NCBI GenBank assembly: GCA_021201235.1
Contig: JAJQFI010000025.1
Location: 124,001 to 188,000, forward strand
DNA from: Oscillospiraceae bacterium
GTDB taxonomy: Bacteria; Bacillota; Clostridia; Oscillospirales; Ruminococcaceae
Reading direction: 5' to 3'
Length of the DNA: 64,000 nucleotides
The notes below the pieces were generated by a model that saw only the letters and a program-made list of their open reading frames with translations, ran no database searches and had not been told where the DNA came from. A program made the position numbers and the translations under genes. Below are positions 1 to 64,000 of the stretch, piece by piece; within the stretch, counting starts at the first letter, position 1; each line of letters opens with the position of its first letter.

Positions 1-2
1 AG

Positions 3-119
3 GCGAGAAGGCACTTCCGCAACTGGAAGATGTGCCGCAAGGGAGCCATTGCAGGATTTGTGGTAATCGGAATTATCATTGTTCTGTTCCTGCTGATGCT
101 TCTGTTGGCTGTAATCTGA
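3..119 (+). CDS. C-terminal fragment of a membrane protein (5' end outside window)
   Basis: Open frame from base 3 encodes ...ARRHFRNWKMCRKGAIAGFVVIGIIIVLFLLMLLLAVI*; one hydrophobic helix, TGA at 117-119. Confidence 0.55.
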   Translation, partial: ARRHFRNWKMCRKGAIAGFVVIGIIIVLFLLMLLLAVI

Positions 120-160
120 TAATTTTTAAGACAGAACCGCAAATAACGCTTAGTAGTAAG

Positions 161-200
161 TCCGACCCGTCCTGAATATTCGGACGGGTTGGATTGTTTT
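161..200 (+). terminator. Rho-independent terminator
   Basis: ACCCGTCC-tgaatatt-CGGACGGGT hairpin followed by a T-rich tail (ggattgttttt). Confidence 0.6.
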
Positions 201-212
201 TGGTGAGATAAT

Positions 213-1460
213 ATGAAATCTACAAGGTCACGAATTCATACAAGTAACGCGAGCCCCAAGCCGGTCGAGAACGTCGAGATTTCGACCTCGCATGTCGGTC
301 TTCGGATTGTCGCGGTTGTACTCCTGGTGCTGATTGCGGCAACGGCGTTTGGCTATGCCATCAACGGGCTTTTTTCCGGCACGGACGGCTGGCAGCAGAT
401 TGAGGCGGACGTCGACGACCTGAGCGTCGCGACCGAGATTACGTTTATGTACGACATCGGCGCCGGTTCGGAATCCGCGACCACCGAGCGCAAGGCGATA
501 GTCGTCATCTATTCGGACGCCTGCGAAACGGCTTATCAGCTCTTCACGCCCGACACGGAATATGAATATGTCTTCAACGTCTGGTATATAAACAACCACC
601 CGAACGAGGAAATAGTGGTCGACGAGGTGCTCTATTCGGCTCTTGAGACGATGGTCGAATCTGGCGGAAGAGAACTTTATCTCGGACCGATTTATGCGAA
701 ATACGAGAGCCTTTGCTTCTCGGATGAAGACTGGCAGGCGCAGGAATTCGACCCGCTTTATAACGACGTCGAGGCGGAATATTTCGCCGAGGTTCTCGGG
801 TTTGCCGGCACTGACGAGCATGTATCTTTGGAGCTTCTTCAGGACAACACGGTTATATTGCACGTTTCGGACGAGTATCTTGAGTATGCTGAAGAGATGG
901 AAATCGACAGCTTTATCGACTTTTCGTGGATGACGAACGCCTTTGTTGTCGACTATATTTCGGACGTGATGATTGAGAACGGCTATACCGCCGGAATAAT
1001 CGGCTCCAATGACGGCTTCACCAGAAACCTTGGCGGTTGCGACGAGCTGTTTTCCTATACTCTCTATTCGAGGGAGGGCAACACCGTTTATTCGGTCGCC
1101 GATATGATTTATGAGGGAACGATGAGCTTTGTTTATGCTCATGACTACGCAATCACCTCGGACGACGCTTTGCGTTATTATACCTATGAGAACGGCGAAA
1201 CGAGAAATCCCTATATCGACGCCGCTGACGGTCTCTGTAAAGCCGCAACGGAGGACCTGGTGCTCTATTCCGGTTCAGCGACCTGCGCCGACCTGCTGCT
1301 CGGGCTGACAGACATCTATATCGCCGACACCCTCGACGAATCAAAGCTTGAAGCTCTCGCCGCAGACGGAATCCACTCGGTCTATTACGACGGCTTCACG
1401 ATTGTCTGCACAGATGACGATATTGTGCTGTCTGATGTGGCGGAGGGGTTTGGAGCTTAG
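213..1460 (+). CDS. Membrane-anchored protein with a divergent ApbE (FAD:protein FMN transferase)-like domain
   Basis: N-terminal TM helix; SFIDFSWMTNAFVVDYISDVMIENGYTAGIIGSNDG and late ATCADLLLGL segments resemble ApbE blocks. Confidence 0.45.
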   Translation: MKSTRSRIHTSNASPKPVENVEISTSHVGLRIVAVVLLVLIAATAFGYAINGLFSGTDGWQQIEADVDDLSVATEITFMYDIGAGSESATTERKAIVVIYSDACETAYQLFTPDTEYEYVFNVWYINNHPNEEIVVDEVLYSALETMVESGGRELYLGPIYAKYESLCFSDEDWQAQEFDPLYNDVEAEYFAEVLGFAGTDEHVSLELLQDNTVILHVSDEYLEYAEEMEIDSFIDFSWMTNAFVVDYISDVMIENGYTAGIIGSNDGFTRNLGGCDELFSYTLYSREGNTVYSVADMIYEGTMSFVYAHDYAITSDDALRYYTYENGETRNPYIDAADGLCKAATEDLVLYSGSATCADLLLGLTDIYIADTLDESKLEALAADGIHSVYYDGFTIVCTDDDIVLSDVAEGFGA

Positions 1461-1461
1461 C

Positions 1462-3939
1462 ATGAATACAAGCAAGAGTAAAACTAAATATAAGATTATC
1501 TTGACGGCTGTTGTGGCGGTTTTGCTTGCGGTGCTCATTTTTGTGACATGCTTGGCGCAAGACTGGGTGAGCTTCCACGCTTCGGAGATTACCGTGTCGT
1601 CGCTCGTTTCCGATTCGGTCGGATCGACCGACCAGGAGCCGGTGCGGTTCTCGATTGACTGCGGGTTCTATTCGAGCACACAGAGGCTTTACCTGAGCTC
1701 TTCGGCTTCAGGAGACCTCGAGGTCACAGATATTTTGTATACTACTGACGGAAGTGAGCCGCAGACCTCGGGCGAGAGCTATTCGGGCGGCATCACACTT
1801 TCGGTCAAGGACAGCGAGGAGTGCATACTTTATACAATCAGAGCCTGCGCCGTCTATTCGGACGGAAGCTGTTCCGAAACCGTCACCCGGAGCTATTTCC
1901 TCGGGGCGAACATCGACGAACGGTTTGACTGCCTCGTTTTCTCGATTTCAATCGACCCCGATTACCTGTATAATTATGAGGACGGAATTTTTATTGCCGG
2001 AAAGATGCGCGACGACTACCTCGCCACCGACCCCGAGGGCGACATCGAGCCGACCGACCCCGCCAACTGGAATCAGAGCGGGATGGAGGGCGAACGCCCC
2101 GCCTATGTCGAGGTGTATGAGTACGACGGCACCTGCGTCATCTCGCAGGCTTGCGGACTCCGAATCTACGGCGGATGGTCACGCTCCAATAGTCAGAAGA
2201 ATCTCAGACTTTATGCCCGTGAGGAATGCGACTCCGAAAACGACCGGTTCAGATATGAATTCTTCACCGACGAGACGGACGTGAACGGCGACAAGATAAA
2301 GTCGTATAACAAGATTTCCCTCCGTGCCGGCGGCAACGACAACGGCTATCTCTTCGAGCGCGACGAGGTTATATCCTCGCTTGCCGACGATGCCGGACTC
2401 GACGCCAAGAACTGCCGTGCGGCGGCGGTCTTCCTGAACGGCGAATACTACGGCTTTGCGTGGGTTCAGGACACCTATTCCGAGGACTGGCTCGACCACC
2501 AATATGCCGTCGAGCAGGGAACCTGGGACATCCTCGAGGGCTGTGAGTACATGATGACAAGCGGCAACAACGACGACCGCTTTGAAGAAGCAAAAAGCGA
2601 CTGGGAAACGGTTCAGGCTTACGCCTATAAGGACCTTACCGACGACGAAGTTTTTGCAGAGCTTGAAGAACTGCTCGACATTGATAATATGTTGACCTAC
2701 TACGCCTTGTGCGCCTATGTCAGCAACGGTGACTGGCCTAACAACAATTATAAAGTATACAGATTTGTTTCGGGGGACACTTCGCTTTCAAGTGAAGAAG
2801 ACGTCTTCGACGGCAGATGGCGGTTCCTCATCTATGACAGCGATTTCGCCCTTGGGCTCTACGGCTCGAGCTTCTTTGAGTACAACATAAAAGACCTTTT
2901 CGACGAGGAGTATTTCGGGCTTATCCCCGAGGACTGGTATGACGACGTTCACGACGAAGGCGAGAAATACACCCGAAGCGACCTTCTCATATCATTTTGT
3001 AAGAGAGACGATATCAAAGAGCGGTTTGTCAATATCCTTTGCGACATCATGAACTGGTATTGCAGTGCGGACAAGGTCTCGGATGAGCTTGACACCCTCA
3101 ACACCGAGCGGCTTCACGAGATTGTCGAAGCGGGCGAGGCGGGGACGACCTCGACATGGAGCATTTCGAGCGAGCTCGAGAGCGCAAAGGAATGGATAGA
3201 GGGCAGACCCTACTCCGCCAAGACGCAGATCAGCGCAATCTTCCCGGAATACGACTCAAAATCAACCTATTATGTTCGCATCGAGACCTCCGATTATGCC
3301 GAAATCACTTATAACACGGCTCGGATAGACCCGGGCGACGAGTACACCTTCAGCGGCTACTACTTCGACGGAACGTCACAGACGCTCAGTTGCGAAGTTG
3401 TCGACGGCTACAAGTTCGAATACTGGGAAATCAACGGCGAGAAGATCTATGACGAGACGGTCGAGATTTCGGGCGAGCTTTACGGAAGCAACATCAAAAT
3501 CAGCCTCGTTACGAGCTGTGACACCGCGGGGCTTAAGATTTCCGAGGTCTGCTATAAGGGCAGTTATCAGGACTACATAACTATAAAGAACTACGGCGAG
3601 GAGACGGTCAGCCTCTCGGGACTCACCGTTTCCGACGGCACATATGCCTATACCATCACTTCCGGCACCCTCGCTTCCGGCGAGGAGCTCAAGCTCGTCT
3701 GCGAGAATTATCTGAGGGACGACGCCGTGGGGCTGGTTCAGCTAAGCTTTAACTTAAGCGAGCTCGAAACGGTCACCCTGACGGACGCAAGCGGCGAAGT
3801 GATTTCGGAGGTGTACCTCCGCGACGCCGCCAAGAACTCGGCGCTAAAGTATGACGAACTGACCGCGAGCTATGTCCAGTTCACGCCTTATCCGAAGACA
3901 AGGATTATCGAGGCGGAATTGCCAAGCCGGTGGCGATAA
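1462..3939 (+). CDS. CotH-kinase family protein with chitobiase-type N-terminal and lamin-tail-like C-terminal regions
   Basis: N-terminal TM; CotH-like core (ACGLRIYGGWSRSNSQKNLRLYAR...ISLRAGGNDNGYLFERDEVISSL...VFLNGEYYGFAWVQD); LTD-like LKISEVCYKGSYQDYITIKNYGEETVSLSGLTVSDG. ATG at 1462 preferred over the ORF-track start. Confidence 0.75.
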   Translation: MNTSKSKTKYKIILTAVVAVLLAVLIFVTCLAQDWVSFHASEITVSSLVSDSVGSTDQEPVRFSIDCGFYSSTQRLYLSSSASGDLEVTDILYTTDGSEPQTSGESYSGGITLSVKDSEECILYTIRACAVYSDGSCSETVTRSYFLGANIDERFDCLVFSISIDPDYLYNYEDGIFIAGKMRDDYLATDPEGDIEPTDPANWNQSGMEGERPAYVEVYEYDGTCVISQACGLRIYGGWSRSNSQKNLRLYAREECDSENDRFRYEFFTDETDVNGDKIKSYNKISLRAGGNDNGYLFERDEVISSLADDAGLDAKNCRAAAVFLNGEYYGFAWVQDTYSEDWLDHQYAVEQGTWDILEGCEYMMTSGNNDDRFEEAKSDWETVQAYAYKDLTDDEVFAELEELLDIDNMLTYYALCAYVSNGDWPNNNYKVYRFVSGDTSLSSEEDVFDGRWRFLIYDSDFALGLYGSSFFEYNIKDLFDEEYFGLIPEDWYDDVHDEGEKYTRSDLLISFCKRDDIKERFVNILCDIMNWYCSADKVSDELDTLNTERLHEIVEAGEAGTTSTWSISSELESAKEWIEGRPYSAKTQISAIFPEYDSKSTYYVRIETSDYAEITYNTARIDPGDEYTFSGYYFDGTSQTLSCEVVDGYKFEYWEINGEKIYDETVEISGELYGSNIKISLVTSCDTAGLKISEVCYKGSYQDYITIKNYGEETVSLSGLTVSDGTYAYTITSGTLASGEELKLVCENYLRDDAVGLVQLSFNLSELETVTLTDASGEVISEVYLRDAAKNSALKYDELTASYVQFTPYPKTRIIEAELPSRWR

Positions 3940-3943
3940 AATG

Positions 3944-4010
3944 TAGGGGCGGATATTATCCGCCCGAACCCCATCGGCGAACATTAGCGGGCGGATGATA
4001 TCCGCCCCTA
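3944..4010. repeat. Palindromic intergenic repeat, paired GGGCGGATATTATCCGCCC-type units
   Basis: taggggcggatattatccgcccg ... cgggcggatgatatccgccccta; first 23 bp recur exactly at 60707-60729. Confidence 0.85.
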
Positions 4011-4050
4011 CAGACATCACGAAAGAATATCATTGAAAGGAGACCTATAA

Positions 4051-4905
4051 ATGTCAACCAAAATAATCATAACCTGCGACTCTACATGCGACCTGAGTCC
4101 GGAGCTTTATGAAAAGTATGAAATCAAGCCTGTGCCGCTTGGAACTATCCTGGACGAGGAGATGAGGCGGGACGGAGTGGACGTTACGCCGCTCGAGATT
4201 TTCGACTACGTCGGGAAGACAGGAGTCCTGCCGAAGACCTCCGCCGTGTCGGTCTCCGAATATACGGACGTTTTCAAGCCTTATGTCGACGAGGGCGCCG
4301 AGATTGTCCACATCAACATCTCGAGCGAGTTTTCCTCCTGCTATCAGAACGCCTGCATTGCCGCCGAGGAGCTCGGGCATGTCTATCCGATTGACTCGAG
4401 AAACCTCTCGACCGGCTCGGGACACCTTGCAATCAAGGCGAGGGAGCTCGCGAACGAAGGACTTTCGGCTTCGGAAATCGCGGATAAGCTGAACGAAATG
4501 AAAGAGAAGTTAGATGTCAGCTTCGTTTTGCAGACGCTCGACTATCTCCAGAAGGGCGGCAGATGCAGTGGAGTGACTGCGTTCGGCGCGAATCTTCTGA
4601 AAATCCGACCCGAAATTGTCGTTTCCGAGGGCACCATGATTGTCGGCAAGAAGTATCGCGGCGCAATGGAAAAGTCGATTCTTGATTATGTCCGTGGACG
4701 TCTCGAGGGCAGAACGGATATCGACACAAGTCGTATCTTCATCACCCACTCGCATGTGCCGGATGATATTGTTAAGAAGGTCAGAAGCCTTATCAAAGAA
4801 CTCCAGCCGTTCGAGGACGAGAATATCTTAGAAACCTACGCCGGTTGCACGGTGTCATGCCACTGCGGACCGAATTGCTTGGGTGTGCTCTTCTTCAAAA
4901 AATAG
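4051..4905 (+). CDS. DegV family fatty-acid binding protein
   Basis: IIITCDSTCDLSPELYEKYEI...DVTPLEIFDYV...PKTSAVSVSEYTDVFKPY; DegV motifs. Confidence 0.9.
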   Translation: MSTKIIITCDSTCDLSPELYEKYEIKPVPLGTILDEEMRRDGVDVTPLEIFDYVGKTGVLPKTSAVSVSEYTDVFKPYVDEGAEIVHINISSEFSSCYQNACIAAEELGHVYPIDSRNLSTGSGHLAIKARELANEGLSASEIADKLNEMKEKLDVSFVLQTLDYLQKGGRCSGVTAFGANLLKIRPEIVVSEGTMIVGKKYRGAMEKSILDYVRGRLEGRTDIDTSRIFITHSHVPDDIVKKVRSLIKELQPFEDENILETYAGCTVSCHCGPNCLGVLFFKK

Positions 4906-4922
4906 GGTTTTAGGGGTCAGAA

Positions 4923-6527
4923 ATGTTCAAACGCAATCTGAATTATGTCAAAAATATCGCCCTGCCGGGGCTCATATTCAGCTTCATAGCGGGAACGCTT
5001 ACGGGGGCTTTTATCGTTCTGTACCGGTTTGTGGCGAACAAGGTCATAAATCTGTCGGAGACGGTCTATTCAACCGTGAGGGAAAGACCGGTGCTCGTTA
5101 TCCCCGCTGTTCTCGTTCTCGGGGCGATGGCGGCGATTCTCGCATTCGTATATAAGCAGACGCCGAACCTCAAGGGTGGCGGCATCCCGACTGCTATCGG
5201 AATCCTCAGGGGCGGCATCCGCTTCAACTGGCTCAAGAACCTTATCGGAGTAACGTTGGCGTCGCTCTCGACGTTCTTTGTCGGTGTACCATTAGGCAGT
5301 GAAGGACCGAGCGTGCAGATTGGTACCGCAATCGGCCGCGGAACCGTCAAGACGATGGCGGGGAAGAACCAGGCTTGGGACAGATATGTCATGACCGGCG
5401 GCGCCTGTGCCGGCTTCACTGCGGCGAACAATGCGCCGATTGCCGGAATCATGTTTGCAATCGAAGAGGCTCACCAGAGAATCAGCCCGATGATAATAAT
5501 GACGGCGTTTTCGTCGGTCATGTTCTCGTCAATCACCGTCCGGTGGATGTGCCCACTTCTTGGGATGGATGCCGACATGTTCCCCGGAATTTCGGAGCAC
5601 GTCCGGGAGCTCGGGCTCTCTCAGCTCGGGGTTATCGCCATCTGCGCGATAGTCGTCGGACTTATGTCGGTCATCTTCCTTCGCTACTTCATGGTGATGA
5701 GAAAATTCATCGGGGAGAAGCTCTCGGCGATGAGCCTCCGCTTAAAGATTTTCATCGTCTTCATGCTCACCTTTGCGTTCGGACTTATTTCCTATGACTT
5801 CATCTCGACCGGTCACGATTTGGTTGACAGTTTGCTCGAAGGGAATGTCCTGTGGTATATTATACTTGCGATTCTTCTCTATAGGGCGACGATGCTCCTG
5901 GCGGCGAACAACACCGGCATCAACGGCGGCATGTTCGTCCCGATAATCGCTCTGAGTGCGCTTGTCGCCTCGCTCGTCGCGAAGGTCACAATCGGTGCGG
6001 GGCTTATCAGTGCGGATTACTACAGCACTATTGTGGTCTTGGGCATCACCGCCAGAATCTCCGGCATGATGAAGTGCCCGCTTACGGCGATGGTCTTCTC
6101 GATTGAAGCCCTCGGCTGTTCGGAGAATATTCTCCCGGTAATACTGGCGGCGGCGCTTTCCTACATAATCACCGAAGCCTTCGGCACCGAGTCAATCAAC
6201 GAAGAGGTCGTTGCGGGACGTATCAGAGAGATTAATTACGGCAAGGTCCCGAAGGTAATAGATACATTCGTAACCGTCGGCGGGAACACCTTCGCTGTCG
6301 GCAAGCAGATCAGAGATATCTTCTGGCCGCAGAACCTGTTCGTTCTTTCGGCCAAACACGGTGAAACCGCCGGCGCCGAGGTCGACAGCCACGGCGACAA
6401 CACCCTTCAGGAAGGCGACATCCTCCACGTCCGCTATATGACCTATGACAACAGCGCCACGAAAGAGGAGCTCTACGCCATCGTCGGCGAGCAGAAGATA
6501 GAATCGAGAAGAGCGGTGGATGTTTAA
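4923..6527 (+). CDS. ClC family chloride/proton channel with C-terminal RCK_C-like domain
   Basis: GSEGPSVQIGTAIG, ClC selectivity motifs, TrkA-C-like tail. Confidence 0.9.
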   Translation: MFKRNLNYVKNIALPGLIFSFIAGTLTGAFIVLYRFVANKVINLSETVYSTVRERPVLVIPAVLVLGAMAAILAFVYKQTPNLKGGGIPTAIGILRGGIRFNWLKNLIGVTLASLSTFFVGVPLGSEGPSVQIGTAIGRGTVKTMAGKNQAWDRYVMTGGACAGFTAANNAPIAGIMFAIEEAHQRISPMIIMTAFSSVMFSSITVRWMCPLLGMDADMFPGISEHVRELGLSQLGVIAICAIVVGLMSVIFLRYFMVMRKFIGEKLSAMSLRLKIFIVFMLTFAFGLISYDFISTGHDLVDSLLEGNVLWYIILAILLYRATMLLAANNTGINGGMFVPIIALSALVASLVAKVTIGAGLISADYYSTIVVLGITARISGMMKCPLTAMVFSIEALGCSENILPVILAAALSYIITEAFGTESINEEVVAGRIREINYGKVPKVIDTFVTVGGNTFAVGKQIRDIFWPQNLFVLSAKHGETAGAEVDSHGDNTLQEGDILHVRYMTYDNSATKEELYAIVGEQKIESRRAVDV

Positions 6528-6545
6528 AAAACACGTTTAAACCCA

Positions 6546-6573
6546 ATAAAAAAGCTGTTGACAAAGCAACAGC
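6546..6573 (-). terminator. Terminator of the small hydrophobic ORF; its hairpin DNA overlaps the -35 of a plus-strand promoter
   Basis: Minus strand GCTGTTG-CTTTGT-CAACAGC-TTTTTTATT. Confidence 0.7.
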
Positions 6574-6586
6574 GATGGGGTATAAT
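6558..6586 (+). promoter_or_regulatory. SigA promoter for putative antisense RNA
   Basis: TTGACA (6558-6563), 17 bp, TATAAT (6581-6586); directed into the 3' end of the minus-strand small ORF. Confidence 0.75.
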
Positions 6587-6696
6587 AACGGTAAGAGAGC
6601 GGAGCTGCCGGTAACAGCTCCGGCTCAACTAATATGCGCTCCTGAGAAGGATGCACTAAAATTGGAATTGGTCGGGACTTTTACTCTAGCTCTCGG

Positions 6697-6789
6697 CTAT
6701 TTCTTTTTATTCCCGGAGGTTAAGCCGAGAATGCCAAGTACTATGTTCGTAATCAGATTAAGTAGTGAGAACACTTCTAAAATCGTCAT
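6697..6789 (-). CDS. Putative type I toxin, 30 aa hydrophobic peptide MTILEVFSLLNLITNIVLGILGLTSGNKKK
   Basis: Preceded by TAAGGAGGTGGTCGTT-ATG; single TM, lysine-rich C-terminus; own promoter at 6851-6879. Confidence 0.65.
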   Translation of the reverse strand: MTILEVFSLLNLITNIVLGILGLTSGNKKK

Positions 6790-6850
6790 AACGACCACCT
6801 CCTTAGTTTTATCAAAGGTCAGGCCGTTTTTTCGCTCTCTTACCGAGGTT

Positions 6851-6879
6851 GTTATAGCATATGTTTCGGACAATGTCAA
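6851..6879 (-). promoter_or_regulatory. SigA promoter of putative type I toxin 1
   Basis: Minus-strand TTGACA-N17-TATAAC. Confidence 0.75.
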
Positions 6880-7026
6880 CGAATAAATTGCTTATATCGC
6901 CAATTTGCGCCTTGTTCCACTAAAGAAGATTGTGCAAAAAATACTTTGATTTAGTCCGCATATTGTGCTATACTTGATAACTGATCAGAAAACTCTGTAT
7001 ATTTTTAGGAAAGAAGTGGGTCAAAA

Positions 7027-8295
7027 ATGGAGGAAATTCTGATATGTTTATCACTCGCAATGATTTGCGGACTTTTGATGACAAGACTGGCGAAGCTCGT
7101 GCACCTTCCCGCCGTCACGGCGTATCTGGTCACGGGTATACTTTTGGGTCCGTTCTGCCTCGGCTCTCTCGGAATTGAGGGCTTGGGCTTTACCTCCCTT
7201 GAGCAGGTCGACAGCTTTTCGATTATTTCACAGGTAGCACTGGCATTTATAGCGTTTCTAATCGGTAACGAGTTCAAGGTTTCGGAACTCAAGTCGATGG
7301 GCAAGCAGGCGATAACGGTCGGCATCTTGCAGGCTGTCGTCACGACGATTGTCGTCGATATCGGGCTTATTGCTTTGCACTTCATCTTCCCGGACGCTAT
7401 TTCTCTTCCGGCGGCTATCACCCTCGGTACAATCGCCTCGGCAACCGCTCCGGCGGCAACGCTCATGGTCGTAAACCAGTACAAGGCGCACGGACCGCTC
7501 ACTAAGCTTTTACTTATGGTAGTAGCAATCGACGATGCGGTCGGCTTGGTGCTCTTCTCAGTTTCATATGGAATTGCGGACGCACTCGAGCAGGGCAGAG
7601 TTTCGGTTGTCAACATCGTCCTTGAGCCGGTTATCGAGATAGTTCTTTCGATAGTCTTAGGCGTCCTTATGGGGCTCATCCTCAGATGGTTCGAGAAGTT
7701 TTTCAAGTCGAGAGCCAACAGAATGTCTATTTCGATTGGCGTAGTAATTCTCGCCGCGGCGGTTTCGATGTCGGAATTTGAGATTGGCGGAGTCAAAATC
7801 GGCTTCTCGCTTCTTCTCACCTGCATGATTACGGGCGCAATCTTCTGCAACACAAGTGAGCTTTCGCCCAGCGTTATGGAGAACGACGACAGGTGGACAT
7901 CCGCTCTTAATGTCCTATTCTTCGTAATTTCCGGTGCGGAGCTTGATTTGAGCATCCTGACACAGCCGCTTGTCCTTCTGGTCGGTATCACCTATATCAT
8001 CTTCCGCTCGTTAGGAAAGATTTTCGGCGCGTTCTCATCCACCAAGATGACCGGTTGCAGTCCGGAGATTCAGAAATACTTGGGCATCACCCTTCTCCCA
8101 CAGGCGGGAGTTGCACTCGGAATGGCGACCACTGCGGCAAACCTGCAGGACGGCGCGCTTATAAGAAACGTGGTTCTCTTCTCGGTAATGGTCTATGAGC
8201 TCGTCGGACCGACACTCACAAAGATTGCTCTCAAGAGAGCAGGGGAGATTGCCCCCGATGCGGATAAACCGGCGAAGAAAGCGGCTAAAGCATGA
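7027..8295 (+). CDS. CPA2-type cation/proton antiporter
   Basis: Multi-TM; LPAVTAYLVTGILLGPF, LGTIASATAPAATLMVV motifs. Confidence 0.88.
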   Translation: MEEILICLSLAMICGLLMTRLAKLVHLPAVTAYLVTGILLGPFCLGSLGIEGLGFTSLEQVDSFSIISQVALAFIAFLIGNEFKVSELKSMGKQAITVGILQAVVTTIVVDIGLIALHFIFPDAISLPAAITLGTIASATAPAATLMVVNQYKAHGPLTKLLLMVVAIDDAVGLVLFSVSYGIADALEQGRVSVVNIVLEPVIEIVLSIVLGVLMGLILRWFEKFFKSRANRMSISIGVVILAAAVSMSEFEIGGVKIGFSLLLTCMITGAIFCNTSELSPSVMENDDRWTSALNVLFFVISGAELDLSILTQPLVLLVGITYIIFRSLGKIFGAFSSTKMTGCSPEIQKYLGITLLPQAGVALGMATTAANLQDGALIRNVVLFSVMVYELVGPTLTKIALKRAGEIAPDADKPAKKAAKA

Positions 8296-9191
8296 TTACC
8301 ACGGTAACTCTCAGCCCGTGTCTTGACAAGACGGTGAAGACCGGAAAGCTCGACCTCGATGCCATGAACCGGGTCGAGCCTGTAAGCCTCGACATCGGCG
8401 GTAAGGGTATCAATGTGAGCAGGGCTTTGACTCGGCTTGGAGTCAGTAGCCGCGCGCTCGGCTTCAATTTCGACGGTGGTGAGGCTATCCCGGAAACTCT
8501 CGAATCTGAGGGCATTGAGTACAGATTTACCCAGTGCCCGGGTTCGCTCAGAACGAATCTTAAAATCATGGAGACCGAGCTCGGCAGGACCGTTGAAATC
8601 AACGAGTCGAACCCGGAGGTCAGCCATGAGTGCATCGAGGCGCTGAAGGCATCTGTTGCCGAATCCGCCCGTGACAGCGAGTTTATCGTCCTTGCGGGGA
8701 GCGTCCCGAAGGGCGTCGGAAGCGATATTTACCGTCAGATCGGAGAGCTTTCGAATGCAAAAGTGATTCTTGACGCACAGGGCGAGCTCTTGCGGGAAGG
8801 CTTGAAAGCGCACCCCTTCATGATAAAGCCGAACATTTTCGAGCTAGAGACGCTTGTCGGGAAGATTTCTTCCGAAAGTGAGATAATCTCGGCGGCGAGG
8901 AAGATAATTTCGGATTACGGCGTGCAGGTCGTCTTGATCTCAAGAGGCGCAGACGGGGCGATTATCGTCTCCGAAGCCGAGTGCCACAAGGCTCCGGCTG
9001 TGAAGGTGCCGGTCAAGAGCACCTCGGGAGCAGGCGACAACATGCTTGCCGGGGCAATCCTTGCCTTGACCAAGAATTTGCCGCTCGAGGGCGTCCTCAA
9101 GTACGCCGTCACCACGGCGGCGGGAGCAATCTCGCATGAAGGGACGACGTTTTGCACGAAGGAAGAGTTTGAAGAGCTCCTCGGAGAATAA
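8292..9191 (+). CDS. PfkB family 1-phosphofructokinase / hexose-phosphate kinase
   Basis: MITTVTLSPCLDKTV...IGGKGINVSRALTRLG...TSGAGDNMLAGAI. Confidence 0.9.
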   Translation: MITTVTLSPCLDKTVKTGKLDLDAMNRVEPVSLDIGGKGINVSRALTRLGVSSRALGFNFDGGEAIPETLESEGIEYRFTQCPGSLRTNLKIMETELGRTVEINESNPEVSHECIEALKASVAESARDSEFIVLAGSVPKGVGSDIYRQIGELSNAKVILDAQGELLREGLKAHPFMIKPNIFELETLVGKISSESEIISAARKIISDYGVQVVLISRGADGAIIVSEAECHKAPAVKVPVKSTSGAGDNMLAGAILALTKNLPLEGVLKYAVTTAAGAISHEGTTFCTKEEFEELLGE

Positions 9192-9212
9192 AAAAGCTGT
9201 TGACAAATCAAC
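9191..9212 (-). terminator. Terminator of second small hydrophobic ORF, overlapping antisense -35
   Basis: Minus strand GCTGTTGA-TTTG-TCAACAGC-TTTTTTATT. Confidence 0.72.
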
Positions 9213-9228
9213 AGCGATGGGGTATAAT
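9200..9228 (+). promoter_or_regulatory. SigA promoter for second putative antisense RNA
   Basis: TTGACA-N17-TATAAT; nearly identical to 6558-6586. Confidence 0.75.
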
Positions 9229-9234
9229 ATAAGT

Positions 9235-9340
9235 GGTGAGAGGTACCTGAAGTGGCATTCAGGCACGATTACTCTTTCCATAGCGTTAACTACAAAATTC
9301 GCAATCGCACTTGATGTTAATCAGGTGCGGTTATTTCTAA
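9235..9340 (+). ncRNA. Putative antisense RNA (type I antitoxin)
   Basis: Downstream of promoter 9200-9228; hairpin CCTGAA-gtggca-TTCAGG near 5' end; terminal hairpin CGCACTTGAT-GTTA-ATCAGGTGCG (9306-9329) followed by GTTATTTCT; overlaps the 3' end of the minus-strand ORF. Confidence 0.5.
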
Positions 9341-9420
9341 CGGCGATCGCCGAGGCTAAGACCTAAGTTGATGGAAGCTATTACAAGAAGTAAAAGCTGA
9401 AGGATATCTGCAATTTCCAT
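9337..9420 (-). CDS. Putative type I toxin, 27 aa hydrophobic peptide MEIADILQLLLLVIASINLGLSLGDRR
   Basis: SD GGGAGGTGG 7 nt before ATG; single hydrophobic helix, charged C-terminus; own promoter at 9477-9506. Confidence 0.62.
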   Translation of the reverse strand: MEIADILQLLLLVIASINLGLSLGDRR

Positions 9421-9476
9421 CGGTACTCCACCTCCCTTCTTCAGGGAAAGAGCAACCGTATCCTCCCACCGAGGAC

Positions 9477-9506
9477 ATTATAACACAGGGTGTAGCTTGC
9501 TGTCAA
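9477..9506 (-). promoter_or_regulatory. SigA promoter of putative type I toxin 2
   Basis: Minus-strand TTGACA-N18-TATAAT. Confidence 0.75.
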
Positions 9507-9529
9507 TAAATAAATTTTGAAAAAAGCTG

Positions 9530-9558
9530 TTGACAAATGGGCAGCGAAGGGGTATACT
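9530..9558 (+). promoter_or_regulatory. Promoter of the rimP-nusA-infB operon
   Basis: TTGACA-N17-TATACT; flanking sequence aaaaaagctgttgacaaa...gcagcgawgggg shared with 6548 and 9191 copies. Confidence 0.8.
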
Positions 9559-9569
9559 ATATTTAATAA

Positions 9570-9610
9570 CTCTTATGAAAGGCTGGAATTTCGTTCCGGT
9601 CTTTTGTTTT
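9570..9610 (+). promoter_or_regulatory. Terminator-like leader hairpin (possible attenuator) before rimP
   Basis: GGCTGGAA-tttcg-TTCCGGTC-TTTTGTTTT between promoter and ATG. Confidence 0.6.
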
Positions 9611-9635
9611 GGATAGCCTTGAAAGGGGTGAAAGT

Positions 9636-10127
9636 ATGTCTGTAATCAAATCCGACAGCCCGACAGTCGCGAAGGTTCGCCAGATTGCCGAGCCTATGTG
9701 CGAGGAATTGGGGCTTTATCTCTGGGATGTCAGATATGAAAAAGAGGGAGCTTCGTGGTACCTTAGGATTATCATCGACAAGGACGGCGGGGTTGACATG
9801 AACGACTGCGAGGCGTTGCACCGTCCGCTTAGCGACAAGCTTGACGAGCTCGACCCGATAAAGCAGTCCTATATCTTCGAGGTGTCAAGCCCGGGGCTCG
9901 GGCGGGAGCTTCGGCGGCTCGACCACTTCGAGGTCTGCATCGGTGACCTGATCCGGATCAGGTTCATAAGACCTCGTGACGGTGAGAAGGAGATACTAAG
10001 AGTCCTCACCGCCTACGACAAGGACGGAATCACGGTTTTGGATGAAAACGAACAGGAAGAAAAAATCAGCTTTGAAGAGTGCGCAAAGATTACGCTCTTT
10101 GATGACGACGATTTGGAATTAGATTGA
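9636..10127 (+). CDS. rimP: Ribosome maturation factor RimP
   Basis: Sequence and synteny with nusA; ATG 9636 after GAAAGGGGTG. Confidence 0.93.
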   Translation: MSVIKSDSPTVAKVRQIAEPMCEELGLYLWDVRYEKEGASWYLRIIIDKDGGVDMNDCEALHRPLSDKLDELDPIKQSYIFEVSSPGLGRELRRLDHFEVCIGDLIRIRFIRPRDGEKEILRVLTAYDKDGITVLDENEQEEKISFEECAKITLFDDDDLELD

Positions 10128-10158
10128 TTACTACCAAGAAAGGACTGGTTAAAACAAT

Positions 10159-11295
10159 ATGAAGAGAAAAACTAAGGCGGCTCAGAGCCATGAACTTAAT
10201 TTGGATGAGCTGTTCGGTGCTATCGACGGCTTGCAGGAAGAGAGCGGCATTCAGCTTGACGAACTGTTAGAGAAAATAAAGCAGGGCATCCTCAAGGCTG
10301 TAAAGAGAGACTATCCCGGAAACGAGAACGTCAGAGTTGACCTTGCCCCCGAAACCAAGAAATTTGAAATCCACATTATGAAGACTGTCGTCGAGGGCGA
10401 GCCGGAGGACCCGGCTAACGAAATCTCCCTCGAGCAGGCAAGGACATACGATGCAAACGCTTATGTCGACGGGACGGTCGAGATTCCCGTTTCCCCGTCG
10501 GCGTTCGGAAGAGTTGCGGCTTCCTCGGCAAAGCAGTCGATTCGCTCCGACCTCAAGCAGTTCGAGCGCGACAGACTTGTTTCGCAGTATAAAGACAAGG
10601 AGCACGAAATCGTCTCCGCAACCGTCCAGAAGGTCGAGCCGGCAACCGGCAACGCTATCCTCACCATCGACAAGGACGAGATTTATTTCCCGAAGGGAGA
10701 GCAGATCCCCGGGGAGGAACTCAAGCCGGGCGACATCATCAAGGTTTATGTCGTCGGCATACTTAATCCCGACAGAAAGCCCTCGGTCAAGGTCTCAAGA
10801 ACTCACCGCGACTTTGTAAGAAGGCTGTTTGAGCTCGAGGTTCCCGAGATTTACGACGGAATCGTCGAGATAAAGTCCATAGCCCGTGAGCCCGGCTCAA
10901 GAAGCAAGATTGCTGTCTCCTCGAACGACGAGAACGTCGACGCCATCGGCGCCTGCATCGGAAACCACCGCTCAAGAATCGGTGCGATTGTCTCGGAACT
11001 CGGCGGCGAGAAGATTGATCTTATCAAGTACTCGGAGGACGACGCCGAATTCATCAAGCAGGCTTTGTCACCTGCCGAGGTCATGAGCGTCACCATCGAA
11101 AGCGACGAGATAAAGTCGGCAAGAGTTGTCGTTCCCGAGTCTCAGCTTTCGCTCGCTATCGGCAACCGCGGACAGAACGCCAAGCTTGCGGCTCGACTCA
11201 CCGGCTACAAGATTGACATCGTTTCTCCCGATAAGCTAGCAGCTGCTGTCGCAGCTGAAGAAGCCTCTGACGAGTCTTCTTCAACCGGAGAGTAA
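10159..11295 (+). CDS. nusA: Transcription termination/antitermination protein NusA
   Basis: NusA S1 and KH motifs, synteny. Confidence 0.97.
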   Translation: MKRKTKAAQSHELNLDELFGAIDGLQEESGIQLDELLEKIKQGILKAVKRDYPGNENVRVDLAPETKKFEIHIMKTVVEGEPEDPANEISLEQARTYDANAYVDGTVEIPVSPSAFGRVAASSAKQSIRSDLKQFERDRLVSQYKDKEHEIVSATVQKVEPATGNAILTIDKDEIYFPKGEQIPGEELKPGDIIKVYVVGILNPDRKPSVKVSRTHRDFVRRLFELEVPEIYDGIVEIKSIAREPGSRSKIAVSSNDENVDAIGACIGNHRSRIGAIVSELGGEKIDLIKYSEDDAEFIKQALSPAEVMSVTIESDEIKSARVVVPESQLSLAIGNRGQNAKLAARLTGYKIDIVSPDKLAAAVAAEEASDESSSTGE

Positions 11296-11296
11296 T

Positions 11297-11593
11297 ATGA
11301 TTAAGCAGAAGAAAAAGCCTATAAGAACCTGCCTCGGGTGCGGTGAGCCCAAGGAAAAGAGGTCGCTTGTAAGGATTGTGAGAACCCCCGAGGGCGAAAT
11401 CCTCGTCGACCCGACCGGTAAGAAGTCGGGAAGAGGAGCGTATATCTGCCCGAATAAGGAATGTCTCGAAAAGGCAAGAAAGAAAAGATGCCTTGAGAGA
11501 AGCCTTGAGTGCGAAATCCCCGCAGAGATTTACGAAAGATTGTCGCACGATATAGCGGAGGTCGAGACCCTGGAAGGCGGCGAAGATGGCTGA
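11297..11593 (+). CDS. YlxR (RnpM) family RNA-binding protein
   Basis: PIRTCLGCGEPKEKRSLVRIVRTPEG...GRGAYICPN. Confidence 0.93.
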   Translation: MIKQKKKPIRTCLGCGEPKEKRSLVRIVRTPEGEILVDPTGKKSGRGAYICPNKECLEKARKKRCLERSLECEIPAEIYERLSHDIAEVETLEGGEDG

Positions 11594-11897
11594 TATAATG
11601 AATTTACTGAGCATCTGCCGAAGGGCGGGAAAGCTCACTCTCGGAATGGACGAAGTCAAGGGCACAGTCCGCTCCGGAAAAGCATATATCGTCCTTGTCA
11701 CCGAAGACATGGCGGAGCGTTCGAAAAACGAGATTACCCGCATTTGCGAAGAGTATGAAACGCCTCTCTACGAAATTCCCGAGAGCATGTATGACGTAGG
11801 TCAGGCGCTCGGAAAGGTCTACGGCATCATGTCCGTGACCGATGCGGGATTTGCGAAAGCCGCCAAGAAACGGTTGACAAGCACCAGTCCCAAATAA
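11586..11897 (+). CDS. L7Ae-family ribosomal protein (YlxQ-like)
   Basis: L7Ae fold sequence, synteny between ylxR and infB. Confidence 0.88.
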   Translation: MADIMNLLSICRRAGKLTLGMDEVKGTVRSGKAYIVLVTEDMAERSKNEITRICEEYETPLYEIPESMYDVGQALGKVYGIMSVTDAGFAKAAKKRLTSTSPK

Positions 11898-11909
11898 GGA
11901 GATTTGCCT

Positions 11910-14348
11910 ATGATTACGAAATATAAATTATCAAACCTTGCCAAAGACCTGGGCGTGCCGGTGAACGACATCATCGACTGCCTTGCGCCTGTCTATGGCG
12001 TAAAGAAAGGCTCGACAATTCTCGTGACGGAGGAGATTAACTATGTCTTTGAGGTCTTCACCCACAAGAATCAGGTGGAGAACTTCGACGACTACTTCTC
12101 CTATCGTCCCATAAGAAAGCCGAAGCCTCCGAAGCCGGAAAAGAAGGAAGAGCCAAAGGCTGAGCCTAAGCCGACGGAGAAGGTCGAAGAGCAGAAGGCT
12201 GTTGAGAAGCCGGAGGTCAAGGCGGAAGCCGCTCCCGTTCAGGAAGCAACAGCCAAAGCTGAAGAGAAAAAAGAGCACCGCAAAGAGGACAAAAAGCCCG
12301 CCAAGAAGAAGGAACGTGGCGAAAGAATCCAGCTCGTCACCGGAAAGTCGGAGAGCACCACCTATGCACAGCGTGAGAAGACCCACGTTGTCGACACAAG
12401 GGGAAGCTATGTAAATATCGACAAGTATAACGAGCACTATGACAACCTTGCGGACTCGAAGAACCGCGGCGGCGACAACTATCAGAAGAAGCAGAAGCTC
12501 ACCCAGAAGTCCCGTCAGCAGAAGAAGGAGAAGCTCTCCACAAAACGTGAGACCGAAGCCGAGAGAATGAAGCGCATGGAGCTCGAGCGGGCAAGAAAGC
12601 TCAAAGTTCGTGTTCAGATTCCTGATGAAATCACCGTTTCCGAGCTCGCAACCCGCTTGAAGGCGACAGTTTCCGACGTTATAAAGAAGCTCATCGGTCT
12701 CGGAGTTATGGCATCCCAGAACGAGGTCATCGACTTCGACACCGCGGCACTCGTTGCCGAGGAGATGGGAGCTAAGGTCGAGAAGGAAGTCGTCGTCACT
12801 ATTGAAGAGAGACTCATCGTCGACGAAGAGGACACAGCCGAGAACTTGCAACCCAGAGACCCCGTTGTCGTTGTTATGGGTCACGTCGACCACGGCAAGA
12901 CCTCGCTTCTTGACAAGATTCGTCATGCAAACGTTACAGCAACCGAGGCGGGCGGCATCACCCAGCACATTGGTGCTTACAGAGTTTCCATAAACGGCAG
13001 AGACATCACGTTCCTTGACACCCCCGGTCACGAAGCATTCACGGCTATGAGACTCAGAGGTGCAATGGTCACGGATATAGCTATTTTGGTAGTAGCCGCC
13101 GACGACGGAATCATGCCGCAGACGGTTGAGGCTATCAACCACGCAAAGGCGGCGGGAGTTTCCATAATCGTCGCCATCAACAAGATGGATAAAGAGGGCG
13201 CAAACCCCGACAGAATCATGCAACAGCTCACCGAGCACAACCTCGTTGTCGAGGCTTGGGGCGGCGACGTCATGTGCGTCCCCGTTTCGGCGAAGACCGG
13301 AATGGGTATAGATGAGCTCCTTGAGGACATAATTCTTGTAGCTGATGTAAAGGAGCTTAAGGCGAACCCGAACCGTCCGGCAAAGGGAAGCGTCATCGAG
13401 GCTCGGCTCGACAAGGGTCGCGGACCTGTTGCAACTGTCCTCGTCCAGAACGGCACTCTTCACTCGGGCGACGTCATCATTGCCGGCATCGCTGTCGGAC
13501 GTGTCAGAACGATGACCGACGACAAGGGCAGAACCGTCAACGAGGCGGGACCGTCGGTTCCTGTTGAGATTACCGGTCTTGCGGAGGTTCCGGCGGCAGG
13601 CGACACATTTAACGCCGTTGCCGACGAAAAGCTTGCAAGAGAGCTCGTTGAAAAGAGAAAGCAGGAAGCGAAGGAAGAAGTATTCAAGCAGGCTCAGAAG
13701 GTATCTCTTGACAACCTCTTCGACCAGATTAACGAAGGCGAAATCAAGGAGCTTCCCATCATCGTCAAGGCGGACGTTCAGGGCTCTGTCGAAGCAGTTA
13801 AGCAGTCGCTCGAGAAGATTTCGAACGACGAGGTCAAGGTCAAGGTTATCCACGGCGGCGTAGGTGCGATTTCCGAATCGGATGTCATGCTTGCAGGAGC
13901 TTCCGGAGCGATTATAGTCGGATTTAACGTCCGTCCCGACCCCGTTGCCAAGGAGAACGCCGAGCGCGACGGAGTTGAACTCAAGACCTACAGAGTTATT
14001 TACGAAGCCATCGAAGAGATTGAAGCGGCTATGAAGGGCATGCTTGCGCCGAAGTATACCGAGGTCGACACAGCCCGTGTCGAAGTACGTCAGGTCTACA
14101 AGATTACCGGCGTCGGTCAGGTTGCGGGATGCTATGTCACCTCCGGAAAGATTTCAAGAAACGACCTCGTCAGAGTTGTCCGTGACGGTATAGTCATTGC
14201 AGATGACAGGATGTCGAGCCTGAAGCGCTTCAAGGACAACGTCAAGGATGTTGCACAGGGCTATGAGTGCGGTATCACGCTCGAGAAGTTCACCGACTTC
14301 AAGGAAGGCGACGTGTTCGAGGCTTATCAGCTTAATGAAACGGAGTAA
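11910..14348 (+). CDS. infB: Translation initiation factor IF-2
   Basis: [32 protein letters not shown] at 11910 after AAGGAG. Confidence 0.98.
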
Positions 14349-14395
14349 CCCCTCCACCGGCTTCGCCGGTTCCCCTCCCCTTTCAGGGGAGGCTT
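14349..14395. repeat. Modular palindromic repeat (ACCGGCTTCGCCGGT + CCCCTCCCCTTTCAGGGGAGG)
   Basis: Nearly the same as 23952-24005 and, in reverse complement, the right arm of 40348-40522; lies inside the infB-rbfA operon. Confidence 0.85.
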
Positions 14396-14416
14396 AACCT
14401 ACGAGAGGAGAATATT

Positions 14417-14776
14417 ATGGCTGATCATAAAGCGGAGCGGTTCTCGTCGGACTTGCAGAGGATTTTGAGCACCATGCTCGGGGAGCTGAAAGACCCCCGA
14501 ATCAAGGACAGGATGCTCACGATTGTCAGGTGCGAGGTCACGAGAGACCGTTCGAGCGCAAGAGTTTACGTTTCAAGTTTAAACGGTATTGAAGAGGCGA
14601 AGGAAGCCGTGAAGGGGCTTGAAAGCGCGTCGGGAATGATAAAAAGAAGAATCTCCGACAGCCTTCACATAAGAAAGGCTCCCGAGCTCAAGTTTATAGC
14701 GGATGATTCGAGCGAATACTCCGCACACATTTCCAAACTACTGAGGGAAATGGACATCAGGGAGGACGAAGACTAA
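14417..14776 (+). CDS. rbfA: Ribosome-binding factor A
   Basis: Family sequence and synteny. Confidence 0.93.
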   Translation: MADHKAERFSSDLQRILSTMLGELKDPRIKDRMLTIVRCEVTRDRSSARVYVSSLNGIEEAKEAVKGLESASGMIKRRISDSLHIRKAPELKFIADDSSEYSAHISKLLREMDIREDED

Positions 14777-14777
14777 G

Positions 14778-15737
14778 ATGGAAAATACGAGACTTACAAG
14801 CTATGAAGAGGTGGCGGAAATCCTTCGGGGCTGTGACAATGTGAGCATTCTCACGCACAAGAGCCCCGACGGCGACTGCATCGGTGCGGGAATGGGGCTT
14901 TGCCTCTATCTGAGATCTTTGGGAAAGAAGGCAAATGTCCTTAATTCCGACGGCTTCCCCGACAGATTTGATTTCATGATTGGTGACTATCAGCCCGAGC
15001 TCTTTGAGGAGCAGTTCGTCATCTCGGTCGACATCTCCGACACAACGCTTCTTGGCGACGAGCTCGAGAAATATGCCGACAGGATTGACCTCTGTATCGA
15101 CCACCACGGCTCAAACAGGTTCTTTGCGAAGAAATCATATGTTGATGCGCAGGCTTCGGCGGCTTGCCTCATAATCTTCGAGCTCCTTGAGCATATGGGC
15201 GCCGACATCACCCTTCCGATTGCGACGAACCTCTATACGGGTCTCGCAACCGACACGGGGTGCTTCAAGTTCCAGAACACGACGCCTGCGGCACACATTG
15301 CGGCGGCGAAGATGTTTGAAATGGGCGTCGACTTCGAGCATATCAACAGAAAGATGTTCGACATCAAGTCAAGAGGCAGAGTCATGTGCGAGCAGAAGCT
15401 TATCAGCGAGATGCGTTTCTTCGAGGACGGACAGATAGGAATCCTGACCGCCACCAATAAGGACATCGCCGACTTCCAGATTGACCGCTCGGAGCTTGAC
15501 GCATTCGCGCAGATTCCTCTTACAATCGAGGGCGTCCGGTTCGGCTATACCCTCAAACAGCAGGAGGACAACCCCGAGATGTTCAAGGTATCTCTCAGGA
15601 CGACCGATGCCGATGCCGCGGCAATCTGCGGCGAGTTCGGCGGCGGAGGACACCTCCGTGCATCCGGTTGCACCGTTGAGGGCAAGGCAAGAGAAGTCAT
15701 GATGAAGCTTCTTGAAGTCACAAGGAAGTATCTGTGA
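14778..15737 (+). CDS. DHH/DHHA1 phosphoesterase (NrnA-like oligoribonuclease)
   Basis: THKSPDGDCIGAGMGL, CIDHHGSN, GGGGHLRASGC. Confidence 0.92.
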   Translation: MENTRLTSYEEVAEILRGCDNVSILTHKSPDGDCIGAGMGLCLYLRSLGKKANVLNSDGFPDRFDFMIGDYQPELFEEQFVISVDISDTTLLGDELEKYADRIDLCIDHHGSNRFFAKKSYVDAQASAACLIIFELLEHMGADITLPIATNLYTGLATDTGCFKFQNTTPAAHIAAAKMFEMGVDFEHINRKMFDIKSRGRVMCEQKLISEMRFFEDGQIGILTATNKDIADFQIDRSELDAFAQIPLTIEGVRFGYTLKQQEDNPEMFKVSLRTTDADAAAICGEFGGGGHLRASGCTVEGKAREVMMKLLEVTRKYL

Positions 15738-16648
15738 CAACCGGAACTCCTCTTAACGGAATCGTTCCGGGTGGTATCCTGCTTATAGACAAGCCTTCGG
15801 GGTATACGTCGTTTGACGTTATCGCTGTTTTGCGTGGGCTTCTGCACGAAAAGAGGCTCGGGCACACGGGAACCCTCGACCCTATGGCGATGGGTGTCCT
15901 GCCGGTCTTAATCGGCAAGGCGACCGGGGCAAGCGACATACTCCCGATTGACGAAAAGACATATCGTGCCGGATTTGTACTCGGCAAGTCGACCGACACT
16001 CAGGACATCACGGGAACGGTGCTGTCGGAATCGGATAAACCGGTTTCGGAAGCCGAAATTTTGGGTAAATTGCCGCAGTTCAGGGGCGTTATCTCCCAAC
16101 TCCCGCCGATGTATTCGGCTGTGTCCGTAGGCGGCAAGCGGCTCTATGAGCTCGCTCGTCAAGGCGTGAGCGTCGAGAGGACGCCGAGAGAGATTACTAT
16201 ATTCAGTCTTGAGCTCGAAGTATATAACGAAGCCGACAGGACGGGAACGCTTCTTGTCTCCTGCTCGAAGGGCACATATATCCGCACGCTTATAAACGAC
16301 TTGGGCGATTCGCTCGGGGTCGGCGGTTGTATGACTGCTTTAAGACGCATCTCGGCGCATGGCTTCGGAATTAATGATTGCATTCCTCTCGAAGACTTGA
16401 GAGCCAGCGAAAACGCTTTGGAAGTGGCTTCGTCAAGAATCATCGCAACGGACAAGCTTTTCGGATGCTATGGGGAGCTCAGGCTTTCCGAAGCCCAGAC
16501 CCGTATGTATAAAAACGGCGTGAAGCTTGACGCAAAGCGGGTCCGTGGAGCTCAAGAAGGCGAGATTTTCAGAATTTACGGAAGTGAATTCTTAGGCTTA
16601 TGCCGGGTCACGGACGGCGAAATCAGAATAGTAAAGAATTTCTGGTGA
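15734..16648 (+). CDS. truB: tRNA pseudouridine(55) synthase TruB
   Basis: GILLIDKPSGYTSFDV, RLGHTGTLDPMAMGVLPV. Confidence 0.96.
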   Translation: MTTGTPLNGIVPGGILLIDKPSGYTSFDVIAVLRGLLHEKRLGHTGTLDPMAMGVLPVLIGKATGASDILPIDEKTYRAGFVLGKSTDTQDITGTVLSESDKPVSEAEILGKLPQFRGVISQLPPMYSAVSVGGKRLYELARQGVSVERTPREITIFSLELEVYNEADRTGTLLVSCSKGTYIRTLINDLGDSLGVGGCMTALRRISAHGFGINDCIPLEDLRASENALEVASSRIIATDKLFGCYGELRLSEAQTRMYKNGVKLDAKRVRGAQEGEIFRIYGSEFLGLCRVTDGEIRIVKNFW

Positions 16649-17532
16649 TTGACATAAATAATACAGTAAAAAGGGCGGTGCTCTTGGGACTCTTCGACGG
16701 GGTCCATATCGGGCATCAGGCGGCTCTTCGGGCTCTTTGCGATACAAATGCAGATGAGAAGATAGTCTACACATTTTGCTCAAGCGAGGTCGACACCAAG
16801 GGGCACAGAAGCTTTGTCCTGACCGACCAAGAGAAAGAGCAGAAGCTACTTGAATACGGCGCCGACAGGGTCATATTCGCGAGCTTCCCCGAGGTCAGGG
16901 ACACAAGCCCCGAGGACTTCGTAAGTAGGATTCTCGGGGAAGAGCTCAGGGCTGACATGGTTCTCTCGGGCGAGAATTTCCGCTTCGGGAAGAACGCCGC
17001 CGGAGATGCGGAGCTTTTGAAATCGCTATGCAAAAGCTACGGGATGATGTCGAAAATTGTCGAACTCCTGAGCTATGGCGGCGAGACCGTCTCGACAACG
17101 AGAATAAGAGCCCTTATCGAAAGCGGAAACATGAGCGAAGCAAACGAGCTCCTCGGGTATAAGTACTTTTTTGGTGGCAATGTCACCCACGGCATGAGCA
17201 TGGGGCGCGAGATGGGAATAAGGACCGTCAATATCCCCCTGACGCCGAAGAAGATAGTCCCCCGATTCGGGGTTTATTCAAGCGACGTTACGGTGCTTCG
17301 CACCAACGAAAAGCTTAAGGGCATTTCGAACGTAGGAGTCAAGCCGACCGTCAGCGACTCGGGTGAAATCGGGCTCGAGACGCACATATTGGGCGACGTC
17401 GGCGACCTGTATGGCATGGATATAAAAGTGGAGCTGAAGCAGTTCTATCGGGACGAGAAGAGATTTTCGTCCGTCGAAGAACTCACCGCCACTATCAATA
17501 AGGACATAGACAAAAGAAGGGAGGAAGACTGA
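16645..17532 (+). CDS. ribF: Bifunctional riboflavin kinase/FAD synthetase (GTG start assumed)
   Basis: LGLFDGVHIGHQAAL; GISNVGVKPTV; overlaps truB stop. Confidence 0.9.
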   Translation: MIDINNTVKRAVLLGLFDGVHIGHQAALRALCDTNADEKIVYTFCSSEVDTKGHRSFVLTDQEKEQKLLEYGADRVIFASFPEVRDTSPEDFVSRILGEELRADMVLSGENFRFGKNAAGDAELLKSLCKSYGMMSKIVELLSYGGETVSTTRIRALIESGNMSEANELLGYKYFFGGNVTHGMSMGREMGIRTVNIPLTPKKIVPRFGVYSSDVTVLRTNEKLKGISNVGVKPTVSDSGEIGLETHILGDVGDLYGMDIKVELKQFYRDEKRFSSVEELTATINKDIDKRREED

Positions 17533-17559
17533 TGGAAAACCCATCGGTCACCGAAGAAA

Positions 17560-19014
17560 ATGAGTGAAGTAAGAACGAGGTTTGCGCCGTCACCAACCGG
17601 CTATATGCACATAGGCAACCTGAGAACGGCACTTTATACCTATATTATAGCCAAGAAGTACGGAGGAAAGTTCATCCTTCGAATCGAGGACACCGACCAG
17701 GAAAGATATGTCGAGGGCGCAGTCGACACCATCTATCGCACGCTCAAGGCGGTCGGACTTAACTGGGATGAAGGTCCCGACGTCGGCGGCGATTACGGAC
17801 CGTATGTCCAGTCGGAAAGAATGGGCATTTTCAAGAAATACGCTCTTGAGCTTGTCGAAAAGGGCGGAGCATACTATTGCTTCTGCGACAAGGACAGACT
17901 GACCGAGCTTAAAGCCGTTCAGGAAGCCGCAGGCATCAGCCCGATGTATGACCGCCACTGCCGCAACCTCTCAAAAGAAGAAATTCAGGCGAAGCTTGAC
18001 GCCGGCACACCCTATGTCATCCGCCAGAAGATTCCGCTCGAGGGCACAACGACATTTCACGATGAGCTCTTCGGCGACATAACAGTCGAGAATTCGACCC
18101 TTGACGACCAGATTCTTCTGAAGGCGGACGGCATGCCGACTTATAACTTTGCAAACGTCGTCGACGACCACCTTATGGGCATCACCCACGTCGTAAGAGG
18201 CAACGAGTATCTCGCCTCCGCTCCGAAGTATAACCTCCTCTATGAGGCATTCGGCTGGGAGGTTCCGAAGTATATCCACGTCGCACCGATTATGAAGGAC
18301 AAGCACAACAAGCTTTCGAAGAGAAACGGCGACGCATCGTTTGAAGACTTGGTTGCAAAGGGATACCTGAGCGAAGCTATCATAAATTACATCGCTCTCC
18401 TCGGTTGGGCGCCGAAGGGCGAAAGAGAAATATTCTCGCTTCCTGAGCTCATCGAAGAGTTCGAAATCGACGGGCTTTCGAAGTCGCCGGCTATCTTCGA
18501 CCCCTTGAAGCTCAAGGCTATCAACGGCGAGTATATCCGTGCTCTTACCCCCGAGAAGTTCACGGAATACGCAGAGCCCTATATCAGAAGCGTAGTCAAG
18601 AAGGACGTCGATATCGCAAAGATTGCGGCGCTTCTCCAGAATCGCACCGAGGTCTTCTCAGAAATCCCCGAGCAGGTCGACTTTATCGACGAGATGCCCG
18701 ACTATGATTTGAGTCTCTACGAGAACAAGAAGATGAAGACCAATCGTGAGACTGCTGTCGATGCGTTGACCCGTGCTTTGCCTGTTCTCGAAGCTATCCC
18801 CGAGAGTGATTGGAACTTCCAGAACCTCCACGACAAGCTTTTCGAGCTTATTTCGGAGATGGGAGTCAAGAACGGCTATGTCCTCTGGTCTCTTCGTGTC
18901 GCCATCAGCGGCAAGCAGTTCACCCCCGGCGGAGCCTTCGAGATTGCCGAGATTATCGGCAAAGAGGAAACCGTCAAGAGAATCAACCGCTCGCTGGAGA
19001 TGCTTACAAAATAG
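17560..19014 (+). CDS. gltX: Glutamyl-tRNA synthetase
   Basis: [28 protein letters not shown]. Confidence 0.97.
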
Positions 19015-19106
19015 CAGTTTCAATGAGTTGACACAATGTGTACACAAAAACGGTGTATAATGTGTGAAGTATATATCGGAATTTACCGGAAAGGACGTAA
19101 TACCCG

Positions 19107-26550: not shown

Positions 26551-28654
26551 CTTAAGGTATACTCAGGACAGGGAGCTTTCGTGGCTTCGGTTCAACGAAA
26601 GAGTTCTCGAGGAGGCGAAGGACGAGAGCGTGCCGCTGATGGAGAGACTCAAGTTCGCGGCGATTTTCACGTCGAATCTTGACGAGTTTTTCATGGTTCG
26701 CGTCGGGTCGCTTCACGATATGAGCCTGTTAAAAGAAGAGCACATCGACAACAAGACCGGCAAAACGCCCTCGGAACAGCTCTCGGCGATATTCAAGGCA
26801 CTGATACCGCTTTATAAAAAGCGCGATAAAGTCATGGCGGAATTGGAATCCCTCTGCCGGGCGTGCAACATATGCAGATTTTCCTACGGAGACCTTAGCG
26901 AGAAGGCGAAGAAGCAGGTGACGCTATGGTTCGAGGACGAAGCCCGACCGATTCTCTCGCCGCAGATTGTCGACATGCACAACCCCTTCCCACATCTGCC
27001 GAACAAGGGGCTCAATATAATCTTGTCCCTCAAGCGGGACGGTCAGGAGCTCATCGGGATTCTTCCTGTGCCGAATGAGCTTCCGAAGTTCGTAAGGCTT
27101 GAGGAGCGGGGAGTGCACTTTATTCTGACGGAGGACATTCTTTGCGAGTTCGCAAGCCTTGTCTTCCCCGAGTACGAAATCACCGAGAAAGCAGTCATAT
27201 CCGTCACCCGCAACGCCGACATCTCGCCCGAGGACGAGGCATACGATGTCGAGACCGATTTCAGGCGGCTCATGCAGAAGATAGTGAAGAAGCGCAGGCG
27301 TCTGGCGCCGGTCCGTCTCGAAATCGAGGGGACTCTCAGCGAAAAGCTCATCATGACGCTTTGCAAGACGCTTTCACTCAGCCGTGAGCAGGTCTTCACG
27401 ACAAAGTGCCCGATTCATCTTGATTTTTTATTCTCACTCAGCGACCTATTGCCGAAAGAAAGCGTTGCGACCCTCTGCGACCCCGTCTACAAGCCGCATT
27501 TCACACCCTATCTCAACAAAAACGAGAAGATTATCCCGCAAATCGAAAAGCAGGACGTTCTCATGTTCTATCCCTACGAGTCGATGGAGCCGTTTTTGAG
27601 AATGATTGCGGAGGCATCGGTTGACCCGAGCGTGCTCTCAATCAAAATTACCATCTACCGCCTCGCCGCAGGGGCAAGGCTCGTCGAATATCTCTGTGCC
27701 GCCGCGGAAAACGGCAAGCACGTCGTCGTTCTGATGGAGCTTCGGGCGCGCTTTGACGAGCAGAACAACATCTATTGGGCAGAAAGGCTTGAAGAGGCAG
27801 GATGCACCATCCTCTATGGCTTCGAGGGCATCAAGGTTCATTCGAAGATATGCCTCATCACAAAGAGGGAGCATAGCCGCCGTGGCGGAGGGAACGTCAG
27901 GTACATCACCCAGATTGGCACCGGAAACTATAACGAGAAGACCGCAAAGCAGTATACCGACCTCAGTCTCATGACCGCCAATCAGGAAATCGGCGAGGAT
28001 GCGGCTTTGCTCTTCCAGAACATGGCGACCGCAAACCTTGACGGCAAGTATCAGCATCTTCTTGTATCACCGTTCAGCCTCAAGGAGCGTGTCATCGAGC
28101 TCATCGACGAGGAGATAAAGAAGAAGTCGGACGGCTATATCTTCCTGAAGCTCAATTCCCTCACCGACCGCGAGATTATCGACAAGCTTGCAGAAGCGTC
28201 TCAGGCGGGAGTCGAGATTGTCATGAATATCCGAGGAATCTGTTGTCTCTTACCCGGGATTGAAGGCTTGACGGATAATATCAAAGTCTTCTCGATTGTC
28301 GGCAGGTACCTTGAGCACTCAAGAATCTACTGCTTCGGCAGAGGCAATGACGCGAAGCTCTACATCGCCTCGGCGGACTTTATGACGAGGAACACCGAGC
28401 GAAGGGTCGAAGTCGCATGTCCCGTTACAGACAAAGAGACCAGAAAGCGGCTTCTTCACATCATAGATGAGCTCCAGCTCGACAACGTGAAAGCCCGTGT
28501 GATGGCACCCGACGGGACCTATCACCGGATCAAGGACTCGGCAAGCCCGAGAAGCTGTCAGGAAATCTTTCAACAGGAAGAGACCCAGCTTGCGGAGGAA
28601 ATAAAGCACAAGAGCGGGCTGTGGGCGAAAATAAAAAGAAAAATCGGCTCTTGA
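26543..28654 (+). CDS. ppk1: Polyphosphate kinase 1
   Basis: RELSWLRFNERVLEEA, FFMVRVGSL, HSKICLI, GTGNYNEKTA. Confidence 0.97.
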   Translation: MNDLRYTQDRELSWLRFNERVLEEAKDESVPLMERLKFAAIFTSNLDEFFMVRVGSLHDMSLLKEEHIDNKTGKTPSEQLSAIFKALIPLYKKRDKVMAELESLCRACNICRFSYGDLSEKAKKQVTLWFEDEARPILSPQIVDMHNPFPHLPNKGLNIILSLKRDGQELIGILPVPNELPKFVRLEERGVHFILTEDILCEFASLVFPEYEITEKAVISVTRNADISPEDEAYDVETDFRRLMQKIVKKRRRLAPVRLEIEGTLSEKLIMTLCKTLSLSREQVFTTKCPIHLDFLFSLSDLLPKESVATLCDPVYKPHFTPYLNKNEKIIPQIEKQDVLMFYPYESMEPFLRMIAEASVDPSVLSIKITIYRLAAGARLVEYLCAAAENGKHVVVLMELRARFDEQNNIYWAERLEEAGCTILYGFEGIKVHSKICLITKREHSRRGGGNVRYITQIGTGNYNEKTAKQYTDLSLMTANQEIGEDAALLFQNMATANLDGKYQHLLVSPFSLKERVIELIDEEIKKKSDGYIFLKLNSLTDREIIDKLAEASQAGVEIVMNIRGICCLLPGIEGLTDNIKVFSIVGRYLEHSRIYCFGRGNDAKLYIASADFMTRNTERRVEVACPVTDKETRKRLLHIIDELQLDNVKARVMAPDGTYHRIKDSASPRSCQEIFQQEETQLAEEIKHKSGLWAKIKRKIGS

Positions 28655-28738
28655 CAACCTCCCCCAACTATGATATACTTTCAAATCATACAAACTTGCA
28701 CTTTTGTGAAAACTATTATTAGTTGGGGGATTAACATT

Positions 28739-29662
28739 ATGTGGTTTTTATTCACGCTGTTGACGACGCTTCTTTGGGGTGCCGCCGACCTGTTTTATAA
28801 GAAGGGTGCGGACGAAACCGAAAAATACAGTCACTATCTGACCGCCATCGCAGTCGGTCTCATCATGGGCATTCAGGCGATAATCATGCTCGTGGCAAAC
28901 GGGTTTGACTATAACCCGCTGAACCTGATTTACTATCTGCCGACCTCGCTTATGTACATAATCTCGATGGTCGTCGGCTATGCGGGACTTCGTTACCTTG
29001 AGCTTTCCATCTGCTCGCCGGTTGAAAACTCTTCCGGAGCGGTCGTAACGATTCTCTGCATCATCTTCCTCGGGCAGAGCCTCGAATTGATGTCGGCAGT
29101 TTCGGTAATACTCGTCACAATCGGCGTTGTCTATATCGGAATCCTCGAGAGGCAGGAAGTCGGGGACGTCAAAGACACCGACAAGAAGTATATTAACGGC
29201 TTCGTCGCGCTCATCTTCCCGCTCGTCTATGCGGTTCTTGACGCACTCGGAACCTTCTTCGACGCGTTCTATCTCGATATCGAGCTCACGCCGCTCGTCG
29301 ACGTTACGGAAGAGAACATCGAGGACGTCGCGAACATTTCCTATATGCTGACGTTCCTGATTGTCGCGCTGATTCTTCTGTTCTATGTTCTTGTTATCAA
29401 GAAGGAGAAGATAGCCCTCCCGAAGCAGGGAGACAAGGTCGCCGCCGCAATTTTCGAGACCGCCGGACAGTACTTCTATGTCTACGCCATGAGCGGCAAC
29501 GCCATCGTCGCGGCGCCTCTCATCTCGGCATACAGCATCGTTTCGATAGTCCTTTCAAGAATCTTCCTGAAAGAAAAACTCACCCCGAAGCAGTACATCG
29601 CCATCGCAATCGTCATGGCGGGTATACTCGTTATGGGGGTTGCAGAGGGGCTGGCGGAATAA
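28739..29662 (+). CDS. EamA/DMT family transporter
   Basis: Ten predicted TM segments; terminal EKLTPKQYIAIAIVMAGIL. Confidence 0.85.
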   Translation: MWFLFTLLTTLLWGAADLFYKKGADETEKYSHYLTAIAVGLIMGIQAIIMLVANGFDYNPLNLIYYLPTSLMYIISMVVGYAGLRYLELSICSPVENSSGAVVTILCIIFLGQSLELMSAVSVILVTIGVVYIGILERQEVGDVKDTDKKYINGFVALIFPLVYAVLDALGTFFDAFYLDIELTPLVDVTEENIEDVANISYMLTFLIVALILLFYVLVIKKEKIALPKQGDKVAAAIFETAGQYFYVYAMSGNAIVAAPLISAYSIVSIVLSRIFLKEKLTPKQYIAIAIVMAGILVMGVAEGLAE

Positions 29663-29696
29663 ATACCCACAAGTAACTATTTAGTTCTATGGTGGT

Positions 29697-29740
29697 TCAA
29701 AAACGGTGTGACTACATGGTCACGCCGTTTTTCTGTTTCT
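29697..29740 (+). terminator. Rho-independent terminator
   Basis: AAAAACGGTGTGAC-tacatg-GTCACGCCGTTTTT. Confidence 0.8.
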
Positions 29741-29865
29741 TTGCAGTTGTTTGCAGACGGATATCCAAACGCACGCCTCATCTTTAACCCCCATTTAACC
29801 TTAATTTGATTGTTTGTTGCAAACGGTCTGTGCTACAATAAGGCTTGAAAATAAGCGATTGAAAT

Positions 29866-30465
29866 ATGAGTGATATTATGTTGCCGAGCAGATACGAAGC
29901 GGAAAAATTACTTTGCGGTGGAGAAGCGAAGTCTCCCGGGGCTTGGGTGCCCCACAGCAGGGTTACGGCGAGGGCGGCTGAGATTATCGCGGTTCACTCC
30001 GGCTCGCTTGATTCCGAAAAAGCTTACATATTGGGCTTACCGCACGACATCGGCAGGAGCTTCGGCGAGTCTCAGATGCGACATATCTACGACGGCTATC
30101 ATTACATGCTAAGCCTTGGATATGACGAGGTGGCGAGGGTTTGCCTGACGCACTCTTTCAACTGCCATCGGCTTGATAATTATGTAGGAGCTTGCGACAT
30201 CACTTCTAAGGAGAAAAAAGAGGTCGAAGAGGCGCTTTTAAAGACAGAGTTTGACGACTACGACCGGCTGATTCAGCTTTGCGACGGACTGGCGGGAAAG
30301 ACCGGGGCTGTCAGTCTTGAAGAAAGAGCGGAGGACATCAGGCATCGGTACGGGAGCTATCCCGAAGGAAAGCTTGAGAAAAACCTTGAGCTGAAAACGT
30401 ATTTTGAAAAGATGACAGGCGAGGATTTATACAGCCTTTTGGATATCAGGGAGAATTCGAAATGA
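29866..30465 (+). CDS. HD-domain protein
   Basis: HSRVTARAAEIIAVHSG...YILGLPHDIGRSFG...; HD pattern. Confidence 0.8.
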   Translation: MSDIMLPSRYEAEKLLCGGEAKSPGAWVPHSRVTARAAEIIAVHSGSLDSEKAYILGLPHDIGRSFGESQMRHIYDGYHYMLSLGYDEVARVCLTHSFNCHRLDNYVGACDITSKEKKEVEEALLKTEFDDYDRLIQLCDGLAGKTGAVSLEERAEDIRHRYGSYPEGKLEKNLELKTYFEKMTGEDLYSLLDIRENSK

Positions 30466-31412
30466 AGATTGAACTAAAGGATATTTGCAAGCGGTTCGGG
30501 ACGAGCTTCGCCATCGAAAAGCTTTGCATGACGATTGAAAGTGGAAAGTTCACAACCCTTCTCGGACCTTCCGGTTGCGGCAAGACGACGATTCTTCGGA
30601 TGATTGCCGGTCTCGAAACTCCCGACGAGGGCGAAATCTATTATGACGACACCTGCGTCTTTTCTTCGAAAAAGAAAATCAATCTGCCTCCCGAGAAGAG
30701 AAATCTCGGGTTTGTATTTCAGGATTTTGCTTTGTTTCCTCACCTTAAGGTTTACGAGAACGTCGCTTTTCCTCTGAGAGCAAGACACAAAAAAGACGGT
30801 CTTGACGAAAAGGTCCGGAATGCTCTGAAGGCTGTCAGACTCGAGGACTATGCCGACAGAATGCCCGAACAGCTTTCCGGCGGACAACAGCAGAGAGTTG
30901 CCTTTGCGAGGGCAATCGTTGCGAGTCCCGAATGTATCCTCTTTGATGAGCCGCTTTCGGCTCTGGATGCCATTTTGCGCGAAGAGATGCGCATTGAAAT
31001 CTGGAATCTCACCGAACAGCTCGGCATCACCTCGGTATTCGTCACCCACGACCAGATAGAGGCAATGAGCATGAGCGACAGCATCGCCGTCATGAATCAG
31101 GGACATGTTGAGCAGTACGGCAGTCCCGAAGAAATATATCAATCCCCGTCGACCAGGTTCGTTGCGAACTTTATCGGCAAATCGAACTGGATTGATGAAA
31201 GCTCGATGTTCCGCCCGGAAGCGATGAGCTTTGAAGAGAAAGAGAATTCTGCTTGCTTTGATGCAAGCGTCGTCAGTCAGCAGTTTGTCGGAAACGGCTA
31301 TGAGCTGATTTTGGACCACGAGGGGAACCGCTGGGTTGCATTGTCTCCCGTCAGACAGCTTGAAGAAAAGGTGTCTGTTTATGTATATAACGAGAGTATT
31401 CAAAAATTCTGA
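30462..31412 (+). CDS. ABC transporter ATP-binding protein, Fe3+/spermidine type
   Basis: GPSGCGKTTILRMIAGLE, LSGGQQQRVAFARAI. Confidence 0.93.
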   Translation: MKIELKDICKRFGTSFAIEKLCMTIESGKFTTLLGPSGCGKTTILRMIAGLETPDEGEIYYDDTCVFSSKKKINLPPEKRNLGFVFQDFALFPHLKVYENVAFPLRARHKKDGLDEKVRNALKAVRLEDYADRMPEQLSGGQQQRVAFARAIVASPECILFDEPLSALDAILREEMRIEIWNLTEQLGITSVFVTHDQIEAMSMSDSIAVMNQGHVEQYGSPEEIYQSPSTRFVANFIGKSNWIDESSMFRPEAMSFEEKENSACFDASVVSQQFVGNGYELILDHEGNRWVALSPVRQLEEKVSVYVYNESIQKF

Positions 31413-31448
31413 GCTTTCGACTATTTATCAGTCGAGAAAGGAAATGTT

Positions 31449-32531
31449 ATGAAAAGAATATTTAGCCTTATGATCGCAGTTATGCTTGCGTTCAGCTTAG
31501 TTGGATGCGGAAGCTCCTCTACGAGCAGTTCCTCAACCACAACCGGTGCCACCACCAAGGCAACCGAAGCCACAACTGCGGCAACAGAAGCCACCGAGGA
31601 AGCAGAAGAGGAAACCACCGAGCTTTCCGGCAAGCTGGTAGTCTATATGCCGAGTCCCTCTGGTCTTAACGAGAAGTACATAGCCGACTTCGAAGAGAAA
31701 ACCGGCATCACCGTTGAGCTTTTCGAGGGCACAACCGGCGAAATCCTCGCAAGACTTGAAGCCGAAAAGGACAACCCCGTTGCGGATGTCGTAGTTCTCG
31801 CTTCCTGGTCAGACGGTCTTTCCCTCAAGGAAACCGGAGTTCTCATGAGCTATGAGGACGCCGAGAACGCAGACCTTCTTTATGACGGATGGGTTGACGA
31901 AGATTATATGCTTTTCGGAACCAGCGCTTCCGCAGTCGGAGTTATCTACAACACCACTCTTATCGAGAGCCTCGATGCCGACTGGGACGAGCTTGCCGAC
32001 GAAGCCTATACCGACCTTCTTGCAATCGCTGACCCCGAAAAGTCCGGCTCCTGCAAGGACTTCTTAGCCGGTTACATGTACTCAACAGGTGAAGACTGGA
32101 GCGCATTCGAAGCTATGGCGGCTATCGGAATGACAGTCCCCGGAGCCAACAAGGCGGCACTCGAAGCTGTTACCACTGGTGAGAAGGCAATCCTCGTCGC
32201 CGGTGTTGACTATAACGCCTATTCGAGCATTGCAAAGGGCGAGCCTCTTGCAATCTACTATCCCGAATCGGGAACAGTCATCAACCCGAGACCCGCAATG
32301 ATTCTGAGCAGTAGCCAGAATGTCGAGAACGCAAAGGCATTCATCGACTATCTGATGAGCGACGATGCACAGCAGTTGGTTGCCGACGCTTACCTTCTCC
32401 CCGGAAGATCCGACATCACCTGCGACAACAGAACCAACGTCGATGAGATTCCCACCTTCGACCTTGACTGGACTTGGATGATGGAGAATGCGGACAGCAT
32501 TGCGGCAAAGCTCAACGAACTCTGCGAGTAA
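31449..32531 (+). CDS. Iron-type ABC transporter substrate-binding lipoprotein
   Basis: Lipobox LVGCG; periplasmic-binding fold; next to ATPase and permease. Confidence 0.9.
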   Translation: MKRIFSLMIAVMLAFSLVGCGSSSTSSSSTTTGATTKATEATTAATEATEEAEEETTELSGKLVVYMPSPSGLNEKYIADFEEKTGITVELFEGTTGEILARLEAEKDNPVADVVVLASWSDGLSLKETGVLMSYEDAENADLLYDGWVDEDYMLFGTSASAVGVIYNTTLIESLDADWDELADEAYTDLLAIADPEKSGSCKDFLAGYMYSTGEDWSAFEAMAAIGMTVPGANKAALEAVTTGEKAILVAGVDYNAYSSIAKGEPLAIYYPESGTVINPRPAMILSSSQNVENAKAFIDYLMSDDAQQLVADAYLLPGRSDITCDNRTNVDEIPTFDLDWTWMMENADSIAAKLNELCE

Positions 32532-32549
32532 TCCCTAACTTAAAGTAGT

Positions 32550-32605
32550 CTATATAAAAACGGTCGGCACCTTGTATATACATATCAAGGTGCCGATTGT
32601 TGAAA
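32550..32605 (+). promoter_or_regulatory. Intercistronic hairpin between SBP and permease
   Basis: TCGGCACCTTG-tatatacatat-CAAGGTGCCGA. Confidence 0.6.
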
Positions 32606-32618
32606 GGAATATGGAAAA

Positions 32619-34277
32619 ATGAAAGAGAAGATAAAATCCAATGCCTTGTATATTGTGATTGCACTGGTTCTCGGTTTTCTGATAGTCGTCCCGATTCTGA
32701 CGGTGTTCGCAAGGGCGATAGTAACAGATGAGGGCACCATCGATTTTGCCGACGCCATCGCCACCATCTGCGACAGCGACAACCTTGAGACGATAGGAAA
32801 TTCGTTGCTACTGGGTGTTCTTGTAGTCATCACTTCGACAATAATCGCTACGCCACTCGCATTTATCTTAACGAGAACAAGCTTTGCCCGCAAAAAGTGG
32901 CTCGACATCGTCCTGATGATTCCGTTCATGACGCCGCCCTATATCTCCTCCTCCGGCTAGATTCTCTTTATGCAGAAGCGTGGGCTTTTCCAACAGCTTT
33001 TTCCGTGGACAGGAACGGCTTCGGAAGGCTTCTTCACGCTTGGCGGACTTGTCCTTGTGATGAGCCTTCATGTCTTCCCGTTCCTGACGACGATTCTCAA
33101 AAACGCAATCCTGAATCTGAACGGAAGTCTTGAAGAAAGTGCGGCTATCTATGGCGCAGGGTTCTGGTATCGCTTAAGAAAGGTGACAATGCCTCTCCTC
33201 ACGGGAAACTATGCCATCGGAGCGCTTCTCGTCTTCGTCAAGACTCTTTCCGAATACGGCACGCCCTCGACGCTCGGCAAGCGAATCGGCTTCTATGTCT
33301 TCACGACCGACATCCACCGCTACGCCACGACATCACCGATTGATTTCGGCAAGGCTTCGAGCCTCTCGAGCGTCCTCGTCACCATCTGCATGGTTCTCTG
33401 GTTTGTACAGAATTACATCACCTCGAAGCATACATACCACCTCGTGGGCGGCAAGGGTCGCAAAACCGAGAAGAAGTCCGATAAAAAGTGGATAACCGTC
33501 CTGAGCGCCGTCTATATCTTCATTGTCCTGCTTCTTTCAGTCGGGATTCCGTATTTCTCGGTAATCGCAACTTCGCTCATAAAGCTTCGTGGTTACGGTC
33601 TGGCGGCAGGCAACTTCACCCTCGAGCACTATAAAGAGCTCTTCGTTGGCAATTCAAAGGGCATAAGGGCGATTCTAACGAGCCTCGGGCTTGCGGCTTC
33701 ATCCGCAACGATTGCGAGCATCATCGGCGTATGTGTGACCGTCTGCATCCAGAAGGCGAAGAAGTGGAAGAACATCATCCAGTTGGAGGCGCTCCTCCCC
33801 GAGATGATTCCGAATATCGTCTTTGCAATCGGGCTGATGATTTTCTGAAACAAGATTTACAAGGCGATTCCGCTCTATAACACACTCGGATTTATGGTGC
33901 TCGTCTACGTCGTGATGTTCCTGCCCTACTCGATTCAGTATACCTCTTCGGCACTCATGCAGATAGGACCGAACCTCCAGCTTGCCGGAAAGGTCTGCGG
34001 CGGAAGCAGCGTCTATGTCTTCAGAAGGGTTACCTTCCCGCTTCTCTTCAAAGGCGTCCTCAGCGGATGGATGATGATATTCATAATTTCATTCAGAGAG
34101 CTTATCGCATCAAGCCTTATCTCCCCGCCGAACGTCCTGACCGTCTCGACCTTCATCGTCCGCGAATTCGAGCAGGGAAGCGTCTCGGTCGGCATGGCGA
34201 TGGCAGTAATCTGCGTCCTGCTGACGACCACAGCATTGATTATTCTCAATTACTTTGTGGATAGGGAGAAGGAGTGA
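32619..34277 (+). pseudogene. Fe3+-type ABC permease interrupted by in-frame TAG (32958-32960) and TGA (33846-33848)
   Basis: ORFs 32619-32960, 32970-33848 and 33894-34277 share one frame and read as one multi-TM permease: ...PPYISSSG*ILFMQKRGL... and ...FAIGLMIF*NKIYKAIP... Confidence 0.85.
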
Positions 34278-34297
34278 GATTACTCAAGGTTAAAGAT

Positions 34298-34345
34298 AAA
34301 AGGGTATGCACTGCAAAGTACATACCCTTTTTGATTGCTTTTTTG
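34298..34345 (+). terminator. Rho-independent terminator
   Basis: AAAGGGTATGcactgcaaaGTACATACCCTTTTT. Confidence 0.75.
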
Positions 34346-34394
34346 AAAACCGGTTTATGGGTCGGATGGTTCAAGGGGTTGAACGGGGTTGTGC

Positions 34395-35555
34395 TTACAG
34401 CACCCTGACTCTCGTAACCCCATCAATGCCCTCAATATCCTTGACAGCAGCGGCGGAGTCGCCGGTGATGTCGAGCATGGTGTATGCCCAGTCCTTCTTC
34501 GACTTGCTGGCGATGTTTTCGATGTTGCAGCCGTCAGCTGAGATGAACGATGTGATCTGCGAGATGATTGCCGGGACGTTCTTGTGGATTACGCAGACGA
34601 GGTGGTCGGCGGTCTTCGCAAGCTCGCACTCGGGGAGGTTTACGGAGTTGTGAATCGATCCCTTCTCGACATAGTCGATGAGCTGGACAGCCGCCATATA
34701 AGCGCAGTTGTCCTCCGACTCGGGGGTCGAAGCTCCGAGGTGCGGAATCGCGACGATTCCGTCGTGGCAGAGAAGCTCGTCGTTCGGAAAGTCGGTGATA
34801 TAGGTCGAGACGGAGCCGTTGTCGACAGCCTCGATGATGTCAGCGGTGTTTACAAGCTCGCCACGGGCGAAGTTCAGGATTCTGACGCCCTTCTTCATCT
34901 TGCCAATGGACTCTTTATTGACAGTGTCCTTGGTCTCACTGTTGTAAGGCAGGTGGAGCGAGATATAGTCTGCTTCGGCGTAGATTTCCTGCAGGGTCTT
35001 GACAACCTTGACGGTGGGCTTGAGTCCCAGAGCCGCATTGACGGAGAGAAACGGGTCGTAGCCGATGACGTTCATGCCAAGTGAAAGAGCCGCATTCGCA
35101 ACCTTAGCACCGATTGCGCCGAGTCCGACCAAGCCGAGGGTCTTTCCGGAGATTTCGGGACCGGCAAACTGAGCCTTGCCTTTTTCAACGAGCTTTCCTA
35201 CTGCGTCGCCCTGACCCTTGAGGGTCTTTGCCCAGTCGATAGCGGCGGGGACGCGACGGGAGGAGAGGATAAGTCCCGCCAAAACGAGTTCCTTGACGGC
35301 GTTAGCGTTTGCACCGGGGGTGTTGAAGACGCAGATTCCCGCTTCCGAGCAACGGTCAATCGGGATGTTGTTGACGCCTGCACCGGCTCTGGCGATTGCA
35401 AGAAGCTTATCGCCGAACTCATAGTCGAGCATTCCCGCAGAGCGAACCATAATTGCGTCGGGATTGGCGGTCTCCGAGCCGACGACATACTTCTCCTTGT
35501 CGAAGCAGTCGAGACCCGAAGGGGAAATATTATTTAAAGTGAGTACGTTATACAT
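34395..35555 (-). CDS. serA: D-3-phosphoglycerate dehydrogenase
   Basis: LGLVGLGAIGAKVANAA NAD motif; C-terminal ACT domain; next to serC. Confidence 0.92.
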   Translation of the reverse strand: MYNVLTLNNISPSGLDCFDKEKYVVGSETANPDAIMVRSAGMLDYEFGDKLLAIARAGAGVNNIPIDRCSEAGICVFNTPGANANAVKELVLAGLILSSRRVPAAIDWAKTLKGQGDAVGKLVEKGKAQFAGPEISGKTLGLVGLGAIGAKVANAALSLGMNVIGYDPFLSVNAALGLKPTVKVVKTLQEIYAEADYISLHLPYNSETKDTVNKESIGKMKKGVRILNFARGELVNTADIIEAVDNGSVSTYITDFPNDELLCHDGIVAIPHLGASTPESEDNCAYMAAVQLIDYVEKGSIHNSVNLPECELAKTADHLVCVIHKNVPAIISQITSFISADGCNIENIASKSKKDWAYTMLDITGDSAAAVKDIEGIDGVTRVRVL

Positions 35556-36627
35556 TTTCAGCCTCAAACTTTCTGATGAATTCAACGAGCTTTTCAACGC
35601 CCTCATAAGGCATAGCGTTGTAGATGGAAGCTCTCATGCCGCCGACGGTGCGGTGACCCTTGATGTTGATGAGCCCTGCCGCCTTTGCTTCCTTGACGAA
35701 CTTCGCGTCAAGCTCGTCGCTTCCGGTGACGAAGGGAACGTTCATGATGGAGCGGTCCTTGCCGGAAACAGTTGCCTTGAAGAGCTTCGATTCGTCGAGG
35801 CAATCATAGAGAAGCTTAGCCTTCTTCTCGTTAATTTCCTTCATAGCCTCGAGTCCGCCCTTTTCCTTGACCCAGTCAAGAACGAGACCGAGGATATAGA
35901 TTCCGTAGGTCGGAGGAGTGTTATACATCGAGCCGTTGTCCGCATGAATCTGATAGTTGAACATGGTCGGGGTGATGTCCATAGCGTTGCCGATGAGATC
36001 TTCGCGGATGATGACAACAGTCAGACCCGCAGGACCCATATTCTTCTGGGCACCGGCATAGATAACGCCGAACTTCGAAACGTCAACAGGTTCAGACAAA
36101 ATGCAGGAAGACATATCCGCAACAATCGGAACTCCCTTGGTGTCAGGAAGACTTGTGAATCTGGTTCCGTAAATGGTGTTGTTATAGCAGATGTGGAAAT
36201 AGTCCGCCTCGGGGTCGAGCTTCGACTCGTCAATCTCGGGGATGTATGAATAAACCTTATCCTTGGAGGAAGCGACGACGGTGCACTTGCCATAGCGTGA
36301 AGCCTCCTGATAAGCCTTGTTGGACCACTGACCGCTGAGAACGAAATCAGCCTTGTTGTTCTTGTTCATAAGGTTCATCGGAACCATTGCGAACTGGCTT
36401 GATGCGCCGCCCTGCAGGAACAGAACCTTGTAGTTGTCGGGGATAGCCATTAATTCACGGAACTTAGCCTCGACGCTTGCGATAATCTCGCCGTACTCCT
36501 TTGAGCGGTGGGACATTTCCATAACAGACTGTCCGCTCTCGCCATACTCGAGCATTTCGTCCGCCGCACGCTTCAGAACTTCCTCCGGGAGCATTGCGGG
36601 ACCCGCACTGAAATTATAAACTCTCAT
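35548..36627 (-). CDS. serC: Phosphoserine aminotransferase
   Basis: MRVYNFSAGPAMLPEEVL; GAQKNMGPAG. Confidence 0.96.
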   Translation of the reverse strand: MRVYNFSAGPAMLPEEVLKRAADEMLEYGESGQSVMEMSHRSKEYGEIIASVEAKFRELMAIPDNYKVLFLQGGASSQFAMVPMNLMNKNNKADFVLSGQWSNKAYQEASRYGKCTVVASSKDKVYSYIPEIDESKLDPEADYFHICYNNTIYGTRFTSLPDTKGVPIVADMSSCILSEPVDVSKFGVIYAGAQKNMGPAGLTVVIIREDLIGNAMDITPTMFNYQIHADNGSMYNTPPTYGIYILGLVLDWVKEKGGLEAMKEINEKKAKLLYDCLDESKLFKATVSGKDRSIMNVPFVTGSDELDAKFVKEAKAAGLINIKGHRTVGGMRASIYNAMPYEGVEKLVEFIRKFEAENV

Positions 36628-36720
36628 TATAAACACCTCGTAAGTCGCCTCCAACTTGCCGGAGCCGACGTATTATGCGGTATCTTATAAAATGCCATCT
36701 TACAAAATACCATCCTATAC

Positions 36721-36749
36721 ATTATACTCCACTCAAGTACAACTGTCAA
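36721..36749 (-). promoter_or_regulatory. SigA promoter of serC-serA
   Basis: Minus-strand TTGACA-N17-TATAAT. Confidence 0.75.
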
Positions 36750-36871
36750 CAGTAGAAACACAAAGAAATTTTATTACGTTAAAAGGGAGAAATGGGCATT
36801 TTGACGAAAATAAATAGCTCCCTTGGGGAGCTAATGCTTCCATGCGGAGCCATTCAAAGTCGAAACAGATT

Positions 36872-38272
36872 CTATTGCGACTTGTTTTTCTTCAGTATCC
36901 CCCGATAAATCACCAAGAAGCACACAAGATGCGACAGCGTCGCCATCGTCCACGAGATGGGGTAGGACATATAGAGAACCCTCAGGCAGGCGGCGGGGTC
37001 GTCGGGGTGGGCGGCTTTGAACTGCGCAAAGTAGGTGCTTATCCATATGATTCGGAAGCCGCAGACGAACATTATCGTCGTGACGGTCGGCAGAACCGAG
37101 TGCCCGACGCCTCGCAGGAGTCCGACGAGGGTGTCCATCGTGCCGTCAAGGAAGTATGTGAACATGATGACCGACATTCGGACGACGCCGAAGGCAATTT
37201 CTTCGGAATTATCCGTATATATTCCCAAGAGCTGAGTGTCGAAGGCTTTCGCAAGAAGCCCCAGACCGACGCCGACAATTACGACAAAGCCCATGCACTC
37301 GAAGGCAATCGTTTTGATGCGCTTGTACTGCTTCGCGCCGTAGTTCTGACCGGTGAAGGTTATTGACGCCTGATAAACCGAGTTCATCGCCGTGTAGATG
37401 AAGCCCTCGATGTTGGAAGCGGCGCCGTTGCCCGCTATTGCCGCCGAGCCGAAGCCGTTTATCGACGACTGGATGATGACGTTCGATATCGAGAATATCG
37501 AGCCCTGAATTCCCGCCGGAAGTCCGATCCGGATGATTTCGACGAGCTTCTTGGGGTAGATTTTTATCTTCTTTAAGTAGAGTCTGATTGGTCCGTCTGA
37601 ACGCATAAGGCAGACGGTAACGAGTACTGCGGAAATGAGCTGAGAGATTATCGTGGCAAGCGCAACTCCCGCAACGTCCATTTTGAAGCCGATTACAAAT
37701 ATGAGGTTCAGGATTACGTTCACGATTCCCGAAACGGTGAGGTAATAAAGAGGTCGCTTTGTGTCGCCGACGGCTCGGAGAACCGCCGCACCGAAGTTAT
37801 AAAGCATGTTTGCCGGCATGCCGATAAAGTAAATCTTGACATAGAGTGCCGAAAGGTCGATTACTTCCTCTGGAGAATCCATCCAGACGAGCATCTGCCT
37901 TGAGGCGAAGAATCCGAAGATTCCGACTGCAACCCCGCAGACAAGAGCCGTTGCGATTGATGTGTGCACCGTTTCGCTGACATCGCGCATCTCTTCCGCA
38001 CCGAAATGCTGGGAGACGACGACCGAGGTGCCGACCGAAAGACCCATGAAGACGTTTACTATAAGGTTTATGAGTGCCGAGGTCGAGCTGACCGCCGCCA
38101 GGGAGTTATCGCTTCCCCAGTGACCGACCACCACGATATCAGCGGCGTTATACAAAAGTTGGAGCATGCCCATAGCCATAAGCGGAATCGTGAACCGGAT
38201 AATCTTCGGAAGAAGCGACCCCGTCGTCATGTCCATAGTTCTTGAGCTTTCGCCCCGTTTTATCTTGAACAA
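36872..38272 (-). CDS. MATE family efflux transporter
   Basis: MDMTTGSLLPKIIRFTIPLMAMGMLQLLYNAADIVVVG. Confidence 0.94.
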   Translation of the reverse strand: MFKIKRGESSRTMDMTTGSLLPKIIRFTIPLMAMGMLQLLYNAADIVVVGHWGSDNSLAAVSSTSALINLIVNVFMGLSVGTSVVVSQHFGAEEMRDVSETVHTSIATALVCGVAVGIFGFFASRQMLVWMDSPEEVIDLSALYVKIYFIGMPANMLYNFGAAVLRAVGDTKRPLYYLTVSGIVNVILNLIFVIGFKMDVAGVALATIISQLISAVLVTVCLMRSDGPIRLYLKKIKIYPKKLVEIIRIGLPAGIQGSIFSISNVIIQSSINGFGSAAIAGNGAASNIEGFIYTAMNSVYQASITFTGQNYGAKQYKRIKTIAFECMGFVVIVGVGLGLLAKAFDTQLLGIYTDNSEEIAFGVVRMSVIMFTYFLDGTMDTLVGLLRGVGHSVLPTVTTIMFVCGFRIIWISTYFAQFKAAHPDDPAACLRVLYMSYPISWTMATLSHLVCFLVIYRGILKKNKSQ

Positions 38273-38463
38273 GAGATATTCCCCCTAATCACTTTACAAA
38301 CAACTAACAATATTACTCCATTTCACTCATAATTTCAACCGCTTTTTCGACATTTTCCTCACGAATTTTGCGGATTTTACAGACAAAAATCTGTTGACTT
38401 TGCCCCTCGAATGCTTTATACTCATATTAAGATTTCAAAACTCAGGGACAGGTGATTTTTTCA

Positions 38464-39897
38464 ATGGCAGAATATAAGATTTATGGTATACATATGGGCA
38501 AGGCAAACTGCTCGGTTGACCTCTCGAACGGCAGTGAGCGCGGCGAGTATGTAAATCAGGATTACATTTTAAATAAGCTCGGGCGACCGCACCGCGCCGT
38601 CAACCTCATGTATTGCTACTATCCCCTCGATGCGGGCTTCCCCGTCAGGGCGAGCGTTGCGTTCCCCTCAAAGGACACCACCAACGCTTGGGGCTTCCCA
38701 TATGACGATTACTATACCTACGGCGGAGGCTTGAACGGCTCCAAGGACGCACCTGTTTTCGAGCAGATGAGAGATATCCGCAGGCACGGTCAGGACGTTA
38801 TCCTGACGCTCACAATCGACCCGCATGTCTCGGACGAGCATCTGATTGCGATTGCAAAAGACCTGCTTCCCTTCGGAAGACTGATGATTCGTGTCAATCA
38901 CGAGGCGACCGGCAACTGGTTCTCCTTCAATAAGCGTTGCACCTATGCCGAGGTTGGTGCTTTCTTTGCAAGATTCGCGAAAATCCTCCACGAATACGCA
39001 CCGAACGTAAAGACGATTCTCTGCGCCGGATGCTATGACCCCGCAACCGGAAAGCTTGAGAAAGAAGAAGAGTTTGCGGCGGCGGCTCAGGAAACCGACA
39101 TCTGGTCGATTGACAAGTATATGGCTCTTCACTGGGGCTGGCCCTATGATATTGCCGAGAAGGGCGGCGGCTCCTATGGCTACACCGGTGCCGAGGCGGT
39201 CTATAAGTCGCTCGAGGATACTTACGAGAGGTATAAAGAATCCACCGGCATGGTCAAGCCGATGGTCATGAGCGAGCACAACGCCGACGGCGACGTCACC
39301 GGTCCTTATGACCAGTGCAAGATTATGCGCCACTTCTGCGACATGGTCGTCGACAAGAAGGCGACGTGGATTGAGGGCTTCGCGCTCTATCAGTTCCGCG
39401 ACAGAGGCAGACTCGGACTCGAGCTCGAGGACCCGAACAACCCCGAGGTCGGAATCGAACAGCCGCTGATGGCTGAATACAAGAAGATAATCCACGAGGA
39501 CTGGTTCGAGCCGAAGATGGACTATTCGGGCGAACAGAAGCTCCCCGTAACCGTTCGTTGGGGCAGCTCGGAGGACTCGGACGGAATCGCAATCCCCCTC
39601 AAGTTCGAGGAAAACCCGACCTTCTGTGAGCTCTGGTTTGACGAGGACGACGAATCGAACATGATGATTGAGCTTAACGACAGATGGTTCTATAAGTCCC
39701 CGAAGGCTAAGTATGTCGACCTGATGCCGGCGTTCTACGAAAATCCCCTTGACGGCAAGACGAAGCTCAGTTTAAAGATATTCTGCCCTCCGGCAAGCGG
39801 TGAGAACGAGGACGGAGCGATAGACTGCTTCACCACAATCGAGAAGCTCCCGAAAATCCGCATCGCCTATGAGCCCTGCATCCCGTTCACGAACTGA
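38464..39897 (+). CDS. GH26-like TIM-barrel glycoside hydrolase, no signal peptide
   Basis: RVNHEATGNWF resembles GH26 HExxGxWF acid/base motif; KPMVMSEH resembles nucleophile segment. Confidence 0.6.
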   Translation: MAEYKIYGIHMGKANCSVDLSNGSERGEYVNQDYILNKLGRPHRAVNLMYCYYPLDAGFPVRASVAFPSKDTTNAWGFPYDDYYTYGGGLNGSKDAPVFEQMRDIRRHGQDVILTLTIDPHVSDEHLIAIAKDLLPFGRLMIRVNHEATGNWFSFNKRCTYAEVGAFFARFAKILHEYAPNVKTILCAGCYDPATGKLEKEEEFAAAAQETDIWSIDKYMALHWGWPYDIAEKGGGSYGYTGAEAVYKSLEDTYERYKESTGMVKPMVMSEHNADGDVTGPYDQCKIMRHFCDMVVDKKATWIEGFALYQFRDRGRLGLELEDPNNPEVGIEQPLMAEYKKIIHEDWFEPKMDYSGEQKLPVTVRWGSSEDSDGIAIPLKFEENPTFCELWFDEDDESNMMIELNDRWFYKSPKAKYVDLMPAFYENPLDGKTKLSLKIFCPPASGENEDGAIDCFTTIEKLPKIRIAYEPCIPFTN

Positions 39898-39905
39898 GGC
39901 GCAAG

Positions 39906-40319
39906 ATGGTCCATAACTATTTAAGAAAAGCGCACTACTACGAGACCGACCAGATGGGCGTTGTCCACCACGCGAACTATATCCACTGGATGGAGGAAGC
40001 GAGAATCGAGATGATGGACGACATGGGTCTCGGCTACAAGACTGTCGAGGAGAACGGAATCGTCTCCCCCGTCGTCTCGCTCAGCATCGACTACAAAACG
40101 AGCGTCATGTACGACGACACGGTCGAGGTTCGTGTCAGCATCAAGCGCTACACCGGCGTGTCCCTGATAATCGGCTACGAGATGTTCGACCGTAACACCG
40201 GGAAAATCTGCGCCACCGCCGAATCAAAGCACGGGTTCATCAGAGATGGGAAGATAATCTCTGTAAAGAGAGAGTTTCCGGAACTTGATGAGGCGATTAG
40301 GAAGTATATGGAGGCATAA
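39906..40319 (+). CDS. YbgC/FcbC-type acyl-CoA thioesterase
   Basis: YYETDQMGVVHHANYIHWMEEARIE hotdog motif. Confidence 0.93.
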   Translation: MVHNYLRKAHYYETDQMGVVHHANYIHWMEEARIEMMDDMGLGYKTVEENGIVSPVVSLSIDYKTSVMYDDTVEVRVSIKRYTGVSLIIGYEMFDRNTGKICATAESKHGFIRDGKIISVKREFPELDEAIRKYMEA

Positions 40320-40323
40320 AAAT

Positions 40324-40346
40324 AGTGGCTCGCTAATAGCGAGCCA
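40324..40346. terminator. Hairpin after thioesterase gene
   Basis: GTGGCTCGC-taata-GCGAGCCAC. Confidence 0.5.
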
Positions 40347-40347
40347 C

Positions 40348-40522
40348 GCTATTTTCGCCTTTGCCGAAAATAGCACCTCTCAGTCGCCTTCGGCGCCAGC
40401 TCCCCTTGACAGGGGAGCCTTTTTGTATCCGTACAAACTTTTGTAAGAGCAAAAAAAGCCTCCCCTGAAATGGGGAGACAGTTTTGCTTTGCAAACTGGG
40501 ACCGGCGAAGCCGGTGGAGGGG
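40348..40522. repeat. Full-length composite palindromic repeat, copy 1
   Basis: Modules GCTATTTTCG..CGAAAATAGC / ACCTCTCAGTC / CCAGCTCCCC..GGGGAGCC / T5..A7 spacer / AGCCTCCCCTG..CCGGTGGAGGGG; aligns with reverse complement of 56264-56424. Confidence 0.85.
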
Positions 40523-40533
40523 TTTCCGAGGGG

Positions 40534-41466
40534 TTATTCCTCTGTTTCTGCCTTTTTCTTCTTCGACCTCTTCGTCGCAGCCCTAACAATAACCACAACA
40601 ATTATAACAGGCACCGCGACGAGCACAATATACGGCAGGGCGCTGACTATCCAGACGAACGCATCCTTGAAGCCTTCGCCGATGTTATAGAAGCTGTCCG
40701 AGAGGTTCGAGCGGATTCGCTCGAAGACGGTCGGGTTGCTCGTTTCGGTCGAGATGCGACGGACTTCACTTACGTCTATATAAAATGTGCTGTAGGAAAT
40801 CCTGTCGTCATAGGTTTCTAGCTGAGCGGTGTAGGATTCAATCTCGTAATTCACGTCAGTAAGGTAGCTCTGAATCTGGAGGATTTCCTCGACCGTTTCG
40901 GCTTTCTCCATAAGGGCTAAGAAGCTGTCCCTCTCCGTTTTGAGAGCCGTGAGCCGGGCTTCAATGTCAACGTATGAAGAGGTGACGTCGTTGACGTATT
41001 CATAGCTATAGGTGACCGTCGCCATGTTGCCGACCGCTTCGGCAAACTCGTCATAGTAATCGGCGGGGATTCTGATGGTGAAATCCGCATACCTAAGCCC
41101 ACTTGAATAGTAGGAGTTCCCCGACTCGGAGGAGCTCTCGATATAGCCGCCGAACTGCGAAACGTAGCTCTTCAGATCCGCAACAAATTGGTCATACTCA
41201 ACCGTCTGCACGTCCATCGTGCGGTTTTTGATGAGCTTTCGGGTGGAAGCCTCGACGTCGGTGTCGTCATAGACTGAGTCGGAGGAGGATTCGGCGGCTT
41301 CAACCACAGACTCATCAACCTCGTAGTCGTCGTACCAACCGAAGTCGGAGTCGTAATACGAACTGGAAACGTTTGCAGCCGAGTCGGTGGCATAACTCGC
41401 CCCGCACCCCGCAAGAATAACCGCCGAGCAGGCTATTGCCAGGATAGTAAGTATTTTTCTTTTCAT
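40534..41466 (-). CDS. DUF4349-like lipoprotein
   Basis: Lipobox ILAGCG; IKNRTMDVQTVEYDQFVADLKSYVSQFGGYIESSSESG; C-terminal TM. Confidence 0.85.
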   Translation of the reverse strand: MKRKILTILAIACSAVILAGCGASYATDSAANVSSSYYDSDFGWYDDYEVDESVVEAAESSSDSVYDDTDVEASTRKLIKNRTMDVQTVEYDQFVADLKSYVSQFGGYIESSSESGNSYYSSGLRYADFTIRIPADYYDEFAEAVGNMATVTYSYEYVNDVTSSYVDIEARLTALKTERDSFLALMEKAETVEEILQIQSYLTDVNYEIESYTAQLETYDDRISYSTFYIDVSEVRRISTETSNPTVFERIRSNLSDSFYNIGEGFKDAFVWIVSALPYIVLVAVPVIIVVVIVRAATKRSKKKKAETEE

Positions 41467-41587
41467 AATATCACGCCTTTCATTTTAGTAGGGTGTGCAT
41501 ATATCACAGCTTGAATGCTGTTCTATTATTAAAACACATCAGAGGGGCGGATTATTGCATGGGGAGAAAAATTTTTTAAAAAAGTGC

Positions 41588-41616
41588 TTGACAAGCCTTG
41601 GAAATTAGTGTATACT
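41588..41616 (+). promoter_or_regulatory. SigA promoter of rpoB-rpoC
   Basis: TTGACA-N17-TATACT. Confidence 0.8.
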
Positions 41617-41831
41617 ATGATACTGATTCATAATGGCTAAAAAGACGCCTTTTTATAATAAGCCCAAAATTGGGCGTAATTTTTTCACGAACTTTTCTTG
41701 AAAATCGGCTGTGGATTTGTGCGGATTGTACAAAATCACCGGTTTTTGGGCGAAAGCGTGTCAAGAGGGCGGGCGTTTTCAAGCGTTATTTGCAAATTAA
41801 AACCTATCTGAATACAAGGAGTGATAAGCTA

Positions 41832-44800
41832 ATGGTCAATGTCAAGGACGTTCAGCTTGGCAAGCACGTTGTCAGAAAGAGCTTCGCGAAAATTGACGAA
41901 GTTCTCGAGATGCCGAATCTTATCGACATTCAGAAAGTCTCCTACAAGTGGTTTATGGAGGAAGGTCTTCGAGAGGTCTTCCGCGATACAGCCGCTATCA
42001 AGGACTACAACGAGACGCTGGAGCTGAGCTTTGTTGACTACAGGCTCGATGATGAGCCCAAGTACACTATTGCGGAGTGCAAGGAGAGGGACACCACATA
42101 TGCGGCACCGCTTCGTGTAACTGCAAGACTCCACAACCTCGAGACCGGCGAAATCAAGGACTCGGAAATCTATATGGGCGACTTCCCACTCATGACTCCG
42201 TCTGGCACCTTCATCATCAACGGTGCGGAAAGAGTCGTTGTTTCCCAGCTCGTTCGTTCATCGGGCGTTTACTATGCCGTCGAGAAGGACAAGGTCGGCA
42301 AGGACCTCTTCAGCTCAACGGTCATCCCGAACAGAGGCGCATGGCTCGAATATGAGATGGATTCGAATGACGTTGTTTATGTCAAAATCGACAAGAACAG
42401 AAAGATTCCGATTACCACCTTCATCCGTGCTCTCGGCATCGGCACCAATCAGGAAATCGACGAATTCTTTAACCACGACCCTCGGCTTTCGGAAACCATC
42501 ACCCAGAAGGATTCCACCACCTCAACCGAGGAAGGACTCCTTGAGGTCTACCGCAGACTTCGCCCGGGCGAGCCTCCGACGGTCGACACAGCTATCACTC
42601 ACATAAATAACCTCTTCTTCGATGCAAGAAGATACGACCTTTGCAGATTCGGTCGTTACAAATACAACAAGAAGCTCGGCGTTGCCTCAAGAATCACCGG
42701 CTACGTTCTGGCAAGACCGGTTGTTGCTCCTCTGACGGGCGAAATCCTCGCCGATGCGGGCGACATGGTCACAAGCGAACTGGCGGCAAAGATTGAGCAG
42801 GCAGGCGTCAAGGAAGTCTATATCGACGTCGAAAAGAGAGAAATGATCACCGATGCAAACGGCGAAGTTACCCACAAGGTTGAGCATGTCGAGGTCAAGA
42901 TTATCGGCAACGGCATGGTCGACATAGGCGAGTATATCGACTTCGACGCAAAGCCCTTCGGCATCAACGAGAAGGTTTCGTTCACAGTCCTGAAGGAAAT
43001 CCTCGAGAGCGCCACAAACCACGACGAATTGGTCGAGCAGATAAAGGCTCGCCGCGAAGAGCTGATACCCATGCACATCACAATCGAGGACATCTGGGCG
43101 ACAATCAGCTACTTCCTGAACCTCTGCGAGGGTATCGGAAATGTCGACGACATCGACCACCTCGGCAACAGAAGAATCAGATGCGTCGGCGAACTCCTCC
43201 AGAACCAGTTCAGAATCGGTATGGCGAGAATGGAAAGAGTCATCCGCGAGAGAATGAATATCCAGTCTCAGGACATCGAGACCGTAACTCCGACAGCTCT
43301 TATCAATATCCGTCCGATTACTGCGGCAATCCGTGAATTCTTCGGAAGCTCTCCTCTTTCGCAGTTCATGGATCAGTCGAACCCTCTGGCGGAGCTTACC
43401 CACAAGAGAAGACTTTCCACCCTCGGTCCCGGCGGTCTTTCAAGAGACAGAGCAGGCTTCGAGGTAAGAGACGTTCACTACACCCACTACGGCAGAATGT
43501 GCCCGATTGAGACCCCTGAAGGACCTAACATCGGACTTATCTCCTATCTCGCATCCTATGCGAAGATTAACGAATACGGCTTCATCGAAGCTCCCTACCG
43601 CAAGGTTGACAAGGCTACGGGAGTCGTCACCGACGAGGTTGTCTATATGACCGCCGACGTCGAGGATAACTACATGATTGCTCAGGCGAACGAGCCTCTG
43701 ACGGAGGACAACAAGTTTGCTCGTCCCAAGGTCAACGGCAGATATCGCGATCAGATTATGGAAATCGACCGCGAGAACATCGACTTCATGGATGTTTCTC
43801 CGAAGATGGTCGTTTCCGTCGCTACGGCGATGATTCCGTTCCTCGAGAACGATGACGCTAACCGTGCTCTGATGGGCGCTAACATGCAGAGGCAGGCAGT
43901 TCCGCTTCTCACAACCGAAGCTCCGATTGTCGCTACCGGCATGGAGTATAAGGCTTGCGTCGACTCGGGCGTCGCGGTCGTAAGCGATGCCGCCGGCGTT
44001 GTCGAAAAGGTTGACGCTTCCGAAATCGTCGTCCGTGAAGACAGCGGCGAGCTCCACACCTATCCTCTTACAAAGTTCAAGCGCAGTAACTCCGCTACAT
44101 GTACGAACCAGAGACCTATCGTAAGCAAGGGCGAGAGAATCGACGCCCATCAGGTTATCGGCGACGGTCCCGCGACCTGCAACGGCGAAATCTCCCTCGG
44201 CAAGAACGCCCTCATCGGCTTCATGACCTGGGAAGGCTACAACTACGAGGACGCCGTACTTCTGAACGAAAAGCTTGTAAGAAACGACACATATACATCA
44301 ATCCACATCGAAGAGTATGAGCTCGAGTGCAGAGAGACCAAGCTTGGTCCCGAGGAAATCACGAAGGATATCCCCGGTGTCGGCGAGGATGCGCTCAAGG
44401 ACCTCGACGAAAACGGCATCATCAGAATCGGTGCTGAAGTAAGAAGCGGCGATATCCTCGTCGGCAAGGTTACCCCCAAGGGCGAAACCGAGCTTACTGC
44501 CGAGGAAAGACTGCTCCGTGCAATCTTCGGTGAGAAGGCAAGAGAAGTTAGAGACAACTCGCTGAGAGTTCCTCACGGCGAGTCGGGCATCATCATAGAC
44601 GTAAAGGTATTTACGCCTGAGAACTGCGACGAGCTCCAGCCCGGAGTAAACATGCTTGTCCGTTGCTATATTGCGCAGAAGAGAAAGATCTCCGTCGGCG
44701 ACAAGATGGCAGGTCGACATGGCAACAAGGGTGTTGTTTCGAAAATCCTTTCTCAGGAGGATATGCCCTTCTTGGAGGACGGAACACCGCTTGATATAGT

Positions 44801-45608
44801 TCTTAACCCCCTGGGCGTTCCTTCAAGAATGAACATCGGTCAGGTTTTGGAGGTCCATCTCGGTATGGCTGCCAAGAAGCTTGGCTGGAAGGTTATGACG
44901 CCGGTATTCGACGGTGCACACGAAGAGGATATCCGCGAGTGCTTCAAGCTTGCGGGTATGGCGGAGGACGGTAAGACAACCCTCTATGACGGCAGAACCG
45001 GTGAGCCCTTTGACAACCGCGTAACCGTCGGAATCATGTATTACCTCAAGCTCCACCACCTCGTTGATGATAAGATTCACGCACGTTCCGTCGGTCCTTA
45101 TTCGCTCGTTACTCAGCAGCCGCTCGGCGGTAAAGCTCAGTTCGGCGGACAGAGATTCGGAGAAATGGAGGTCTGGGCGCTCGAAGCCTATGGCGCCGCC
45201 TACACACTTCAGGAAATCCTCACCGTCAAGTCGGACGACACGATAGGAAGAGTCAAGACCTACGAGGCAATAGTCAAGGGTCAGAACGTTCCTCAGTCGG
45301 GCATCCCTGAGTCCTTCAAGGTTCTCGTCAAGGAGCTCCAGTCGCTGGCACTCGATGTAAGAGTACTTGATGCTGACGGAGCGGAGATCGACCTCAAGCA
45401 GGACTTCGAGGACGATAACGACATCATTCCTCAGCCTGTTTCAGATCCCGACGACGACTACGGAATGAGCGAAGTAGCGGACGAAGGAATTGACGACAAC
45501 TACGGAGGCGACGACTATGACGAGTTCGGAGACGAGGACGAGGACGACGATTCCGGCTTCGAAGGCTTCTCGGTCAAGGATTCCGATTCGGACGACATAA
45601 TCGAATAA
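41832..45608 (+). CDS. rpoB: RNA polymerase beta subunit
   Basis: [34 protein letters not shown] 41832 after AAGGAG. Confidence 0.98.
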
Positions 45609-45641
45609 ATGCGTTTCCTTTCGGGACCGCACACAGAAACC

Positions 45642-45668
45642 TGCGGTTTCTGTGGGGAAAGTGCAGTA
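45642..45668 (+). promoter_or_regulatory. Strong hairpin in the rpoB-rpoC intergenic region
   Basis: CACAGAAACC-tgc-GGTTTCTGTG. Confidence 0.6.
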
Positions 45669-45703
45669 ACACACTGTAATACGATGTAAAGAGGGTTTGC
45701 ATT

Positions 45704-48700
45704 TTGGAATTTAACGTATTTGATTCTATAAAAATCGGTCTTGCTTCGCCCGAGCAGATAAGAAGCTGGTCGCACGGCGAAGTAACAAAGCCCGAAACCA
45801 TCAACTACCGCACGCAGAAGCCTGAAAGAGACGGTCTTTTCTGCGAAAGAATCTTCGGTCCGACCAAGGACTGGGAGTGCCACTGCGGCAAGTACAAGAA
45901 GATTCGCTTCAAGGGCAAGGTCTGCGAGAGATGCGGCGTTGAGGTCACAAGAGCCAAGGTTAGACGTGAGCGTATGGGTCACATCGAGCTTGCGGCTCCC
46001 GTTTCCCACATCTGGTACTTCAAGGGAACACCTTCGAGAATCGGACAGATGCTCGAAATCTCCTCGAAGAGACTCGAGGAAGTTCTCTACTTCACAAAAT
46101 ATATCGTAACCGACCCGGGCGACACAGGGCTCGTCAAGAAGCAGATTCTGACAGAGCGCGAGTATCAGGACGCCAAGGAGCGCTATGAGGACAAGTTCAC
46201 CGCCAAGATGGGCGCAGAGGCTATTCAGGAGCTTCTCCGCGAAATCGACGTCGAGGCACTTGCCGCCGGGCTCAAGGCTGAACTCAAGGATCTGCCGCAG
46301 GGTCAGAAGAGAATTAAGCTACTCAAGAGGCTCGAAATCGTCGAGGCATTCAGAACCTCCGGCAACAAGCCCGAGTGGATGATTATGGATGTAATTCCGG
46401 TCATTCCTCCGGACCTCCGACCTATGGTTCCCCTCGACGGCGGAAGATATGCGACTTCCGACCTTAACGACCTCTACAGAAGAGTTATCAACCGTAACAA
46501 CCGACTCAAGAGAATGCTCGAGCTCGACGCTCCCGACATCATCGTCAGAAACGAAAAGAGAATGCTTCAGGAAGCTGTCGATGCACTCATCGACAACGGT
46601 CGTCACGGAAGACCCATAACGGGACCCAACAACCGTGCATTCAAGTCGCTCTCCGACATGCTCAAGGGTAAGCAGGGACGCTTCCGCCAGAACCTTCTCG
46701 GCAAGCGTGTCGACTATTCCGGACGTTCGGTTATCGTCGTAGGACCGGAGCTCAAGATGTATCAGTGCGGACTCCCGAAGGAGATGGCGCTCGAGCTCTT
46801 CAAGCCTTTCGTAATGAAGAGACTCGTCGACACCAACCCGCAGATCAACATAAAGTCGGCAAGAAAGATGGTCGAAAAGGGCACAGACGAGGTCTGGGAC
46901 GCACTCGAGAACGTTATTCAGGGTCACCCTGTCCTTCTTAACCGTGCACCGACGCTCCACAGACTCGGTATTCAGGCTTTCGAGCCGGTACTCGTTGAAG
47001 GAAGAGCTCTTAAGCTCCATCCTTTGGCATGTACAGCATACAACGCCGACTTCGACGGCGACCAGATGTCTGTTCACGTTCCTTTGTCAGTTGAGGCTCA
47101 GGCAGAGGCTCGATTCCTCATGCTCGCCGCCAACAACCTCCTTAAGCCCGCAGACGGCAAGCCTGTAACCGTTCCTACTCAGGACATGGTCTTGGGCTCC
47201 TATTACCTGACACTCGTCAAGGACGGCGAGAAGGGCGAGGGCAAGATTTTCAGAGATGTCAACGAAGCCATGATGGCATATCAGGCGGGAATCGTCTCCT
47301 TGCAGGCTAAGATTAAGGTAAGAGTAAGCCGCATGGTCGACGGCGAGGAAAAGACGAAGATTATCGACACCACCGTCGGAAGACTCATCTTCAACGAGAG
47401 CATTCCTCAGGACCTCGGCTATGTCGACAGAAAAGACCCCGAGAAGATGTTCGGGCTCGAGGTTGACTTCCTCGTCAAGAAGAAGCAGCTCGGCGACATC
47501 ATCGACCACTGCCTCAACAAGCACGGAACCACCAAGACGAGCGAAATGCTCGACAACATAAAGGCGATGGGCTATAAGTACTCGACAAAGTCGGGTATCA
47601 CCGTTGCCGTAAGCGATGCCGTAATTCCGCCTCAGAAGAAGGATATCCTTGCCGAAGCGGACAGAAAGGCTGACAAGATTGACAAGCAGTACAAGCGTGG
47701 TCTCATTTCGAGAGCCGAGAAGTCGAAGCGCTTTATCGACATCTGGACTCAGGCGACCGACGATGTAACCGTCGCTTTGCAGGATAACCTTGATAAGTAC
47801 AACCCCATCTACATGATGTCCGACTCCGGAGCGAGAGGCTCTCTTGCTCAGATAAGACAGCTTGCGGGTATGAGAGGACTTATCGCAAATACTTCCGGTG
47901 CTACTATCGAAATGCCTATCAGAGCTAACTACCGTGAAGGTCTTACGGTACTCGAATACTTCATCTCCTCCAGAGGTGCAAGAAAGGGACTTACCGATAC
48001 GGCTCTTCGTACCGCCGACTCGGGATACCTCACCCGTAGACTTGTCGACGTTTCTCAGGACGTCATCATCACCGAGGACGACTGCGGAACTCACGAGGGC
48101 ATCGACGTATTCGAAATCAAGAACGGCAACGAGCTTATCGAACCGTTTGACGAGAGGCTTGTCGGAAGATTCTTGGTCGAAGACCTTATCGACGAAGCAA
48201 CCGGCGAGGTTGTAATGTCCAATGACAAGCTCATGACCCACGACGACGCCAAGACGGTTATCAAGTATCTTGAGTCCGTCGGAAAAGACAGAATCGCAAT
48301 CAGATCGGTCTTGGGATGCAAGTCGAAGCGCGGCGTCTGCGCCAAGTGCTATGGCATGGATCTGGCTCACTCCACCGTCGTTTCAGTCGGTGAGGCTGTC
48401 GGTATCATCGCCGCTCAGTCCATAGGCGAGCCGGGTACTCAGCTCACAATGAGAACCTTCCACACCGGCGGTGTTGCATCAGCCGAGGATATCACTCAGG
48501 GTCTTCCGAGAGTTGAAGAGCTCTTCGAGTCAAGAAAGCCGAAGGGCGCCGCAATCCTTTCGAAGACGGACGGTGTCGTAAGCTTCGACGAAATCAAGAA
48601 GAGCCGCGTGATAGTTGTCACCAACCCCGAAACCGGCGATGTTCAGCAGTATTCGATTCCTTGGGACTATAGAATCGTCGTCAAGGAAGGCGAGGAGATC

Positions 48701-49492
48701 AAGGCAGGCGATTTGCTCACCGCAGGCTCCAAGAATCCTGCCGATATCCTTGCAATTCAGGGCACCGAGGCTGTAAGAAACTATATCATCACCGAGGTTC
48801 AGAAGGTATACAGACTCCAGGGTGTTGACGTAAACGACAAGCACATCGAAGTCATTACAAGACAGATGCTCCGCAGAGTCAAGGTCGAAGATCCGGGATC
48901 ATCCTATCTCCTGCCGGGCTCGCTGATAGACAGAAACGAAGTCGAGCAGATGAACCGCGAGATTCAGGAAGAAATCGACGCCGGCAACGAAGAAGCCAAG
49001 CTCATCACGACCTCTCCCTTTATCCAGGGTATCACCAAGGCTTCCTCGAGCTCCGAGAGCTTCCTCTCCGCCGCTTCCTTCCAGGAGACGACAAGAGCCC
49101 TCACGGATGCCGCCATCAAGGGCAAGACCGACCATCTCCTCGGACTTAAGGAGAACGTTATCATCGGTAAGCTTCTGCCGGTAGGCACAGGCATGCAGGT
49201 TTATAACAACGTCGAGGTCGTCAAGAATGAGACATTTGCCGAACACAACGCTTCCGCCGCTCCCGCAACTCCCGTCCGTCCGACCCCGAAGCCGATTAAC
49301 ATGACCTCCTTGGCTCCCATCGTTGACGACGAGCCGGAGGAGGATGCCGTAGAGCCTATTGTCACGAGACCCGTAGACACGAGAACCGCAGAAGAGATTC
49401 ACGATTCCATCTATGGTGTGGTCCGCAACACGGCAAGAACCGACGCGGCAAACGCCGCAGCTGAGCAGATGAATCAGCCCTCTGCCGAATAA
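45704..49492 (+). CDS. rpoC: RNA polymerase beta' subunit (TTG start)
   Basis: NADFDGDQM, zinc motif CHCGKYK. Confidence 0.98.
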
Positions 49493-49528
49493 TCACGACA
49501 GTTTCATCCATTCTTTTTCATTCTCTTT

Positions 49529-49578
49529 ATTCGCCCCCAACCGCCCTCCCAAATCTCGGTTGGGGGCAACCTTTTTAT
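49529..49578 (+). terminator. Rho-independent terminator of rpoBC
   Basis: CCCCCAACCG...CGGTTGGGGG-caaccttttt. Confidence 0.85.
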
Positions 49579-49585
49579 AAACGTC

Positions 49586-49614
49586 TTGACAACCAAAGGA
49601 TAATCGGCTATAAT
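49586..49614 (+). promoter_or_regulatory. SigA promoter of queT-like gene
   Basis: TTGACA-N17-TATAAT. Confidence 0.8.
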
Positions 49615-49619
49615 AGTCA

Positions 49620-49712
49620 GGCTCGGGGGAAACTGTTGCAAGTGCGGGGTCTTCCGGCAAAAAAATAACGGGTGTCACCTTGAAAACCACCCGGATAAAA
49701 AACAAGGAGTAA
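49620..49712 (+). promoter_or_regulatory. Candidate preQ1 riboswitch
   Basis: CGGGTG-tcaCCTTGaaaac-CACCCG-gataaaaaa-CAAGGAG: stem, loop CCTTG able to pair with CAAGG overlapping the SD; A-rich tail; upstream of QueT. Confidence 0.65.
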
Positions 49713-49718
49713 TTTAAC

Positions 49719-50198
49719 ATGAAAAACTTATCCGTATCAAGACTTGTGAAATTAGCGGTAGTGACGGCAATCTATGTCGCACTGACTCTGGCGCTCAGCT
49801 CGCTATCCTATGGCAACATCCAGTTCCGGATTGCCGAAGCGCTGATGCTCCTCTGCTTCTACCGTAAGGACTACGGCATTTCCTTGATTCTCGGGTGCTT
49901 ACTCGCAAATGTATTCAGCACCATCGGAATCGTGGACATGGCGTTCGGAACGGCGGCGACAGTTTTGGCTGTAATCTGCATGATGTACAGCCCGAATATC
50001 TACGTCGCGTCAATCTTCCCGGTCATTTTCAACGGTCTGATAGTCGGAGCCGAGCTCTACTGGTTCGTTGGGCTTCCGTTCTGGATTTCCGCTCTGGAGG
50101 TAGCTTTCGGCGAATTCGTCTGCGTCTGCGTCCTGGGCATCATCCTCTTCAAGCTACTTGAGAAGAACAAGAAGTTCATGAAGCTCATCACTGATTGA
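49719..50198 (+). CDS. queT: QueT-family queuosine precursor transporter
   Basis: LSYGNIQFRIAEALMLLCFYRKDYGISLILGCLLAN. Confidence 0.88.
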   Translation: MKNLSVSRLVKLAVVTAIYVALTLALSSLSYGNIQFRIAEALMLLCFYRKDYGISLILGCLLANVFSTIGIVDMAFGTAATVLAVICMMYSPNIYVASIFPVIFNGLIVGAELYWFVGLPFWISALEVAFGEFVCVCVLGIILFKLLEKNKKFMKLITD

Positions 50199-50325
50199 CG
50201 GGCACGGCAAAAAATTTTTTCAGAAAAAAATGCGAACGGGGTGCAATAATTCGGCGCCCCGATTTGTATTATAGGTATAAGAGCTTTTTTCCGAATGGAA
50301 TCGCACTTATCATACTTTCAAAGAA

Positions 50326-50372
50326 ATCTCCCCAAACTGAGCGCACAGTCTTGGGGAGAGTCTTTTTTGCCA
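50326..50372 (+). terminator. Rho-independent terminator
   Basis: TCTCCCCAA...TTGGGGAGA-gtctttttt. Confidence 0.7.
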
Positions 50373-50497
50373 TGCAAAAAAGACGAAAGATTTGCCTTCG
50401 GCAAACTTCCAACTTATAAATAACTCTTGATTTTCCCCGACAAACAATATATAATATCATTGGTCAAGAAAATACTTTATCGGAAAGAGGAAGTAAA

Positions 50498-52315
50498 TTG
50501 ATTAGAAATGATTTGAGAAACATCGCTATAATCGCTCACGTTGACCATGGAAAGACAACCTTGGTCGACGGCATGCTCAAGCAGAGCGGTACATTCAGAG
50601 AAAACCAGGTCGTGAACGAGCGAGTTATGGACTCGAACGACATCGAGCGCGAGAGGGGAATAACCATCCTCGCCAAGAACACCTCGGTCGTCTATAACGG
50701 CGTCAAAATCAACATCGTCGACACCCCCGGTCACGCCGACTTCGGCGGTGAGGTCGAGAGAATCCTCAAAATGGTTGACGGAGTAATTTTGCTCGTTGAC
50801 GCCGCCGAGGGTCCCATGCCCCAGACAAGATTTGTTTTGCAGCACGCCTTGGAGCTCGGGCACAGAGTCATCATCGTTATAAACAAGATTGACCGCCCGG
50901 ATGCGAGAATCGACGAAGTAATCGACGAGTGCTATGAGCTTCTTATGGACCTCAATGCTTCGGACGAACAGCTCGACTCCCCGATTCTCTTCTGCTCCGG
51001 AAGAGACGGCACCGCATCAACGGACGAGCACACCCCCGGAACGGATCTGACTCCGCTCTTCGACAAGATACTCGAATATATCCCGGCGCCCGAGGGTGAG
51101 CCTGAGGAGCCATTGCAGCTTCTCGTGTCCTCGATTGACTATAACGACTATGTCGGCAGAATCGCCATTGGCAAGATTGAGCGCGGCTCCGTCAAGGTTA
51201 ATCAGGAGGTCACCATCGGCGACTACCACGAGACGAAGAAGCCTTATAGAGGCAAGATTGTCACCCTTTATCAGATTGCCGGTCTCGAGCGTGTCCCTGC
51301 AGAGAAGGCGACGGTCGGCGACATCGTCTGCATCAGCGGAATTGAGAACATCACCATCGGCGACACCATCTGCGACACGCAGAATTTTGAGCCGCTTCCC
51401 TTCGTCAAGATAAGCGAGCCGACGGTCGAGATGACCTTCTCGGTCAACGATTCGCCGTTTGCGGGCAGAGAGGGAAAGTATGTCACCTCGCGCCACCTCC
51501 GCGAAAGACTCTTCAGAGAACTTCTGAAGGACGTTTCGCTTCGGGTATCAGAGACCGACTCCACCGACTCGTTCAAAGTTGCGGGTCGTGGCGAGATGCA
51601 CCTTTCAATACTTATCGAGAACATGCGCCGTGAGGGCTATGAGATGGGCGTTTCGACCCCGAGAGTCCTCTATAAAGAGATTGACGGCAAGCTCTGCGAA
51701 CCGATTGAAGAGCTCGTTGTCGACGTTCCCGAGACGTCTGTCGGTGCAGTCATGGAGAAGATGGGCACCAGAAAAGCCGAGATGGTCTCGATGAACCCGA
51801 TGGGCTCGCGAATGAGGGTTGTCTTCCACGTCCCCGCAAGAGGCTTGTTTGGCTACAGAAACGAATTCTTAACGGACACCAAGGGCGAGGGCATCATGAA
51901 CTCCGTCTTCTACGGCTACGAGCAGTATAAGGGCGACATCCCGAGGCGCTCTAACGGCTCTCTCGTGGCTTTCGAGACGGGCGAAGCCGTAACCTATGGT
52001 CTTTACAACGCGCAGGAGAGGGGAGCTCTCTTCATCGGTGCGGGCACTCCCGTTTATGAGGGCATGATTGTCGGCGTCTCCCCGAAGCCGGGCGATTTGG
52101 TCGTCAACGTCTGCAAGAAGAAGCACCTGACGAATACCCGTGCCTCCGGCAGTGACGACGCTTTGCGCCTCATTCCCCCGAGAGTACTGAGCCTTGAAGA
52201 TAGCCTTGAATTCATCGCGGACGATGAACTTGTCGAAGTAACGCCGAAGAATATAAGACTCAGAAAGAAGACACTTTCGAATATTCAGAGAGCGAAGGAC
52301 AGAGCGAAGTTATAA
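50498..52315 (+). CDS. typA: TypA/BipA ribosome-associated GTPase
   Basis: NIAIIAHVDHGKTTLVDGMLKQSG; DSNDIERERGITI. Confidence 0.97.
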   Translation: MIRNDLRNIAIIAHVDHGKTTLVDGMLKQSGTFRENQVVNERVMDSNDIERERGITILAKNTSVVYNGVKINIVDTPGHADFGGEVERILKMVDGVILLVDAAEGPMPQTRFVLQHALELGHRVIIVINKIDRPDARIDEVIDECYELLMDLNASDEQLDSPILFCSGRDGTASTDEHTPGTDLTPLFDKILEYIPAPEGEPEEPLQLLVSSIDYNDYVGRIAIGKIERGSVKVNQEVTIGDYHETKKPYRGKIVTLYQIAGLERVPAEKATVGDIVCISGIENITIGDTICDTQNFEPLPFVKISEPTVEMTFSVNDSPFAGREGKYVTSRHLRERLFRELLKDVSLRVSETDSTDSFKVAGRGEMHLSILIENMRREGYEMGVSTPRVLYKEIDGKLCEPIEELVVDVPETSVGAVMEKMGTRKAEMVSMNPMGSRMRVVFHVPARGLFGYRNEFLTDTKGEGIMNSVFYGYEQYKGDIPRRSNGSLVAFETGEAVTYGLYNAQERGALFIGAGTPVYEGMIVGVSPKPGDLVVNVCKKKHLTNTRASGSDDALRLIPPRVLSLEDSLEFIADDELVEVTPKNIRLRKKTLSNIQRAKDRAKL

Positions 52316-52417
52316 TCCCAAAAAACTTTGCAAAACCTATTGACAAATAGGCTCATACACGCTAAACTTATCGTAGACCTATTTCGATAAGGCTTATCTA
52401 TTACAGGAGGCACTTTT

Positions 52418-52642
52418 ATGGTATTTGATAAAATCGTGGCGATAATCGCCGATCAGCTCGACATGGATGTCAGTGACATCACTGCCGATTCCACTTTCGA
52501 AAATCTCGGTGCGGATTCCCTTGATGTTGTCGACGTTATAATGACTCTCGAGGATGAGTTTGACATGGAGATTCCCGATGAAGCAATCGAAGGAATGAAG
52601 ACCGTCGGCGAGCTCGTCAAGTTCGTTGAGGACAATACTTAA
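52418..52642 (+). CDS. acpP: Acyl carrier protein
   Basis: LGADSLDVVDVIMTLEDEF. Confidence 0.97.
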   Translation: MVFDKIVAIIADQLDMDVSDITADSTFENLGADSLDVVDVIMTLEDEFDMEIPDEAIEGMKTVGELVKFVEDNT

Positions 52643-52697
52643 GTATTGTGTCTATACTTGATATTTAACAGAAAACTTTGAAAAAGCAATGCCCTCC

Positions 52698-52730
52698 GAG
52701 GACAGAGAAATCTGTCCTCTTCTTTTTACG
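52698..52730 (+). terminator. Rho-independent terminator
   Basis: GAGGACAGA-gaaa-TCTGTCCTC-ttcttttt. Confidence 0.85.
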
Positions 52731-52833
52731 TCTCTTTTTAAAATCCCCGTTGCAAAACATCTTGATTTGTGGTACAATATACTCAACATTGAAATTTCGC
52801 ACGGGGCGTTGTCGCCGTGCAGAAGGGACCAGT

Positions 52834-53238
52834 ATGCTTCATGAAAAATCGTGCGGCGGGATTGTCTGGCGCAAGTTTCATGGCAACACGGAAATACTGC
52901 TTGTAAAGCACATAAACAGCAGGCATTGGTCGTTCCCAAAGGGTCACGTCGAAGAAGGTGAGACGGAGATTCAGACCGCCACTCGGGAGATTTTCGAGGA
53001 GACGGGAATCGAGGTCATCATCGACCAGACCTTCCGGGAGACGGTGTCCTACTCCCCGAAAAAGGGGACTCACAAAACGGTGGTCTATTTCCTCGCCAAG
53101 GCGAAGAACACCGATTTTGTTCCGCAGGAGGACGAGATTGCCGACATCAAGTGGGTGGAAATCGACCGGGCGGATGCCGTGTTGTCCTATGATAACGACA
53201 AAAGTGTAGCCCAGAAGGCTCGAGGACACATCACATGA
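52834..53238 (+). CDS. NUDIX hydrolase
   Basis: GHVEEGETEIQTATREIFEETGIE Nudix box; ATG 52834 preferred. Confidence 0.92.
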   Translation: MLHEKSCGGIVWRKFHGNTEILLVKHINSRHWSFPKGHVEEGETEIQTATREIFEETGIEVIIDQTFRETVSYSPKKGTHKTVVYFLAKAKNTDFVPQEDEIADIKWVEIDRADAVLSYDNDKSVAQKARGHIT

Positions 53239-53239
53239 A

Positions 53240-53262
53240 AAAAGCCGGCTCAGCCGGCTTTC
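53240..53262. terminator. Bidirectional terminator between convergent genes
   Basis: AAAAAAGCCGGCT-c-AGCCGGCTTT. Confidence 0.75.
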
Positions 53263-53510
53263 GCATTATAATACGCCTCTAAGATTTCCGATTCCATCTC
53301 CTGCCTCGCTTCTGTCGAGATGGGATGGACTATGTCCCTGAATACTCCGGTGTCGTCACGCCTCGAGGGCATGGCGACGAAGAGGCGGTCCTCGCCCTCG
53401 ATGACCTTGATGTCGTGGACGGCGAAGGCGTTGTCGAAGGTGACGCTCACGATTCCCTTGAGCTTCCCCTCGGGGATGAGCTTTCTTACTTTGATACCCG
53501 TAATTGTCAT
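53250..53510 (-). CDS. spoVG: Septation/sporulation regulator SpoVG
   Basis: MTITGIKVRKLIPEGKLKGIVSVTFDNAFAVHDIKVIEG. Confidence 0.96.
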   Translation of the reverse strand: MTITGIKVRKLIPEGKLKGIVSVTFDNAFAVHDIKVIEGEDRLFVAMPSRRDDTGVFRDIVHPISTEARQEMESEILEAYYNAKAG

Positions 53511-53696
53511 GGCAAATTGTCCTTTCAAATTTAAATCTAAGCCTATTTTTGCCTTGCTTGCGGGATTTTATACCACCCCGGGAGCCGGAAATCAGCCCGA
53601 AACGAAATTTTTTTGAGAAAATTCCCGAAAAGGTGTTTATTTTTTCTTCGAAATGTAATATACTTAAGGTGAACTTTTGTTGTTGGGGGTTTATAC

Positions 53697-55112
53697 ATGT
53701 CAGAACATTTCTCTCTCGCCAGGGACTCAATCCTTGCGGGGAAGCAACATATACATTTCATCGGCATCGGCGGGAGCGGGATGTTCCCTCTGGCTCAGAT
53801 TCTTCACGGAATGGGCTTTTACCTCACCGGCTCCGACAATAACGAGACGGAAACACTCGAGCAGGTTCGTGCGATGGGCATCCCCGTCTTCATGGGTCAG
53901 CGCGCCGAGAATATCGAGGGATCAGATCTCATCGTCCACACCGCCGCCATCATGAGCGACAACCCGGAGCTCATTGCCGCAAAGGCAAGCGGCGTGCCGG
54001 TCCTCGAGCGCTCGGAGCTATTGGGGCTCGTCACGAAGAGCTATGATAATGCCGTCTGCGTCTCGGGAACTCACGGGAAGACCACGACCTCCTCGATGCT
54101 TGCGGAGATTATGCGTGAATCCGGCGAGGATTTCGGCTGTGTTATCGGCGGGAAGCTCCGCTCAATCGGCGGCTCGGGCAGAACCGGCAACGGCGACAAG
54201 ATGGTCTGCGAGTCCTGCGAGTTTGTCGACACGTTTCTGAAGCTCTATCCCGACATCGCGATAATTCTTAATATAGACGCCGACCACCTCGATTATTTCA
54301 AGACGATGGATAACCTGAAAGCGTCGTTCCATAAATTCGCCGGGAATGCCACGAAGTGCCTTATCTATAACGGCGACGACGCGAACACCCTCGAAGCAGT
54401 TGCGGGTGTCTCAGGAAAAGACTTGATTACCTTCGGCTGGTCGGACACAAACGACTATTACCCCGTCATACACGAAATCCATGGGCTTCTGACGACGTTT
54501 TCCGTCTTCTATAAGGGAACTATGCTGTTTGACGCTGAAATCCACGTCCCGGGCAAGCACGACGTCCTGAACGCCACTGCGGCGATTGCGGCTTGCAGGT
54601 ATCTCGGCATTTCGGATGAAAATATAATCAAGGGTTTAGCCGAATTCAAGGGCGCAGAGAGACGGTTTGAGAAGCTTGCGGAAGTGAATGGCATCACGAT
54701 TGCCGACGACTATGCACATCATCCGAGAGAGATTGAAGTAACGCTACAGGCGGCGAAGGGTCTCGGGTTCAATCGAATCATCGCCGTGCATCAGCCGTTC
54801 ACCTATTCGAGGACATACACACTCATGGACGACTTCGCAAGGGTGCTGAAGCTTGCCGATTTGGTGGTTTTAACCGAGATTATGGGCTCCCGCGAGAAGA
54901 ACACCTACGGCGTCAAGGCGAGCGACCTCGCCGAAAAGATTGACGGGTGCGTCCTGACTCCGACATTCGACGAATGCGTGGAGTTTCTGAGGTCGGAGAT
55001 AAAACCGGGCGACCTCGTTATAACTATGGGCTGTGGAGACATCTATAAGGTCTCACATAAACTTTCAAAAATTTTAAAGGAGGAACGAAGCGATGGCAGA
55101 AGTCAAACTTAA
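53697..55112 (+). CDS. murC: UDP-N-acetylmuramate--L-alanine ligase
   Basis: HFIGIGGSGMFPLA; SGTHGKTTTSSM; ADDYAHHPREI. Confidence 0.97.
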   Translation: MSEHFSLARDSILAGKQHIHFIGIGGSGMFPLAQILHGMGFYLTGSDNNETETLEQVRAMGIPVFMGQRAENIEGSDLIVHTAAIMSDNPELIAAKASGVPVLERSELLGLVTKSYDNAVCVSGTHGKTTTSSMLAEIMRESGEDFGCVIGGKLRSIGGSGRTGNGDKMVCESCEFVDTFLKLYPDIAIILNIDADHLDYFKTMDNLKASFHKFAGNATKCLIYNGDDANTLEAVAGVSGKDLITFGWSDTNDYYPVIHEIHGLLTTFSVFYKGTMLFDAEIHVPGKHDVLNATAAIAACRYLGISDENIIKGLAEFKGAERRFEKLAEVNGITIADDYAHHPREIEVTLQAAKGLGFNRIIAVHQPFTYSRTYTLMDDFARVLKLADLVVLTEIMGSREKNTYGVKASDLAEKIDGCVLTPTFDECVEFLRSEIKPGDLVITMGCGDIYKVSHKLSKILKEERSDGRSQT

Positions 55113-55698
55113 TGACAGAGACAGAGCGGTTTACGAATGTATAAGACAGGGAGCAGAGGTCGGCGTTATGCCCACTGTTCGCGAGATATGCAAGGCGATA
55201 GGCAACCCCTCAACCTCTACCATCCACAGAAGCATTCAGAAGCTTGCGGACGCAGGTCTCATCGAGAAGCCGGACGGGCACCTTAACCGTGCTTTAAAGC
55301 TTGTCGGAGAGGAGAGGGGACAGAAGGTTCCGATCCTCGGCACAGTCACCGCCGGAATTCCGATTACAGCTATTCAGGAGATTGAAGGGTATCTTAATTT
55401 CACTTCTTCGAAGCACTATGACGGCAAGCTCTTTGCACTCAAGGTTCGTGGCGAGTCGATGATTAACGCCGCAATCCTTGACGGAGATACGGTAGTTGTT
55501 GAGCAGTGCGCAACCGCCGAGAACGGCGATATCGTCGTCGCCCTCGTAGACGAAGAGGACGCCACCGTAAAGCGCTTTTACAAGGAAGACGGTCATTACC
55601 GCTTGCAACCCGAAAACGACGAAATGGAGCCGATTATCTCCGACTCAGTGTCGATTATAGGCAAGGTCGTCGCAGTAATTCGTTATCTGGAGGATTAA
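55093..55698 (+). CDS. lexA: LexA repressor
   Basis: N-terminal wHTH; AGIPITA cleavage region; GESMINAAILDGD. Confidence 0.95.
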   Translation: MAEVKLNDRDRAVYECIRQGAEVGVMPTVREICKAIGNPSTSTIHRSIQKLADAGLIEKPDGHLNRALKLVGEERGQKVPILGTVTAGIPITAIQEIEGYLNFTSSKHYDGKLFALKVRGESMINAAILDGDTVVVEQCATAENGDIVVALVDEEDATVKRFYKEDGHYRLQPENDEMEPIISDSVSIIGKVVAVIRYLED

Positions 55699-55699
55699 T

Positions 55700-56263
55700 A
55701 TGGGAGTAGAAGCAGAAAACGAAATCCCGAAGCATTTGAACGAAGAGACGCTTTCGACTGAGCGAATCTTCGAGGGAAAAGTTGTGAATCTTCGGAAGGA
55801 CAAGGTTCTCCTTGAGAGCGGCAGAACGAGCTACAGAGAAGTCATCGAGCACAACGGCGGCGTTTGCGTCCTGCCTCTGACGGATGACGATGAGATTATT
55901 TTCGTCCGGCAGTTCAGATACCCGTTCAAGACGGTGCTTCTTGAGCTTCCCGCCGGCAAGCGTGAAGGAAACGAGGAGCCGATAAACTGCGGCATCCGTG
56001 AGCTCAAGGAAGAGGTCGGCGCGACGGCAGAGAAGATTACATACCTCGGAAACCTCTACCCGACGGTCGCCTATGACACGGAAATCATATACATGTATAT
56101 GGCGGAAGGGCTCGATTTCGGCGAGCAGAACCTCGACCCCGGCGAGTTCATCGACGTCGTAAAAATCCCGTTCGAAAAAGCCGTCGAAATGGTCATGAAC
56201 GGCGAGATTCCGGACAGCAAGACGCAACTGGCGATTTTGAAGGCGAATATGATGCGGAAATAA
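55700..56263 (+). CDS. NUDIX ADP-ribose pyrophosphatase
   Basis: ELPAGKREGNEEPINCGIRELKEEVG. Confidence 0.92.
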   Translation: MGVEAENEIPKHLNEETLSTERIFEGKVVNLRKDKVLLESGRTSYREVIEHNGGVCVLPLTDDDEIIFVRQFRYPFKTVLLELPAGKREGNEEPINCGIRELKEEVGATAEKITYLGNLYPTVAYDTEIIYMYMAEGLDFGEQNLDPGEFIDVVKIPFEKAVEMVMNGEIPDSKTQLAILKANMMRK

Positions 56264-56424
56264 CCTCTCCGTCTGCGCTTCGCGCATCCACCTCCCCTTA
56301 ACAGGGGAGGCTTTTTGCGTTCTATACAAGTTTTGAGAGAATAAAAAAGGCTCCCCTACGCTTAGGGGAGCTGGCACGTGTAGCGTGACTGAGAGGTGCT
56401 ATTTTCAGCCTTGCTGAAAATAGC
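56264..56424. repeat. Full-length composite palindromic repeat, copy 2 (inverted relative to copy 1)
   Basis: Reverse complement aligns module by module with 40348-40522, including the T-rich to A-rich spacer. Confidence 0.85.
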
Positions 56425-56446
56425 GAAGTTCGGCGAAGCCGAACTT

Positions 56447-57676
56447 CTAATCATCATCCGACACAGTCGTCGTACTGCTCTGCGAAAGGACTTCAATCGC
56501 TTTCTTAATACAGCCGTCGGTGGTTTCGTCTAATAGCTTTAAATCCGAGTTCAGGTCTGCCGCGAGGGTGACCTCATAGTCGGGCTTGACGCCGGTGCCG
56601 GAAAACTCCGTCAGCGGTCCCGAAAGGGTTGCCGTCGGGATGCTTATCGCCGTGCTGTCGTATAGGCTGTAGACCTCGGTGAGCTGTGCTGAGCCTGCGG
56701 TCGTGCTTCCGATAATCGTCGCGCCCAAGCCGTCACGAAGAGCCGCCGCGAAGAGCTCCGCCGGTCCCGAGGTTCTCGAATTGACGAGGACAACAACGGG
56801 GATTGACGGCGTATTGGTGCCGTCGCAGAGATCACCCGAGGACTGGGTGCCGTCAAGAGAGGTCGAGATATAGGGGACGGAATCCGCCGGCAGAAGGACA
56901 TTCAGAAGGTTGAAGACCAGGTCGAAAATGACGCCCGAATTGTTCCGAAGGTCGATTATGATGCCGGTCGTTGAGCTGTCCGACAGAAGGCTCAGATACG
57001 CCGCAATGAACTGGCGGTAGGTAATTTCCGAGAATTCGTTTACTTTTATATAGCCGTAGCCGTCGAAGCTGTCCGAGCTGACGGTCGCAACGGTCATCTG
57101 GACGGTGGTGAGGGTGTAGCTCGTGTCTTCGCCCGAGGAGCGGACGGTGAGCGTAAGCTGGGTGCCCGCCTCGGATGTGAGCATCGAGTAAGCCCAGTCA
57201 TAGCCCATCTCGAGAACCGAGTAGCCGTTGATTTCGATGATGCTGTCGCCGACCGAAATTCCCGCAGACTCGGCGGGACCGTTCGGGATAATGTCCGTGA
57301 CGCTCGGGCAACCGCCGACATCCTCGAAATAGATTCCCACGCCGAGATGAGTTCCGCTTACATGCTCCTGATAGAGCTCGTATTCGTTCTCGTCGTAGTA
57401 TTCAGCGGTGGCACCGCCGGTTGCGTCGCCCAGAACGCCGATATAGGCTTCCGCAAGCGACTCGATAAGCTCATCCTCGTCGATGGTGCCGTTGTAGTAG
57501 GAGCGGACGTAGGTATCAATCTGCTCGAGCTTTGTATACATCTCCGCACGCTGTTGGACGTCGGAAATCAGGTTGTTATAAAGGCTGACAGAGTAGCTCG
57601 TCGAGATGATAAACGTCAGAGCCGCCGCAATCGCCATAAGAGAGATGGCGAGCCCGAGGGATATTTTTTTGTTCAT
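56447..57676 (-). CDS. S41 family carboxy-terminal processing protease
   Basis: PDZ domain; GIIIDLRNNSGVIFDLVFNLLNVLLP; VLVNSRTSGPAELFAAAL. Confidence 0.93.
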   Translation of the reverse strand: MNKKISLGLAISLMAIAAALTFIISTSYSVSLYNNLISDVQQRAEMYTKLEQIDTYVRSYYNGTIDEDELIESLAEAYIGVLGDATGGATAEYYDENEYELYQEHVSGTHLGVGIYFEDVGGCPSVTDIIPNGPAESAGISVGDSIIEINGYSVLEMGYDWAYSMLTSEAGTQLTLTVRSSGEDTSYTLTTVQMTVATVSSDSFDGYGYIKVNEFSEITYRQFIAAYLSLLSDSSTTGIIIDLRNNSGVIFDLVFNLLNVLLPADSVPYISTSLDGTQSSGDLCDGTNTPSIPVVVLVNSRTSGPAELFAAALRDGLGATIIGSTTAGSAQLTEVYSLYDSTAISIPTATLSGPLTEFSGTGVKPDYEVTLAADLNSDLKLLDETTDGCIKKAIEVLSQSSTTTVSDDD

Positions 57677-57717
57677 AAGGTCGCGTTCTCTCCTTAGTGC
57701 TGGGTTGGAAGTTCGGC

Positions 57718-57755
57718 AAAGCCGAACTTTCGAAGATGACCGAAGGTCATCTTTT
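57718..57755. repeat. Two tandem hairpins of the intergenic palindrome type
   Basis: AAGTTCGGC-aaa-GCCGAACTT and AAGATGACC-gaa-GGTCATCTT. Confidence 0.7.

Positions 57756-64000: not shown

Follow-up and report, generated by a model that had tools for sequence, protein, structure and literature searches.

A putative chromosomal type I toxin-antitoxin module with a 5'-3' lock and a nested antisense RNA in an Oscillospiraceae bacterium

Between a clcA-like and an antiporter-like transport gene, positions 6546-6879 of the window (the whole 64,000-nucleotide stretch of DNA analysed here) hold a 30-codon open reading frame (ORF) confronted by a promoter on the opposite strand. This arrangement raises the question of whether the spot houses a type I toxin-antitoxin (TA) module, a small membrane protein under antisense control or a dispersed repeat. 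An earlier note had read it as a type I TA-like module with the convergent layout of txpA/RatA and bsrG/SR4. Based on sequence comparison, we consider it very probable that this is a chromosomal type I TA module combining a 5'-3' lock in one RNA with a second, antisense RNA, the 30-residue membrane peptide presumably being the toxin.

Anatomy and conservation of the module

The minus-strand promoter, Shine-Dalgarno (SD) sequence, ATG, 30-codon ORF and terminator named in the earlier note all lie where it had placed them (Table 1), the toxin leader measuring ~55-61 nt for a proposed ~60 nt, and the plus-strand promoter with its 8-bp hairpin is likewise present. Promoter match scores are 12/12 (plus) and 11/12 (minus), where ~0.35 promoters of at least 11/12 are expected per strand in the whole shuffled window. 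Convergent near-consensus pairs number only two in the 64 kb, and the second belongs to another module of the same design. Beyond the earlier note, we identified a perfect 13-bp inverted repeat (CGGTAAGAGAGCG, 6589-6601/6833-6845) directly after both -10 boxes, an antitoxin -35 box nested in the toxin terminator, and an antitoxin terminator spanning 6670-6708 (stem and U-tract). The best 19-residue hydropathy of the toxin peptide is 2.08.

Table 1. Predicted features of the module, in window positions
Feature	Position	Strand	Basis or remark
Toxin promoter TTGACA-N17-TATAAC	6851..6879	minus	sequence; kept in nearly all family modules
Toxin mRNA, predicted, ~297 nt	6548..6844	minus	start estimated 7 nt after -10
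Helix 1 5' strand CGGTAAGAGAGCG, at toxin RNA 5' end (inverted repeat right arm)	6833..6845	minus	
Helix 2 5' strand CGGCCTGACC, in leader	6818..6827	minus	double-sided changes in 4/10 pairs
Anti-SD segment ACCTTT, can pair with SD	6814..6819	minus	consensus hairpin in 36 leaders
Shine-Dalgarno AAGGAGGT	6797..6804	minus	sequence
30-aa toxin ORF MTILEVFSLLNLITNIVLGILGLTSGNKKK, ATG at 6789, stop at 6697	6697..6789	minus	predicted single membrane helix
Toxin terminator GCTGTTG-CTTTGT-CAACAGC-TTTTTT, stem 6573-6554 plus T-run	6548..6573	minus	sequence
Antitoxin promoter TTGACA-N17-TATAAT, -35 within toxin terminator	6558..6586	plus	sequence
Inverted repeat left arm (toxin mRNA helix 1 3' strand and antitoxin RNA 5' end)	6589..6601	plus	
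Antitoxin RNA, predicted, ~116-120 nt	6593..6712 (3' end ~6710-6712)	plus	start estimated; fold of 6591-6712
Antitoxin 5' hairpin CGGAGCTG/CAGCTCCG	6600..6607/6615..6622	plus	sequence; covariation at two stem pairs
Helix 2 3' strand	6621..6630	minus	mRNA alignment
Antitoxin middle hairpin	6635..6653	plus	AU<->UA and GC<->AU swaps in 9 sequences
Antitoxin terminator stem GGTCGGGA/TCTCGGCT	6670..6698	plus	covarying pairs, e.g. GC<->AU in 10/26
Antitoxin terminator U-tract TTTCTTTTT, antisense to toxin Lys-Lys-Lys codons	6700..6708	plus	invariant AAA-AAG-AAA
Stretch absent from exact empty site in close relatives	6528..6896		alignment with L067, L071, L073

The second module occupies 9196-9506 of the window on the minus strand, with facing 12/12 promoters and an antitoxin -35 box held in the toxin terminator. 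Its SD-led ORF (9420-9337) encodes 27 residues, MEIADILQLLLLVIASINLGLSLGDRR, stopping immediately ahead of what remains of the usual AAATAACCG tail, and its arms, GGTGGGAGG/GGTGAGAGG, pair with one G.U. Adjoining it on the plus strand, a solo antitoxin-type promoter (9530-9558) overlaps a GCTG/CAGC terminator-like remnant, as if left behind by a lost copy.

Searches of the module's own 2.06-Mb genome, that of a gut-type bacterium, gave ten peptide matches at E up to 0.01, including the window copy, and a wider profile added two further places, for at least 12 copies and at least 11 relatives of the window peptide. The ORF, for which the earlier note had proposed a homologue search, proved to be conserved: the ten-copy profile, run on 31 sampled genomes of the genus, gave ~100 matches, which fall in 12 of them (up to 15 in a single genome), and none in the other 19. 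Across the family at large the peptide is rare (6/299 genomes), and the wider profile detects it in four families of the order (8/397 genomes), where module anatomy is the same. When the ten own-genome copies are aligned, similarity begins at the toxin -35 box and stops at the toxin terminator, with no terminal repeat beyond these edges. Nearly all of 106 extracted modules carry TTGACA-16/18-TATAAT on both strands, and the antitoxin -35 box lies inside the toxin terminator in own-genome modules and in most of the more distant ones. The leader is longer in an MTTSEV/MTLTEV subtype, measuring 132-140 nt in its three fully read copies; subtype counts vary with the profile thresholds.

Median pN/pS of the toxin ORF is 0.42 across 31 non-redundant ORFs, which were selected for the KKK ending and not for codons, and on this measure the ORF is under purifying selection. 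The module thus contains a short hydrophobic-peptide ORF, with a predicted membrane helix, that is conserved as coding sequence among ~100 relatives, and a predicted overlapping antisense RNA gene with its own promoter and terminator. Such selection, together with the RNA covariation described below, the confinement of similarity between promoters and terminator, and a divergence among copies far above that of a recent repeat, weighs against a MITE-like dispersed repeat in which promoters and ORF are decorative. We give that reading scarcely any credence, although the multicopy, intergenic distribution, the exact empty site in relatives and the broken ORFs of some family copies would each suit it.

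Structures and shared sequence of the two RNAs

The repeat arm varies among modules (AGCAAGAGAG, GACAAGAAAG, GACAGAAGAG, GACATGAGGAG, AAGGGTACTG and others), and within modules the two arms are pairable at 9-11 of 11 positions in all 73 distinct arm pairs, which none of 5000 permutations of arm partners equalled. Mismatches that leave a G.U in the toxin mRNA are favoured, both overall (toxin G/antitoxin A 10 vs A/G 4) and at the arm 3' edge (T/C 20 vs C/T 2), these counts not being independent of ancestry. An alignment of 23 toxin mRNAs revealed two helices (13 and 10 pairs) in which 92.7% of cells are paired, compared with 34-46% in slid-helix controls. Double-sided changes occur at 12 of the 23 lock pairs (8/13 in helix 1 and 4/10 in helix 2) vs 4.8 in shuffles, with 0/500 shuffles as high, in counts that include, and are inflated by, related copies. 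The window mRNA fold (6550-6844) has an MFE of -98.6 kcal/mol (z -5.4) and is closed by lock helix 1. However, helices still formed in 43/80 and 58/79 refolds after the toxin mRNA 3' ends had been shuffled or exchanged among modules. The fold of one sequence is thus weak evidence by itself, and the alignment-based pair count was used in place of this crude refolding control. A hairpin that could mask the SD with an upstream ACCUUU is also conserved in 36 leaders, among which it shows no double changes.

The position of the inverted repeat, the same relative to both promoters, and its near identity on the two sides could also indicate a protein operator or the recombination site of an invertible segment rather than an RNA helix. 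A DNA-binding protein common to all modules would be expected to preserve a single sequence, and for this reason arms that differ widely between modules, yet match within each, argue against an operator; double changes at helix 1 pairs and the bias toward mismatches that are tolerated as G.U in the toxin mRNA point the same way. As a genome-wide operator, the arm motif shows no excess in the genome. Arm divergence and wobble bias led us to reject this reading, which we regard as highly improbable.

Turning to the facing RNA, the predicted antitoxin is complementary to the 3' part of the toxin mRNA, including its last codons. Its fold in the window (6591-6712) has an MFE of -42.9 (z -3.55), and the consensus structure comprises three hairpins with double changes at 11/22 pairs, a count that again includes related copies. 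Directly after the last of these hairpins comes a U-tract antisense to the terminal lysine codons of the toxin. These codons read AAA-AAG-AAA in 31/31 non-redundant ORFs, whereas third positions are variable in most of the other codons, suggesting that one stretch serves both as lysine tail and as antitoxin terminator. Cognate RNAs are complementary over 111-130 nt, compared with at most 22 uninterrupted nt between non-cognate modules of the same genome. Furthermore, the antitoxin 5' end has the same sequence as the toxin 5' arm: the antitoxin RNA is predicted to start inside the 3' strand of the lock, so that both RNAs share 5' sequence. The conservation of the unit in ~100 copies, purifying selection on the ORF and the covarying structures of both RNAs support the type I TA-like reading of the earlier note, as well as its comparison with the convergent txpA/RatA and bsrG/SR4 layouts.

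Site history, dispersal and frame-broken copies

Comparison of relatives with the neighbouring clcA gene (metagenome assemblies under the names Oscillospiraceae bacterium or Ruminococcus sp.) reveals presence and absence of the module at an identical site. In L067, L071 and L073 the site is empty, the clcA stop TAA being joined to T-TCGCCAATT and reading straight into TTCGCCAATT; in the window and in L084 the module occupies the site as an insertion of ~369 bp. In the clcA tree, L084 branches outside the window and L067/L073, and hence the module was either precisely lost or gained twice. Although their clcA genes have diverged, L071 and L073 are identical over 33 nt at the empty junction, suggesting an exchange of alleles by homologous recombination. 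Downstream of clcA at this same site, L068, L069 and L072 possess other intergenic repeat or hairpin elements.

Clustering of flanks assigned 101 modules to 31 site groups, one large group having been merged by repeated flanks; 18 groups are common to several genomes, and at some sites the module type differs between species. Near-identical module pairs in opposite orientation, 0.7-2.5 kb apart, were also observed in L136, L138 and L139, with a long ORF, probably encoding an exported protein, between the paired modules of L139.

This distribution bears on whether the peptide might instead be a non-toxic small membrane protein, e.g. one that regulates a transporter or membrane stress, with its level set by the antisense RNA and an architecture that is regulatory rather than TA. 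A setting between two transport genes would be in keeping with such a protein; however, copies of varying sequence types, as many as 15 per genome, occur at many unrelated sites and each come with an antisense RNA of their own, the window site is empty in close relatives, and a short hydrophobic helix with a lysine tail is what known type I toxins possess (PMC6563280). Given that this many-site, multicopy pattern, with own antisense RNAs and empty sites, fits a type I TA module better than a dedicated regulator, we judge a non-toxic regulator to be improbable.

A 24-nt hairpin insertion, TCAAGTCAATGGCACAG[T/G]GACTTG, recurs in four modules from four species (L201, L202, L204 and L205), situated at two unrelated sites, and together with one extra base breaks their toxin frame; both promoters, the arms, the SD and the start codon are intact. 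Of eleven genomes searched, only these four contain the insertion, each a single time, and G014 (L172) and G000 (L018) are intact at the orthologous sites. Speculatively, and with more doubt than conviction, such copies might be selected antitoxin-only derivatives, perhaps anti-addiction RNAs against paralogous toxins that spread between sites by gene conversion.

Known systems and a proposed working

Neither the window peptide nor the other family peptides of the genus reach the cut-off of any Pfam or NCBIfam family. For Hol_Tox (PF16935, TxpA/BsrG-like toxins; cut-off 23.3 bits) the window peptide gave no match, and the best score among relatives, 14.1 bits, came from another family of the order. 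A resemblance to holin-like small toxins, as claimed in the earlier note, is therefore only loosely true, with all family peptides of the genus falling below the Hol_Tox cut-off. The match to Rfam BsrG (RF01412; 21.5 bits, E 0.0039) is below the gathering threshold of 55 bits and suggestive only. PHROGs gave only weak matches, one of them a holin at E 0.07, while plasmid and phage collections yielded no DNA match, nor did viral contigs scanned with three DNA patterns. In the open papers searched, no type I modules were described for Oscillospiraceae, Ruminococcus or Faecalibacterium. We call the module a member of an apparently undescribed, compact family of a known kind, type I TA.

In Bacillus subtilis, bsrG/SR4 (SPbeta), bsrE/SR5 and txpA/RatA are, like the window module, convergent genes in which the antisense RNA overlaps the toxin mRNA 3' end, with a short hydrophobic toxin, a charged tail and SD sequestration (PMC6562991); a long 5'-3' helix (P1) in the toxin mRNA is a further likeness (PMC6562991; Rfam BsrG consensus; SPbeta sequence). 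They differ in having no significant sequence match to the window family. Convergent genes, overlapping 3' ends and a toxin mRNA 5'-3' helix, as in the bsrG/SR4-type layout, are all found in the window module, whereas an antitoxin promoter beyond the toxin terminator is not: in SPbeta the SR4 promoter lies beyond the bsrG terminator, while here the antitoxin -35 box lies inside the toxin terminator. From the SPbeta sequence and known transcript sizes, SR4 presumably starts ~55 nt beyond that terminator. As a consequence of this promoter placement, the bsrG/SR4 RNAs would lack shared 5' ends, unlike those of the window module. A true Hol_Tox gene in another species of the genus (MVTYEAMFLFASLVVAIVALVVDITKKK, L221:1501-1587 in G005; 27.8 bits) resembles our module in its compact layout, facing promoter and 5' sequence AAAGGCTACC shared between the facing RNAs; BLASTP of L221 against a bridging relative found nothing. 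Since this locus is also compact, compaction appears to be a trait of the lineage rather than of one peptide family.

More distant parallels are also informative. In aapA/IsoA of Helicobacter pylori, a 5'-3' long-distance interaction and SD-masking hairpins keep the toxin mRNA inert, and the modules are multicopy with module-specific antitoxins (PMC6733600); phylum and sequence are unrelated, and 3'-end processing is the activation step in aapA/IsoA. The type I modules of C. difficile (CD0956.2/RCd10 and others), likened by layout, are convergent and encode short lysine-tailed membrane toxins, with many per genome (PMC6563280). They reside mostly in prophages, whereas household genes flank the window copy and the viral scans were negative.

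In the working that we infer for the module, transcription of the minus strand would yield a ~297-nt mRNA for the 30-residue membrane peptide, the putative toxin. The 5' end of this mRNA would fold back on its own 3' region via the two helices, and the leader could additionally mask the SD; together, we propose, these would leave the full-length toxin mRNA poorly translated. Experimentally, aapA mRNAs have been shown to be held closed by 5'-3' helices and SD masking (PMC6733600), and SD masking has been shown for txpA, bsrE and bsrG (PMC6562991). The facing promoter, nested in the toxin terminator, would give rise to a ~118-nt antisense RNA that terminates with a hairpin and a U-tract, the latter antisense to the toxin lysine codons. 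Pairing of this RNA with the toxin mRNA would begin in the strand holding the 5'-3' lock and involve the 3' part of the message; as the antisense 5' end repeats the toxin 5' arm, the two may compete for the same 3' strand. The resulting duplex would pass to RNase III, which is present in the genome and is required for txpA control in B. subtilis (PMC6562991).

Detecting type I TA systems by sequence is very difficult, and in Clostridia experimental knowledge of them is limited to C. difficile (PMC6563280, a 2019 review). The overlap of functions predicted here is extreme, with lysine codons doubling as antitoxin terminator and the toxin terminator doubling as antitoxin promoter. The family provides a natural series of ~100 covarying modules in Oscillospirales, as many as 15 of them in a single 2-Mb genome, and would allow direct tests of the lock, of the specificity of antitoxins, of paralog cross-talk, and of gain and loss at sites.

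What the first reader, a model, noticed from the sequence alone, without database searches (positions are those of the whole stretch)
9191..9506. Second type I TA-like module with the same architecture, 2.6 kb away
Minus strand: TTGACA-N18-TATAAT, leader, GGGAGGTGGAGTACCG-ATG, 27-aa peptide MEIADILQLLLLVIASINLGLSLGDRR, then terminator GCTGTTGA-TTTG-TCAACAGC-TTTTTT. Plus-strand promoter TTGACA-N17-TATAAT would make a ~105-nt RNA with a 5' hairpin (CCTGAA/TTCAGG) and a terminator-like hairpin (9306-9329) overlapping the toxin stop. The ORF is below the 60-aa cutoff of the supplied track. The peptide differs from module 1, but the control DNA is nearly the same.
Basis: partly seen in the sequence, partly recalled or inferred. 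Interest (0 to 1): 0.78.

Follow-up and report, generated by a model that had tools for sequence, protein, structure and literature searches.

The report
Multi-copy type I toxin-antitoxin cassette
A 320-base cassette encodes a 27-residue hydrophobic peptide with a matching antisense RNA; it is one of about 17 related copies in this uncultured Oscillospiraceae genome and looks like a previously uncurated family of bacterial self-poison/antidote (type I toxin-antitoxin) modules, although its toxicity is untested.

Summary
It is not a "second module": protein profiles find 17 related toxin ORFs in this 2.06-Mb genome, and an antitoxin covariance model finds 6-15 matches in each of 11 of 31 genomes of the genus. 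Distant relatives with the same layout occur in three other genera.

Family-level evidence favours a type I toxin-antitoxin (TA):
- purifying selection on the peptide (dN/dS 0.18-0.42);
- a perfect antisense promoter 88-118 nt past the stop in 29 of 30 parsed toxins found by protein alone;
- covarying RNA helices (SD hairpin, 5'-3' mRNA fold-back, antitoxin hairpins);
- a toxin terminator built into the antitoxin promoter (60/64);
- solitary antitoxins with deleted toxins, but no toxin without an antisense promoter.

The peptide reaches no curated family (Pfam Hol_Tox tested, not met). Caveats: no expression or toxicity data; the window copy has lost its C-terminal KK; its only ortholog is frameshifted. 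The pfkB-rimP gap holds different subfamilies in different species and nothing in two, so modules seem to swap as cassettes.

Verdict: a real new family of a known kind.

The parts
9477..9506 (-). toxin promoter TTGACA-N18-TATAAT
   Evidence: 12/12 consensus
9190..9470 (-). predicted toxin mRNA (start and end inferred)
   Evidence: promoter and terminator positions; fold z -5.3
9445..9471 (-). leader blocks that pair with the 3' UTR of the same mRNA (fold-back); CTCTTTCC can instead pair with the SD
   Evidence: RNAalifold and pair counts on 38 relatives
9431..9449 (-). SD-closing hairpin with SD GGGAGG at 9436-9431
   Evidence: hairpin conserved, C-G to U-A in 16 of 38 sequences at one pair
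9337..9420 (-). 27-aa hydrophobic peptide ORF, A-type toxin
   Evidence: subfamily dN/dS 0.42
9190..9215 (-). toxin mRNA terminator; its stem is made of the antitoxin -35 region and spacer
9200..9228 (+). antitoxin promoter TTGACA-N17-TATAAT
   Evidence: 12/12 consensus; same position and quality in 29 of 30 parsed relatives
9235..9338 (+). predicted antisense RNA antitoxin, about 105 nt
   Evidence: covariance model match 9233-9334 (G000:C1:133233-133334)
9246..9263 (+). antitoxin 5' hairpin
   Evidence: outermost pair G-C to A-U in 13 of 38
9306..9338 (+). antitoxin terminator hairpin 9306-9329 and U-rich tail over the toxin stop
   Evidence: compensatory changes at several pairs

Best explanation
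It is a chromosomal type I toxin-antitoxin module. The minus strand makes a mRNA of about 280 nt whose SD is shut in a local hairpin as soon as it is transcribed; the completed mRNA also folds back 5' to 3'. The plus strand makes a short antisense RNA from a consensus promoter; it is fully complementary to the mRNA's 3' UTR and begins with nearly the same sequence as the toxin leader. It should bind the 3' UTR, displace the leader so that this closes on the SD, and expose the duplex to RNase III. When antitoxin supply falls, mRNA escapes and the hydrophobic peptide inserts in the membrane. Shown by computation: layout, conservation, selection, covariation, nesting. Inferred: transcription, duplex decay, displacement and membrane toxicity.
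For: Layout kept in 30 of 30 parsed toxin loci of four genera found by protein alone, 29 with a 12/12 antisense promoter. dN/dS 0.18-0.42 in three subfamilies. Fold-back helix 95.8% paired with 11 both-side changes (shuffled mean 3.4), whole structure 78 (shuffled mean 23). mRNA fold z -5.3 for this copy and -5.5 to -7.6 on average. Terminator inside the antitoxin promoter in 60 of 64. Solitary antitoxins exist, toxins without antisense promoter do not. Cognate duplex -208 kcal/mol. SD less accessible with the 3' UTR occupied in 53 of 64 elements.
Against: No transcript, toxicity or membrane data. The SD is mostly paired in every modelled state, so the antitoxin's effect on translation is only modest in silico. 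The only ortholog of this copy is frameshifted, and this copy lacks the KK tail of most relatives. RNA structure may lower dS.
Confidence: 0.8

Rival explanations
1. A small regulatory membrane peptide, not a toxin, under tight antisense control, for example acting on a transporter or the cell envelope.
For: Single hydrophobic stretch, conserved sequence; toxicity untested.
Against: Many copies per genome at varied loci, patchy presence, toxin loss with antitoxin retained: a pattern expected of TA modules, less of a housekeeping regulator.
Confidence: 0.12
2. The window copy is a decaying remnant of such a module, transcribed perhaps but no longer an active toxin.
For: The G008 ortholog is frameshifted at 99.1% identity; KK lost by an early TAG and the antitoxin U-rich tail interrupted; subfamily A has the highest dN/dS.
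Against: ORF, SD, both promoters and all helices are intact in the window copy; a copy in G006 (L024) also ends in RR.
Confidence: 0.3
3. A repeat element or small mobile cassette whose promoters and hairpins are structural, with an ORF by chance.
For: Multi-copy, variable location, exchange at one site.
Against: Synonymous changes outnumber amino-acid changes in 91-100% of pairs; homology covers just the two transcription units and no transposase or target duplication was seen.
Confidence: 0.05

Closest known systems
TxpA/RatA, BsrG/SR4, BsrE/SR5 of Bacillus subtilis (PMC6562991)
   Same: Convergent toxin mRNA and antisense RNA that pair at the mRNA 3' end over about 100 bp; hydrophobic small toxin; SD closed in a hairpin; for BsrG/SR4, antitoxin binding tightens SD closure.
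   Different: No sequence relation detected; peptides are 25-38 aa; the antitoxin is wholly nested in the mRNA, the toxin terminator lies inside the antitoxin promoter, and the two RNAs share their 5' sequence.
C. difficile type I TA modules such as CD2517.1-RCd8 (PMC6563280)
   Same: Clostridia, multi-copy, convergent overlapping, unannotated small hydrophobic proteins with a basic C-terminus.
   Different: Toxins of 34-59 aa, often in prophages or by CRISPR arrays; no link to either was seen for this family, though prophage context was not systematically tested.
AapA/IsoA of Helicobacter pylori and hok/Sok (PMC6733600)
   Same: Long-distance 5'-3' mRNA interaction plus a local SD hairpin acting during transcription; several copies per chromosome for AapA.
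   Different: In those systems the long-distance interaction itself closes the mRNA and 3' processing activates it; here the antisense RNA covers only the 3' UTR and resembles the toxin leader. No 3' processing was tested.

Membership tests
Type I toxin-antitoxin (functional class) | small hydrophobic peptide gene | tested here: met
   27 aa, maximum 19-residue hydropathy 2.14; coding under purifying selection in the family
Type I toxin-antitoxin (functional class) | antisense RNA overlapping the toxin mRNA | tested here: met
   promoter, covarying hairpins and full complementarity predicted; the transcript itself was not observed
Type I toxin-antitoxin (functional class) | peptide toxic when expressed | not testable with these tools
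   needs an experiment
Type I toxin-antitoxin (functional class) | antisense RNA prevents toxin production | not testable with these tools
   needs an experiment; cognate pairing is predicted to be specific
Pfam Hol_Tox PF16935 (TxpA/BsrG-like holin-like toxins) | profile match above the curated cut-off | tested here: not met
   best member E 0.08; 0 of 7 genomes over the cut-off, though B. subtilis-type controls ring
NCBIfam, PHROGs or PADLOC families | significant profile match | tested here: not met
   nothing better than E about 0.02
Rfam BsrG RF01412 | score above the gathering threshold | tested here: not met
   21.5 bits against 55, and for module 1 only

The most novel reading that the evidence does not exclude
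The family is a system of exchangeable TA cassettes: conserved promoter ends act as recombination arms, so one chromosomal slot (pfkB-rimP) holds different, non-cross-neutralising toxin types in sister species, while toxin-less antitoxins act as immunity genes. It would be a type I analogue of polymorphic toxin-immunity typing, with antitoxins that mimic the toxin's own leader.
Probability: 0.25. Interest if true: 0.7.

Novelty: new member of a known kind. Interest (0 to 1): 0.5.

Why it matters
ORFs this short lie below usual gene-calling cut-offs, and a toxin-like family with up to 17 copies in one genome of an uncultured Oscillospiraceae clade matches no curated model tested here. The many aligned copies are a natural experiment on how an antisense antitoxin, mRNA fold-back and an SD lock evolve together, and a slot that swaps cassettes makes the spread of type I modules directly testable.

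Tried and rejected
Curated-family membership by Pfam, NCBIfam, PHROGs, PADLOC and Rfam (not met). Phage, plasmid and viral origin: two DNA patterns in viral contigs and tblastn of one C-type peptide in phages and plasmids gave nothing; the search for related loci could not use the alignment or such short queries. A strong 'switch' in which the finished mRNA frees the SD was considered: the SD stays mostly paired in all modelled states, so only a modest effect is claimed. The count of leader-3'UTR pairs alone is not decisive (44% of shuffles reach 8 pairs); the argument rests on fold z-scores and covariation. mis-parsed one locus (L132), which is left out of the 29/30.

Full report
Observation. 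Reading 5800-10200 and a promoter/terminator scan confirm every element claimed: perfect promoters on the plus strand (9200-9228) and the minus strand (9506-9477), SD GGGAGG, a 27-codon ORF at 9420-9337, a minus-strand terminator at 9215-9196 plus T6, and antitoxin hairpins at 9246-9263 and 9306-9329. One correction: the U-rich tail, not the 9306-9329 stem, lies over the toxin stop codon.

Family. DNA search of the genus finds strong copies in G000 and G006-G015; the named records that carry the motif are uncultured 'Oscillospiraceae bacterium' and 'Ruminococcus sp.' MAGs. A covariance model of the antitoxin finds 6-15 matches at E <= 0.01 in each of those 11 genomes, a few of them weak opposite-strand echoes, and one weak match (E 0.003) in G018. 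Protein profiles find 17 toxin ORFs in the window's genome and rare distant copies in G175, G260 and G475 (three other genera, two families). The peptides were sorted by simple motifs into subfamilies A, B and C; the window copy is A-type, module 1 is C-type. The window module's DNA finds nothing outside the window's own genome at 1e-7 in a sample of 199 family genomes, which included only two other members of the genus.

Coding. Nei-Gojobori dN/dS is 0.42 (A, 93 pairs), 0.18 (B) and 0.19 (C), with dN<dS in 91-100% of pairs. RNA structure could lower dS, so this is support, not proof. Peptides have one hydrophobic stretch and a mostly basic C-terminus. In most A-type relatives the last codons AAG AAA TAA are the complement of the antitoxin's U-rich tail (seen). 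The window copy has a TAG two codons early, losing KK and interrupting that tail.

Antisense. Among toxin ORFs found by protein profile only, 29 of 30 parsed loci have a 12/12 consensus promoter on the opposite strand 88-118 nt past the stop, and the remaining one has a single mismatch. About 10% of random stretches in the same loci also contain a perfect promoter, but those loci include the module itself. Toxin promoters are weaker (21 of 30 perfect). The toxin terminator's 3' arm is the complement of the antitoxin -35 region; in 60 of 64 elements the promoter spacer supplies a pairing arm better than 90% of shuffled spacers, in differing registers. So the two signals, toxin terminator and antitoxin promoter, are kept superimposed.

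RNA structure. The window mRNA folds at -94.5 kcal/mol, z -5.3; mean z is -5.5 to -7.6 in the three subfamilies. RNAalifold on 38 A/B mRNAs finds, unprompted, a 5'-3' helix (GGTGAGAGG with CCTCTCACC and a second block), a hairpin on the SD, and the antitoxin's hairpins. Counting pairs: the long-range helix is 95.8% paired with 11 both-side changes (shuffled mean 3.4; slid versions 42-62% paired); the whole structure has 78 both-side changes (shuffled mean 23). Because the structure came from this alignment, the slid control is generous to it, and cells count sequences, not events. Both RNAs begin with closely similar sequences, which change together between groups (GGTGAGAGG, GATGAGAGG, AGCAAGAGAG, GACAAGAAAG). 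So the antitoxin resembles the toxin leader and should compete with it for the 3' UTR. Modelled SD accessibility is low in all states, and lower with the 3' UTR occupied in 53 of 64 elements.

Specificity. Cognate duplexes score -198 to -236 kcal/mol; module 1 against module 2 scores about -50 with at most 7 nt of perfect match. Cross-neutralisation is therefore unlikely.

Loss pattern. Of 64 distinct antitoxin matches in fetched loci, 51 have an intact SD plus ORF. By eye, the other 13 include solitary antitoxins with the toxin deleted, three with a hairpin inserted between SD and start codon, one with a weakened SD, and the frameshifted G008 ortholog. No parsed toxin lacks an antisense promoter. 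Keeping the antidote when the poison is lost is what a TA predicts.

Cassette exchange. The gap between pfkB and rimP holds the A-type module in G000 and G008, a C-type in G007 and G011, a third type (MSITEVLLLLDILLTAVSLGY-like) in G013, G012 and, by its visible part, G010, and no module in G009 or G015; G006 and G014 could not be judged from the stretch held. G008 and G013 share the same antitoxin promoter at the same position but different interiors. Between G000 and G008 the module is 99.1% identical while pfkB is 88.9% and rimP 97.6%, so the block was probably moved or converted recently. That promoters are the recombination arms is inference.

Known systems. The layout and the 3' pairing are those of TxpA/RatA and BsrG/SR4 (PMC6562991); the fold-back and SD hairpin recall AapA/IsoA and hok (PMC6733600); multi-copy, unannotated Clostridia loci are known in C. 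difficile (PMC6563280). Membership of Hol_Tox was tested and not met. Searches of the held library did not find this family, which is weak evidence of novelty since many journals are missing.

Conclusion. A real, apparently new, multi-copy family working like a 3'-overlapping type I TA. Expression and toxicity remain to be shown, and the window copy may be partly eroded.

Noticed in passing
window 9520-9560: The rimP-nusA promoter in G000 and G008 looks chimeric: -35 and spacer of an antitoxin-type promoter joined to the native rimP -10 and start (compare L150-L157).
   Followed up: partly
pfkB-rimP gap, loci L148-L158: Different TA subfamilies occupy the same intergenic site in sister species; the site is empty in G009 and G015.
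   Followed up: yes
L008:1501, L010:1501, L014:1501 (G000): Solitary antitoxin-like RNAs with promoter and terminator but no toxin ORF; L010 keeps a toxin-type promoter.
   Followed up: partly
L056, L087, L131: Three B-type modules carry a hairpin inserted between SD and start codon, which may silence or regulate the toxin.
   Followed up: no
G009:C15, G006:C79, G010:C37, G000:C1:80-85 kb: Modules and solitary antitoxins cluster, several within 10-20 kb.
   Followed up: no
L121:1501-2048 (G015:C4): Two tandem antitoxin-model matches with equal scores about 440 nt apart, suggesting a recent tandem duplication of a module.
   Followed up: no
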